A stretch of 64,000 bases of DNA, from NCBI GenBank assembly GCA_012719855.1, contig JAAXZN010000058.1, positions 62,001 through 126,000 of the forward strand, written 5' to 3'. Positions 1 through 64,000 of the stretch are shown here, in pieces (position 1 is the stretch's first letter; each line of letters starts with the position of its first letter). This stretch comes from Serratia liquefaciens. GTDB taxonomy: Bacteria > Pseudomonadota > Gammaproteobacteria > Enterobacterales > Enterobacteriaceae. The notes under the pieces are model-generated. The model was not told the origin of the DNA. It worked only from the letters and a program-made list of their open reading frames with translations, and searched no databases. A program made the position numbers and the translations under genes.

Positions 1-1177
1 CTGCTGATGTGTTTACTCCCTCTATTATTGATGATGTAGATATGATGTTTCTTATTCCATCTTGCTCCTCGAATAATTTCACTTGAATTTGGCTTAATGA
101 CCTATGTAGTCTACCATTATGAATTCCTGTGCCTTTCTTTATTAACTTTGTTAATTTCCAATTCTTATCATAATTAACGCAAAGCCATTTTGAAAAATTA
201 TCAAGTAAAATACTTTCTTTTATTTCAGTATTCAATGTAATTATTTCAGAAACGATTTCTATATCCTTGTAAGTCCCTGCGTATATTAAAGTCTTCCCTG
301 TGTTTTTTGATATGACATCCAGCAAGGCTGTTTTTTTCTTGTCTTTGTCTTCGCAAATATCTCGATATAATTCGTATTTTTCCAGGAAAACAGTATTGAA
401 ATCAATATGAATGAATTCCATTCCCTTTGTAAATGGATTATCTTTCAGGTTTGAAATGTTAGGAGATAAAAAATATCGCTGCTTAGCCTTCTTGCTTAAT
501 TTCAAAATTGCATTTAGTAATGATGGGGATCTCTCTTTGTCAAACTTATCACTGGCTTTGTAAAATTCGTCGACAATTAATATATCTAAATTTTCTATTT
601 TATCAATATAACCGAAAGATCTTTCCTGAGGAAATATAAATATATTTTTTTCCGAAAGTTCGACATCAGATGTGGTTATTATTTTATATTTGTCTGAAAA
701 TTTTTTTTGCAGTCTTCTCCGTGTTTCATCTGTCAAGGCAATCGTGGGGACAATGATCACAACATTTTGTGGATTTCTTAAGGAAATAAAGGCATCTATG
801 ATAAAGCTCTTCCCAAAACTCGTTGGGGCACTTATAGCCAGGCTTTCACCGTTAATAAGTTTTTTAAGAAGTAATGATTGTTCACGATGTAATGTGACGG
901 GAAAACTAAGACCTACATCTACCTTAAAGGCATTATAAATATATCTTTCTTGCCAAGAAGATGAGTCGATCTTTAAATAAGGATATAACCCAAGCTTCCT
1001 AATTAAATGATTAACTAATTCATTATAAGAAATGTTATTCTTATCAAAATAATCAAGAAGTCTAACTAAATTATTTCTTGCGTCAACCTCTTCTCCTTTA
1101 GAGATTAACTCATTAATATCATGACATCTATTGAATATGATATTATCCATGGCTTCATTTTCGAGTGATTTTTCCAT
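1..1177 (-). CDS. hamB: HamB-type helicase of a Hachiman defence system (partial, runs off left edge)
   Basis: The first 392 codons of a superfamily 2 helicase; the C-terminal part lies outside the window. The start is the ATG at 1177, preceded by a clear AAAGGAG ribosome site. Visible motifs: a Walker A-like SAPTSFGKSF at about residues 116-125, motif II VDEFYKASD at about 202-210, and IISTSSIIEGVN just before the edge, typical of the helicase RecA-2 domain. It lies 119 bp downstream of hamA on the same strand, the normal Hachiman order. In characterised Hachiman systems HamB is a DNA helicase that holds the HamA nuclease inactive until phage DNA intermediates are sensed. Base composition is strongly AT-rich, unlike the backbone to the right. 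The family call rests on the neighbour and on motif layout; the frame is open from the ATG to the edge. Confidence 0.85.
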   Translation of the reverse strand, partial: MEKSLENEAMDNIIFNRCHDINELISKGEEVDARNNLVRLLDYFDKNNISYNELVNHLIRKLGLYPYLKIDSSSWQERYIYNAFKVDVGLSFPVTLHREQSLLLKKLINGESLAISAPTSFGKSFIIDAFISLRNPQNVVIIVPTIALTDETRRRLQKKFSDKYKIITTSDVELSEKNIFIFPQERSFGYIDKIENLDILIVDEFYKASDKFDKERSPSLLNAILKLSKKAKQRYFLSPNISNLKDNPFTKGMEFIHIDFNTVFLEKYELYRDICEDKDKKKTALLDVISKNTGKTLIYAGTYKDIEIVSEIITLNTEIKESILLDNFSKWLCVNYDKNWKLTKLIKKGTGIHNGRLHRSLSQIQVKLFEEQDGIRNIISTSSIIEGVNTSA

Positions 1178-1296
1178 GTGTTAATCTCCTTTAAATGAGT
1201 GAACCCGCTTCACAAACGATTCAATGATTGATTTTTTTTCTGGGACAGGAAATAAAATTAAATGGAATTTTATAGATGAGTAATTAAAAATAGATC

Positions 1297-2097
1297 CTAT
1301 GTTTTTTTCTGTTTTTTAAAATAAGACGCTGCTCTTTCTTTGTGATATTCCATTATACTATTTCTATATTCATCGCTTAGACAGTCTGTTTCTTTTGTTA
1401 TTTTGCATTCATGTAATATAAATATAGGGACGTGTATCTTTGGTTTGAGGTTATCAATGGAGTTTTGATTTGATAGCGCTTTTTTTATCTTCTCCCTTAA
1501 CTCGGCATCTAGTATAAGTGTGTCAAGGTCAGATACGTTTGAGATTATACTGTTCTCTTTTCTTAATTTATCGCTTATTAGAGAATTTCCAACTGATTTA
1601 ATTATACTGTTTAACCTATCGTCATTAATGCTATTATAAAATTTTGCTTCTCCAAACCAAAGGGAAAAATCACCGTCATTTATAACAATATGAACACTGT
1701 CTGCACCCTTTGCGTTATCTTGAGAATTTTGTTTGTAAAATATCTTAGGTACAACTGGTAACGCATTATAATGCTTTTTCATTATGCCATAGAGAACAAT
1801 CTCTGCTAATTCACTACCTTTACTGATATCATCTTTATCGGAATCGGTTAGCCTTAGGTTTTGTGCGGCTGTCGCAAGTAAGGTATATGGATCACTTGAA
1901 AGACTGTTGCGTTCTTTGTGAGACAATGAAGTTTCTGCAATATTATCCCATATAAAATTTTGGAATTTCTTATATCTCCAATCACCATCTTCAAAATCAT
2001 TTATTAAGCCTAAAATACTCTTATTTTCGTAATTAATTGAGTCATGCTCAATATAGAATGATGTAAACATATCCTCAATGACAATGTCAAAATCCAT
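1297..2097 (-). CDS. hamA: HamA nuclease (DUF1837) of a Hachiman defence system
   Basis: A 266-residue protein of the DUF1837/HamA family, the effector nuclease of Hachiman. It keeps the family's conserved blocks: GSELAEIVLYG near residues 94-104, a VVPKIFYKQ strand, then KGADSVHIV (Asp133) and LWFGEAKFY (Glu150, Lys152). Together the last two form a D...E-x-K arrangement expected of a PD-(D/E)xK nuclease, so the active site looks intact. In known systems HamA with HamB degrades DNA after infection and aborts phage growth. The ATG follows a GAGGGTT ribosome site, and a TATAAT box lies 52 bp upstream of it. Codon and base use are AT-rich like hamB and unlike the chromosome, indicating horizontal transfer. 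Confidence 0.88.
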   Translation of the reverse strand: MDFDIVIEDMFTSFYIEHDSINYENKSILGLINDFEDGDWRYKKFQNFIWDNIAETSLSHKERNSLSSDPYTLLATAAQNLRLTDSDKDDISKGSELAEIVLYGIMKKHYNALPVVPKIFYKQNSQDNAKGADSVHIVINDGDFSLWFGEAKFYNSINDDRLNSIIKSVGNSLISDKLRKENSIISNVSDLDTLILDAELREKIKKALSNQNSIDNLKPKIHVPIFILHECKITKETDCLSDEYRNSIMEYHKERAASYFKKQKKT

Positions 2098-2148
2098 TCA
2101 CGTAACCCTCAATCCTGCACGTTGCCAATGAAATATTATTAGCAATAG

Positions 2149-2177
2149 ATTATACCAACATAGCGAGTTAGTTATAA
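2149..2177 (-). promoter_or_regulatory. Probable hamA promoter
   Basis: On the minus strand a perfect TATAAT (2149-2154) is preceded, with a 17-bp spacer, by a weak -35 TTATAA (2172-2177). The start would fall about 45 bp upstream of the hamA ATG. The -10 is convincing and the -35 poor. Confidence 0.5.
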
Positions 2178-2212
2178 TTAAACGCAACTCGATGCCCGAT
2201 GGAACTAAATCT

Positions 2213-2227
2213 ACCATTGGTAATGGT
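2213..2227. repeat. 15-bp palindrome upstream of hamA promoter
   Basis: ACCATT-GGT-AATGGT, a perfect 6-3-6 inverted repeat about 60 bp upstream of the hamA -10 box. The position and symmetry would suit a repressor or activator site, but no regulator gene is visible in this part of the island. Confidence 0.35.
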
Positions 2228-2270
2228 GCAGATTCAATAAGGATATGTTAATTACTACATTCATATACAT

Positions 2271-2302
2271 AAAAACACCTGTTAATATAATCAGGTGTTT
2301 TT
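2271..2302. terminator. Bidirectional terminator downstream of the integrase
   Basis: An 11-bp stem, AAAAACACCTG pairing with CAGGTGTTTTT around a 10-nt AT-only loop. T-runs are present on both strands. It lies 80 bp beyond the integrase stop and insulates hamA from integrase transcription. Confidence 0.75.
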
Positions 2303-2381
2303 ATATCAGTGTTTATTTAAACAGTACAATAATGCCTATAATTATTATTTAATCGGTAATAATATAAAATGTTAGCTTTAT

Positions 2382-3575
2382 TTATTTTATTTCAAGAATC
2401 CTCATCCCCCACCAACCCATCAAATCAAGTCGTTGTTCAAGGTATGTTGATCTGTTGTATGCTCGCCTCACCTCATTTTTATCACTATGGGCTAGAGCAG
2501 CCTCTATTACATCGGCATTAAATCCAGCTTCATTCATCGCTGTGCTTGCGATAGAACGTAGTCCATGAGCAACTAGTTTCCCACCATAACCAATCCGTTT
2601 TAGTGCGGCGTTCGCAGTCTGACTATTCATCGGTTTTCGCGGGTCGTTCCGGCTAGGGAATACATACTCACGGTTGCCGCTTATAGGTCGCATAATTTCG
2701 AGTATCTCTAGAGCTTGATCTGAGAGTGGGACGATATGTTCACGTTTAGCCTTCATTCGCTCCGCCGGGATATGCCACTCACGGTTTTCAATATCGATCT
2801 CGCTCCAAGCGGTTGATGAGGCTTCGGCGGGGCGAATTAACGTCAGCAACTGCCAATTAAGTAAACAACGGGTGGGTATCGATAGATTGCTCATCGAGAT
2901 AGTATGCATTAGCTTAGGCAGCTCTTCGGGTCGTATAGTCGGCATATGTTGCTTCTTAGGCCGTTCGAATGCGTTACCAATACCAGAGGCCGGGTTAGCA
3001 TCAATCAACCCGGTGTTGACGGCGAAGATCATGATTTCGTTGATGCGTTGCACTAATCGGCGAACGGTCTCTAATGCGCCCCGAGCTTTGATCGGCTCCA
3101 ACACTTGGATCAGTAAACGCGCCTTAATGTCCTGAACTGGGATATTCTCGATAGATGGCAGTATGTCCTTTTCAAGAGAACGCCAGATGTCTTCAGCATG
3201 CTTAGCGCTGACGCTGGCCTGTTTCAATGCGAACCATTGCTTTGCCACGTTCAGGAAAATGCTTTCTTGAGCTATCTGCTGCTGTTCCGCTTCTGCTGCC
3301 TCTTTAGCCTGTGGATCAATACCTCTTGCTAGTATCGCGAGTTTTTCGGCACGTATTTGCCGGGCATCGGCAAGTGACAGGGCAGGGTAGGCACCGAGGC
3401 TAACCATAGTCCGTGAACTGGTGCCGGGGCGGAGGTAGCGGAAGCGCCACAATTTCTTGCCGGTGGTTTTGACTAACAGGAATAGGCCATCACCGTCGTG
3501 TAGGGTGAGGTCTTTCTCTAGGGCTTTGGCTTTTTGTACTTCGGTATGTGTGAGGGGGCGTGTAGTCCGCGCCAT
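2382..3575 (-). CDS. int: Tyrosine recombinase (P4-type integrase) of an ssrA-integrated island
   Basis: A phage P4/CP4-57-like integrase of about 397 residues. The N-terminal DUF4102 arm-binding domain (TEVQKAKALEKDLTLHDGDGLFLLV) precedes a catalytic domain with the expected tyrosine recombinase residues: Arg in LLTLIRPAEAS, the HGLRS box (H-x-x-R), a histidine in ALAHSDKNEVRRAY and a nucleophile Tyr in the same segment. I place the start at the ATG at 3575 (MARTTRPLTH); an in-frame upstream ATG at 3617 would overlap the 10-bp repeats and adds a tail not typical of the family. It faces away from ssrA, with its promoter between the two, the usual arrangement for elements using the tmRNA 3' end as attachment site. 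It probably integrates and excises the island carrying hamAB. Confidence 0.9.
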   Translation of the reverse strand: MARTTRPLTHTEVQKAKALEKDLTLHDGDGLFLLVKTTGKKLWRFRYLRPGTSSRTMVSLGAYPALSLADARQIRAEKLAILARGIDPQAKEAAEAEQQQIAQESIFLNVAKQWFALKQASVSAKHAEDIWRSLEKDILPSIENIPVQDIKARLLIQVLEPIKARGALETVRRLVQRINEIMIFAVNTGLIDANPASGIGNAFERPKKQHMPTIRPEELPKLMHTISMSNLSIPTRCLLNWQLLTLIRPAEASSTAWSEIDIENREWHIPAERMKAKREHIVPLSDQALEILEIMRPISGNREYVFPSRNDPRKPMNSQTANAALKRIGYGGKLVAHGLRSIASTAMNEAGFNADVIEAALAHSDKNEVRRAYNRSTYLEQRLDLMGWWGMRILEIK

Positions 3576-3595
3576 GTAAGGATTCTTCCATAATT

Positions 3596-3642
3596 GGTAT
3601 ACGTTTATGGCATACATTTTAACGTATACCTAAACGTATACC
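3596..3642. repeat. Three copies of a 10-bp repeat in the integrase promoter region
   Basis: AACGTATACC occurs as two direct copies (3621-3630 and 3633-3642, 12 bp apart) and once inverted as GGTATACGTT (3596-3605). The cluster lies just upstream of the integrase start. Such short repeats between int and att commonly act as arm-type integrase sites or as operators for an excisionase/regulator; which one cannot be told from sequence. Confidence 0.55.
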
Positions 3643-3688
3643 AATAAATCCCGGATTTAGCTGGATGTTCTCGGACTGCTACAGACAC

Positions 3689-3722
3689 AAAAAAGCCCGC
3701 AAACCTAGGTGGTATGCGGGCT
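3689..3722 (-). terminator. Terminator following ssrA
   Basis: On the minus strand an 8-bp GC-rich stem (AGCCCGCA with TGCGGGCT) with a 13-nt loop is followed by TTTTTT. It sits 46 bp beyond the tmRNA 3' end. Being on the element side of the attachment site, it would be supplied by the island rather than by the original chromosome. Confidence 0.7.
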
Positions 3723-3767
3723 TTCCGTACTTCTCCGGACTTATCTGGTAATACCCGGATCATTATT

Positions 3768-3806
3768 TGGTGGAGCTGGGGGGATTTGAACCCCCGTCCG
3801 AAATTA
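3768..3806 (-). other. Probable island attachment site (3' end of ssrA)
   Basis: The tmRNA T-arm and acceptor end form the junction between AT-rich island DNA and backbone. Integrases of this type recombine within this segment and leave a direct repeat of it at the far end of the island. The second copy is not in this window, so the exact crossover limits are unknown. Confidence 0.6.
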
Positions 3807-4131
3807 CTACACCGTCGGCACTACATGCTTAGTCCAATCTTTACATTCGCCGGTCAGCTGCGGATGGACACGCCACTAACAAACTAGCCTGATTGGATTT
3901 AACGCTTCAGCCCCAGGCAGGACATCCACGCGATCTCTTTTGGGTTTGACCTCTCTTGATCCCCGTCCTAAGAGCGGAGGCTAGGGAGAGAGGGCTCTTA
4001 GCAGGGTATTAAGCTGCTAGGGCGTAGTTTTCGTCGTTTGCGACTATTTTTTTGCGGCTTTTTACGAGGCCAACCGCCCCTCGGCATGCTCCTAGGGCTT
4101 CGCAAATCCCGTCGAATCCAGAATCAGCCCC
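3768..4131 (-). ncRNA. ssrA: tmRNA (10Sa RNA)
   Basis: A 364-nt RNA that rescues stalled ribosomes by acting as tRNA-Ala and mRNA. The 5' end reads GGGGCTGATTCTGGATTCGA and the 3' end ...AGCTCCACCA, so the acceptor stem and encoded CCA are complete. The internal tag frame encodes ANDENYALAA followed by TAA, identical to the E. coli tag. The rest aligns closely with E. coli tmRNA as I know it. smpB, its protein partner, is immediately upstream. The 3' end also serves as attachment site of the island to the left and has been restored by the insertion. Confidence 0.97.
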
Positions 4132-4145
4132 AAGTAACTTTGTGC

Positions 4146-4151
4146 AGTATA
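4146..4151 (-). promoter_or_regulatory. ssrA -10 promoter element
   Basis: TATACT on the minus strand, 14 bp upstream of the mature tmRNA 5' end. That allows for a short 5' precursor removed by processing. The -35 region (CTGGCT or GGCTTA) is weak. The smpB stop lies just upstream, so ssrA can be transcribed both on its own and by read-through. Confidence 0.55.
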
Positions 4152-4180
4152 CCAGAAGTTTAGCCCGTTAAGCCAGAGGC

Positions 4181-4663
4181 TTATCGGTTGGCGTGCTTCA
4201 TGATACGGGCTTTCGCCGTCTGCCACTCACGATCTTTGATGTCATCGCGCTTATCGTGTTCTTTCTTGCCTTTGGCTACGCCGATTTTGACCTTGACCCA
4301 GGCATTTTTCCAATACATGGACAGGGCAACAACGGTATAGCCTTCGCGGTTAACGCGGCCGAACAGCGAGTCCAGCTCGCGCTTGTTCAACAACAGTTTG
4401 CGGGTACGTGTCGGGTCGCAGACCACATGCGATGAAGCCACGCTGAGCGGCGTGATGGTGGCGCCAAAAAGATAGGCTTCACCGTCACGGAAGGTCACGT
4501 AGCTGTCGCTGAGGTTGGCTTTGCCGGCACGCAACGATTTGACTTCCCACCCTTGCAGGGACAAGCCCGCCTCGATTTCTTCTTCAATGAAGTATTCGAA
4601 ACGTGCTCGCTTGTTTTGCGCAATGGTGGCTGAACCAGGTTTGTGAGCTTTTTTCTTTGTCAT
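4181..4663 (-). CDS. smpB: SsrA-binding protein SmpB
   Basis: A 160-residue protein that binds the tRNA-like domain of tmRNA and brings it to stalled ribosomes. It shows the family's opening [29 protein letters not shown], the OB-fold segment [21 protein letters not shown] and the basic C-terminal tail [25 protein letters not shown], which occupies the mRNA channel. The length is that of the E. coli protein. Its stop is 49 bp upstream of ssrA on the same strand. It is divergent from ratA. Confidence 0.97.
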
Positions 4664-4824
4664 AGTGCGTTCATTATACTGGATGCGTCAGCGAAAGAAA
4701 TCCTTTACCGCTCAGCACCTGCGCAATTTTTCGCATTTTTGGCTCCTGTCTTGCATAGCAGATTTTTTGTTTGCCGATAGATAAATGGTATGATTTGTAT
4801 GTTTTGTGTCTCACAGGAAATGAT

Positions 4825-5259
4825 ATGCCCCAGATCAGTCGGTCTGCGTTAGTGCCGTTCAGCGCCGAGCAGATGTATCAGTTGGTTAACGATGTTCATT
4901 CTTATCCCGATTTTCTGCCAGGTTGTACCGGTAGCAGGGTGATTAACGCGTCCAACAATGAAATGACCGCCGCGGTGGACGTTGCCAAAGCCGGTATCAG
5001 CAAAACTTTTACCACGCGCAATACGCTGCTGGATAACCAGAGCATCAATATGCAACTGGTTGACGGCCCGTTCCGCAAGTTGATGGGGGGCTGGCACTTT
5101 ACGCCGCTCAGCCCGGAAGCCTGTAAGGTTGAGCTGCATCTGGACTTTGAGTTCACCAACAAACTGATCGAGTTGGCGTTCGGCAAGGTATTTAAAGAGT
5201 TGGCCGGCAATATGGTGCAGGCATTCACCCAGCGGGCGAAAGAGGTTTACAGTGTCTGA
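4825..5259 (+). CDS. ratA: RatA, START/COQ10-like ribosome association toxin family protein
   Basis: A 144-residue START-domain protein closely matching E. coli RatA, beginning [21 protein letters not shown] use the ATG at 4825 because AGGAAATGAT precedes it; the frame is open upstream to 4771 but lacks a ribosome site there. The E. coli protein was reported to block 30S-50S joining, while its eukaryotic relative Coq10 binds ubiquinone, so the physiological role is debated. Its last 8 bp overlap rnfH, implying translational coupling. Confidence 0.9.
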
Positions 5260-5536
5260 GATACGGGTTGAGGTGGTTTACGCCTTGCCGGAACGTCAGT
5301 ATCTGCGCAATGTGAAACTGGCAGAGGGCAGCAGCGTTGAGCAGGCCATTGTGGCCTCCGGATTGCTGGAGCTGCGCAGTGACATTGATTTGCAAAGTAA
5401 CAAGGTGGGCATTTATAGCCGACCGGCCAAGTTGGGCGATGTGCTCAACGATGGCGACCGGGTGGAAATCTATCGCCCATTGATTGCCGATCCCAAAGAG
5501 CTGCGCCGTCAACGGGCAGAGAAGGCAAAAAAATAA
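5252..5536 (+). CDS. rnfH: RnfH/RatB family protein (UPF0125)
   Basis: A 94-residue ubiquitin-like-fold protein of unknown biochemical role, always paired with ratA in enterics. The start is a GTG at 5252, inside the end of ratA (8-bp overlap). The sequence [22 protein letters not shown] and the block [26 protein letters not shown] are characteristic. The highly charged C-terminus ([14 protein letters not shown]) is normal for the family. A terminator follows directly. Confidence 0.88.
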
Positions 5537-5560
5537 GGCGCTGAATGCGCCTTAATTTTT
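5535..5560 (+). terminator. Terminator of ratA-rnfH
   Basis: A 7-bp stem AAGGCGC/GCGCCTT with a 5-nt loop and a following AATTTTT. It begins within the rnfH stop codon. Confidence 0.75.
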
Positions 5561-5650
5561 ATCAGAATTTTATCTTCCGAGTTGCAGCCTGTTACTGTCA
5601 TGAAGAACCTGATTCGTCCCTCACGGGCCGGACGACAGTTCCTGTGCTGG

Positions 5651-5989
5651 TTACTTGGTCAGCGCAGGCTTGTTCTGAATATCCGTCAATACGCCAGCGC
5701 TGTTAAAGGTCAGCGTCAGAGTTTGCTGGGTGATATTTTCATGACCCGGCTGCTGGCGGAACACATAAAACCACGTCTGAGTACCGAACGGATCCTGCAG
5801 CATTGGGGTTCCCAATGTATAAGCGACCTGTTGCTGGGTCATACCTTTTTGGATTTTAGCTACGTCGGTTGACGTCAGGTAGTTCCCTTGGTTGATGTCA
5901 GGCCGGTAAACCACCTTCTCAAAAGTAGAACAGCCTGCAGTCAGCATCACAAGAACCACAGCGGCGGCAGTCAGCGTTTTACAGCGCAT
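5651..5989 (-). CDS. bamE: Outer membrane assembly lipoprotein BamE
   Basis: A 112-residue lipoprotein of the BAM complex, which inserts beta-barrel proteins in the outer membrane. The signal peptide [20 protein letters not shown] ends in the lipobox LTAGC (Cys20). The mature part contains [14 protein letters not shown] and [13 protein letters not shown], the conserved BamE core that contacts BamD and phosphatidylglycerol. I start at the ATG at 5989; a GTG nine bases upstream is too close to the AAAGGA ribosome site. It is convergent with rnfH and follows recN on the same strand. Confidence 0.95.
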
Positions 5990-6102
5990 AGTAATCACAT
6001 TCCTTTAGGGCATAGGATGCCGATGATAATAGACCTTGCAGCAGTTGGAAACCTTTACAGGGCCCCAATATGACCTCAGGAAAGTAAAAAAGTTGAGCTT
6101 TT

Positions 6103-7764
6103 CTATGCAGCAAGCAGTTCTTTTGCGTTCGCCAGGGTGTTTCGGGTGACTTCGCTGCCGCCAAGAAGGCGCGCCAATTCTTGCAAACGAGCACGTTTAT
6201 CCAACGGTGACATCTGCGTTTCGGTTTCCGTGCCGTCAGTCTGCTTGCTGACAAACAGGTGCTGATGCCCGCAGCCGGCCACCTGTGGAAGGTGGGTGAC
6301 GCACATGACTTGGGTAGATTCTCCAAGTTGACGTAACAGGCGACCAACAATGGCGGCCGTTGGGCCGCTGATGCCGACGTCCACTTCGTCGAAAATCAGC
6401 GCCGGGGTTTCCATCTTGCGTGCGGTGATCACCTGGATGGCCAGCGCAATGCGGGACAGTTCGCCGCCGGAAGCCACTTTCGCCAGCGCTTGCAGCGGTT
6501 GGCCCGGGTTGGTGGACACACAGAATTCGGTGCGGCTGGCCCCTTCAGCGCTCAAATGCTGCGGCTCGAAGCGAACGTCGATATTGAATTTGCCGTGCGG
6601 CATGGAGAGGGCCTGCATGCTGTCGGTAATCAACGTGGTCAGCTCTGCGGCGTAGTGCTGGCGCTTCTGGTGCAATTGTTCCGCTAACAGCAGCGCTTGC
6701 TGATGATGCAGAGTGACCGCCTCGTTAAGGTGTTCGTGGTCGTTCTCTTGCTGCGACAGCAACTGCTGCTCATCGAGCATCTGTTGGTGCAGCTGAGGCA
6801 GTTCCTCGGGGGCTACATGATGTTTCCGCGCCAGGTTAATTTGGCGCGACAGACGCTGTTCCAGTTCTTGCAGGCGGTTGGGGTCCAGATCCATGCGATC
6901 GGCATAGTGACGTAGTTCGTCGCTGGCCTCACTGATTTGGATCGACGCCTCTTCCAGCATGTCCAGCAGGCCGCTGAGTTTCTCATCCATGCCGACCAGC
7001 TCAACCAGCAGGTGTTTGGCGGTGTAGAGCTGGCTCAGCATATTGTTTTCTTCATCGTCGGCCAGCAATTGCAGGGTCTGCTGGCTGATGGTCAGCAGTT
7101 GGCCGCTGTTGGCCAGGCGTTTGAACTCCGAATCTATTTGTTCGAACTCACCGGCCACGGGCGCAAAGTCGTTCAGCTCTTTCAATTGGTACTGCAGCAG
7201 CTGTTGACGTGCGTCGCGCTCGATGGACTGTTGCTGATGATGCGCCAGTTCGCGACAGCTTTGGTGCCAACGCTGATAAGCCTGTTGCATCTGCGCCAGC
7301 AGGGCCGGTTCGTCGGCATAGGCGTCGAGCAGCTGTTTCTGGTGATCGGGCTTGAGCAGCAACTGGTGGGCATGCTGACCGTGGATTTGAATCAGCAACT
7401 GACCGAGTTCGCGCAGTTGCGAAAGCGGTACGGAAGTGCCGTTGATAAAGCCGCGTGAGCGGCCGTCTGCGTTGATGACCCGGCGCAGCAGGCACTCATT
7501 GCTGTCGTCCAGATGATTCTGCTCGAGCCATTGGCGTGCAGAAGGGGTATCTGCCAGTGAAAAACGGGCGCAGATATCGGCACGGGCGGCTCCCAGCCGG
7601 ACGACGTTACCGTCGGCGCGGTTGCCGAGGCACAGCCCCAGCGCGTCGATGGCGATAGATTTACCGGCACCGGTTTCACCGGTAATCGCCGTCATACCCG
7701 GTTGAAAATCAATTTCCAACTCACGAACGATAGCAAAATTGCTGATGGTCAATTGCGCCAGCAT
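6103..7764 (-). CDS. recN: DNA repair protein RecN
   Basis: A 553-residue SMC-like ATPase that acts in recombinational repair of double-strand breaks. It has Walker A GETGAGKS at about residues 29-36, a long central coiled coil rich in Gln/Leu (about 150-370), the ABC signature [15 protein letters not shown] and Walker [17 protein letters not shown]. The length equals E. coli RecN. The start [13 protein letters not shown] at 7764 was chosen by homology over an in-frame ATG at 7788. Three LexA-type boxes lie just upstream, so it should be strongly SOS-induced. The C-terminal [10 protein letters not shown] resembles the ClpXP-recognised tail known in E. coli RecN. Confidence 0.97.
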
Positions 7765-7774
7765 GGGAACCTTC

Positions 7775-7830
7775 CTGTGTATAAACACATAACTGTAGTT
7801 TCATACAGTATAAACTGGTTTTATATACAG
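7775..7830 (-). promoter_or_regulatory. Three LexA (SOS) boxes in the recN promoter
   Basis: Three 16-bp CTGT-N8-ACAG-like sites: 7793-7808 is a perfect match, 7815-7830 (CTGG...ACAG) and 7775-7790 (CTGT...ACAT) have one mismatch each. Spacing between starts is 18 and 22 bp. The proximal box lies 10 bp from the recN start codon. Multiple boxes are also known upstream of E. coli recN. Confidence 0.85.
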
Positions 7831-7850
7831 TAAAGGGGCTGGCGATATTT

Positions 7851-8729
7851 TTAGAACAATTTTTTAGACCAGCCCAGCTTGGTGCTTAACGTGTTGAAAT
7901 AGCTGTAGTCCTTTGGATGAATAAGATTCAAATGGAAATCACTGCGGCGTATCAATACTTCCTCTCCTTCCTGGATAGGCAGCGCGATCTGGCTGTCGCA
8001 GCTGATTTCCAGATCGCTACCGATCTGCGAAAACTTCAGGCGAATGGTGCTGTTGCCGTTGATCACCAACGGACGGGCCGAGAGGGTGTGCGGGAACATC
8101 GGCACCAGCGCGATGGCTTCCAGCGATGGCGTCAGGATCGGGCCGCCGGCAGAAAGCGAGTAGGCGGTCGAACCGGTCGGAGTGGCGATAATCAGGCCGT
8201 CAGAGCGTTGCGAGAAGGCGAAGCGATCGTCGATATACACTTCGAACTCGATCATGTGCGCCACTTTACCGGGGTGCAGCACCACTTCGTTGATGGCGGT
8301 GCTGATGCGGCACTGTTGGTTCTCTTTGTGCACGATGGTTTCCAGCAGGAAGCGCTGTTCATCGATGTATTCGCCCTCCAGCACGTCGGCCAGTTGCTGC
8401 AGTGCGTTGTCGGGATCGAGATCGGTCAGGAAGCCGAGATTGCCGCGGTTAACACCGATCACTTTAATGTCGTAGCGGGCCAGAACGCGTGCAGCGCCGA
8501 GCATATTGCCGTCGCCGCCGACCACTACCGCCAGGTCGGCCTTTTGACCAATATCCGCCAGGCTGCCGGTTACTGCATCTTTTAGCCCCAAATCCTGAGC
8601 GATTTGGCGTTCAATCATCACTGAATAGCCTCGGGCGACTAACCAGTGAAACAACATCTCATGCGTTGCCAGCGCCGAAGGGTGACGCGGGTGGCCAACA
8701 ATGCCAATACAGGCGAATTTTTTATTCAT
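7851..8729 (-). CDS. nadK: NAD kinase
   Basis: A 292-residue ATP-dependent NAD kinase, the cell's source of NADP. It contains the GGDGN motif ([13 protein letters not shown]) with its catalytic Asp, [11 protein letters not shown], and the NAD-binding [13 protein letters not shown] and [16 protein letters not shown] blocks. The length matches E. coli exactly when starting at [17 protein letters not shown] (ATG at 8729, GAGG upstream). An in-frame upstream extension to 8819 would cross the grpE heat-shock promoter region and has no family support. It is divergent from grpE and runs towards recN, whose SOS promoter lies in the 86-bp gap between them. Confidence 0.96.
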
Positions 8730-8783
8730 TGTTGTGATTTTCCTCACCGGGACCAGTTTATGCCCCACATTGTGACCGGTTGA

Positions 8784-8811
8784 CTTGAAACCCCGGTTTT
8801 GATCCCCATAA
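8784..8811 (+). promoter_or_regulatory. Sigma-32 heat-shock promoter of grpE
   Basis: CTTGAA (8784-8789), a 14-bp spacer, then CCCCATAA (8804-8811). Both elements are near-perfect sigma-32 consensus. The start point would be about 35 bp before the grpE ATG. Confidence 0.9.
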
Positions 8812-8853
8812 TAAGCCAAGTTGCGAGATTAATGCTAAAACGCGGAGATATTC

Positions 8854-9426
8854 ATGAGTAGTAAAGAACAGAAGACGCCAAACGAGCAAGTCTCGGAAGA
8901 AATGGAACAGCAGGAAGTCTTGCCGGAAGCGGCTGAGGGCGTCGATCTGCGGGATGAGCGCATTGCTGAGCTGGAAGCTCAACTTGCACAAGCCCAGCAG
9001 CATGAACGCGACAGCCTGCTGCGTGCCAAAGCGGAAATGGAAAATGTCCGCCGCCGCACTGAGCTGGATATCGAAAAAGCACACAAATTTGCGCTGGAGA
9101 AGTTCTCCGGTGATCTGCTGCCGGTGCTTGATAACCTGGAGCGCGCGCTGGAACTGGCGGATAAAAACAATCCGGAACTGACGGCGATGATTGAAGGCAT
9201 CGAGCTGACGCTGAAGTCCCTGCAGGACGTCGTACGCAAGTACGGGATCGAAATCGTTGGCGACATTAACGTGCCGTTCAATCCGGATGTGCACCAGGCA
9301 ATGAGCCTGATGGAGTCTGCCGATCACCAGCCGAACCACGTCATGATGGTGATGCAGAAAGGCTATACGCTGAATGGTCGCCTGCTGCGCCCGGCGATGG
9401 TGGCGGTTTCCAAAGCCAAGGCTTAA
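8854..9426 (+). CDS. grpE: GrpE nucleotide exchange factor
   Basis: A 190-residue co-chaperone that releases ADP from DnaK and serves as a thermosensor. The layout is a disordered acidic N-terminus, a long helix (about residues 30-90, [20 protein letters not shown]) forming the dimer coiled coil, then the C-terminal beta domain with NPDVHQAMS and [18 protein letters not shown], the family signature. It is transcribed alone from a sigma-32 promoter and ends at a strong terminator. Confidence 0.97.
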
Positions 9427-9444
9427 GCCGAATTCAATAAGGAA

Positions 9445-9468
9445 AAGGCACCTGCGGGTGCCTTTTTT
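9445..9468 (+). terminator. grpE terminator
   Basis: An 8-bp stem AAGGCACC/GGTGCCTT with tetraloop TGCG and a run of six T. Confidence 0.85.
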
Positions 9469-9477
9469 GCGTCTGGG

Positions 9478-10161
9478 TTAAGCCTGCGGCAGTCGCGGTA
9501 GCCAGTCAATAGGCGCCAACCCCTGCTGTTCCAACAGTTGGTTGGTCTGCGAAAAGTGGCGACAGCCGAGGAAGCCACGGTGGGCGGAGAGCGGCGAAGG
9601 GTGCGGCGCTTTCAACACGTGGTGGCGGTTGCGATCGATAAAGTTGCCTTTTTTCTGCGCATGCGATCCCCACAGCAGGAACACTATGCCTTCGCGGTTT
9701 TCATTCAGCGCGGCGATCACTCGGTCGGTAAAGGTTTCCCAGCCCAGTTTGGCGTGGGAATGCGCCTGGCCGCCTTCAACGGTCAATACCGTGTTCAACA
9801 ACAGCACACCCTGTTCCGCCCAGCTTTGCAGGTAGCCATGACTGGGGCGTTCAAAGTCCGGGATATCCGTCGCCAGCTCCTTATACATGTTCACCAGCGA
9901 AGGGGGAGCGGGCACGCCAGGGAGCACCGAGAAGGACAGCCCGTGAGCCTGATTCGGGCCGTGATAGGGATCCTGACCGAGGATCACCACCTTCACGTCC
10001 GCCAGCTCGGTATAACGAAAGGCGTTGAACACGTCTTTTTGCGGTGGATAAATGGTCTTACCGGCCTGGCGTTCAGCGGCAACAAAGGCAAGCGTTTCAT
10101 GAAAATAGGGCTGCTCTTTCTCCTTGCCGATAACATCATGCCAGGTTAGGGAGGTGGACAT
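9478..10161 (-). CDS. ung: Uracil-DNA glycosylase
   Basis: A 227-residue family 1 UDG that removes uracil from DNA to start base-excision repair. The catalytic water-activating loop GQDPYHG is at residues 62-68 (Asp64), the uracil-binding [11 protein letters not shown] follows, and the C-terminal [13 protein letters not shown] gives the catalytic His and the DNA-intercalating Leu. It is convergent with grpE, only 10 bp from that terminator. Confidence 0.97.
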
Positions 10162-10316
10162 AAACGCTCTCCTTTGTTTTCGTTAACAATTCACTGGGCA
10201 TAGCTTACCGTTTAGTGCCACGCAGCGAAACCCGCTTTTCTTTTTCCACCGCAGCCCTGCATGCAAATATTTTTTAAAATTTACAAAAATAATTGCGATG
10301 TGTTCTACGGGGAAAA

Positions 10317-10411
10317 TTGACATAAAACATAAACTTGCCCATTCACGCCATGAGGCCACCCCGCAAAAATTGACTTTAATCAAAGAATTGCCCCAGCCAG
10401 ACTGGTATACA
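10317..10411 (+). promoter_or_regulatory. Two-site FNR-regulated promoter of grcA
   Basis: Occupies most of the 345-bp ung-grcA gap. A good FNR box TTGACTTTAATCAA lies at 10370-10383, with a weaker copy, TTGACATAAAACAT, at 10317-10330. Their separation is exactly 53 bp, the same as the -93.5/-40.5 pair known for E. coli yfiD/grcA. A -10 TATACA at 10406-10411 puts the proximal box at about -41, a class II activator position. The transcript would start near 10418. Confidence 0.8.
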
Positions 10412-10506
10412 GAACAACAAGACAACAATGGTTTTACCAAATGGCCGAAACCAACATTGGGTTTTTTTCGAAGTAGAATTTTTCGCCCTTGTACGGAGGC
10501 AACAAA

Positions 10507-10890
10507 ATGATTACTGGTATTCAAATCACTAAAGCGAACGACCAGGCGCTGGTGAACTCTTTCTGGCTGCTGGACGACGAAACATCAGAAGCCCGCTGCG
10601 TTTGCGCTAAAGCCAACTATGCGGAAGATCAGGTGGTACCGGTCAGCGAACTGGGCCAGATCGAATATCGCGAAGTGCCGTTGGAAATGCAATCGACCGT
10701 TCGCGTTGAAGGTGGTCAGCACCTGAACGTAAACGTGCTGCGTCGCGAAACGCTGGAAGATGCGGTTAAGCATCCGGAAAAATACCCGCAGCTGACTATC
10801 CGCGTGTCCGGCTATGCGGTGCGTTTCAACTCGCTGACGCCAGAACAGCAGCGTGACGTTATTACACGTACCTTTACCGAAAGCCTGTAA
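10507..10890 (+). CDS. grcA: Autonomous glycyl radical cofactor GrcA (YfiD)
   Basis: A 127-residue protein homologous to the C-terminus of pyruvate formate-lyase. It replaces the damaged glycyl radical domain of PflB after oxygen exposure. The radical site is Gly102 in the [12 protein letters not shown] block. The start MITGIQITK at 10507 follows the strong TACGGAGGC ribosome site. The E. coli protein has the same length. It is monocistronic, under the FNR promoter upstream, and ends in a terminator. Confidence 0.97.
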
Positions 10891-10907
10891 TTCTTCGCAC
10901 GCTTAAT

Positions 10908-10932
10908 AAGGGAGCTTCGGTTCCCTTTTTTT
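10908..10932 (+). terminator. grcA terminator
   Basis: An 8-bp stem (one G-T pair) closed by a TTCG tetraloop and followed by a T-run. Confidence 0.8.
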
Positions 10933-10994
10933 CTGGCCGCAACGGCCAGAAAGTGAATCCGGATCACATTCCTCGCAAAGATAATTCTTCTCAT

Positions 10995-11021
10995 TACAGA
11001 ACTGCTCCGACCTGCCGATAG
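10995..11021 (+). promoter_or_regulatory. Candidate sigma-28 (FliA) promoter of phlAB
   Basis: TACAGAAC, an 11-bp spacer, then GCCGATAG. The -10 matches the flagellar sigma-28 consensus GCCGATAA at 7 of 8 positions; the -35 matches TAAAGTTT less well. It lies about 57 bp before the phlA ATG. Expression and secretion of Serratia phospholipase are known to depend on the flagellar master regulator, which fits. Confidence 0.6.
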
Positions 11022-11077
11022 CTACATCAGCACCCAATGAGGTGCGGCATTGATAAGTCTATCGACAAGGAGTCGGC

Positions 11078-12040
11078 ATGAGTATGTCTTTGAGTTTTAC
11101 CTCTGCGATCGCCCCTGCAGCCATTCAGCCCCCGATGGTGCGTACGCAGCCAGAACCGCTGAGTTCCGCGCAGCCTGTAGAAACTTCTGCAACAAAGGCC
11201 CCGGTGGCCACGCTTTCCCAAAACAGCCTGAACGCCCAGAGCCTGCTGAACACGCTGGTCAGCGAGATGTCGGCAGCCGCGCCGGCGGCGGCGAATCAGG
11301 ACGTGACGCGCGGGCAGCAGTCGCAGAAGGGGGACTATACGCTGGCGTTACTGGCTAAAGACGTTTACAGCACCGGCAGCCAGGGTGTCGAAGGTTTCAA
11401 CCGGTTGAGTGCCGACGCCCTGCTGGGTGCCGGCATTGACCCTGCCAGTCTGCAGGATGCGGCGTCGGGTTTTCAGGCCGGGATTTACACGGATAATCAG
11501 CAGTATGTGTTGGCCTTCGCCGGCACCAATGATATGCGCGACTGGTTGAGCAACGTGCGCCAGGCGACCGGCTATGACGATGTGCAGTACAATCAGGCGG
11601 TATCCCTTGCGAAAAGCGCCAAGGCAGCCTTTGGTGATGCGCTGGTGATCGCCGGTCATTCGCTTGGCGGCGGTCTGGCGGCTACGGCAGCGCTGGCTAC
11701 GGGCACGGTGGCGGTGACTTTTAACGCTGCGGGGGTTTCCGACTATACGCTGAATCGTATGGGGATCGATCCGGCAGCGGCGAAGCAGGATGCACAAGCG
11801 GGGGGTATCCGCCGTTACAGCGAGCAATACGACATGCTGACCGGAACGCAGGAATCCACTTCGCTGATCCCGGATGCCATCGGGCATAAAATCACGCTGG
11901 CCAATAACGACACCCTGAGCGGCATTGACGACTGGCGCCCGAGCAAACACCTGGATCGCAGCCTGACGGCTCACGGGATTGATAAGGTGATCAGCTCGAT
12001 GGCGGAGCAAAAGCCATGGGAGGCGAAGGCCAATGCCTGA
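11078..12040 (+). CDS. phlA: Secreted phospholipase A1 PhlA
   Basis: A 320-residue lipase-fold enzyme that hydrolyses phospholipid sn-1 esters, close to the PhlA/YplA family of Serratia and Yersinia. The nucleophile elbow GHSLGGG is at residues 193-199 (Ser195), preceded by the YVLAFAGTNDMRDW strand-loop and followed by a late His candidate in KHLDRSLTAHG. There is no Sec signal peptide. The Ser/Thr/Pro/Ala-rich first 80 residues fit the known export of this family through the flagellar type III apparatus. AAGGAG precedes the ATG. It overlaps phlB by 8 bp, so toxin and partner are translated together. Confidence 0.92.
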   Translation: MSMSLSFTSAIAPAAIQPPMVRTQPEPLSSAQPVETSATKAPVATLSQNSLNAQSLLNTLVSEMSAAAPAAANQDVTRGQQSQKGDYTLALLAKDVYSTGSQGVEGFNRLSADALLGAGIDPASLQDAASGFQAGIYTDNQQYVLAFAGTNDMRDWLSNVRQATGYDDVQYNQAVSLAKSAKAAFGDALVIAGHSLGGGLAATAALATGTVAVTFNAAGVSDYTLNRMGIDPAAAKQDAQAGGIRRYSEQYDMLTGTQESTSLIPDAIGHKITLANNDTLSGIDDWRPSKHLDRSLTAHGIDKVISSMAEQKPWEAKANA

Positions 12041-12788
12041 ACGGCGGCGCCTATGGCAGACGTTAATGGTCGCCACGCTGGCGGTAATCGCGATCGCCGG
12101 TTTGCTGATGATGGCTAAGGAACAACAGATGAATCAGGAAATTTCTCCGTTTAACGGGCACGGCAATCTGGTACTGGCTCAGGCGGTGGCGCGTGGTGAC
12201 ACTAACGGGATTGCCGAGCAGGCAACTCAGGCGCGCCTGCAGGAGCAAGGGGACCGTCAGGTCACTTTGCTGCAATGGGCCATACTGTCGCAGCAACCGC
12301 AAAGCCTAAGCTCGCTGCTGGCGTTGGGTGCCGATGCAACCACTCCGGGCCTGGATGGCAACAGTGCGTTGCATACCGCCGCTGCGGTGCAGGACCCGCA
12401 GTATCTGCGATTGTTGTTGGCACACGGGGTACCGATGAATCCGCGCAATGCGGTGACTGGCGCTACGCCGCTGGCAGCGGCGGTATTGGCGGGGCGGGAA
12501 GAGCAAGTGCGGTTGCTGTTGGTGTCCGGTGCCGATGTCACGCTGAGCGATCGGCTGGGGGATACGCCTTTGCACCTGGCGGCAAAAATCAATGCGCCGC
12601 AGTTGGCGCTGATGCTGTTGCAGGCGGGGGCGGACGCCAAAGCGTGCAATCAGCAAGGCGTGGCCTTCCAGTTCTATTTATCGCAGACGCCGACGGCATT
12701 GCAGAATGAAGAAATGCGCGATCGCTATCGTCAACTGAACGCCTGGCTGAAAGCCCATCAACAGGCGGCGCAATACGGACAGCAGTAA
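12033..12788 (+). CDS. phlB: PhlB, ankyrin-repeat partner of phospholipase PhlA
   Basis: A 251-residue protein with an N-terminal hydrophobic anchor (about residues 9-27, LMVATLAVIAIAGLLMMA) and ankyrin repeats from about residue 45. GNSALHTAAAVQDPQYLRLL, TPLAAAVLAGREEQVRLLL and DTPLHLAAKINAPQLALMLL are clear repeats. In S. liquefaciens PhlB is co-expressed with PhlA and protects the producer or helps release active enzyme. The anchor implies an inner membrane location with the repeats probably in the periplasm. The start lies within the end of phlA (8-bp overlap), supporting coupled expression. Confidence 0.85.
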   Translation: MPERRRLWQTLMVATLAVIAIAGLLMMAKEQQMNQEISPFNGHGNLVLAQAVARGDTNGIAEQATQARLQEQGDRQVTLLQWAILSQQPQSLSSLLALGADATTPGLDGNSALHTAAAVQDPQYLRLLLAHGVPMNPRNAVTGATPLAAAVLAGREEQVRLLLVSGADVTLSDRLGDTPLHLAAKINAPQLALMLLQAGADAKACNQQGVAFQFYLSQTPTALQNEEMRDRYRQLNAWLKAHQQAAQYGQQ

Positions 12789-12796
12789 CGGGGCAT

Positions 12797-12830
12797 AAAA
12801 AAACCGCCTGCAGAAAGAGAGGCGGTTTTT
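12797..12830. terminator. Bidirectional terminator between phlB and srmB
   Basis: An 11-bp stem with AAAAACCGCCT at 12799-12809 and AGGCGGTTTTT at 12820-12830. T-runs on both strands serve the two converging genes. Confidence 0.85.
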
Positions 12831-12846
12831 ATTCACTGCGGTGGTA

Positions 12847-14172
12847 TTACTTCGCGCCGCTGTCCTCTGGCTTGGCCTTTGGCTGGCGGCGTTTGCCTAC
12901 GTTTTTCGCATCGCGATGACGTACTTTCACCTTGGCTTTTTCTTTGTTCTTTTCTTTGTCTGAGGCGCGCTTGGCCAGTACCTTCTTCGAAGGCTTGCCG
13001 TTGCTCTTTTCGCTTGGCACTTTGGTTGATGGACGCAGCTCATCGATCACACGTGCTTTCAGCGGCTCGTTCAGATAACGGCCCACTTTGCCCAGCAGCA
13101 GGTGGTCGTGTGCTTCAACCAACGAAATTGCGGTGCCTTTGCGCCCGGCACGACCGGTACGGCCGATACGGTGCAGGTAGGTATCTGCGGTGCGCGGCAT
13201 GTCGAAGTTGAACACGTGGGTGATATCCAGGATATCCAGACCACGGGCGGCAACGTCGGTAGCGACCAGCACGTTGACACGGCCGTCCATCATGCGTTTT
13301 ACCGCTTCGTTGCGCTTGGCCTGCACCATTTCGCCTTCGAGGTAGCAGGTGTTGATGCCTGCCTCGCGCAGCCAGCCGGCCAACTCATGCACACGCTCAC
13401 GTTTGCGCACGAAGATCACGGATTTCTGCACATCCGGCTGCTGCAGCAAGTGCACCAACAGGGCGGTTTTATGCTGTACGTCGTCGGCGCGGTAGTACCA
13501 TTGCAGGATCTTTTTACGTTCGCGGCGTGACGGATCGGCTTCGACCTCTACCGGTTCTTTCAGAATGCGTTCGGCGAATTCGCGGATGGCATCGCCTTCC
13601 AGCGTCGCTGAGAACAGCAGGGTCTGGTTACGCCAGCGGGTCTCGGCGGAAATGGTTTCGATGTCCTGCGCGAAGCCCATGTCGAGCATGCGGTCGGCTT
13701 CATCGAGGATCAGCGTCTCTACCGCGCGGCAGTCGAAGTTTTCTTCTTTAATATACTGCAGCAGGCGGCCGGTGGTCGCGACCACCACGTCCTGGTTTTC
13801 ACTGAAGACTTCCGCGTGGTTCATATAAGCGACGCCGCCGGTGATGGTGGCGATATCCAGCGAAGTATGAGCAGCCAGTTCACGAGCCTGATCGGCTACC
13901 TGCATCGCCAGCTCGCGCGTTGGCGTCAGGATCAGTACGCGCGGTGGGCCGGACTTCTTGCGTGGGAAGTCGAGCAGATGTTGCAATACCGGCAGCAAAA
14001 ATGCCGCGGTCTTGCCGGTGCCGGTTGGCGCCGAACCCAATACGTCGCGCCCATCCATCGCAGGCGGGATCGCCTCGGCTTGAATGGCGGTTGGGCGTTC
14101 GTAGCCTTTATCGCGCAGGGCGTTTATCAGGCGTTCATCGAGTTCGAGTTCGGAAAAATTGGTTACTGTCAT
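12847..14172 (-). CDS. srmB: ATP-dependent RNA helicase SrmB
   Basis: A 441-residue DEAD-box helicase that assists early assembly of the 50S ribosomal subunit. It has the Q motif (YERPTAIQ), Walker A APTGTGKT near residues 49-56, PTRELA, LDEADRML, SATLE, ATDVAARGLDI and HRIGRTGRAGRKG in the canonical order. The C-terminus after about residue 375 is a long Lys/Arg-rich tail (KSNGKPSKKVLAKRASDKEKNK begins it), as in SrmB, for RNA binding. It is divergent from yfiC. Confidence 0.96.
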   Translation of the reverse strand: MTVTNFSELELDERLINALRDKGYERPTAIQAEAIPPAMDGRDVLGSAPTGTGKTAAFLLPVLQHLLDFPRKKSGPPRVLILTPTRELAMQVADQARELAAHTSLDIATITGGVAYMNHAEVFSENQDVVVATTGRLLQYIKEENFDCRAVETLILDEADRMLDMGFAQDIETISAETRWRNQTLLFSATLEGDAIREFAERILKEPVEVEADPSRRERKKILQWYYRADDVQHKTALLVHLLQQPDVQKSVIFVRKRERVHELAGWLREAGINTCYLEGEMVQAKRNEAVKRMMDGRVNVLVATDVAARGLDILDITHVFNFDMPRTADTYLHRIGRTGRAGRKGTAISLVEAHDHLLLGKVGRYLNEPLKARVIDELRPSTKVPSEKSNGKPSKKVLAKRASDKEKNKEKAKVKVRHRDAKNVGKRRQPKAKPEDSGAK

Positions 14173-14304
14173 GGTCTACCTCTACTTGGGGCGCCGATTA
14201 TAGACGGGTTGGCCGCGTTCTTCACCTATTTAAGCGGAAAGCATCTCTTTTCCCAAAAATCAGATTGCCTTATGCTACGCCAGTTTTGTCTTCAGGTGGT
14301 TATT

Positions 14305-15054
14305 GTGAGTACTCAATCGAAAGCAAATTTCACCCCGCGTCGCGGTGGTTTTACCTTTAAGCAGTTTTTTGTTGCTCACGATCGCTGTGCAATGAAAGTG
14401 GGCACCGATGGCGTGCTGCTCGGCGCATGGGCGCCTTTGGCGCAGACACAACGCGTGCTGGATATCGGCAGCGGCAGCGGGCTGATCGCGCTGATGCTGG
14501 CGCAGCGTTCCGCCGAAAACGTGCGCATTGATGCAGTGGAGCTGGACGAGGCTGCCGCAGCACAGGCGCATGACAACGTGCAGGAGTCTCCCTGGTCTCA
14601 GCGCATCCAGGTGCATGCGCAAGACATTCACCATTATGCTCAGCGTCATGCCGGTGAATATGATCTGATCGTCAGCAACCCACCGTATTTCGAACCGGCT
14701 GTCGCCTGCCGCGACCAGGCACGCCACAACGCGCGTTATACCGAAACGCTTACCCACGACGCCTTACTGGAAAGTGCGGAACGGTTGATTGCCCCACAGG
14801 GGACTTTTTGCGTAGTGCTGCCGCATGATATTGGTGAGGCCTTTGAAAGTAATGCACAACGCCGTGGATGGCATACTGCGCAACGGCTGAACGTCAGCGA
14901 TCGCGCCGATACGCCGTTGCATCGTGTGCTGCTGGCTCTGACCCGTCAACCGACGGAAGAAAAAGCGGCGCAAAGCCTGGCGATAAAGCTGGCTGATGGC
15001 AGTTACACCGAGGCGTTCCGCCGTTTGATTACCGATTTCTACCTGTTCTATTGA
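14305..15054 (+). CDS. yfiC: tRNA1(Val) (adenine37-N6)-methyltransferase YfiC
   Basis: A 249-residue SAM-dependent methyltransferase that makes m6A37 in tRNA-Val(UAC). Motif I is VLDIGSGSGLIALML (about residues 50-64) and the N6-adenine catalytic motif NPPY is in IVSNPPYFEP. The characteristic opening GGFTFKQFFVAHDRCAMKVGTDG aligns with the E. coli protein. I chose the GTG at 14305, preceded by CAGGTGG; the frame is open far upstream but that part is antisense to srmB. An ATG at 14272 is an alternative without a good ribosome site. Confidence 0.92.
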   Translation: MSTQSKANFTPRRGGFTFKQFFVAHDRCAMKVGTDGVLLGAWAPLAQTQRVLDIGSGSGLIALMLAQRSAENVRIDAVELDEAAAAQAHDNVQESPWSQRIQVHAQDIHHYAQRHAGEYDLIVSNPPYFEPAVACRDQARHNARYTETLTHDALLESAERLIAPQGTFCVVLPHDIGEAFESNAQRRGWHTAQRLNVSDRADTPLHRVLLALTRQPTEEKAAQSLAIKLADGSYTEAFRRLITDFYLFY

Positions 15055-15056
15055 AA

Positions 15057-15084
15057 TGAAAAGGGCGCCACAGTGGGCGCCCTT
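15057..15084. terminator. Terminator between yfiC and nadB
   Basis: A 9-bp stem AAGGGCGCC/GGCGCCCTT with a 6-nt loop. The T-run (TTTT) is on the minus strand, so it mainly serves nadB; on the plus strand it lacks a U-tract. Confidence 0.6.
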
Positions 15085-15096
15085 GCGGTATCGCTG

Positions 15097-16698
15097 CTAG
15101 GGTTGCAGTATGGTTGGCAGCGCTTCCGGCAGCATATCCGGGTAGTCCAGCGTATAGTGCAGCCCGCGACTTTCTTTACGCGCCATGGCGCTGCGTACGA
15201 TCAATTCTGCCACTTGCACCAGATTTCGCAGTTCCAGCAGATTGTTGGAGATACGGAAGTTGGCGTAGTACTCATCAATTTCCGCCTGCAGCGTATTGAT
15301 GCGGCGTAACGCACGTTCCAACCGTTTGGTGGTGCGCACGATCCCAACGTAGTCCCACATAAACAGCCGCAATTCATGCCAGTTATGCTGAATGACCACT
15401 CGCTCATCTGCATCATCCACCCGGCTCTCATCCCACTGCGGCAGCTGTTTCGCCAGCTTGATGAACGGCAGGCGCATCATGATATCTTCTGCCGCCGACC
15501 AGCCGTAAACCAAACACTCCAGCAGCGAGTTGGACGCCATTCGATTGGCGCCATGCAGGCCGGTATAGCTGACTTCGCCAATGGCATACAGCCCGTCCAG
15601 ATCGGTACGGCCATGCTGATCGACCATTACGCCGCCACAGGTGTAGTGCGCGGCGGGTACGATGGGGATCGGCTGCGTAGTCAGATCGAAGCCCAGCGTC
15701 AGCAGTTTTTCATGGATCATCGGGAAATGCTGAGTAATGAATTCAGCCGGTTTATGGCTGATATCCAGATACATGCAGTCCGCACCCAGCCGCTTCATTT
15801 CGTGGTCGATGGCGCGGGCAACCACATCTCGCGGCGCCAATTCGCCTCGTGGGTCAAAGTCGGGCATAAAGCGGCTGCCGTCCGGGCGCTTCAGATAAGC
15901 CCCTTCACCGCGCAGGGCTTCGGTTAGCAGGAAGTTTCGCGCTTGCGGATGGAACAGGCAGGTCGGGTGAAACTGGTTAAATTCGAGGTTGGCGACGCGG
16001 CACCCCGCACGCCAGGCCATGGCGATACCGTCTCCGGAAGAGATGTCCGGGTTGGTGGTGTACTGGTACACCTTGGCCGCACCGCCGGTAGCCAGCACCA
16101 CCGTTTTGGCACGGTAGGTTTCTACCTGCTCCAGCTCGCGGTTCCAGACGTAGGCGCCGACCACTCTGCGGGTGCCCGGCAGGCCGATTTTGTTGGAGGT
16201 GATCAGATCGACCGCATTGCGGCGTTCCATCACGCAAATATTGGGGTGGGCGCTTGCTTTCCCTACCAGTGTGGTCTCTACTTCTTTACCTGTAGCATCG
16301 GCGGCATGCAGGATACGGCGGTGGCTGTGCCCCCCCTCCCGCGTCAGGTGGTAATGTTCTTCGCCCTGGGCGTTGACTTCAGTGTCGAACAAGACCCCTT
16401 GATCAATCAGCCACTGCACGCAGTGGCGCGCATTGCCTGCGATAAACTCAACGGCGTCTCTGTCACACAGGCCGGCTCCGGCAATCAAAGTGTCATCAAC
16501 GTGTGAGGCAATACTGTCCGTTTCATCGAAAACCGCGGCGATCCCGCCTTGGGCATAGAATGTGGCTCCTTCGTTGAGCGGCCCCTTGCTGAGTACGGTA
16601 ACCTTGCAATGCTGCGCCAGGCGCAACGCCAGTGACAAGCCCGCAGCACCGCTGCCGACGATCAGTACATCGCTAACATGTTCAGATGATGGTTGCAT
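15097..16698 (-). CDS. nadB: L-aspartate oxidase
   Basis: A 533-residue FAD enzyme making iminoaspartate from aspartate, the first step of de novo NAD synthesis. The FAD-binding [14 protein letters not shown] motif lies near the N-terminus, followed by [20 protein letters not shown] and [15 protein letters not shown], typical of NadB and its fumarate reductase relatives. The start at [15 protein letters not shown] (16698) matches the family; an upstream ATG at 16734 adds 12 unsupported residues. It is divergent from rpoE. Confidence 0.96.
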
Positions 16699-16800
16699 AA
16701 CGTATGATGTGTGCAGAAGAAGAGTGAAATTCATGTTAGCCTAATTGTCCGGGCAAAAGCCACGGATGGGTGACATCAACATAAAAAACAATGGCAATAT

Positions 16801-16828
16801 GGAACTTCGCGTTCTGTATGAACTCCAA
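16801..16828 (+). promoter_or_regulatory. Sigma-E autoregulated promoter of rpoE
   Basis: GGAACTT (16801-16807), a 16-bp spacer, then TCCAA (16824-16828). Both match the sigma-E consensus, whose -35 GGAACTT is distinctive. It lies about 85 bp upstream of the rpoE start, as expected for autoregulation. Confidence 0.75.
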
Positions 16829-16911
16829 GCGAGTGCTTGCTCAGGAAAATAATGTATGGCTGGCAGTACAATTTTACGCGTGGAGACGGATTTGGGGAGA
16901 GTTTACCTCGG

Positions 16912-17487
16912 ATGAGCGAGCAGTTAACGGATCAAGTTCTGGTTGAGCGGGTCCAAAAGGGCGATCAGAAATCGTTTAACTTACTGGTGATTCGTTACCA
17001 GCATAAAGTTGCGAGTCTCGTTTCCCGGTATGTACCGCAGGGCGATGTGCCGGATGTGGTGCAGGAGTCGTTTATTAAAGCCTATCGCGCACTGGAATCA
17101 TTCCGTGGGGATAGCGCTTTCTATACCTGGTTGTATCGGATTGCCGTAAACACGGCAAAGAATTATTTGGTTGCTCAGGGCCGTCGTCCGCCGTCCAGCG
17201 ATGTGGATGCCAACGACGCCGAAAATTACGAAAGTGCGGGTGCACTGAAAGAAATTTCGAACCCTGAGAACTTAATGTTGTCAGAAGAGCTGAGACAGAT
17301 AGTTTTCCGTACCATTGAGTCTCTCCCTGAGGATCTTCGCATGGCGATTACCCTGCGGGAGTTGGATGGTCTAAGCTACGAAGAGATAGCGGCCATCATG
17401 GATTGCCCGGTCGGAACGGTACGTTCGCGTATTTTCCGCGCCAGGGAGGCTATCGATAATAAAGTTCAACCGCTGATTCAACGTTAG
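16912..17487 (+). CDS. rpoE: RNA polymerase sigma-E factor
   Basis: A 191-residue ECF sigma factor for the envelope stress response. Region 2 runs through DVVQESFIKAYRALESFRGDSAFYTWLYRIA (2.2-2.4, about residues 50-80), and region 4 contains LDGLSYEEIAAIMDCPVGTVRSRIFRARE with its helix-turn-helix. It nearly matches the E. coli protein in length and sequence. The start MSEQLTDQVL at 16912 follows the family; the frame continues upstream to 16837 without homology. It heads the rpoE-rseA-rseB-rseC operon. Confidence 0.98.
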   Translation: MSEQLTDQVLVERVQKGDQKSFNLLVIRYQHKVASLVSRYVPQGDVPDVVQESFIKAYRALESFRGDSAFYTWLYRIAVNTAKNYLVAQGRRPPSSDVDANDAENYESAGALKEISNPENLMLSEELRQIVFRTIESLPEDLRMAITLRELDGLSYEEIAAIMDCPVGTVRSRIFRAREAIDNKVQPLIQR

Positions 17488-17517
17488 CAATGGCGGACAC
17501 AGGAAGGGTACTTAGGC

Positions 17518-18171
17518 ATGCAGAAAGAAAAGCTTTCCGCTCTGATGGATGGAGAATCGCTCGACAGCGAGCTACTGAGTTCATTGTCTAAAGACAGGGC
17601 GCTTCAACAAAGCTGGCAGAGCTATCACCTGATACGTGACACACTACGGGGTGATATCGGGCAAGTCATGCATTTCGATATCGCAGATCGTGTTGCTGCT
17701 GCACTTGAGAAAGAACCCGCACGTCTGGTTCCTTCTGCAGTGCCGGAGTCTCAGCCGCAACCGCACACCTGGCAGAAAATGCCGTTCTGGGACAAAGTTC
17801 GTCCCTGGGCCAGCCAGATCACACAGATTGGCATGGCGGCCTGCGTGTCGCTCGCGGTGATTGTCGGCGTTCAGCAGTACAATCAGCCGACAGAGCAATC
17901 GGCTGCCGCTGAATCACCGGCGTTCACTACCCTGCCAATCATGGGGCAGGCGTCACCGGTTAGCCTCGGCGTGCCGGCAGACAGTTTCTCTACCGGCAGC
18001 GGACAACAGCAGCAGGTGCAGGAACAGCGCAAACGTATTAACGCTATGCTGCAAGATTATGAGTTGCAACGTCGTTTGCATTCTGATCAGCTGCAGCTTG
18101 AGCAAAGCACACCACAACAGGCTGCCGTTCAGGTTCCCGGAACTCAGTCTTTAGGAATGCAACAGCAGTAA
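17518..18171 (+). CDS. rseA: Anti-sigma-E factor RseA
   Basis: A 217-residue inner membrane protein that holds sigma-E inactive. The N-terminal cytoplasmic anti-sigma domain (MQKEKLSALMDGESLDSELL...) spans about 1-70. One transmembrane segment is seen near residues 101-121 (TQIGMAACVSLAVIVGV), then a Gln-rich periplasmic region. In E. coli it is cut in turn by DegS, RseP and cytoplasmic proteases on envelope stress. The stop TAA shares a base with the rseB ATG. Confidence 0.95.
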   Translation: MQKEKLSALMDGESLDSELLSSLSKDRALQQSWQSYHLIRDTLRGDIGQVMHFDIADRVAAALEKEPARLVPSAVPESQPQPHTWQKMPFWDKVRPWASQITQIGMAACVSLAVIVGVQQYNQPTEQSAAAESPAFTTLPIMGQASPVSLGVPADSFSTGSGQQQQVQEQRKRINAMLQDYELQRRLHSDQLQLEQSTPQQAAVQVPGTQSLGMQQQ

Positions 18172-19130
18172 TGAAGCAAATTTGGTTCTCCGTCTGTCTA
18201 TTGACGGGCAGCCTGCTCTACTCAAGCATCGCCCCGGCGCAGCCCACTGCGTCCGGGGCGTTGTTGCAACAGATGAGCAGTGCCAGCCGTTCGCTCAATT
18301 ATGAACTCGCCTATATCAGCATCAGCAAGCAGGGGATTGAATCGCTGCGCTATCGTCATGCGATGATCGATCAATTGCCGCTCGGCCAACTGCTGCATAT
18401 GGATGGTCCACGCCGTGAAGTGTTACAACGCGGCGGCGGGATCAGCTATTTCGAACCCGGCCTGGAACCCTTTACGCTGTCCGGCGATCACATCGTCGAT
18501 GCGTTGCCGGCGATTGTTTATGCCGATTTCAGCCGCCTGGCGAAATATTACGATTTCATCTCCGTTGGCAGCACCCGTATTTCCGATCGTCCCTGCGAAG
18601 TGATCCGCGTGGTTGCGCGTGATGGCTCACGCTATAGCTATATAGTCTGGATGGACGAAGATACCAAGCTGCCACTGCGGGTGGATCTGATCGATCGCGA
18701 CGGCGAAACGCTGGAGCAATATCGGGTGATTTCGTTCGTGGTCGGACCGCAAGTGCAAGGCGTGATGGAAGGGCTGATCAAAGCTAACCTGCCGCCGTTG
18801 CTGTCGCTGCCTGCGGTAGATAAAATCAAGCTGAGCTGGAGCACGGGCTGGTTACCGGCTGGGGTGGACGAGGTGGCGCGTAATCGCCGTAAACTGCCGA
18901 ATGTGACAGAGCCGGTAGAGTCACGGCTTTACAGCGATGGTTTATTCAGCTTCTCGGTCAATATCAGCCCTGCGGGCAGCGGTGCAGGCCAGCAGTATTA
19001 TCGCCAGGGTCGACGCACGATTCAGACCGAAGTGCGTAACGGCAATGAGATTACCATTGTTGGCGAATTGCCGCCGGCAACGGCTAAACGTATTGCTGAC
19101 AGTATTTCTTTCAAGGTATCGCCACAATGA
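18171..19130 (+). CDS. rseB: Periplasmic sigma-E regulator RseB
   Basis: A 319-residue periplasmic protein that binds RseA and protects it from DegS; binding of lipopolysaccharide intermediates releases it. It has a Sec signal peptide (MKQIWFSVCLLTGSLLYSSIAPAQ, cleavage near residue 24), a LolA-like lipid-binding N-domain and a smaller C-domain (from about residue 215). It overlaps rseA by 1 bp and rseC by 4 bp. Confidence 0.95.
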   Translation: MKQIWFSVCLLTGSLLYSSIAPAQPTASGALLQQMSSASRSLNYELAYISISKQGIESLRYRHAMIDQLPLGQLLHMDGPRREVLQRGGGISYFEPGLEPFTLSGDHIVDALPAIVYADFSRLAKYYDFISVGSTRISDRPCEVIRVVARDGSRYSYIVWMDEDTKLPLRVDLIDRDGETLEQYRVISFVVGPQVQGVMEGLIKANLPPLLSLPAVDKIKLSWSTGWLPAGVDEVARNRRKLPNVTEPVESRLYSDGLFSFSVNISPAGSGAGQQYYRQGRRTIQTEVRNGNEITIVGELPPATAKRIADSISFKVSPQ

Positions 19131-19603
19131 TGAAAGAGTGGGCCACGGTAGTCTCGTGGAAACAGGGCGTAGCGCTGTTGCGTTGTGAACCGAAAGCCGG
19201 ATGCGGTAGCTGCAATGCCCGTTCTGGCTGCGGGGCGCGTGCGTTGAATGAGCTGGTGCCCGAAACCGAGCACCAGCTGCAGGTGCGCATCGAGCAGCCG
19301 CTCGAGCCGGGCCAGCGGGTTGAAGTCGGCATTGCCGAAGGCAGCCTGTTGCGTTCAGCGATGCTGGTGTACCTGACACCGCTGGTGGGCATGATGCTGG
19401 GCGGCAGCCTGTTGCAATACTGGCTCGGCACCGACGCTTCGGCCGCGCTCGGTGCCTTGTTGGGCGGTGGGCTGGCCTTTATTCTGGCTCGCAGCCTGGC
19501 ACAACGTCTTGGCGAACAAGCAAATTACCAACCTATCGTTTTACAAATCGGTTTACCGCCTGGGGCCATGCGCCTGCAGACGGAAAACGAATCCCTGCTT
19601 TAA
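19127..19603 (+). CDS. rseC: SoxR-reducing/sigma-E operon protein RseC
   Basis: A 158-residue inner membrane protein. The N-terminal cytoplasmic part has a Cys cluster (RCEPKAGCGSCNARSGCGAR) expected to bind an Fe-S cluster, followed by two transmembrane helices at about residues 77-96 and 101-120. RseC homologues take part in the SoxR-reducing Rsx/Rnf system; in E. coli its part in sigma-E control is minor. The start overlaps the rseB stop (ATGA). Confidence 0.93.
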   Translation: MMKEWATVVSWKQGVALLRCEPKAGCGSCNARSGCGARALNELVPETEHQLQVRIEQPLEPGQRVEVGIAEGSLLRSAMLVYLTPLVGMMLGGSLLQYWLGTDASAALGALLGGGLAFILARSLAQRLGEQANYQPIVLQIGLPPGAMRLQTENESLL

Positions 19604-19616
19604 AACTGCTGCCGTG

Positions 19617-20438
19617 TCACCGCCGGTTATGGTAGGCGGGGATGCGGCTGTAGATCATATGCTCCAGCAGTGCGATAAACAGATCGGCGCTGAGCAGCGA
19701 AAAATACCCTATCGTAAACAGAGCATTGCCCTGATTATCCAGCAGGCGGATCGTGCCATGCCGTGGATTATTCTCTAACTCGCGGATCTGCTCAATCGGG
19801 ATAGATCCTTGCGCTGTAAGCAGTGCATTGGCGCTCAGCTTCAGCGTTTGGATCTGTTTCCCTTTCCGGTTGCCGGGCAACAAATGACTCAGCCAGCGCG
19901 CGCCGCAGCTGAAATAGTGAAACGACAGCACTTCCCCCTGATACAACGCATTCAGCGCCAGCGGCCCACGTTGCTGGATCTGCTGATTGATAAGGGTATC
20001 GGCCAGCCGCCAGGAGTGAGACAGGTTGCTGAACACCGGGCACCAGGGGTGTTCCGCCGAGGTACGAAAGGCCATTACGTCGAACAATCCGCCAAAAAAG
20101 CGGCCACAGCGAAAACGATAAATATCCCCAATTTTTTCAAAGGGAACAAAGCGTTCCTTGTGAGTTCGTTGGTTCATCACCCGAACGCCGTGTTCGTACA
20201 GACGATAGGTCAACGCCGGCCGCAGAAAGTGGCGCAGCGCCAGAAGAATACAGCCGAGTAGAATAGTGGCTGCGCCGGTTTGCAGTAGGGTCAGTATCGC
20301 ACTTTCATCCATATTGCTCAGCAGCGGCAGTAACAGCAGTGCCGCACCAATGGTTAACAGCAGCGCAGCCGCCGTCAGAATGCCCCAATTGACCTTAGAA
20401 AAATCGTGCCGGCTCAGCATTTGCCCTTTATCGATCAT
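19617..20438 (-). CDS. Uncharacterised inner membrane protein
   Basis: A 273-residue protein I cannot assign. Two transmembrane helices are clear near residues 20-37 (LTAAALLLTIGAALLLLPLL) and 46-65 (TLLQTGAATILLGCILLAL), then a soluble part with a PH-domain-like strand pattern (LYEHGVRVMNQRTHKERFVPFEKIGDIYRF). A YEHGV...F.KI.DIY pattern of this sort occurs in membrane-anchored DUF6585-type proteins, a tentative likeness only. I start at the ATG at 20438 because GGAAGGTG precedes it; a further ATG at 20459 has none. It is convergent with rseC (13-bp gap), and has no counterpart in E. coli at this place as far as I recall. Confidence 0.6.
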   Translation of the reverse strand: MIDKGQMLSRHDFSKVNWGILTAAALLLTIGAALLLLPLLSNMDESAILTLLQTGAATILLGCILLALRHFLRPALTYRLYEHGVRVMNQRTHKERFVPFEKIGDIYRFRCGRFFGGLFDVMAFRTSAEHPWCPVFSNLSHSWRLADTLINQQIQQRGPLALNALYQGEVLSFHYFSCGARWLSHLLPGNRKGKQIQTLKLSANALLTAQGSIPIEQIRELENNPRHGTIRLLDNQGNALFTIGYFSLLSADLFIALLEHMIYSRIPAYHNRR

Positions 20439-20459
20439 TTTGCACCTTCCAATCAACAC

Positions 20460-20980
20460 GCAGAGATATGCTGGTGAACCCCGGTGGGCATGCCGATGTA
20501 GTGCCCTAAATTATGTTTTGTCGCGGTGTTCACCCTCATTTCTATAGAAGCCGCCGGGTAGCGTATATGGGGTTTTTCCTAAAGCCACAGGCACAAAGTG
20601 CAATTCTAAGATGTTGATCCGGATATTATTTTATCAATAACTCGGAGAGGGTTTATTGCGTTATTGGCGGTTATGTATTACTGCCGGATCTCATCGATGA
20701 CGGCGAAAGGTATGCGAGCGGTAAAGGCGGTTGCAACTTGGTGTGGCGAGCACGCTGAGTTTTGTTAACATCGGCTTTCATAACCCGGAGCGCTCTGTAA
20801 CATTAAAGTGCACATAATAGAATGCCTTCACTGCACCGATCGCTAGGTTTTCAGTGTTGTGACATGTAGAATGCAGCGATTCAGGCGCAAGACGGCCGAA
20901 CCCATTCACTGTCGCTTTAGGTCCATGCGGGTTTCTATAGGCGAGTAATTCAGAAATACCAAGGCAGAAAAACTTTTATA
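20460..20980. other. Non-coding gap upstream of lepA
   Basis: About 520 bp without a convincing gene. AT-rich stretches and weak -10-like boxes (CATAAT near 20813, TAGAAT near 20866) could drive lepA, whose start has no strong ribosome site. I see no tRNA, repeat family or conserved hairpin here. Confidence 0.5.
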
Positions 20981-22780
<1,800 letters not shown>

Positions 22781-22810
22781 GCGATAAGTTCGCGTAACTA
22801 GGGAGTTTGC

Positions 22811-23788
22811 ATGGCGAATATGTTTGCCCTGATCCTGGCGCTGGCAACGTTGGTCACCGGGATCATTTGGGCCTTTGAGCGCTTTAGATGGGCGCCTGCC
22901 CGCCGGGCCAAGATTGCGGCGGTAAATGCACAAACCGCGGGTGCCGTGGACGATAAAACGCTGGCCAAAGTGGCGAAACAACCGGGTTGGATTGAAACCG
23001 GCGCGTCAGTGTTCCCGGTATTGCTGCTGGTCTTCGTGGTGCGTTCGTTTATTTACGAACCTTTCCAAATCCCGTCCGGTTCAATGATGCCGACGTTATT
23101 GATTGGCGATTTTATTCTGGTGGAGAAATATGCCTACGGCATTAAAGATCCTATTACCCAGACCACGCTAATTGAAACCGGTCATCCGAAACGCGGTGAT
23201 ATCGCGGTATTTAAATATCCGCTGGATCCGAAGCTGGATTATATCAAGCGCGTGATCGGCCTGCCGGGCGACCGTGTAAGTTACGATCCGGTCAATAAGC
23301 GTGTGACCGTTCAGCCATCCTGTACTGGCGGTCAGTCATGCGATACCGCGTTAGCAGTGACTTACAACGATGCACAGCCAAGCGACTTTGTGCAGTTGTT
23401 CAGCCGCAGCGGCATGGGCGAAGCCAGCAACGGTTTTTACCAGATCCCGCTGAGCGACAACGTGCCACAGGGCGGTATCCGTCTGCGTGAACGCCAGGAG
23501 ACGCTGGGTTCGGTTTCTCACCATATTCTGACCGTGCCGGGCACGCAGGATCAGGTGGGCGCTTACTACCAGCAGCCGGGTAAACAGTTGGCGGAGTGGG
23601 TTGTGCCGGCGGGTCATTACTTCATGATGGGTGATAACCGCGACAACAGCGCCGACAGCCGTTACTGGGGCTTCGTGCCGGAGAAAAATCTGGTGGGTAA
23701 AGCCACGGCTATCTGGATGAGTTTTGAAAAGCAGGAAGGCGAATGGCCTACCGGCGTAAGATTTAGCCGCATCGGTGGAATTCATTAA
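22811..23788 (+). CDS. lepB: Signal peptidase I
   Basis: A 325-residue inner membrane protease that removes Sec and Tat signal peptides. Two N-terminal transmembrane helices (about residues 4-22 and 64-80) hold a periplasmic domain. The catalytic Ser91 (PSGSMMPTL) and Lys146 (YIKRVIGLPGD) occupy exactly the E. coli positions, and GDNRDNSADSRYWG is present. GGGAG precedes the ATG. Probably co-transcribed with lepA. Confidence 0.97.
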   Translation: MANMFALILALATLVTGIIWAFERFRWAPARRAKIAAVNAQTAGAVDDKTLAKVAKQPGWIETGASVFPVLLLVFVVRSFIYEPFQIPSGSMMPTLLIGDFILVEKYAYGIKDPITQTTLIETGHPKRGDIAVFKYPLDPKLDYIKRVIGLPGDRVSYDPVNKRVTVQPSCTGGQSCDTALAVTYNDAQPSDFVQLFSRSGMGEASNGFYQIPLSDNVPQGGIRLRERQETLGSVSHHILTVPGTQDQVGAYYQQPGKQLAEWVVPAGHYFMMGDNRDNSADSRYWGFVPEKNLVGKATAIWMSFEKQEGEWPTGVRFSRIGGIH

Positions 23789-23799
23789 TCCAGTGTTTC

Positions 23800-23924
23800 T
23801 ACCCTATGAATTTCAAGCTGTAGCTAGGCGACCAGCTCGCTCATCCCCAGGCGCTTACTCAAGTAAGTAACTGGGGGGAGCGAGTGCAGGTAACAACGCT
23901 ATAGTTTGAAAGGCGACGGGTATA
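23800..23924. repeat. Palindromic dispersed intergenic repeat
   Basis: A roughly 124-bp element between lepB and rnc. The ends are inverted (TACCC...GGGTA, with ATTTCAAGCTGTAGC facing GCTATAGTTTGAAAG), and the centre is a long hairpin in which CTCGCTCATCCCCAG opposes CTGGGGGGAGCGAG. It looks like a MITE-type repeat common in Serratia, Yersinia and relatives (recognised from memory). A fragment of the same family is at 36175-36210. Confidence 0.75.
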
Positions 23925-23981
23925 TTAACGCAGCATTATATTTCCACTCGTTGTAGAATACCGGCTCGAGCGATAAAAAGT

Positions 23982-24001
23982 TGGCTCCCTGTTGGGAGCC
24001 A
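23982..24001 (+). promoter_or_regulatory. rnc: Hairpin in the rnc leader
   Basis: An 8-bp stem with GGCTCCC/GGGAGCC and a TGTT loop, about 95 bp upstream of rnc. In E. coli the rnc leader contains a stem-loop cut by RNase III itself for autoregulation. This hairpin may belong to the equivalent structure, but it has no T-run and its role is inferred from position. Confidence 0.45.
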
Positions 24002-24092
24002 CTGCAAACGAAACAGCTTTGGATTGGCTTTCGGCGAAGCAGGCCTGTTCCGTATGCTGCAAGTTTTTGACGCATTCTTGATCTATTGGTAA

Positions 24093-25681
<1,589 letters not shown>

Positions 25682-25689
25682 CATCTCCA

Positions 25690-26421
25690 ATGGACGGCTG
25701 GGAGCGCGCTTTCGTCCTGCATGGACGACCGTACAGTGAAACCAGCCTGATGCTGGATATGTTCACGGAAGGTCATGGACGGGTGCGTTTGCTGGCAAAA
25801 GGCGCGCGCAGCCGTCGTTCTAATCTGAAGGGTTGTCTACAGCCCTTTACCCCTCTGTTAGTCCGCTGGGGCGGTCGTGGCGAAGTCAAAACGCTGCGTA
25901 ACGCCGAAGCGGTGTCCCTGGGTTTACCTCTTAGCGGCATGATGCTGTACAGCGGCCTCTACGTGAATGAACTGCTGTCACGGGTGCTGGAGCAAGAAGC
26001 CAATTATTCGGTATTGTTCTTCGACTATCTGCAATGTTTGCAGGCGCTGGCGGCAGAAGACGTTTCGCCGGAGCAGGCACTGCGCCAGTTCGAATTGGCC
26101 TTGCTGAATCATCTGGGTTACGGTCTGGACTTCCTGCACTGCGCCGGCAGCGGCCTGCCGGTCGATGACGGCATGACCTACCGCTACCGTGAGGAAAAAG
26201 GCTTTATCGCCAGCCTGGTGGTGGATCACTACAGCTTTACCGGCCGCGAACTGCGCGCGCTGGCGGAGCGTCAGTTCCCTGATGTGCAAACCTTGCGTGC
26301 CGCCAAGCGTTTTACCCGTATGGCGCTTAAACCCTATCTGGGCGGCAAGCCGCTGAAGAGCCGCGAACTGTTCCGCCAGTTTGTCCGTAAACAGCCGGAT
26401 ACGCCGGTCGACGACGCCTGA
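25690..26421 (+). CDS. recO: DNA repair protein RecO
   Basis: A 243-residue protein that, with RecR, loads RecA on SSB-coated DNA. It shows the N-terminal OB-fold opening [27 protein letters not shown] and a helical C-terminal domain with [11 protein letters not shown]. The enterobacterial RecO lacks the zinc-binding cysteines of some homologues, as here. Last gene of rnc-era-recO. Confidence 0.95.
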
Positions 26422-26494
26422 CCTTTTCTCCTTTTGCGCTACTGCACCCGCGTGTAAACTACGGCCACTGAAAATCGTTTTTTAGAGGGTTGTC

Positions 26495-27226
26495 ATGGCT
26501 GATTTGCTGCTGGGCGTCAATATCGATCACATCGCCACGTTACGTAACGCGCGCGGAACCCAATATCCGGATCCGGTTCAGGCGGCATTTATTGCCGAGC
26601 AGGCGGGGGCTGACGGGATCACGGTGCACCTGCGTGAAGACCGTCGTCATATCACCGACCGCGATGTTCGCATTTTGCGCCAGACCATCCAGACGCGCAT
26701 GAATCTGGAAATGGCCGTGACCGATGAAATGGTGGATATCGCCGTTGAGCTGAAACCACACTTTTGTTGTCTGGTACCGGAAAAACGCGAAGAAGTGACT
26801 ACCGAAGGTGGGCTGGACGTTGCCGGGCAGCAGGACAAAATGACCATCGCCGTCGAGCGATTGGCACAGGCCGGCATTCTGGTTTCGCTGTTTATCGATC
26901 CGGATCATCGCCAGATTGATGCGGCGGTAGCGGTGGGGGCTCCCTACATTGAAATCCATACCGGCGCTTATGCGGAAGCTGAAGGCGAACTGGCGGTCAA
27001 AGCCGAGCTGCATCGCATTGCCGTTGCCGCCACCTACGCCGCAGAGAAAGGCCTGAAGGTCAACGCCGGCCACGGCCTGACTTACCATAACGTTCAGCCG
27101 ATCGCGGCCCTGCCGGAAATGCATGAGCTGAATATCGGTCATGCCATCATCGGGCAGGCGGTCATGTGTGGTCTGCCGGCGGCGGTGACGGATATGAAAT
27201 TGCTGATGCGTGAAGCGCGTCGCTAA
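26495..27226 (+). CDS. pdxJ: Pyridoxine 5'-phosphate synthase
   Basis: A 243-residue TIM-barrel enzyme that condenses 1-deoxyxylulose 5-phosphate with 3-amino-2-oxopropyl phosphate in vitamin B6 synthesis. It begins [22 protein letters not shown], with conserved [31 protein letters not shown] and the phosphate-binding NAGHGL. TAGAGGG precedes the ATG. Its stop overlaps the acpS ATG (TAATG). Confidence 0.97.
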
Positions 27227-27606
27227 TGGCCGTGCTGGGGCTGGGCACTGACATCGTTGAAATGGCGCGTATCGAAGCGGTAGTTGAACGCAGCGGCGAT
27301 CGTCTGGCGCGCCGCGTACTGAGCGATGCTGAATGGGAAGTGTATCAACAGCATCAGCAGCCGGTGCGCTTTCTCGCCAAGCGTTTTGCGGTGAAAGAAG
27401 CTGCCGCCAAGGCCTTCGGCACCGGGATCCGTAACGGATTGGCGTTTAATCAGTTTGAAGTGTTCAACGACGGTCTCGGCAAGCCGAATATCCGCTTGCA
27501 TGCTCGCGCCGCCGAGCTGGCGCAGCAAATGGGGGTCACCTCCATTCACGTTTCGCTGGCGGATGAACGCCGTTATGCTTGCGCGACGGTGATTATCGAA
27601 GGGTAA
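27226..27606 (+). CDS. acpS: Holo-[acyl-carrier-protein] synthase
   Basis: A 126-residue phosphopantetheinyl transferase that activates acyl carrier protein. The two signature blocks are present: [13 protein letters not shown] (Mg-binding Asp) and [21 protein letters not shown] (Glu of the KEA motif). The start shares a base with the pdxJ stop, so the pair is translationally coupled. Followed by a shared terminator. Confidence 0.97.
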
Positions 27607-27626
27607 TTCGGTGGTCGGTTAGCAAA

Positions 27627-27651
27627 CAAAAGGGCGCCTGTTGGCGCCCTT
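27627..27651. terminator. Terminator between acpS and yfhL
   Basis: A 9-bp stem AAGGGCGCC/GGCGCCCTT with a TGTT loop. The T-tract is on the minus strand, serving yfhL; it may also slow plus-strand read-through. Confidence 0.65.
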
Positions 27652-27670
27652 GTCGATCCGTGTTTCTGTG

Positions 27671-27931
27671 TCACAGCCGATCGGCATGATGCAGCACCAC
27701 AAACTTATCCCATAGCTGTTCGTTGGTTTCGCGATGCTCTGGGTTGACGATAATGGTGTTATCGATCGGGCACACCTGCTGGCAGGTTGGAATATCGTAA
27801 TGACCGACGCATTCGGTACAGCGATCGGTATCGATCTGGTAGATATCATCGCCCATCGAAATGGCCTGATTGGGGCATTCCGGTTCGCACATGTCGCAGT
27901 TGATGCATTTTTTGGTAATCAGCAGTGCCAT
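27671..27931 (-). CDS. yfhL: YfhL 4Fe-4S ferredoxin
   Basis: An 86-residue ferredoxin with two [4Fe-4S] clusters: CINCDMCEPECP provides the first CxxCxxCxxxCP set and CTECVGHYDIPTCQQVCP the second, with the extended loop typical of the Alvin (Allochromatium vinosum) type ferredoxins. In E. coli the electron partner is not firmly known. It ends convergently with acpS. Confidence 0.95.
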   Translation of the reverse strand: MALLITKKCINCDMCEPECPNQAISMGDDIYQIDTDRCTECVGHYDIPTCQQVCPIDNTIIVNPEHRETNEQLWDKFVVLHHADRL

Positions 27932-28059
27932 TTCAGTTATCTTTTAATCGGTGCACACGAACAGGCGCGCAATCTATCATAAAACCCATTTTATTGGGCG
28001 TTTTTCCACCTGCGCCCGCCAATGCGTTGCTGCAGATCGTTCAACCCTTGAGACGGCCG

Positions 28060-29598
28060 TCATAGTAACTCTGGTGGGTCGTTCGCCAACTGATCGAAAT
28101 CAACCATTTCCTGACCATTGAAGATGGGGCGTTTACCAGGCCCAGTCACTGCCGCATGCAGCTGTGGATGTGTCACGATGATGCCTGCCTGTTGGGCAAA
28201 CAGGCTGATAAACTCAAAGGCGCTGTGCGGCTCGTCAATGAAGGTGCGTTGTTGATCGGTGTCAGAAAGTACCACCAGTGGGACTTCATAATTCTGCCTA
28301 GTATCGCCGCCATGACGCAGATAAAGTTTACCGTCAATATTTCGGTGAGAAAGGCCGTGGTCAGAGAAATAGATTAATTTAAACGGTGAATGAGTCTCTT
28401 GCAGCATTTGGTAAGCATGTGCGATGAATCTATCCGTCTTGCGGTAGGTGGAAAGGTAGCAGGCGAGCTCTGCATTATCGCTGGTGAAAACCGGCGGCTC
28501 GCCGCCGAGTCGTTCGCAAAAGTCCGAATGCGACCCCATGATATGCAAAACATACAGGTTTCCCGGTTCATTGTTAGTCAATGCGTTTTGTAACAGTGGC
28601 AGCAGCTCATCATCATCGGTATTGCGCGATTGGTAATCTCCTTTTTTCAGAAACAGGTAATCATCGCTGAACACGGCTATTTTGGAGACCGGGGTATCAA
28701 ATTGACCAATCAGACCTTGGTTGGAAAACCAATGAGTGTGCAATCCTGCGGACTTTGCCAGGGTGACGATATTATCGGAAAGATAGCTTTTTTTTCCGTT
28801 GCTCAGAGCCAGGGTTCTCGGCAGGGATTCAAAGGTGTTCGGTGCGGTGGAAATATAATTGCTGTAAAAGGTTCCGTTTACGTGATCCAGAAACGGCGTG
28901 GTCGACGTCGGGTAGCCAAATAATGACATATAGTCCCTGCGCATACTTTCACCCACGATGATGACATAGTTGGCCTTATTCTTATTAATACCATCGATAA
29001 CCCAGCGGGGTTGGGCCAAGGTGCTGGCGTCGATTTCTGCCATTTGTTGGTTGTAATTTTGGTATGAGGAAGAGAATGAGGAAAAGAAATTCACTAATTT
29101 GAGGCTCTCCATGTTTCCGCCGAGTATTCTGGCTACCAGCACCACAATCAACATCAGCAAAAAGGGTAAAGCCTTCCTGAAAGACAGCGGGCGGCGCCAG
29201 CAGTAGTGAGCGAGAAGAAACAGCATCAGCAGCACGGCGGAGGGCAACAGATAACAGTTCATGGGGATGGCATGCAAAAATTCGGCGGCTTCGGCCCTGT
29301 TGGTTTGAAACAACGCCGATACCACGGAAACCGAAGGTGGGCCATATATCACGCCAACAGGGGCATAGAGAGCACAGAATATAATGAAGGGAATGACCAA
29401 TACATACCGGGTTATGGGCGGTATAGATAATAATAGCAACGAAAGTGAAATAAAAAGGATATCAATCCCTTTACCGCCGCTATAGCCCATCGATTTTATT
29501 AAAATAAACGAAGTGACAACAAAAATTAAAAAGTTGCGGATCGCTGAGGGTGTTATGGATGTGTTGAATTTATTTAGAATGGCTGTGTGTGTTTTCAT
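28060..29598 (-). CDS. Phosphoethanolamine transferase-like inner membrane protein
   Basis: A 512-residue protein with five predicted N-terminal transmembrane helices (about residues 18-165) and a periplasmic alkaline phosphatase/sulfatase-fold domain. Family residues are visible: VGESMRRDYMSLFGY (metal-binding Glu), APNTFESLPRTL (likely Thr nucleophile), YFSDHGLS (Asp/His) and LRHGGD (His). Such enzymes (EptA, EptC/CptA, OpgE, YhbX) move phosphoethanolamine to lipid A, core sugars or glucans; the substrate here cannot be told. The 5' part is noticeably AT-richer than the neighbours, and I recall no equivalent between yfhL and yfhH in E. coli, suggesting acquisition. The ATG at 29598 is preferred over a TTG nine bases upstream. 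Confidence 0.82.
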   Translation of the reverse strand: MKTHTAILNKFNTSITPSAIRNFLIFVVTSFILIKSMGYSGGKGIDILFISLSLLLLSIPPITRYVLVIPFIIFCALYAPVGVIYGPPSVSVVSALFQTNRAEAAEFLHAIPMNCYLLPSAVLLMLFLLAHYCWRRPLSFRKALPFLLMLIVVLVARILGGNMESLKLVNFFSSFSSSYQNYNQQMAEIDASTLAQPRWVIDGINKNKANYVIIVGESMRRDYMSLFGYPTSTTPFLDHVNGTFYSNYISTAPNTFESLPRTLALSNGKKSYLSDNIVTLAKSAGLHTHWFSNQGLIGQFDTPVSKIAVFSDDYLFLKKGDYQSRNTDDDELLPLLQNALTNNEPGNLYVLHIMGSHSDFCERLGGEPPVFTSDNAELACYLSTYRKTDRFIAHAYQMLQETHSPFKLIYFSDHGLSHRNIDGKLYLRHGGDTRQNYEVPLVVLSDTDQQRTFIDEPHSAFEFISLFAQQAGIIVTHPQLHAAVTGPGKRPIFNGQEMVDFDQLANDPPELL

Positions 29599-29735
29599 TA
29601 AGCTCAATTGTCAATGTATTGCTGTCCATGCCTGTTCAAAAATCGGGCGATATTTGAACAATAAGAGCCACATACTCTATTATTAGATAGGTGTATTTTT
29701 ATACCTTGGTATTTGTGGCTCGGACATTATACGAC

Positions 29736-30584
29736 TCAGACGAGCTTTTTCACTAATTGTTCGCTGTGTTTAATTCGTTCGGGGGCGCGATCGAGATCGT
29801 GCTGAATTAAGGCCATAAACAGCAGGTCGGTGAGGGCATATTGAGCGGTGCTGGACGAAATGGCAGCGCTGCGGGTATTGGGCTCTTCGGCAATAGTATA
29901 CAAACAGTGGTCTGCACGCTGCTGCAGGCCGTTGGGTGAAAAACTGGTGAGCGCCAGCACTTTTGCCCCGGCAATGCGGGCTTCTTCCGCCGCCAGGTTG
30001 ATTTCCCGCCGTTCACCGCTGAACGAAATTGCCAGCAGCAAATCCCGCTTATCCAGCGCCTGAACCGCCGCCAACTGAACGTGCATATCCTGCTCGGCCA
30101 CGGCAATAACGCCGATTTTCAACAGCTTGTAGGAGAAGTCCTTGGCGACCAATCCGGAAGCGCCGATCCCCAACAAAATGACCCTCCGCGCCTGACGCAG
30201 CATCTCCAACGCCTGATGCAGGCGCTCTTCACCGTTGATATCCAGCGTTGCACGCAGGGCCGCCTGCTTTTCCACCAACAGTTTTTCGCCGACGGCTTTC
30301 AACGAGTCGCTGCTGAGGATCTGGTTATGCACCGTGACCACTGGTTCTTTCTGCGGTTGGGCCAGGGTTTCACTCAGCGCCAATTTTAGCGCCGGGAAGC
30401 CTTTGTAGCCCATCTTCTGAGCGAATTTCACCACGCTCGACTGGCTGATGCCGGCCAGTTGAGCCAGCTTCTGCGAGCTGAGGTGGCGCGCCTGCTCGGC
30501 GTTATGCAGCAGAAAATCCGCCAGCTTGCGATCATTCTGAGCCAGCGTTGGATACATCTGGCGAATACGAAGAAGGGTACTCAT
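29736..30584 (-). CDS. yfhH: RpiR/MurR-family regulator YfhH
   Basis: A 282-residue transcription factor with an N-terminal helix-turn-helix (LAQLAGISQSSVVKFAQKMGYKGFPALK, about residues 40-67) and a C-terminal SIS sugar-phosphate-binding domain (LLGIGASGLVAKDFSYKL onward). It is very close to E. coli YfhH throughout. It is divergent from murQ-murP across 168 bp holding two 17-bp palindromes. Since MurQ's substrate is MurNAc 6-phosphate, the likely effector is that or a related sugar phosphate (inference). Confidence 0.88.
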   Translation of the reverse strand: MSTLLRIRQMYPTLAQNDRKLADFLLHNAEQARHLSSQKLAQLAGISQSSVVKFAQKMGYKGFPALKLALSETLAQPQKEPVVTVHNQILSSDSLKAVGEKLLVEKQAALRATLDINGEERLHQALEMLRQARRVILLGIGASGLVAKDFSYKLLKIGVIAVAEQDMHVQLAAVQALDKRDLLLAISFSGERREINLAAEEARIAGAKVLALTSFSPNGLQQRADHCLYTIAEEPNTRSAAISSSTAQYALTDLLFMALIQHDLDRAPERIKHSEQLVKKLV

Positions 30585-30692
30585 TCATTTTTCCCTTGAA
30601 GCCAGCGGCCATTCTGCCACGTGGGAGGCGAAAACGCGCGGTGAAAATTTTTTGTGAGCGAGTCTTTAAAATAGCAAAAAGCGCTCGCTTTG

Positions 30693-30742
30693 TTGAATAA
30701 AATATTCAAATAATGATTTATGTTTGTGAATTAAAAATTCAA
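30693..30742. promoter_or_regulatory. Paired palindromic operators between yfhH and murQ
   Basis: Two 17-bp sites of the same 7-3-7 design: TTGAATAAAATATTCAA (30693-30709) and GTGAATTAAAAATTCAA (30726-30742). Both share TGAAT-N5-ATTCAA and their centres are 33 bp apart, about three helical turns, so two dimers could bind one face. The second lies 10 bp before the murQ start and covers the ribosome site region. YfhH is the obvious candidate ligand. Confidence 0.7.
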
Positions 30743-30752
30743 AGGTGAAGAA

Positions 30753-31646
30753 ATGAACTTAGGCGCATTAGTCTCCGAAAGCCGTAACCCGGCCACCCTC
30801 CGACTGGATGAAATGACAACGTTGGAAATGGTGAGCTGTTTCAATCAGGAAGACCGCAAGGTGCCGGAGGCGATAGAAAAGGTGTTGCCGGCTATCGCGC
30901 AGGCCGTGGACCTGGCGGCGGCGGCATTGAAAGCCGGCGGTCGGCTGATTTATCTCGGTGCCGGGACCAGCGGCCGCCTCGGCGTGTTGGATGCCTCTGA
31001 ATGCCCGCCAACCTTCGGCGTGCCGCATGGCATGGTCATCGGGTTGATTGCCGGCGGTCCGGGCGCGTTGCTCAAAGCGGTAGAGGGCGCGGAGGATGAT
31101 GCGGCATTGGGGGAGGCAGATCTTATCGCACTGAATTTGACCGTCACCGACATGGTGGTGGGGCTGGCGGCGTCCGGGCGCACGCCTTATGTGATTGGCG
31201 CTCTGCGCTATGCGCGACAACTGGGCTGCCCGACGGCGGCAATCTCCTGCAACCCGGACTCGCCGATCGCCCATGAAGCGCAGGTGGCGATTTCGCCGGT
31301 AGTGGGGCCAGAGGCCCTGACGGGGTCCACTCGGCTGAAGTCGGGCACCGCGCAGAAACTGGTGCTGAACATGCTGTCGACCGGTGCGATGGTCAAACTG
31401 GGGAAGGTCTACCAAAACCTGATGGTGGATGTAAAAGCCACCAACGTCAAACTGGTGGATCGTGCCTGTCGCATCGTGGTGGAGGCCACCGGTGCCGAAC
31501 GCAGTCAGGCCGAAGCGGCGCTGACACAGACCGGTTTTGAGGTTAAACCGGCAATCCTGATGATTCTGGCCGGCGTTGACGCTGAAGAGGCGCAGTTGCG
31601 CTTAAAGCAGCACGACGGCTATTTACGCGCGGCATTGACGCGCTAA
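30753..31646 (+). CDS. murQ: N-acetylmuramic acid 6-phosphate etherase
   Basis: A 297-residue SIS-domain lyase that cleaves the lactyl ether of MurNAc-6-P to GlcNAc-6-P and lactate in cell-wall recycling. The core [23 protein letters not shown] and the late [23 protein letters not shown] match the family. The length equals E. coli MurQ. murP follows 18 bp later. Confidence 0.96.
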
Positions 31647-31664
31647 CGACACCTGGGGCGGGCG

Positions 31665-33032
31665 ATGGACAAAACAACGGCACTGGCAACACAGATTCTG
31701 GCAGGCATTGGCGGGGAAGGGAATATCCTCCGGCTGGAGAACTGCATGACACGGGTACGCGTCGAGGTTAGCGACGAGCAACGCCTTGATCTGGCGGCGC
31801 TCAAGCAGTTGCCAGGCGTCAAGGGCTACATCAAGCAGGGTGAGCAACATCAGTTCATTGTCGGGCCCGGCGCCGCCGCCAAAGTGGTGGACGCGATGCG
31901 CTCATTGCTCACCGGGGCTCCTGCGGTTACGGCTGTCGGGGACAACATCGCCCGCAACAAGGCGCAGGCCAAGCAGAAATATGCCGCGCCTATGAGTGGC
32001 GCGCTGAAAAAGCTGGCCGATGTCTTTATCCCTTTGATCCCGGCTTTCATCGCCTCTGGTCTGATAACCGGCATCATCAACCTGTTGAAGCGGCCGGATA
32101 TTGCCGGCGAACTGGCGGTGAATTACCCCAACGTACTCGGGCTACTGGCCATTTTCGGCAGCGCGGTGTTCGCCATCATGAATATTTTGGTGGGGGTTAA
32201 CGCCGCGAGGGTGTTTGGCGGTTCGCAGGCCATGGGCGGTGTGATGGCCGGCATTCTCTCAAGCCCGGCTTTGGCGCAGATTACTTTATTCGGCGAAACG
32301 CTGCAGCCGGGGCGCGGCGGGGTGATTGCCGTGCTGTTGGTGGTGGCGTTGATGTGCTGGGTAGAAAAACGCCTGCGCAACTGGCTGCCGGAGTCGATAG
32401 AGCTGATCCTCAACCCGCTGATCACCACCCTGGTGACCGCATCCCTGGCTATTGTGATCCTGCAGCCGTTGGGCGGTTACATTTCGGACGTTATTGCCCA
32501 CGGCGCCAATCTGGCGATCGACAAAGGTGGTTTGCTGGTGGGCGCGGTGCTGTCCGGGCTGTTTCTGCCTTTGGTGCTGTCCGGTTTGCATCAGGGTTTG
32601 GTGCCGATCCACGTCGAACTGGTTCAGGCGCATGGTTCCAATCCGCTATTGCCCATACTGGCGATGGCCGGGGTCGGGCAGGTCGGGGCCGCGTTGGCAG
32701 TATTAATGAAAACCCGCAATGCGCGCCTTAAGAAAGTCATCAAAGGGGCGCTGCCGGTCGGCATTCTTGGGATTGGCGAGCCCTTGATTTTTGGTGTCAC
32801 TTTGCCGCTGGGCAAACCTTTTATTGCCGCCTGTCTCGGCGGTGCGGTGGGCGGTGCGCTGATCAGTTATTGGAAAGTGGCAACGGTGATCACCTTTGGC
32901 ATCTCGGGTTTACCTTTGGCGTTAACCATCGTCTCGGGTAAGGTGATGTTGTATCTGGCCGGCCTGGTGATTACCATTGCCGCTGGATTTATTTTCACCT
33001 GGATAATGGGATTCAACGATCCTGAGGAGTAG
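31665..33032 (+). CDS. murP: MurNAc PTS permease, EIIBC components
   Basis: A 455-residue PTS transporter that imports and phosphorylates N-acetylmuramic acid. The N-terminal EIIB domain has its phosphocysteine in LENCMTRVRV (about residue 28). From about residue 110 the EIIC domain has some ten hydrophobic segments and the GEPLIFGVTLPLG motif. No EIIA domain is present, so it must use EIIA-Glc (Crr), as E. coli MurP does. Same operon as murQ. Confidence 0.92.
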   Translation: MDKTTALATQILAGIGGEGNILRLENCMTRVRVEVSDEQRLDLAALKQLPGVKGYIKQGEQHQFIVGPGAAAKVVDAMRSLLTGAPAVTAVGDNIARNKAQAKQKYAAPMSGALKKLADVFIPLIPAFIASGLITGIINLLKRPDIAGELAVNYPNVLGLLAIFGSAVFAIMNILVGVNAARVFGGSQAMGGVMAGILSSPALAQITLFGETLQPGRGGVIAVLLVVALMCWVEKRLRNWLPESIELILNPLITTLVTASLAIVILQPLGGYISDVIAHGANLAIDKGGLLVGAVLSGLFLPLVLSGLHQGLVPIHVELVQAHGSNPLLPILAMAGVGQVGAALAVLMKTRNARLKKVIKGALPVGILGIGEPLIFGVTLPLGKPFIAACLGGAVGGALISYWKVATVITFGISGLPLALTIVSGKVMLYLAGLVITIAAGFIFTWIMGFNDPEE

Positions 33033-33035
33033 CCT

Positions 33036-33692
33036 TTGAGCGAGAAACAGAGCCAGCAGGCCGGGGAAGGCCGCCGCGTGGTGTTCTTTGATCTGGACGG
33101 CACGCTGCATCAGGAAGACATGTTTGGCAGTTTCTTGCGTTTTTTGCTGCGCCATCTGCCGTTGAATCTGCTGCTGGTGGTGCCGTTGTTGCCGGTCGTC
33201 GGGTTGGCGCTGCTGGTGATGGGCCGCGCCGCTCGCTGGCCGATGAGCGTGCTGTTATGGTCGATCACCTTCGGACGTTCAGAGGCCAGGCTAAAGGCGC
33301 TGGATCAGCGCTTTGTCACTGACTTTCGCAGTAAGGTGACCGCTTTTCCGGTGGTGCAAATGCGTTTGCGGCAGTACCTCGAGGCGCACGACGCGCAGGT
33401 ATGGTTGATTACCGGTTCACCGGAACGGCTGGTGGAGCAGGTGTATCAGGATTCGGCCTTTCTGCCGCAGGTCCACTTGGTGGGCAGCCGCATCCTGCGG
33501 CGTTACGGTGGTTGGGTGCTGGCGCTACGTTGCCTGGGGGTACAGAAGGTGACGCAGCTGGAACAACGTCTCGGCGCGCCGCTCAAGCTGTATAGCGGCT
33601 ATAGCGACAGCAAACAGGATAACCCGTTGTTGTATTTCTGTGAGCACCGTTGGCGGGTCAGTAAATTGGGTGAGCTGCAGCAGTTGGAATAA
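33036..33692 (+). CDS. pgpC: Phosphatidylglycerophosphatase C
   Basis: A 218-residue HAD-family phosphatase (E. coli YfhB/PgpC) that dephosphorylates phosphatidylglycerol phosphate. The nucleophile motif FFDLDGTLH begins near residue 17, a hydrophobic segment follows (about 40-60), then ITGSPERLV and the late GYSDSKQDNPLL metal-binding motif. The start is a TTG at 33036, supported by GAGGAG eight bases upstream. It begins 3 bp after murP, so it seems captured in that operon. Confidence 0.92.
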   Translation: MSEKQSQQAGEGRRVVFFDLDGTLHQEDMFGSFLRFLLRHLPLNLLLVVPLLPVVGLALLVMGRAARWPMSVLLWSITFGRSEARLKALDQRFVTDFRSKVTAFPVVQMRLRQYLEAHDAQVWLITGSPERLVEQVYQDSAFLPQVHLVGSRILRRYGGWVLALRCLGVQKVTQLEQRLGAPLKLYSGYSDSKQDNPLLYFCEHRWRVSKLGELQQLE

Positions 33693-33729
33693 CAGTAAAG
33701 GGCGGAATTTCCGCCCTTTACTGTTTTTG
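33691..33729. terminator. Strong bidirectional terminator between pgpC and yiaY
   Basis: A perfect 15-bp stem (AACAGTAAAGGGCGG with its complement), a 5-nt loop and T-run. It starts inside the pgpC stop codon and serves both converging genes. Confidence 0.88.
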
Positions 33730-33734
33730 ATGGC

Positions 33735-34886
33735 TTACATTGCCGCGCGGAAAATGGCGACAATCTGCGCGTGAGTGGCTTGTATTGGGTTAGTGAAGCC
33801 GCAAGCGTCTTTCAGCGCGTTGGTGGCCAGCGTATCCAGATCCTGCTCTTTCACCTGCAAATCACGCAACCCGGCCGGGATACCAACGTCTTGCGCCAGT
33901 AACCGAATGGCGGCAATACAGGCAGCGGCACCCTGCTGGTCGTTAAGGTGGCTCACATCCAACCCCATGGCGGCGGCGATATCCTTCAGGCGAGACGCAC
34001 AAACGCTGGCGTTAAACTCCTGCACGTGTGGCAGCAACACCGCATTACATACCCCATGCGGCAGGTCGTAGAAACCGCCGAGCTGGTGCGCCATCGCATG
34101 CACATAGCCGAGAGAAGCGTTGTTGAAGGCCATCCCTGCCAGGAATTGGGCATAGGCCATATTTTCGCGCGCCTGCATGTCGTGGCCATCGGCAACGGCG
34201 TCGCGCAGCGATTCGGCGATCATGGTGACGGCCTTCAACGCACAGGCATCGGTAATCGGGTTGGCGGCGCTGGAAACGTAGGCCTCAATCGCATGAGTCA
34301 GGGCATCCATCCCGGTGGCGGCGGTCAGGCCTTTCGGCATCCCGGCCATCAGATGCGGATCGTTTACCGACAGGATAGGCGTCACGTGTTTGTCGACAAT
34401 CGCCATTTTTATGTGGCGTGCTTCATCGGTGATGATGCAGAAACGGGTCATTTCAGAGGCGGTGCCGGCGGTGGTGTTAATGGCGATCATCGGCAACTGC
34501 GGTTTTGTGGAACGATCGACGCCTTCATAGTCCTTGATATCCCCGCCATTGGTGGCCAGCAGCGCGATGCCTTTGGCACAATCGTGCGGTGAGCCGCCTC
34601 CCAGGGAGATCACGCAGTCGCATTGATGCTCTTGCAGCAGGGCCAGGCCCTGTTTCACGTTCAGCGTGGTTGGGTTAGGGTGAGTGCCGTCATAAACGCA
34701 GCTTTCTATCTGCTGTGCTGCGAGCAACTGTTGAACCTGGGCGACTACGCCGATGTTATTCAACACTTTGTCGGTCACGATCAACGCCTGACGCAATCCC
34801 TGTTGTTTCAGGGTCTTTGCCGCTTGGTCCAGACAGCCGGAGCCAATCATGTTGACGGAAGGGATAAAGAAAGTTGAGGCAGCCAT
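33735..34886 (-). CDS. yiaY: Iron-containing alcohol dehydrogenase YiaY
   Basis: A 383-residue group III alcohol dehydrogenase near-identical in layout to E. coli YiaY, beginning [12 protein letters not shown]. The NAD-binding [11 protein letters not shown] is at about residues 97-107, with [12 protein letters not shown], and the iron ligands lie in [11 protein letters not shown] and [16 protein letters not shown]. Oxidises primary alcohols or reduces aldehydes in the cytoplasm; the in vivo substrate is unknown. Here it sits between pgpC and a DUF2157 gene, a location different from E. coli. Confidence 0.92.
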
Positions 34887-35024
34887 AAGTCACTCCTGGA
34901 TAAAAGCTTTATTGCTTGCCACAAACACTACTCCGCTAATTATTAAGTCATCATGATCTATCGCAATATCAAAGGGGTTAGGTCAGGTAGTTGATTTAGT
35001 TTTAGTTTAACCACTTATACTCTG

Positions 35025-35078
35025 TGGGTTTAGCCCGGCCGGAGCCAAACCCAGCAGTAACTCTTACCGTTAAAACCG
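35025..35078. repeat. Two mutually exclusive hairpins upstream of yiaY
   Basis: TGGGTTTAGC pairs with GCCAAACCCA (35025-35053, one mismatch). CCCAGC at 35050-35055 can instead pair with GCTGGG at 35073-35078. Sharing of the CCCA segment makes the two structures alternative. Neither has a T-run. This may be a terminator relic or leader structure on the minus strand. Confidence 0.35.
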
Positions 35079-35085
35079 CTGGGCC

Positions 35086-36138
35086 TTAATCATCGGTTTG
35101 GTCGTGTGGTTTACGGCCCCATTGCCAGACTTTTTCCGCGTAATGCCCCAGCGCCCACAGGCTCAGGCCGAGCACCACAAAGAAAATCGCCTTGGGCATG
35201 GCGTCCCAGAAAAATTCGAAGAAACGGCTATAGAGGTTAATACCGAGGAAGGTCAGCCCAAATCCACGCAGCATGGCATCGTCGCGTTTCAGCCCCAGCC
35301 AGATGCACCCGACGGCGGCGAGGCCGAACAACAGGCTCCAGTGGAACAGTTCAATCTGGCGTGCGTTATACCAGCTGTCGAGATCGCCATAATTCCCGAA
35401 AATCGACAGCAACCATAGGGCGATGAACAGGTACAACAGGCCCATCGCCAGCGAAACCCGCTCCAGTCCACGACGGGCGAGCTGCGGTTGCAACAGCAAC
35501 GCCGCGGCGATCAACACCATGCCAAAGGCAATAAAGCGAATCGGGAAGCTCATGCCCAGCCAATAAGCCCCCCAGCCGGACAGATAACCGGTCTCGGCCC
35601 CGAAAGCATTGCCCAGCGACAGCAGAGCAAACCACCATACCAGCCCGGAGCGGCTGAACCAGCCAATCACGCCATACAGCAGCGCGGCGAACGTCAACAG
35701 CAGCGAGACCCGGCCGCTGCCGTTATCCAGCCAGATGCCCATTTGCCACAGGGCACAGGCGGTGAACAACACGGCAACGAACAAGGCGGCTTCATTACCA
35801 TAGCGTTTCTCCGGATGCCGACGGCGGCGTCGCAGCGCCCAGACATAGCAAAGAGCGGCCACTACGGCGGCGATCGCCATACGTACCGGTGCATCGAAGC
35901 GGAACAATTCCCCCAGGCGATAAAGCAATTCGCCGTCGGCGAACAGGCTGCTGATGGCAATCACCAGCGAAGCCAGCGCGGCGAGAAACGCATAACGTGC
36001 CAGCCGTCGCCAGTCGAAGGGTTGTACCTCAACGTGTTGCAGCAGTTGTTGCTGCTGTTGCGCCGTCAGTGCGCCTTCATCTACCCAGCCGTCCAGCGCT
36101 TTGCGCACGACGGTGGCGTTTTTCTTGCTGAGTTTCAT
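35086..36138 (-). CDS. DUF2157-type multispanning membrane protein
   Basis: A 350-residue inner membrane protein. The N-terminal cytoplasmic domain (KALDGWVDEGALTAQQQQQLLQHVEV) resembles DUF2157, followed by about ten hydrophobic helices from residue 47 to 330 and a charged tail. The function of the family is unknown. I start at MKLSKKNATVV (36138); the frame extends 19 codons upstream to 36195, overlapping the repeat fragment. It may be co-transcribed with yiaY, 199 bp downstream. Confidence 0.75.
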   Translation of the reverse strand: MKLSKKNATVVRKALDGWVDEGALTAQQQQQLLQHVEVQPFDWRRLARYAFLAALASLVIAISSLFADGELLYRLGELFRFDAPVRMAIAAVVAALCYVWALRRRRRHPEKRYGNEAALFVAVLFTACALWQMGIWLDNGSGRVSLLLTFAALLYGVIGWFSRSGLVWWFALLSLGNAFGAETGYLSGWGAYWLGMSFPIRFIAFGMVLIAAALLLQPQLARRGLERVSLAMGLLYLFIALWLLSIFGNYGDLDSWYNARQIELFHWSLLFGLAAVGCIWLGLKRDDAMLRGFGLTFLGINLYSRFFEFFWDAMPKAIFFVVLGLSLWALGHYAEKVWQWGRKPHDQTDD

Positions 36139-36174
36139 GCTTCCTGTCCCTGAAAAACACTCTGATTCAATCAG

Positions 36175-36210
36175 TATATACCCGTTGTATTTCAAGCCGC
36201 AGTGTGTCGC
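36175..36210. repeat. Fragment of the dispersed palindromic repeat
   Basis: TATACCCGTTGTATTTCAAG and the following bases match one terminal arm of the 23800-23924 element (reverse orientation: TATACCCGTCGCCTTTCAAA). The rest of the element is missing. It lies between the divergent DUF2157 gene and tadA. Confidence 0.6.
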
Positions 36211-36289
36211 TTCTCCGCCGCTGATAAGGGGCGACTATATTTGCCCTGGTTAACACGGGCGCAGCATGCATCACTGCTACTGTGTATAA

Positions 36290-36835
<546 letters not shown>

Positions 36836-38338
36836 TCAGAAGTTAAGTGCCAACTCCGGCGCCACCGCCGGATAGCCTTTCCCCAGTTCCGCCTGTTCGG
36901 CCGCTTCCTGCGCCGCCTTTCTCTCCCTTTCTTGCAGATACCCCACCAGGCTGACCTGATAGCGGCGGATGTTTTCCACGTAGTTATAGGCTTCGCGTCC
37001 GCGCGCATAGCCGTAGGTCAACTGCGGGTAGTAGCGTTTCTGGCTGAGCATCGGCAGACGCTGTTTGACGTCGACCCAACTGTCCGGGTTGCCTTTTTGC
37101 ATTTTGGTCAGCTTGCGGGCGTCGAGCATATGGCCCCAGCCCATGTTGTAGGCCGCCAGCGCGAACCAGATACGCTCATCTTCCGGCACGGTGTCGGGCA
37201 CCTTGGCCATCAGCCGCTGTAAATAGAGTGCGCCACCCTGAATGCTCTCCTCAGGATCCAGGCGATCGTTAACCCCCAGACCGTCGGCGGTGGCCCGCGT
37301 CAGCATCATCAGACCGCGAACGCCGGTCGGTGAAGTGGCCTGCGGGTTCCAGTGCGATTCCTGATAGGCAATGGCGGCCAGCAGCTTCCAGTCGATCTCG
37401 CTGGCGTATTTTTCAAACAGCGAACGGAAGGTGGGCAGTACCGAGTCTATTGCCGACAGGAAGGTCTTGGTATCGACGTAATCGAAACTGCCCACGTGGC
37501 CGAGGTACTTCTCTTCCAGCCGCGCCAGCGTGCCGTCATCCACCATCTGGCTGTAAAAATCCAGCATGGCCGCATACAGGCTGTCGTCGGTACCGCGCTT
37601 CAGGTACCAGGTGACAGGTTCTTCATCGGTGACGTCGAAAGCCACCGCCAGCTGCGGATGGATGCGCTGCAGCAGGGCGATGGTCACGGAGTCGCCGAGG
37701 GTGTAATCCAGTTTGCCGTCGGCGACCTGCTCCAGCAGCTCTTTGGAGGTGAGATCGCTGGAGGCTTCCCAGCTGAGGTCCGGGAACTTACTTTGTTTGA
37801 GCTGTTTCAGCGTGCTGACGTGGGCCGAGCCGGAGGCGACCGCCAGCTTGCCTTTAATATCGGCAAAGCTTTTGGGGCGTGCGGTACCCAGGCGATAAAC
37901 CAACTGCTGGGAAACGGAATAATAAGCCGGGCCGGTGCGGGCACGGCTGAGGCGATCCTGATTGTAGATCAGGCCGGCGGCCAGCAGGTCGGCATCGTCA
38001 TCGTCCAGATCGTCGAACAGGTCGTTGATGTTCTTATGCGGGATCACCACCAGTTTCACCCCCAGATAACTGGCGAAACGTTTCGCCAGCTCGTAGTCGA
38101 GGCCACTTGGCCCCTGCTTGGTGGTGAAATAGGTTAACGGTGAGTTCAGCGTACTGATACGCAACTCTCCGCGGGATTTGATCTCTTCGAGTTGCCCACC
38201 CTGGCCGCCGCGCCAGGTAATATTGGGCCACAGGGCGAGCGCCAGAAGCAGGGTGACAACACCGATTAGAATGTAGTTTATTTTGATGCGTTTCAAATAG
38301 TTATCCAGTGATGGCACAGGTGCACTGACGACTGTCAT
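36836..38338 (-). CDS. mltF: Membrane-bound lytic murein transglycosylase F
   Basis: A 500-residue peptidoglycan-cleaving enzyme. An N-terminal membrane segment ([18 protein letters not shown], about 19-36) leads to an SBP_bac_3 solute-binding-like domain (about 55-280) and then the SLT catalytic domain with its Glu in [21 protein letters not shown] and the [12 protein letters not shown] motif. About 14 residues precede the start used in E. coli homologues (near the second Met-less segment), so the exact start is uncertain; the ribosome site (AGCGGG) is weak. Transcribed divergently from purL. Confidence 0.94.
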
Positions 38339-38462
38339 CCCGCTTTTTCTTATGGTTAAATCACCAGTGCCGGGGCATTTTGCGCAACAAAACGCCAGCG
38401 TGCAACTTTATTGATACGTTATGACAATTCGATGGCGTGAACAGCTTGTATCAATAATAGCT

Positions 38463-38501
38463 ACGCAAACGGTTTCGTCTGTCGCGCAGATTCTCTATAA
38501 T
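38463..38501 (+). promoter_or_regulatory. purL promoter with PurR box
   Basis: ACGCAAACGGTTTCGT at 38463-38478 is a full match to the PurR operator. It covers the -35 region of a promoter with a perfect TATAAT at 38496-38501. Purine excess should therefore repress purL. Confidence 0.9.
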
Positions 38502-38575
38502 GGCGCGCGTTTTCCCCCTGTTGCGCCCAATGAAGTGCTGAAGTCAGTTGCTTCGAAGACGAGAGAACTTTGATT

Positions 38576-41500
38576 ATGGAAATACTGCGTGGTTCGCCCG
38601 CTTTGTCGGCTTTTCGTGTTACCAAACTGTTGTCCCGCTGCCAGGACGCTCAACTTCCGGTCAGTGATATCTACGCCGAGTACGTCCACTTTGCCGATGT
38701 TAGCGCACCGCTCACTGCCGAAGAAAACGGCAAGCTCACGCGCCTGCTCAAGTACGGTCCCTCTCTCGCCGAACATGCCCCTGGAGGTCGCCTGCTGTTG
38801 GTGACACCGCGTCCGGGCACCATTTCTCCCTGGTCTTCCAAAGCCACCGATATCGCCCATAACTGCGGTTTGAAGCAGGTGGTGCGCTTGGAGCGCGGTC
38901 TGGCGTTTTACGTCAAGGCACCGACGCTGACTGAGGCACAGTGGCAACAGCTTGCCGCATTGCTGCACGACCGGATGATGGAAACCGTCTTCAGCAGCTT
39001 GCAACTGGCAGAGCAGCTGTTTGCTCAGCATCAGCCGGCGCCTTATCAGGCGATCGATATGCTGGGGGAAGGGCGCAGCGCGCTGGAACAGGCCAACCTC
39101 AAGCTGGGTCTGGCGCTGGCCGAAGACGAAATCGACTATCTGCTGAATGCCTTTACCGGGCTGGGGCGCAACCCGACGGATATCGAACTCTATATGTTCG
39201 CGCAGGCCAACTCGGAGCACTGCCGGCATAAAATTTTCAACGCCGATTGGATCATCGACGGCGAACAGCAGCCGAAGTCGCTGTTCAAAATGATCAAAAA
39301 CACCTTCGAGCAGACGCCGGATTACGTGCTGTCGGCTTATAAAGACAATGCCGCCGTGATGGAAGGTTCGCAGGTTGGCCGTTTCTTCGCTGCGCCGCAA
39401 AGCGGTCAGTATGACTACCATCAGGAAGAGGCCCACATCCTGATGAAGGTGGAAACCCATAACCACCCGACGGCGATCTCCCCGTGGCCGGGTGCCGCTA
39501 CCGGTTCCGGTGGCGAGATCCGCGACGAAGGTGCTACAGGTCGCGGTGCCAAACCCAAGGCCGGCCTGGTGGGCTTCTCGGTTTCCAACCTGCGCATTCC
39601 CGGCTTCGAGCAGCCCTGGGAGCAGGATTTTGGCAAACCGGATCGCATCGTAACCGCACTGGACATTATGACCGACGGCCCACTGGGCGGCGCAGCGTTC
39701 AATAACGAATTCGGCCGTCCGGCGTTGGTGGGATACTTCCGTACCTACGAAGAACAGGTCAACAGCCATAACGGCGTCGAACTGCGCGGTTATCACAAAC
39801 CGATCATGCTGGCGGGCGGTATCGGCAACATCCGCGCCGACCACGTGCAAAAAGGCGAAATCACCGTCGGCGCCAAACTGGTGGTGCTGGGTGGCCCGGC
39901 GATGAACATCGGTCTGGGCGGCGGCGCAGCCTCTTCTATGGCCTCCGGCCAGTCCGACGCCGATCTGGATTTTGCCTCGGTACAGCGTGACAACCCGGAA
40001 ATGGAGCGTCGCTGCCAGGAAGTGATCGACCGCTGCTGGCAGTTGGGCGAACAGAACCCGATTCTGTTTATCCACGATGTGGGGGCGGGCGGTTTGTCTA
40101 ACGCCATGCCAGAGCTGGTCAGCGACGGTGGCCGCGGTGGCCGTTTCGAACTGCGCGATATCCTTAACGACGAACCGGGCATGAGCCCGCTGGAAGTTTG
40201 GTGCAATGAATCGCAGGAACGCTATGTGATGGCGATTGCCCCGGCGCAGATGGCGCAGTTCGACGAGATTTGTCGCCGTGAGCGTGCCCCTTATGCAGTG
40301 ATCGGCGAAGCCACCGAAGAACAGCATTTGACGCTGAACGACAGCCATTTCGACAACCAACCGATCGACATGCCGTTGGACGTGCTGCTGGGCAAAACGC
40401 CGAAGATGACGCGTGACGTGACCCGCCTGCAGGCTAAAGGCCAGCCGGTACAGCGCGACAACATTACTTTGGCCGATGCGGTAAAACGTGTTCTGCACCT
40501 GCCGGCAGTTGCAGAGAAAACCTTCCTGATCACCATCGGCGACCGTACCGTGACCGGTATGGTGGCACGCGATCAGATGATCGGGCCATGGCAGATCCCG
40601 GTAGCCGACTGCGCGGTCACGACGGCCAGTCTGGACAGTTACTACGGTGAAGCGATGTCGATCGGCGAACGTGCGCCGGTTGCCCTGCTGGACTTCGCCG
40701 CTTCCGGCCGCCTGGCGGTGGGGGAAGCGCTGACCAACCTGGCGGCAACCGAGATCGGTTCGCTCAAGCGCGTCAAGCTTTCCGCTAACTGGATGGCGGC
40801 AGCCGGTCACCCGGGTGAAGATGCCGGCCTGTATGAAGCGGTAAAAGCGGTGGGCGAAGAGCTTTGTCCGGCGCTGGGCATCACCATTCCGGTGGGCAAA
40901 GACTCCATGTCGATGAAAACCCGCTGGCAGGAAGGCAACGAGCAGCGCGAAATGACCTCGCCGCTGTCGCTGGTGATCACCGGTTTTGCCCGCGTCGAAG
41001 ATGTGCGCCACACCGTAACGCCGCAACTGCGCACCGACAAGGGCGACACGGCATTGCTGTTGATCGACCTGGGTAACGGCCATAACGCGCTGGGTGCCAC
41101 TGCGTTGGCGCAGGTTTACCGCCAACTGGGCGACAAACCGGCCGATGTGCGTAACGTTGAGCAATTGGCGGGCTTCTTCAACGCGATGCAAAAATTGGTG
41201 GCCGATCGTGCGTTGCTGGCTTATCACGACCGTTCCGACGGCGGCCTGTTGGTGACGCTGGCGGAAATGGCGTTTGCCGGTCACTGCGGTGTGCAGGTGG
41301 ATATTCAAGGGTTGGGCGACGATGCGTTGGCTGCGCTGTTCAACGAAGAGTTGGGCGCGGTGATCCAGGTAACGGCCGATCGGCTTGAAGCGGTACAACA
41401 GGCGTTTGCTCAGCATGGCCTGACGGACAATGTGCACCACATCGGCAGCGTACAGGCTGGCGATCGCTTTGTGATTACTCAGGGCGACAAAACGGTGTAC

Positions 41501-42466
41501 AGCGAAAGCCGTGCTACGTTACGCACCTGGTGGGCGGAAACGACCTGGCAGATGCAGCGCCTGCGCGATAACCCTGAATGTGCCGATCAGGAGCACCAGG
41601 CCAAGCAGGACGAGCGCGATCCTGGCCTGAACGTCAAACTGAGCTTTGCACCGGAAGAAGATATTGCGGCACCTTATATTGCCAAGGGCGCACGCCCTAA
41701 AGTGGCGGTGCTGCGCGAGCAGGGCGTTAACTCCCACGTTGAGATGGCAGCGGCATTCCACCGCGCCGGTTTCGATGCGGTAGATGTGCACATGAGCGAT
41801 TTGCTCGAAGGGCGCCGTGACCTGCAGGACTTCCATACTCTGGTGGCCTGTGGCGGTTTCTCTTATGGCGACGTGTTGGGCGCCGGCGAAGGCTGGGCGA
41901 AGTCGATTCTGTTCAACGACCGCGTGCGTGACGAGTTCGAATCCTTCTTCCACCGTCCACAGACCCTGGCACTGGGCGTGTGCAACGGTTGTCAGATGAT
42001 GTCGAACCTGCGCGATCTGATCCCCGGTGCCGAACATTGGCCGCGTTTCGTACGTAACCTGTCAGACCGTTTTGAGGCCCGCTTCAGCCTGGTGGAAGTG
42101 GCGGCCAGTCCGTCGCTGTTCATGCAGGGGATGGCGGGGTCGCGCATGCCGATTGCCGTTTCGCACGGTGAAGGGCATGTCGAAGTGCGCGATGCGGCAC
42201 ATTTGGCAGCCCTGGAACACCATGGTCTGGTGACATTGCGCTTTGTCGATAATGCCGGTCAGGTTACGGAAAGCTATCCGGCCAACCCGAACGGTTCGCC
42301 GAACGGTATCACCGCCGTCACCAGCGCCAATGGGCGTGCAACTGTAATGATGCCGCATCCGGAGCGCGTGTTCCGTACTGTCAGCAACTCATGGCATCCG
42401 GAAGAGTGGGGCGAAGACAGCCCGTGGATGCGCATGTTCCGCAACGCCCGTAAGCAGCTGGGTTAA
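38576..42466 (+). CDS. purL: Phosphoribosylformylglycinamidine synthase
   Basis: A 1296-residue large PurL, fourth step of purine synthesis (FGAR + Gln + ATP to FGAM). The N-terminal PurS-like and linker parts are followed by the two AIR-synthase-like halves ([31 protein letters not shown]) and a C-terminal glutamine amidotransferase with nucleophile Cys in [11 protein letters not shown] and His in HPERVFR. Length and sequence are those of E. coli PurL. The ATG at 38576 is preferred over an in-frame TTG at 38570. Confidence 0.98.
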
Positions 42467-42487
42467 GCGATAACGCTGTGTTAGCCG

Positions 42488-42517
42488 AAAGGGACGCAAG
42501 AGATTGCGTCCCTTTTC
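42488..42517 (+). terminator. purL terminator
   Basis: A perfect 12-bp stem AAAGGGACGCAA/TTGCGTCCCTTT with loop GAGA and T-rich end. It separates purL from the glmY regulatory region. Confidence 0.85.
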
Positions 42518-42538
42518 TATTTATATGGCCATGGCGAT

Positions 42539-42651
42539 TGTCTGCATTTTGCGACAGAGGGTATTTTCACTGTCTCTAAAAAGAGACACGTAACTTATTG
42601 ATTTATAATGATGGAAAATTAATTGGCTTAAGTTGTCTGTTTTTGGCGACA
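42539..42651 (+). promoter_or_regulatory. Three GlrR activator sites upstream of glmY
   Basis: Three perfect TGTC-N10-GACA repeats at 42539-42556, 42571-42588 and 42634-42651. This is the known GlrR binding pattern, and E. coli glmY also has three such sites. They lie 109-221 bp upstream of the sigma-54 -24 element, a normal distance for enhancer binding. The AT-rich stretch between (42700-42755) could carry IHF sites. Confidence 0.88.
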
Positions 42652-42759
42652 GGCCGGCGTTTTTTTCTTCGCCTACAGACCTGAGAATACGAGTGCTTTG
42701 GCATTGTTTTAATATATTTTGCTTTAAATTCAGTTTGTTAATAAATTTATTGAAAAGTT

Positions 42760-42773
42760 GGCACGTTAAGTGC
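42760..42773 (+). promoter_or_regulatory. Sigma-54 promoter of glmY
   Basis: TTGGCAC-GTTAA-GTGCA: GG at 42760-42761 and GC at 42772-42773 with the obligatory 10-bp spacing. Transcription would start about 12 bp downstream at A42786. E. coli glmY has an overlapping sigma-70 promoter; a weak CACTAT box here may play that part. Confidence 0.85.
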
Positions 42774-42785
42774 ACTATTCTGCTC

Positions 42786-42970
42786 AGTTGCTCATTCAAC
42801 TTTTTATGACGGCCCCGTAAATAGACGGAACAGTTGCCTCATAAGCCCCCGAATGATGCCAAAGAAATGGTGCCTATCGTCCAACCAAACCGATAACAGT
42901 CGCGCAAGCGCTTTATCAAGCATCGGGCGACACGTGGAGTGAGGCACCGCCTGTATCCAACTGTGATGAG
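42786..42970 (+). ncRNA. glmY: GlmY small regulatory RNA (3' end uncertain)
   Basis: The RNA predicted from the sigma-54 start begins AGTTGCTCATTCAACT..., which aligns with the E. coli GlmY 5' end as I remember it (AGTGGCTCATTCACC) and continues with a TTATG-ACGGCCCC stretch similar to the E. coli one. GlmY sequesters RapZ, which spares GlmZ and raises glmS translation when glucosamine 6-phosphate is low. The location between purL and glrK is the conserved one. I could not find a GC hairpin with T-run within 300 bp, so the end at 42970 simply assumes the E. coli length of about 184 nt. The rest of the gap to 43264 shows only a GGGGCAGTCTTGCCCC hairpin near 43086. Confidence 0.65.
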
Positions 42971-43264
42971 TGTTCATCAATTCCGGATACTTACGGATGC
43001 TATTCGTCCTGTTCGATGCCAGCCTTTGGGCTACATCACCCTGGGGACGAGAAATAAGGGCATCCACACATTCTTGCGATGGGGCAGTCTTGCCCCAGCG
43101 TCTAATCTCAAAGTCATGTTGGCCTCTCTTTCGTTATCAGTAAGTTCTAACGTTATTCCCCGCCCACCTGCACGATCCCTTTATTTTCCTGACGCTCCGC
43201 TGAACGCCGGGCTTTCCTCTCATCGGCGACTCGGTTAGCATCGAAGCAGACTAGAGACAATGAG

Positions 43265-44701
43265 ATGATTTCGTTGAAAAGATGGCGTTTATTTCCCCGT
43301 TCGCTACGTCAACTGGTGTTGATGGCGTTCTTGCTGGTGCTGTTACCGCTGCTGGTGCTGGCCTATCAGGCTTACCAGAGTCTGGATCACCTCAGCGCCC
43401 AAGCGGCGGACATCAACCGCACTACGTTGGTGGATGCACGACGCAGCGAGGCGATGACCAGCGTGGCGTTGGAAATGGAGCGCAGCTACCGCCAATATTG
43501 CGTGCTGGTGGATCCCACACTGGCGCGCCTCTATCAGAATCAGCGCAAACAGTATTCGCAAATGCTGGATGCCCATGCCCCGATCCTGCCGGATGAACGC
43601 TATTATCAAACCTTGCGCGATCTGTTGACCCAGTTGGCAGCGATTAAATGCCAAAGCAGCGGTCCGGATCCGCAGGCTTCCACGCTGTTAGAATCGTTTT
43701 CACGCTCCAATGCCGAGATGGTACAGGCCACGCGTGCCGTGGTGTTTTCACGCGGCCAACAGCTACAGCAGGCGATTGCCGAGCGCGGTCAGTTCTTCGG
43801 CTGGCAGGCGCTGATGCTGTTTCTGGTCAGCGTGATGCTGGTGGTGTTGTTCACCCGAATGATCATCGGGCCGGTCAAAGCGGTAGAGAGGATGATCAAC
43901 CGTTTGGGTGAAGGGCGGGCGCTGGGCAGCACCGACGCCTTTAAAGGCCCCCGTGAATTGCGTTCGTTGGCGCAGCGCATTATTTGGCTGAGCGAGCGCC
44001 TGGCGTGGCTGGAGTCGCAGCGCCATGAGTTCTTGCGCCATATCTCACATGAATTGAAAACGCCGCTGGCCAGCATGCGTGAAGGCACCGAACTGCTGGC
44101 GGATGAAGTGGCAGGGCCGCTGACCTCCGATCAAAAAGAGGTGGTGACGATCCTCGATCAAAGCAGCCGACACCTGCAGCAACTGATTGAACAGCTGCTG
44201 GATTACAACCGCAAACTGGCCGATGGCCCGGCAGAACATGAAAATGTCGAGTTGACCGACATGGTCGATATGGTCGTGGCTGCGCACAGTTTGCCGGCCC
44301 GGGCGAAAATGCTTCGCACCGAGATCCAACTGGATGCGGAAATATGCTGGGCAGAGCCTACGCTATTAATGCGCGTGCTGGATAATCTCTACTCCAATGC
44401 GGTGCACTACGGCAAGGAATCCGGTAACATTTGGATCCGCAGCCGTCAGGTTGGGCAACGGGTGCAGATTGATGTCGCCAACAGCGGCACACCGATCCCC
44501 GAAGCCGAGAAAACCATGATTTTCGAGCCTTTTTTCCAGGGTAGTCACCAGCGAAAAGGGGCGGTAAAAGGAAGCGGTCTGGGGCTGAGCATCGCGCAGG
44601 ATTGTATCCGCCGGATGCGCGGTGAGCTGCAGCTGGTTGAAGTCGCCGGCGCAGACGTCTGCTTCCGTATTGAATTGCCATTAACCGCCGAGAATGAATA
44701 A
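43265..44701 (+). CDS. glrK: Sensor histidine kinase GlrK (QseE)
   Basis: A 478-residue two-component sensor that controls GlrR. Two transmembrane helices (about residues 16-34 and 173-194) enclose a mainly helical periplasmic domain, followed by HAMP, HisKA with the phospho-His in FLRHISHELKTPLASMREG, and HATPase_c with VLDNLYSNAVHYG (N box) and GSGLGLSIAQ (G box). Operon glrK-qseG-glrR with 2-bp spacing to qseG. Confidence 0.95.
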   Translation: MISLKRWRLFPRSLRQLVLMAFLLVLLPLLVLAYQAYQSLDHLSAQAADINRTTLVDARRSEAMTSVALEMERSYRQYCVLVDPTLARLYQNQRKQYSQMLDAHAPILPDERYYQTLRDLLTQLAAIKCQSSGPDPQASTLLESFSRSNAEMVQATRAVVFSRGQQLQQAIAERGQFFGWQALMLFLVSVMLVVLFTRMIIGPVKAVERMINRLGEGRALGSTDAFKGPRELRSLAQRIIWLSERLAWLESQRHEFLRHISHELKTPLASMREGTELLADEVAGPLTSDQKEVVTILDQSSRHLQQLIEQLLDYNRKLADGPAEHENVELTDMVDMVVAAHSLPARAKMLRTEIQLDAEICWAEPTLLMRVLDNLYSNAVHYGKESGNIWIRSRQVGQRVQIDVANSGTPIPEAEKTMIFEPFFQGSHQRKGAVKGSGLGLSIAQDCIRRMRGELQLVEVAGADVCFRIELPLTAENE

Positions 44702-44703
44702 TA

Positions 44704-45576
44704 ATGTACACATGGTCTAAACGCCTTCGTCTTACGCAGACCGAACGTTCACCGCGTGCCACACTGGGCACGCCGCTCGGCAAGCGTCGATTTTCTTTTT
44801 TAGGCAGCGTGCTTTTTATGCCGTTTCTGCTGGCTGGCTGTGTCGATCGTGCGGTCAGCGGGGGTCTGAATCAACCCCAGCAGGAAGCGATCCCGGATAC
44901 CAAAGTGGTGGATTACCGCATTGCGGCCTGTGACACCCTGTGGCCGCTGGATGATAAAGACGCGCTGAATAACTCACTTTACTGGCTGCGTGCTATGGAC
45001 TGTGCCGATCGTATCGGTTCAACCCAGGCGCGTGCGCTGGCAAAAACCGTGCCCGGCAACAGCTGGGACGGCATCTTCAAACAGAGCATTCTGCTGGGCA
45101 GCGCCGAACCGACTTCGGGCGAGCGCCGTCAGATTATCGATCGCCTGAACAGTTATCGTCTTGAGTTTCCAAGCTCGTTGCGCCCGCTGTTGCAGCTGTG
45201 GCGCCAGCAGCAGGTGTTGCAAATCACCCTGTTTGATGAAAAGGCACGCTATCAGCATCTGCAGGAAAGCACCGACAGCCAGATAGACCAGCTGCGCCAG
45301 AGCCAGGTTCGCCTGCAAGCGCAGTTGCAGGACACGTCACGCAAGCTGGAAAACCTGACCGATATCGAACGTCAGCTCTCTTCGCGCAAGCAGCTGCAAA
45401 GTGAAATCCCGGATAACAGCGGGACACAGCCAAAAACCGACGCAACGGGCAAGAAAGTGGCGCCGGCCAAGGCCGAAGAATCGGACGCCGAGCCGGAAAA
45501 GGGCACCGCCCTGCCGATCGAGCCGGAAGATACTTACGCGCCGCCCCCCGCTAATAAGGAGTCTCACGCGCAATGA
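44704..45576 (+). CDS. qseG: Lipoprotein QseG
   Basis: A 290-residue outer membrane lipoprotein lying between sensor and regulator. The N-terminal basic stretch leads to a hydrophobic segment ending in the lipobox LLAGC (Cys about residue 44). The middle is helical, with a coiled coil (about 180-230, STDSQIDQLRQSQVRLQAQL), and the C-terminus is Pro/Glu/Lys-rich. In E. coli QseG contacts the periplasmic part of QseE/GlrK and tunes its activity. Overlaps glrR by 4 bp. Confidence 0.9.
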   Translation: MYTWSKRLRLTQTERSPRATLGTPLGKRRFSFLGSVLFMPFLLAGCVDRAVSGGLNQPQQEAIPDTKVVDYRIAACDTLWPLDDKDALNNSLYWLRAMDCADRIGSTQARALAKTVPGNSWDGIFKQSILLGSAEPTSGERRQIIDRLNSYRLEFPSSLRPLLQLWRQQQVLQITLFDEKARYQHLQESTDSQIDQLRQSQVRLQAQLQDTSRKLENLTDIERQLSSRKQLQSEIPDNSGTQPKTDATGKKVAPAKAEESDAEPEKGTALPIEPEDTYAPPPANKESHAQ

Positions 45577-46910
45577 CAGCACGCAAACCGGCCAATTTGT
45601 TATTGGTTGACGACGATCCCAGCCTGCTCAAGCTGTTGGGCATGCGCCTGACCAGCGAAGGGTTTCATGTCACCACCGCCGAAAGCGGCCAGGAAGCGCT
45701 GCGCCTGTTAGGGCGCGAGAAAATTGATCTGGTGATCAGCGATCTGCGGATGGATGAAATGGACGGCATGGCGCTGTTCGCCGAGATCCAAAAGCACCAG
45801 CCGGGCATGCCGGTGATCATTCTGACCGCCCACGGTTCGATCCCGGATGCGGTGGCGGCCACTCAGCAAGGGGTATTCAGCTTCCTGACCAAACCGGTGG
45901 ACCGCGATGCGCTGTACAAGGCTATCGACGAAGCGCTGTCGCAGTCATTGCCGGCCGGTGACGACAGCTGGCGTGAAGATATCGTCACCCGCAGTCCCAT
46001 TATGCTGCGCCTGCTGGAGCAGGCGAAAATGGTGGCGCAGTCGGACGTCAGCGTCTTGATCAACGGCCATAGCGGTACCGGTAAGGAAGTGTTGGCGCAG
46101 GCTATTCACGGCGCCAGCCCACGCGGCAAGAAGGCGTTTATCGCCATTAACTGCGGTGCGCTGCCGGAGCAACTGCTGGAGTCCGAATTGTTCGGTCATG
46201 CCAAAGGGGCGTTTACCGGCGCGGTCAGCAGCCGTGAAGGGCTGTTCCAGGCCGCCGCGGGCGGGACGCTGTTCCTCGACGAGATTGGCGATATGCCGCT
46301 TTCGCTGCAGGTGAAGCTGCTGCGCGTGCTGCAGGAGCGCAAGGTACGCCCGCTGGGCAGTAACCGCGATCTGGACATCGACGTACGTATTATCTCCGCC
46401 ACCCACCGCGATCTGCAAAAGGCGATGGCGAAAAACGAATTCCGCGAGGATCTGTACTACCGCCTCAACGTGGTGAACCTGAAGATCCCGGCGCTGAACG
46501 AGCGGGCCGAGGATATTCCGCTGCTGGCCAATCATCTGCTGCGCGAATCCGCCAAGCGTCATAAGCCGTTTGTCCGCAGCTTCTCTTCGGACGCCATGAA
46601 ACGCCTGATGACCGCCAGCTGGCCGGGCAACGTGCGCCAACTGGTGAACGTGATCGAGCAGTGCGTGGCCCTGACCTCAGCGCCGGTGATCAGCGAAGCG
46701 CTGGTAGAGCAGGCGTTGGAAGGGGAAAACACCGCCTTGCCGACTTTTGTCGAGGCGCGTAATCAGTTTGAATTGCACTATTTACGCAAGCTGTTGCAGA
46801 TCACCAAGGGTAACGTCACCCAGGCCGCGCGCATGGCGGGCCGTAACCGTACCGAGTTTTATAAATTGCTGTCGCGCCATGAACTGGACGCCAACGATTT
46901 TAAAGAATGA
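45573..46910 (+). CDS. glrR: Sigma-54 response regulator GlrR (QseF)
   Basis: A 445-residue NtrC-family activator. The receiver domain has its phosphoacceptor Asp57 in VISDLRMDEMDG. The AAA+ domain has Walker A GHSGTGKEV, the sigma-54 contact loop GAFTGA, Walker B GTLFLDEIGD and the Arg finger region. The C-terminal Fis-type HTH is in VTQAARMAGRNRTEFYKLL. Its targets include glmY, whose three TGTC-N10-GACA sites are 3 kb upstream in this window, and probably rpoE in E. coli. Confidence 0.96.
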   Translation: MTARKPANLLLVDDDPSLLKLLGMRLTSEGFHVTTAESGQEALRLLGREKIDLVISDLRMDEMDGMALFAEIQKHQPGMPVIILTAHGSIPDAVAATQQGVFSFLTKPVDRDALYKAIDEALSQSLPAGDDSWREDIVTRSPIMLRLLEQAKMVAQSDVSVLINGHSGTGKEVLAQAIHGASPRGKKAFIAINCGALPEQLLESELFGHAKGAFTGAVSSREGLFQAAAGGTLFLDEIGDMPLSLQVKLLRVLQERKVRPLGSNRDLDIDVRIISATHRDLQKAMAKNEFREDLYYRLNVVNLKIPALNERAEDIPLLANHLLRESAKRHKPFVRSFSSDAMKRLMTASWPGNVRQLVNVIEQCVALTSAPVISEALVEQALEGENTALPTFVEARNQFELHYLRKLLQITKGNVTQAARMAGRNRTEFYKLLSRHELDANDFKE

Positions 46911-46914
46911 TGTT

Positions 46915-46960
46915 TTCCGCCGCGGCCTGCGCACGCAGGTTCTCAACAAACGCGGCGGAA
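46915..46960. repeat. Long hairpin between glrR and nadE
   Basis: TTCCGCCGCG (46915-46924) pairs with CGCGGCGGAA (46951-46960), enclosing a second hairpin CCTGCG-CA-CGCAGG (46926-46939). There is no T-run, so a Rho-independent terminator is unlikely; an mRNA-stabilising or attenuating structure is possible. Confidence 0.4.
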
Positions 46961-47038
46961 TGATTTACACTCCGTTCTCAATTGCTGGCATGACCAAACG
47001 CAAAGAACCATGGAACGTATTAAGCGGGATCCTAAACA

Positions 47039-49010
<1,972 letters not shown>

Positions 49011-49036
49011 TTTAACCTTTCTGGTCTGAATCCCCC

Positions 49037-49060
49037 AAGGGCGCAGCATGCTGCGCCCTT
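49037..49060. terminator. Palindrome downstream of glnB, probable terminator
   Basis: A perfect 24-bp inverted repeat, AAGGGCGCAGCA facing TGCTGCGCCCTT. It lies 27 bp after the glnB stop. There is little T after it on the plus strand, so termination efficiency is uncertain. Confidence 0.55.
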
Positions 49061-49202
49061 GTCGTATCCGCAGCTAATGCTCTGCTTTCAGCGTAAGCAT
49101 TCTAAAAAAGCGAAGGCTATCGCGTTTTTGATACTTTTCCCGATCGCTTCACCGTGCCGATGGCTACACTCAACGCAACTGCCTTGCTTGAGATGATTAT
49201 TC

Positions 49203-50126
49203 ATGATGACGCTGCGTCAAATCCGCCATTTTATCGCGGTGGCCGAAACCGGTTCGATCTCTGCCGCTGCCCAGGCGGTGTTTGTTTCCCAGTCTTCGCT
49301 GACGCTGGCTATCCAGCAGTTGGAAACCGACATCGGCGTACGTCTGTTTGAGCGTCACGCCAAGGGCATGAACCTGACGCATCAGGGTCATCAGTTTCTG
49401 CGCCAGTCTTATCTGATCCTTGCCACGGTGGACAACGCCAAGCGGAGCCTGCAACTGGGAACCGAAAGCCTGACCGGCAAGCTGACCATCGGCGTGACCA
49501 GCCTGGTGGCGGGCTACTTTTTGGTCGAGCTGCTTAAGCGCTTTAAATCGGCATACCCCAACGTCACCATTCAGGTGATTGAAGACGAGCGGCCCTATAT
49601 TGAGCATCTGCTGGTCAGTGGAGAAATCGATATTGGCGTGCTGATCCTGTCGAACATCGAAGATCGTGATGCGCTGCAAAGCGAAGTCCTGATGCACTCA
49701 CCTTATCGCCTGTGGTTACCACCGCTGCATCCACTGCTGGATCATGAAAGCATCAGCCTGGCGGATGTGGCGAAGCTGCCGCTGATCCAGCTTAATGCTG
49801 ACGAAATGGACGTGCATGCGCGGCGTATCTGGGCGCGCGCAGGTTTAAAACCGGAAATAGCCATGAAAACCGCTTCAACCGAGGCGGTACGCAGCCTGGT
49901 AGCGGCGGGAATGGGCGTTTCTATCTTGCCGGACATGGCCTACCGCGCCTGGTCTCTGGAAGGCAATATGATTGAGGCGCGCAAGCTGGCGGATCTGCTG
50001 GAACCGCTGGATATCGGCCTGGCATGGCGGCGTGGCAGTGCAAGGCCGGAGCTGGTTACGCCATTTCTCACCATTGCGCGTGAAAACGGCAATATGCACG
50101 CGGCTGGGCTGAAGCATTCGATTTAA
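49203..50126 (+). CDS. LysR-family regulator of the polyamine block
   Basis: A 307-residue LysR-type regulator. The N-terminal winged HTH is clear (FIAVAETGSISAAAQAVFVSQSSLTLAIQQLETDIGVRLFERH, with the recognition helix at about 28-48), followed by a periplasmic-binding-protein-like effector domain (about 90-295). It lies at the head of the polyamine cluster on the same strand, 116 bp before the first aldehyde dehydrogenase. Polyamine or an aminoaldehyde as effector is inference from context. Either of two adjacent ATGs (49203, 49206) could be used. Confidence 0.88.
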   Translation: MMTLRQIRHFIAVAETGSISAAAQAVFVSQSSLTLAIQQLETDIGVRLFERHAKGMNLTHQGHQFLRQSYLILATVDNAKRSLQLGTESLTGKLTIGVTSLVAGYFLVELLKRFKSAYPNVTIQVIEDERPYIEHLLVSGEIDIGVLILSNIEDRDALQSEVLMHSPYRLWLPPLHPLLDHESISLADVAKLPLIQLNADEMDVHARRIWARAGLKPEIAMKTASTEAVRSLVAAGMGVSILPDMAYRAWSLEGNMIEARKLADLLEPLDIGLAWRRGSARPELVTPFLTIARENGNMHAAGLKHSI

Positions 50127-50242
50127 TCGAACGCGTCGTTCAGTATTTAGAATTTGTTGGCTGCCTGATGCTCGCTTAGTCTGATTAAAACTAACTTATT
50201 TCACATTTAGTTAACGTTTTTGTCACTCAGAGGCGATACGCA

Positions 50243-51706
50243 ATGGCAGATGTGCACCTCCTTTCAGGTTTATCCTGTCAGCAATTCATTAACGGTCAAT
50301 CGGTCGAAGGCGAAGGCCAACAAGAGTGCATCGTTAATCCGGCGAATGGCGAGACTTTGGTCTCGATCACCGAAGCCTCGTCCGCTCAGGTCGGCAACGC
50401 AGTGAAAGCGGCGCAACAGGCGTTCGCTTCCTGGTCGCGGACTACCCCTGCCTACCGCGCGGCTATTCTGTTGCGTATTGCCGATGCCATCGAGCGGCAG
50501 GCCGAACGCCTGGCTGGTCTGGAGGCGCTCAACTGCGGCAAACCGCTGCATCAGGCGCTCAATGACGATCTGCCGGCGGCCATCGACGTCTTTCGTTTCT
50601 TTGCCGGCGCGGTGCGCACCCAACAGGGGCAGTTGGCCGGAGAATATATCGAAGGGCACACCTCAATGATCCGCCGCGACCCGATTGGCGTGGTGGCCTC
50701 TATTGCGCCCTGGAATTACCCGTTGATGATGGCGGCGTGGAAAATTGCGCCGGCGCTGGCCGCGGGCAACACCGTGGTATTCAAACCTTCCGAACACACC
50801 CCTCTGACCATTTTGGCGCTGGTGCCCGCGTTACAGGAGATCCTGCCGCCGGGGGTGCTGAATATCGTCTACGGCGGTGGGGAAGGGGTCGGCAGCCATT
50901 TGGTCGGCCACCCGCAGGTGCGGCTGGTGTCGGTCACCGGCGATATCGTCACCGGGCAAAAAATTCTGCAGGCGGCGGCGAAAAGCGTCAAACGCACGCA
51001 CCTGGAGCTGGGGGGCAAGGCACCGGTGATTGTCTGTGACGACGCCGATTTGGACGAGGTGGTCAACAGCATTCGCACCTATGGCTACTACAACGCCGGG
51101 CAAGACTGCACCGCCGCCTGCCGCATCTACGCGCAGGCGGGGATCTATCCGAAGCTGGTGGATGCGTTGGGCGAAGCGGTTGCCAGCCTGCGTTTTGCCC
51201 GCAAACGCGATGAGGATAACGAAATCGGTCCGCTGATCAGCAGTCGTCAGCGCGATCGCGTCGCCAGCTTTGTCGAGCGCGCGCTCAGCCAGCCACACAT
51301 TGAATTGATCACCGGCGCTGCCGCGCATTCCGGCCCGGGTTTCTATTACCAGCCCACGCTGCTTGCCGGCTGTCTGCAAAGCGATGAAATCGTCCAGCGA
51401 GAGGTATTTGGCCCGGTGGTGAGCATCACTCGCTTTGAACATCTGGAGCAGGCGGTCAACTGGGCAAACGATTCCGAGTACGGTCTGGCCTCATCGGTCT
51501 GGACGCAGAATATCGATCGGGCGCTGCATATCGCTGCCCATCTGCAATACGGCAGTACCTGGATCAACACCCATTTCACCCTGGCGAGTGAAATGCCGCA
51601 CGGGGGCCTGAAACGCTCCGGCTACGGCAAGGATCTTTCCAGCGATTCACTGCAGGACTACAGCGTTGTCAGGCATGTAATGGCGAAATTCAAAGCCAGC
51701 TTCTAA
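50243..51706 (+). CDS. Aldehyde dehydrogenase, aminobutyraldehyde/betaine aldehyde type
   Basis: A 487-residue NAD(P)-dependent aldehyde dehydrogenase. Motifs: [33 protein letters not shown], the catalytic Glu in [11 protein letters not shown] and the nucleophile Cys in [13 protein letters not shown]. It resembles the PatD protein encoded at 55807-57231 across its whole length, so the two are paralogues framing the transporter. It probably oxidises an aminoaldehyde made from polyamines; whether 4-aminobutanal, 3-aminopropanal or another is open. It starts at an ATG preceded by GAGGCG. Confidence 0.88.
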
Positions 51707-51780
51707 CGGTTTCACAAAATAAAACCAGGGCGGCAGCCGTTCCCTGCCGCACACAGATAGGCTACACAGGGGTAATTACG

Positions 51781-52935
51781 ATGGGAAAAACTACCGCAGT
51801 CACCACCACAGTTTCCGCGCTCTGTTTTACCGTACTTTGCGGTTTGGCCCAGGCGGCCGATCTGCCGCAGGCGCTCGGAAAGGGCGAAGGGCGACTGGAT
51901 ATCATTGCCTGGCCCGGCTATATCGAACGCGGCCAGTCCGATAAAAACTACGACTGGGTCAGCCAGTTTGAAAAGCAAACCAGCTGCGCGGTGAATGTGA
52001 AAACCGCCGCCACTTCCGACGAAATGGTCAGCCTGATGGCTAAAGGGGGCTACGACCTGGTCACTGCATCCGGCGACGCTTCGCTACGGCTGATTTTCGG
52101 CAAGCGGGTGCAGCCGATCAATACCGCGTTGATCCCTAACTGGAAAAACATCGACCCGCGTCTGTTGAACGGTGCCTGGTACACCCTGGACGGCAAAACT
52201 TACGGCACGCCCTATCAGTGGGGCCCGAACCTGCTGATGTACAACACCAAAACTTTCCCTACGCCGCCGGACAGCTGGGCGGTGGTGTTCCAGCAGCAGA
52301 ACCTGCCGGATGGCAAAACCAACCAGGGCCGGGTTCAGGCCTACGATGGGCCAATCTATATCGCCGATGCGGCGTTGTTCCTGAAGGCCACGCAGCCGCA
52401 GCTTGGCATCAGCGATCCGTATCAGCTTAACGAAGAGCAGTATCAGGCAGCGTTGAAACTGCTGCGCACCCAGCATGCATTGATTCATCGCTACTGGCAT
52501 GACACCTCGGTGCAAATGAGCGATTTCAAAAACGAAGGCGTGGTCGCCTCCAGCGCCTGGCCGTATCAGGCCAATGCCCTGAAAGGGGAAGGCCAGCCGA
52601 TCGGGACGGTGTTCCCGAAAGAGGGGGTGACCGGTTGGGCCGACACCACCATGCTGCACGCCGATGCCAAACACCCGAACTGCGCCTACCTGTGGATGAA
52701 CTGGTCGCTGGAACCGAAAGTGCAGGGCGACGTTGCCGCCTGGTTCGGTTCTGTCCCGGCTTCGCCGGCGGGTTGCAAAGCCAGCACGTTGTTGGGTGAT
52801 AAAGGTTGCGAGACCAACGGTTTCAACCAGTTCGACAAGATTGCCTTCTGGAAAACGCCACAGGCGCAGGGTGGAAAATTCGTGCCCTACAGCCGCTGGA
52901 CTCAGGATTACATCGCCATCATGGGCGGTCGGTAA
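51781..52935 (+). CDS. ydcS: Polyamine ABC transporter substrate-binding protein YdcS
   Basis: A 384-residue periplasmic binding protein of the spermidine/putrescine (PotD) family, very similar to E. coli YdcS. A Sec signal peptide ends near residue 26 (GLAQA-ADLPQ). The mature protein has LDIIAWPGYIERGQSDKNYDW and WADTTMLHADAKHPNCA. Two Cys pairs (CAVNV; GCKAS/GCETN) could form disulfides. YdcS has also been reported to have a polyhydroxybutyrate-synthase-like activity in E. coli. It lies 74 bp after the aldehyde dehydrogenase. Confidence 0.93.
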   Translation: MGKTTAVTTTVSALCFTVLCGLAQAADLPQALGKGEGRLDIIAWPGYIERGQSDKNYDWVSQFEKQTSCAVNVKTAATSDEMVSLMAKGGYDLVTASGDASLRLIFGKRVQPINTALIPNWKNIDPRLLNGAWYTLDGKTYGTPYQWGPNLLMYNTKTFPTPPDSWAVVFQQQNLPDGKTNQGRVQAYDGPIYIADAALFLKATQPQLGISDPYQLNEEQYQAALKLLRTQHALIHRYWHDTSVQMSDFKNEGVVASSAWPYQANALKGEGQPIGTVFPKEGVTGWADTTMLHADAKHPNCAYLWMNWSLEPKVQGDVAAWFGSVPASPAGCKASTLLGDKGCETNGFNQFDKIAFWKTPQAQGGKFVPYSRWTQDYIAIMGGR

Positions 52936-52989
52936 CCCGTGCGGGCGTAGTTCGCTACGCCCGATTAACGTCAATCAGGAGCGCAGATC

Positions 52990-54018
52990 ATGACCATTGC
53001 CGTGCAATTTATCGATGTTTCGCGAAGCTTCGGCGAGGTTCGCGCCGTGGACCGGGTTTCAATCGAGATACAAGACGGGGAATTCTTCTCCATGCTCGGG
53101 CCTTCCGGCTCGGGAAAAACCACCTGCCTGCGGTTGATCGCCGGTTTCGAACAGTTTACTGCCGGCTCGATTCGTATTCACGGGCAGGAGGCCGCCAATT
53201 TGCCGCCGTATCAGCGCGACGTGAATACCGTCTTCCAGGATTACGCGCTGTTCCCACACATGTCGGTGCTGGAAAACGTCGCTTACGGACTGATGGTTAA
53301 AGGCGTCGCCAAGCGTGAACGCCTGGCCCGTGCGCAGGAAGCGCTGGACAGCGTGGCGTTGGGGTTTGTAGCCGAGCGCAAACCGGCGCACCTTTCCGGC
53401 GGCCAGCGGCAGCGTGTCGCACTGGCTCGCGCACTGGTCAATCGGCCGCGGGTGCTGCTGTTGGATGAACCGCTCGGCGCGCTGGATCTCAAGCTGCGCG
53501 AGCAGATGCAGGGGGAGTTGAAAAAGCTGCAGCGCCAGCTCGGCATCACCTTTATTTTCGTCACCCACGATCAGAGCGAAGCGTTGTCGATGTCCGACCG
53601 GGTGGCGGTGTTCAACAATGGCCGTATTGAACAGGTGGACGCGCCGCGTGAACTCTACATGCGACCGAAGACGCCGTTTGTCGCCGAGTTTGTCGGCACC
53701 TCTAACGTGGTTCGCAGCGATTTGGCGCAGCGGTTGTTGGGGCAAGCTGCTACCTTCTCGATCCGTCCCGAGCATATTCGGCTAGCGGATCAGGCCGGCG
53801 CGGCGCAGGGGGAAATTCAGGTGCAGGGTACGCTGCAGGAGATCCATTATCAGGGAGCGGCGACGCGCTACGAAATTGCGTTGAACAGCGGTGAGAAACT
53901 GCTGGTCAGCCAGGCGAACCCTCAGTGGCACGCCGATGGGCAGCCACATCTGATCGGCCAACCGGTCACCGCCTGCTGGTCGCGCGAGGCGATGGTGCCA
54001 TTGCTGGAGGCGAGGTGA
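52990..54018 (+). CDS. ydcT: Polyamine ABC transporter ATPase YdcT
   Basis: A 342-residue PotA-type ATPase. Walker A GPSGSGKTT (about residues 38-46), the Q loop, signature LSGGQRQRVALARAL, Walker B VLLLDEPLGALD and the switch His in VTHDQSEAL are intact. The C-terminal TOBE domain (about 260-340) includes ATFSIRPEHIRLADQ. It energises the YdcU-YdcV permease. Only one base separates its stop from the ydcU ATG. Confidence 0.94.
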   Translation: MTIAVQFIDVSRSFGEVRAVDRVSIEIQDGEFFSMLGPSGSGKTTCLRLIAGFEQFTAGSIRIHGQEAANLPPYQRDVNTVFQDYALFPHMSVLENVAYGLMVKGVAKRERLARAQEALDSVALGFVAERKPAHLSGGQRQRVALARALVNRPRVLLLDEPLGALDLKLREQMQGELKKLQRQLGITFIFVTHDQSEALSMSDRVAVFNNGRIEQVDAPRELYMRPKTPFVAEFVGTSNVVRSDLAQRLLGQAATFSIRPEHIRLADQAGAAQGEIQVQGTLQEIHYQGAATRYEIALNSGEKLLVSQANPQWHADGQPHLIGQPVTACWSREAMVPLLEAR

Positions 54019-54019
54019 A

Positions 54020-64000: not shown

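Follow-up and report, generated by a model that had tools for sequence, protein, structure and literature searches.

Hachiman and P4-like satellites

The closest described defence system is the Hachiman system of E. coli (structures 8VX9 and 8ZUE; Tuck et al. 2024, PMC12278908). As portrayed in portions of that work, a HamA protein with a D and E-x-K motif acts beside a HamB helicase, and the RecA domains of HamB are followed by WH*, CAH and OB, of which WH* and CAH likely form the DNA-binding cleft. In the mechanism published for the intact E. coli system, HamB patrols DNA and holds HamA in check; a free 3' single-stranded end drives HamB and activates the HamA nuclease, which then destroys phage and host DNA. 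P4-like phage satellites, as outlined in sections of Rousset et al. 2022 (PMC9122126) and de Sousa and Rocha 2021 (PMC8628076), carry an integrase, an alpha-type primase, AlpA, Ogr/Delta and Psu/Sid-family genes, with variable cargo in an int-psu hotspot flanked by the integrase and the delta/psu-like end. The word Hachiman does not occur in the main text of PMC9122126, and a literature search combining Serratia, Hachiman and P4-like found no paper.

The window analyzed here, a whole stretch of 64,000 nucleotides, has features of both at its left end. We consider it highly likely that it holds part of a P4-like satellite at ssrA whose hamAB pair was recently inactivated, hamA by losing its frame and hamB by a nonsense codon. 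The relevant features, in window coordinates, are as follows.

1-1177, minus strand: 5' part of hamB, 392 of the 463 codons before the stop (PADLOC HamB, 512.3 bits)
1181-1303, minus strand: conserved HamA C-terminus, 40 codons plus stop, in another reading frame (homologue comparison)
1297-2097, minus strand: hamA open reading frame (ORF), 266 aa, without the conserved C-terminus (PF08878, PADLOC HamA)
2382-3617, minus strand: tyrosine integrase, 411 aa (PF00589 at 120 bits, PF13356, PF22022)
3633-3790, no strand: right attachment region, element-type sequence adjoining the ssrA 3' tail (sequence repeats)
3768-4131, minus strand: ssrA (tmRNA), the integration target (ARAGORN; tag ANDENYALAA)

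A P4-like satellite in the 3' end of ssrA

With a length of about 11.8 kb, the element belongs to the P4-like phage satellites and is inserted in the ssrA 3' end of a Serratia-type genome. Reading the contig past the window (contig coordinates are prefixed C52) gave a gene content of integrase, hamA, hamB, an Ogr/Delta regulator (PF04606, 68 bits), a Psu/Sid-family protein, the regulator AlpA (PF05930, 73 bits) and a 777-aa alpha-type primase-helicase (phrog_2249, 583 bits). The primase scored 103.8 bits against the NCBIfam P4 family primase model TIGR01613, slightly below the cut-off of 108.7. A single Psu/Sid-family ORF was found, Psu-like by its match to phrog_6165. This ORF may be Sid, since the Sid tree reported in PMC8628076 includes a Serratia/Yersinia clade that the Psu tree lacks.

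Given the position and strand of the tmRNA, the integrase (NCBIfam NF007246, 591 bits against a cut-off of 434) sits just past the ssrA 3' end, as an earlier, sequence-only reading of this DNA had it. The ssrA gene is a common chromosomal landing site, and the site is unoccupied in genome G006. The label "P4-type" for the integrase is the wording of that reading, retained from the element context. A second ssrA 3'-end repeat, predicted to lie to the left, was found there in degenerate form, at C52:53842-53945; the degenerate partner of the right attachment region spans C52:53796-53945. The terminator part of the right attachment region recurs at C52:51893-51956.

The backbone common to this satellite and the same-species genome G007 ends at C52:61010 and restarts at C52:64443, with differing cargo in between; G007 holds an AIPR-family protein in the same slot. 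hamAB lies where P4-like satellites are known to carry defence genes, in the int-psu slot with the integrase on one side and the delta/psu-like genes on the other. Compared with the P4-like satellites described in sections of PMC9122126 and PMC8628076, this one differs in its integration at ssrA, in the single Psu/Sid-family ORF found and in its Hachiman cargo. The GC content is 31.4% in hamAB, 49.2% in the integrase, 54.9% in the remaining satellite and 50.7% and 51.7% in the two flanks; therefore the cargo is AT-rich, and not the whole block as had been proposed. A generic AT-rich defence island was ruled out in favor of the P4-like satellite.

The expectation of more defence systems to the left was not borne out in the two ORFs scanned. 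P4-like satellite backbone lies there, and a PADLOC scan of two ORFs left of hamAB, one of 231 aa and the Psu/Sid-like one, matched no known defence system. The 231-aa ORF, near the left end of the element, had no Pfam, PHROG, PADLOC or NCBIfam match, no convincing sequence match to solved structures (one at E 0.98) and no confirmed relative in the IMG/VR scan. It was matched in 6 of 392 sampled family genomes, its own included; two of the five loci besides its own, taken with flanks of about 1.5 kb, also had a match to the alpha-type primase.

Both Hachiman genes carry lesions

The identities first assigned to the two genes stand. The 266-aa ORF is HamA (DUF1837), with 195 bits to PF08878 (E 1.9e-57, cut-off 25) and 420.7 bits to the best PADLOC HamA profile over positions 4-267 of 308. 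Its nuclease motif, D133 and E150-A-K152, is kept, in columns conserved at 99% (82 homologues). The adjoining gene is the SF2 helicase HamB by its PADLOC score, its helicase core matching PF00270 (43 bits, cut-off 26); the helicase was not assigned to an unrelated family. The window part of HamB matches the E. coli structure 8zue_B (E 3.7e-45). What is not supported is the reading of these genes, in their present state, as an anti-phage system: the mobile element at ssrA is there, but both genes are disrupted. The hamA frame is lost about 40 codons before its expected end, with A-rich runs at the break, and the displaced C-terminus ends immediately before the hamB start at 1177. Whole hamB spans C52:61048-63177, running leftward out of the window, and its reading frame of about 709 codons is interrupted once, by an in-frame stop that follows codon 463 (C52:61786-61788, outside the window). 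PADLOC HamB gave 614 bits for the resulting 463-aa ORF and 131 bits for a 230-aa C-terminal ORF.

These lesions set the locus apart from E. coli Hachiman, as does its membership in a divergent HamA group. A P4-like element in IMG/VR (L089, contig UViG_2675903390_000002) shares the order int, hamA, hamB, Psu-like, alpha and has a HamA 64% identical to that of the satellite; it differs in that hamA (305 aa) and hamB (719 aa) are whole. The predicted structure of the L089 HamA matched 8zue_A and 8vx9_A, the sole two matches at E <= 0.001, and is 13% identical to them over the structural alignment.

Sequencing or assembly errors in a genome whose system is intact could in principle produce such a picture, as the hamA break lies beside A-rich runs, a classic place for errors, and the sequence past both lesions is conserved. 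We regard this as very unlikely. A comparison with the same-species genome G007 over 59,268 aligned bases (window 4734-64000, outside hamAB) revealed no indels in the 54,310 coding bases of 47 crude ORFs. In addition, a run-length error would not account for the hamB stop, which consists of one in-frame codon, and it is improbable that adjacent genes would each have acquired an error independently.

The lost parts are conserved among homologues

We compared 83 homologous loci, comprising the best 80 of 113 matches from a genome scan, two of three from a viral scan and one from a genus search; the remote HamA matches L091, L093 and L094 were omitted, as was L092, which is the same record as L054. 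Scoring a C-terminus as in frame required a closed ORF and either an in-frame match or at least 30 further codons of ORF. The conservation analysis took in the window copy together with 82 HamA and 71 HamB homologues (HamA row L062 partly lacks values). The HamA C-terminus is in frame in all 83 loci, and the part lost here contains nine columns conserved at >=95%. Among those of the 83 loci with both hamB halves matched, 75 of 78 read through the stop junction, and the stop is absent from every homologous locus that could be judged.

This conservation argues against the locus working as found, that is, with a HamA lacking its last 40 residues and the 463-aa helicase core of HamB being sufficient. 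The locus does retain the D/E-x-K residues, the helicase core and the N-terminal helical region of HamB to which HamA binds according to portions of PMC12278908. However, order along the chain, rather than a structure of this HamB, equates its lost part with WH*, CAH and OB, and we consider sufficiency of the remainder extremely unlikely.

Another explanation is that the breaks are regulatory, with A-rich slippage or cell-to-cell variation yielding little full-length HamA, and HamB made in two pieces by restart. The frame of hamA is lost beside A-rich runs, and a two-piece HamB is possible because an ATG, preceded by a purine-rich stretch, lies 15 codons past the hamB stop. Continued production of both parts would likewise lead one to expect breaks at domain edges with hardly any decay beyond them, and mild toxicity of Hachiman expression, mentioned in parts of PMC12278908, would be a reason for a low level. 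On the other hand, the hamA break occurs in 0/83 loci and the hamB stop in no judgeable locus, and therefore there is no conserved device. The parts past the breaks also fall slightly below the family median in relative identity (0.826 against 0.880 for one, 0.741 against 0.762 for the other). We judge regulatory breaks to be very unlikely.

Recent inactivation of hamAB remains our favored reading. The HamA of this satellite would lack the C-terminal strand and helix of the fold, and HamB would end right after the helicase core without its C-terminal domains; therefore this hamAB copy probably gives no Hachiman defence. The damage looks recent because the nuclease residues are kept and the sequence past the breaks is little decayed. 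Its cause may have been that selection to keep the system lapsed, or that losing it spared its cost. The lesions were seen in one genome, and the single same-species genome compared is without hamAB.

Distribution of hamAB

No HamA match was found in phage records, and three Rhizobium plasmid records matched HamA at E <= 1e-30. Some match to window 1-3767 was present in 1444 of 5426 E. coli genomes, none covering more than 80% of it. The four top-listed E. coli genomes carry hamAB-like DNA. In the first of them the locus adjoins a KwaB-like gene and type VI secretion genes, and the 26 kb inspected there showed no P4-like genes except an integrase at one end.

Discussion

A low or switchable Hachiman, in which a full-length hamA frame arises solely through slippage or a changed length of the A-rich runs and HamB consists of two chains, is most improbable; if true, it would represent a phase-variable or two-piece Hachiman with HamB split between the helicase core and the C-terminal domains. 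For surveys of defence systems the locus is a caution. PADLOC profiles exceed 400 bits for both genes, yet both are disrupted, and therefore recording Hachiman as present would be misleading in this case. The locus also places Hachiman among the cargo of the P4-like slot, broken in this satellite and whole in L089; in a same-species genome that slot holds AIPR-family cargo.

Gene content at the ssrA locus

The Serratia liquefaciens genome (G000; 5.46 Mb, 70 contigs), in which the window corresponds to C52:62001-126000, carries three long leftward ORFs between window positions 2 and 3617, as listed for the first part of the window. PADLOC and Pfam scans identified them as the 5' part of HamB, HamA (PF08878, 195 bits) and a tyrosine integrase, bearing out the names given to these genes in the sequence-only reading. 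The gene complement left of the window (contig C52) is that of a P4-like satellite.

Features of the satellite and its attachment locus
C52:54075-54770 (12075-12770 of L007, the 20 kb left of the window), 231-aa ORF, no family assigned, left end of the satellite
C52:55225-57558, alpha-type primase, 777 aa
C52:57571-57909, DUF5375 protein
C52:58166-58720, repressor-like ORF (phrog_6928)
C52:58959-59219, AlpA
C52:59721-60509, Psu-like protein
C52:60506-60760, Ogr/Delta zinc finger
C52:61048-63177, rest of hamB
window 1-1177, minus strand, 5' part of hamB
window 1297-2097, minus strand, hamA ORF
window 3768-4131, tmRNA (ssrA), by ARAGORN

De Sousa and Rocha (PMC8628076) report a Serratia/Yersinia satellite clade that is present in their Sid tree but missing from their Psu tree; the Psu-like ORF may accordingly be a Sid. 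Among 392 sampled genomes, 5 others have a relative of the 231-aa ORF (51-55% identity), and in 2 of these 5 an alpha-type primase was matched about 1.5 kb or less away.

In comparison genome G006, chromosomal DNA left of the element continues directly into ssrA, so the site there is unoccupied. The DNA that natively follows ssrA lies at C52:53842-53945 in G000, preceded by a degenerate ssrA-tail copy, and ssrA itself is adjoined by element-type sequence; the satellite thus extends over approximately C52:53945-65767 (11.8 kb). Left of it, about 1.9 kb between two ssrA-terminator copies (C52:51957-53841; L007:9957-11841) contain an alcohol dehydrogenase-like gene and a stretch resembling the integrase upstream region, probably the remnant of an older ssrA insertion. 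Of the 30 genomes of the genus, the present one included, 14 have an integrase-like match adjoining ssrA, short and partial matches counted.

Variable cargo in the satellite

Similarity to G007, a genome of the same species, follows the satellite backbone as far as C52:61010 and resumes from C52:64443; the cargo in between is hamB and hamA in G000. The same slot of G007 (L125:2972-4656) holds a 393-aa AIPR-family ORF (PF10592) and an overlapping 181-aa ORF without family, an arrangement suggesting that this cargo may also be broken. The flanking Psu-like and alpha pieces of G007 are apparently truncated. Adjacent to the first, a second stretch at ssrA in G007 (L125:8093-10235) encodes a bacteriocin-like protein that has a Colicin E5 ribonuclease domain, together with an ImmE5 immunity gene. 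The slot that holds hamAB in G000 is the int-psu slot, which Rousset et al. (PMC9122126) describe as a hotspot of antiviral systems in P4-like satellites of E. coli. An IMG/VR contig (L089) shares the G000 gene order of int, hamA, hamB, Psu-like and alpha but, in contrast to G000, keeps both ham genes whole, for products of 305 aa (HamA) and 719 aa (HamB).

Lesions in hamA and hamB

The window HamA ORF stops about 40 codons short of its homologues. The absent C-terminus, conserved residues included, lies out of frame at window 1303-1181, where it would finish just before hamB; it is in frame in 83/83 counted HamA loci (three remote matches excluded; L092 duplicates L054). hamB has a single in-frame stop after codon 463, and the open stretch beyond it matches the HamB C-terminus. 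This junction falls within one ORF in 75 of the 78 loci matching both HamB parts. Two of the remaining three (L058 and L063) change frame further upstream, and in L036 the second match is stray, the contig ending shortly past the first. Disrupted hamB genes occur in L034, L041 and L050 as well, in the last near the position of the G000 stop but through unrelated sequence. Among these loci, hamB decay is thus not unique to G000, whereas the hamA break is.

A reading error could in principle have produced both lesions. Alignment of window 4734-64000 to G007 (59,268 bases, 98.7% identity), in which the hamAB stretch has no partner, contained six indels, none inside 47 crude ORFs of at least 150 codons, which makes such an error unlikely. 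Window HamA retains the nuclease residues D133, E150 and K152 and differs at one column conserved at 95% or more (position 30). HamB has 140 columns conserved at 97% or more, 13 of them past the stop, and the window copy departs from the family at two of the 140. Sequence past the breaks lies within the family divergence range, slightly below the median, ranking 20/83 (HamA) and 21/72 (HamB) from the lowest. Little divergence and retained residues point either to recent lesions or to continued use of the parts past the breaks.

Distribution of the HamA group

HamA of the window type is rare near home. Any match at E ≤ 0.001 was found in 4 of 30 genus genomes, close ones in two (own and G009), and matches at E ≤ 1e-60 in 2 of 392 sampled family genomes, own included. 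The GTDB collection yielded 113 stretches encoding a relative; the best 80, retained for the locus comparison, are 56-70% identical and, by their titles, from several phyla. No near-identical second copy was found in the genus, sampled family or GTDB searches. Serratia marcescens MSU97 (L054/L092) is a second Serratia with the same HamA group (65% identical), an open HamB frame of 708 codons and an integrase-like match inside the locus. In E. coli SC407 (L134:11028-15715), hamAB adjoins a KwaB-like gene near type VI secretion genes.

Expected effect of the lesions

The part missing from window HamA corresponds to a strand and a helix, with block-mean pLDDT of 76 to 91, when intact HamA of L089 is modelled with AlphaFold2 (mean pLDDT 75.9). 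VIA-align ranges of this model on solved Hachiman chains end at residues 302, 305 and 293 (range ends only). According to PMC12278908, HamB has N-terminal helices that bind HamA, a pair of RecA domains, WH* and CAH parts and an OB-like fold at the C-terminus; the paper also reports that defence is abolished by deletion of HamA or HamB, or by altered active-site residues of either. By position, the hamB stop would fall after the helicase core. The HamA elements that window HamA would lack, this placement of the stop and the deletion results reported in that paper together suggest that the locus is inactive.

We infer from its sequence that hamAB, carried by a P4-like satellite at ssrA, is a Hachiman cargo that was inactivated recently. 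The reading as an anti-phage system did not hold, given the loss of frame in hamA and the in-frame stop in hamB. The case calls for caution, as strong profile matches masked two lesions.
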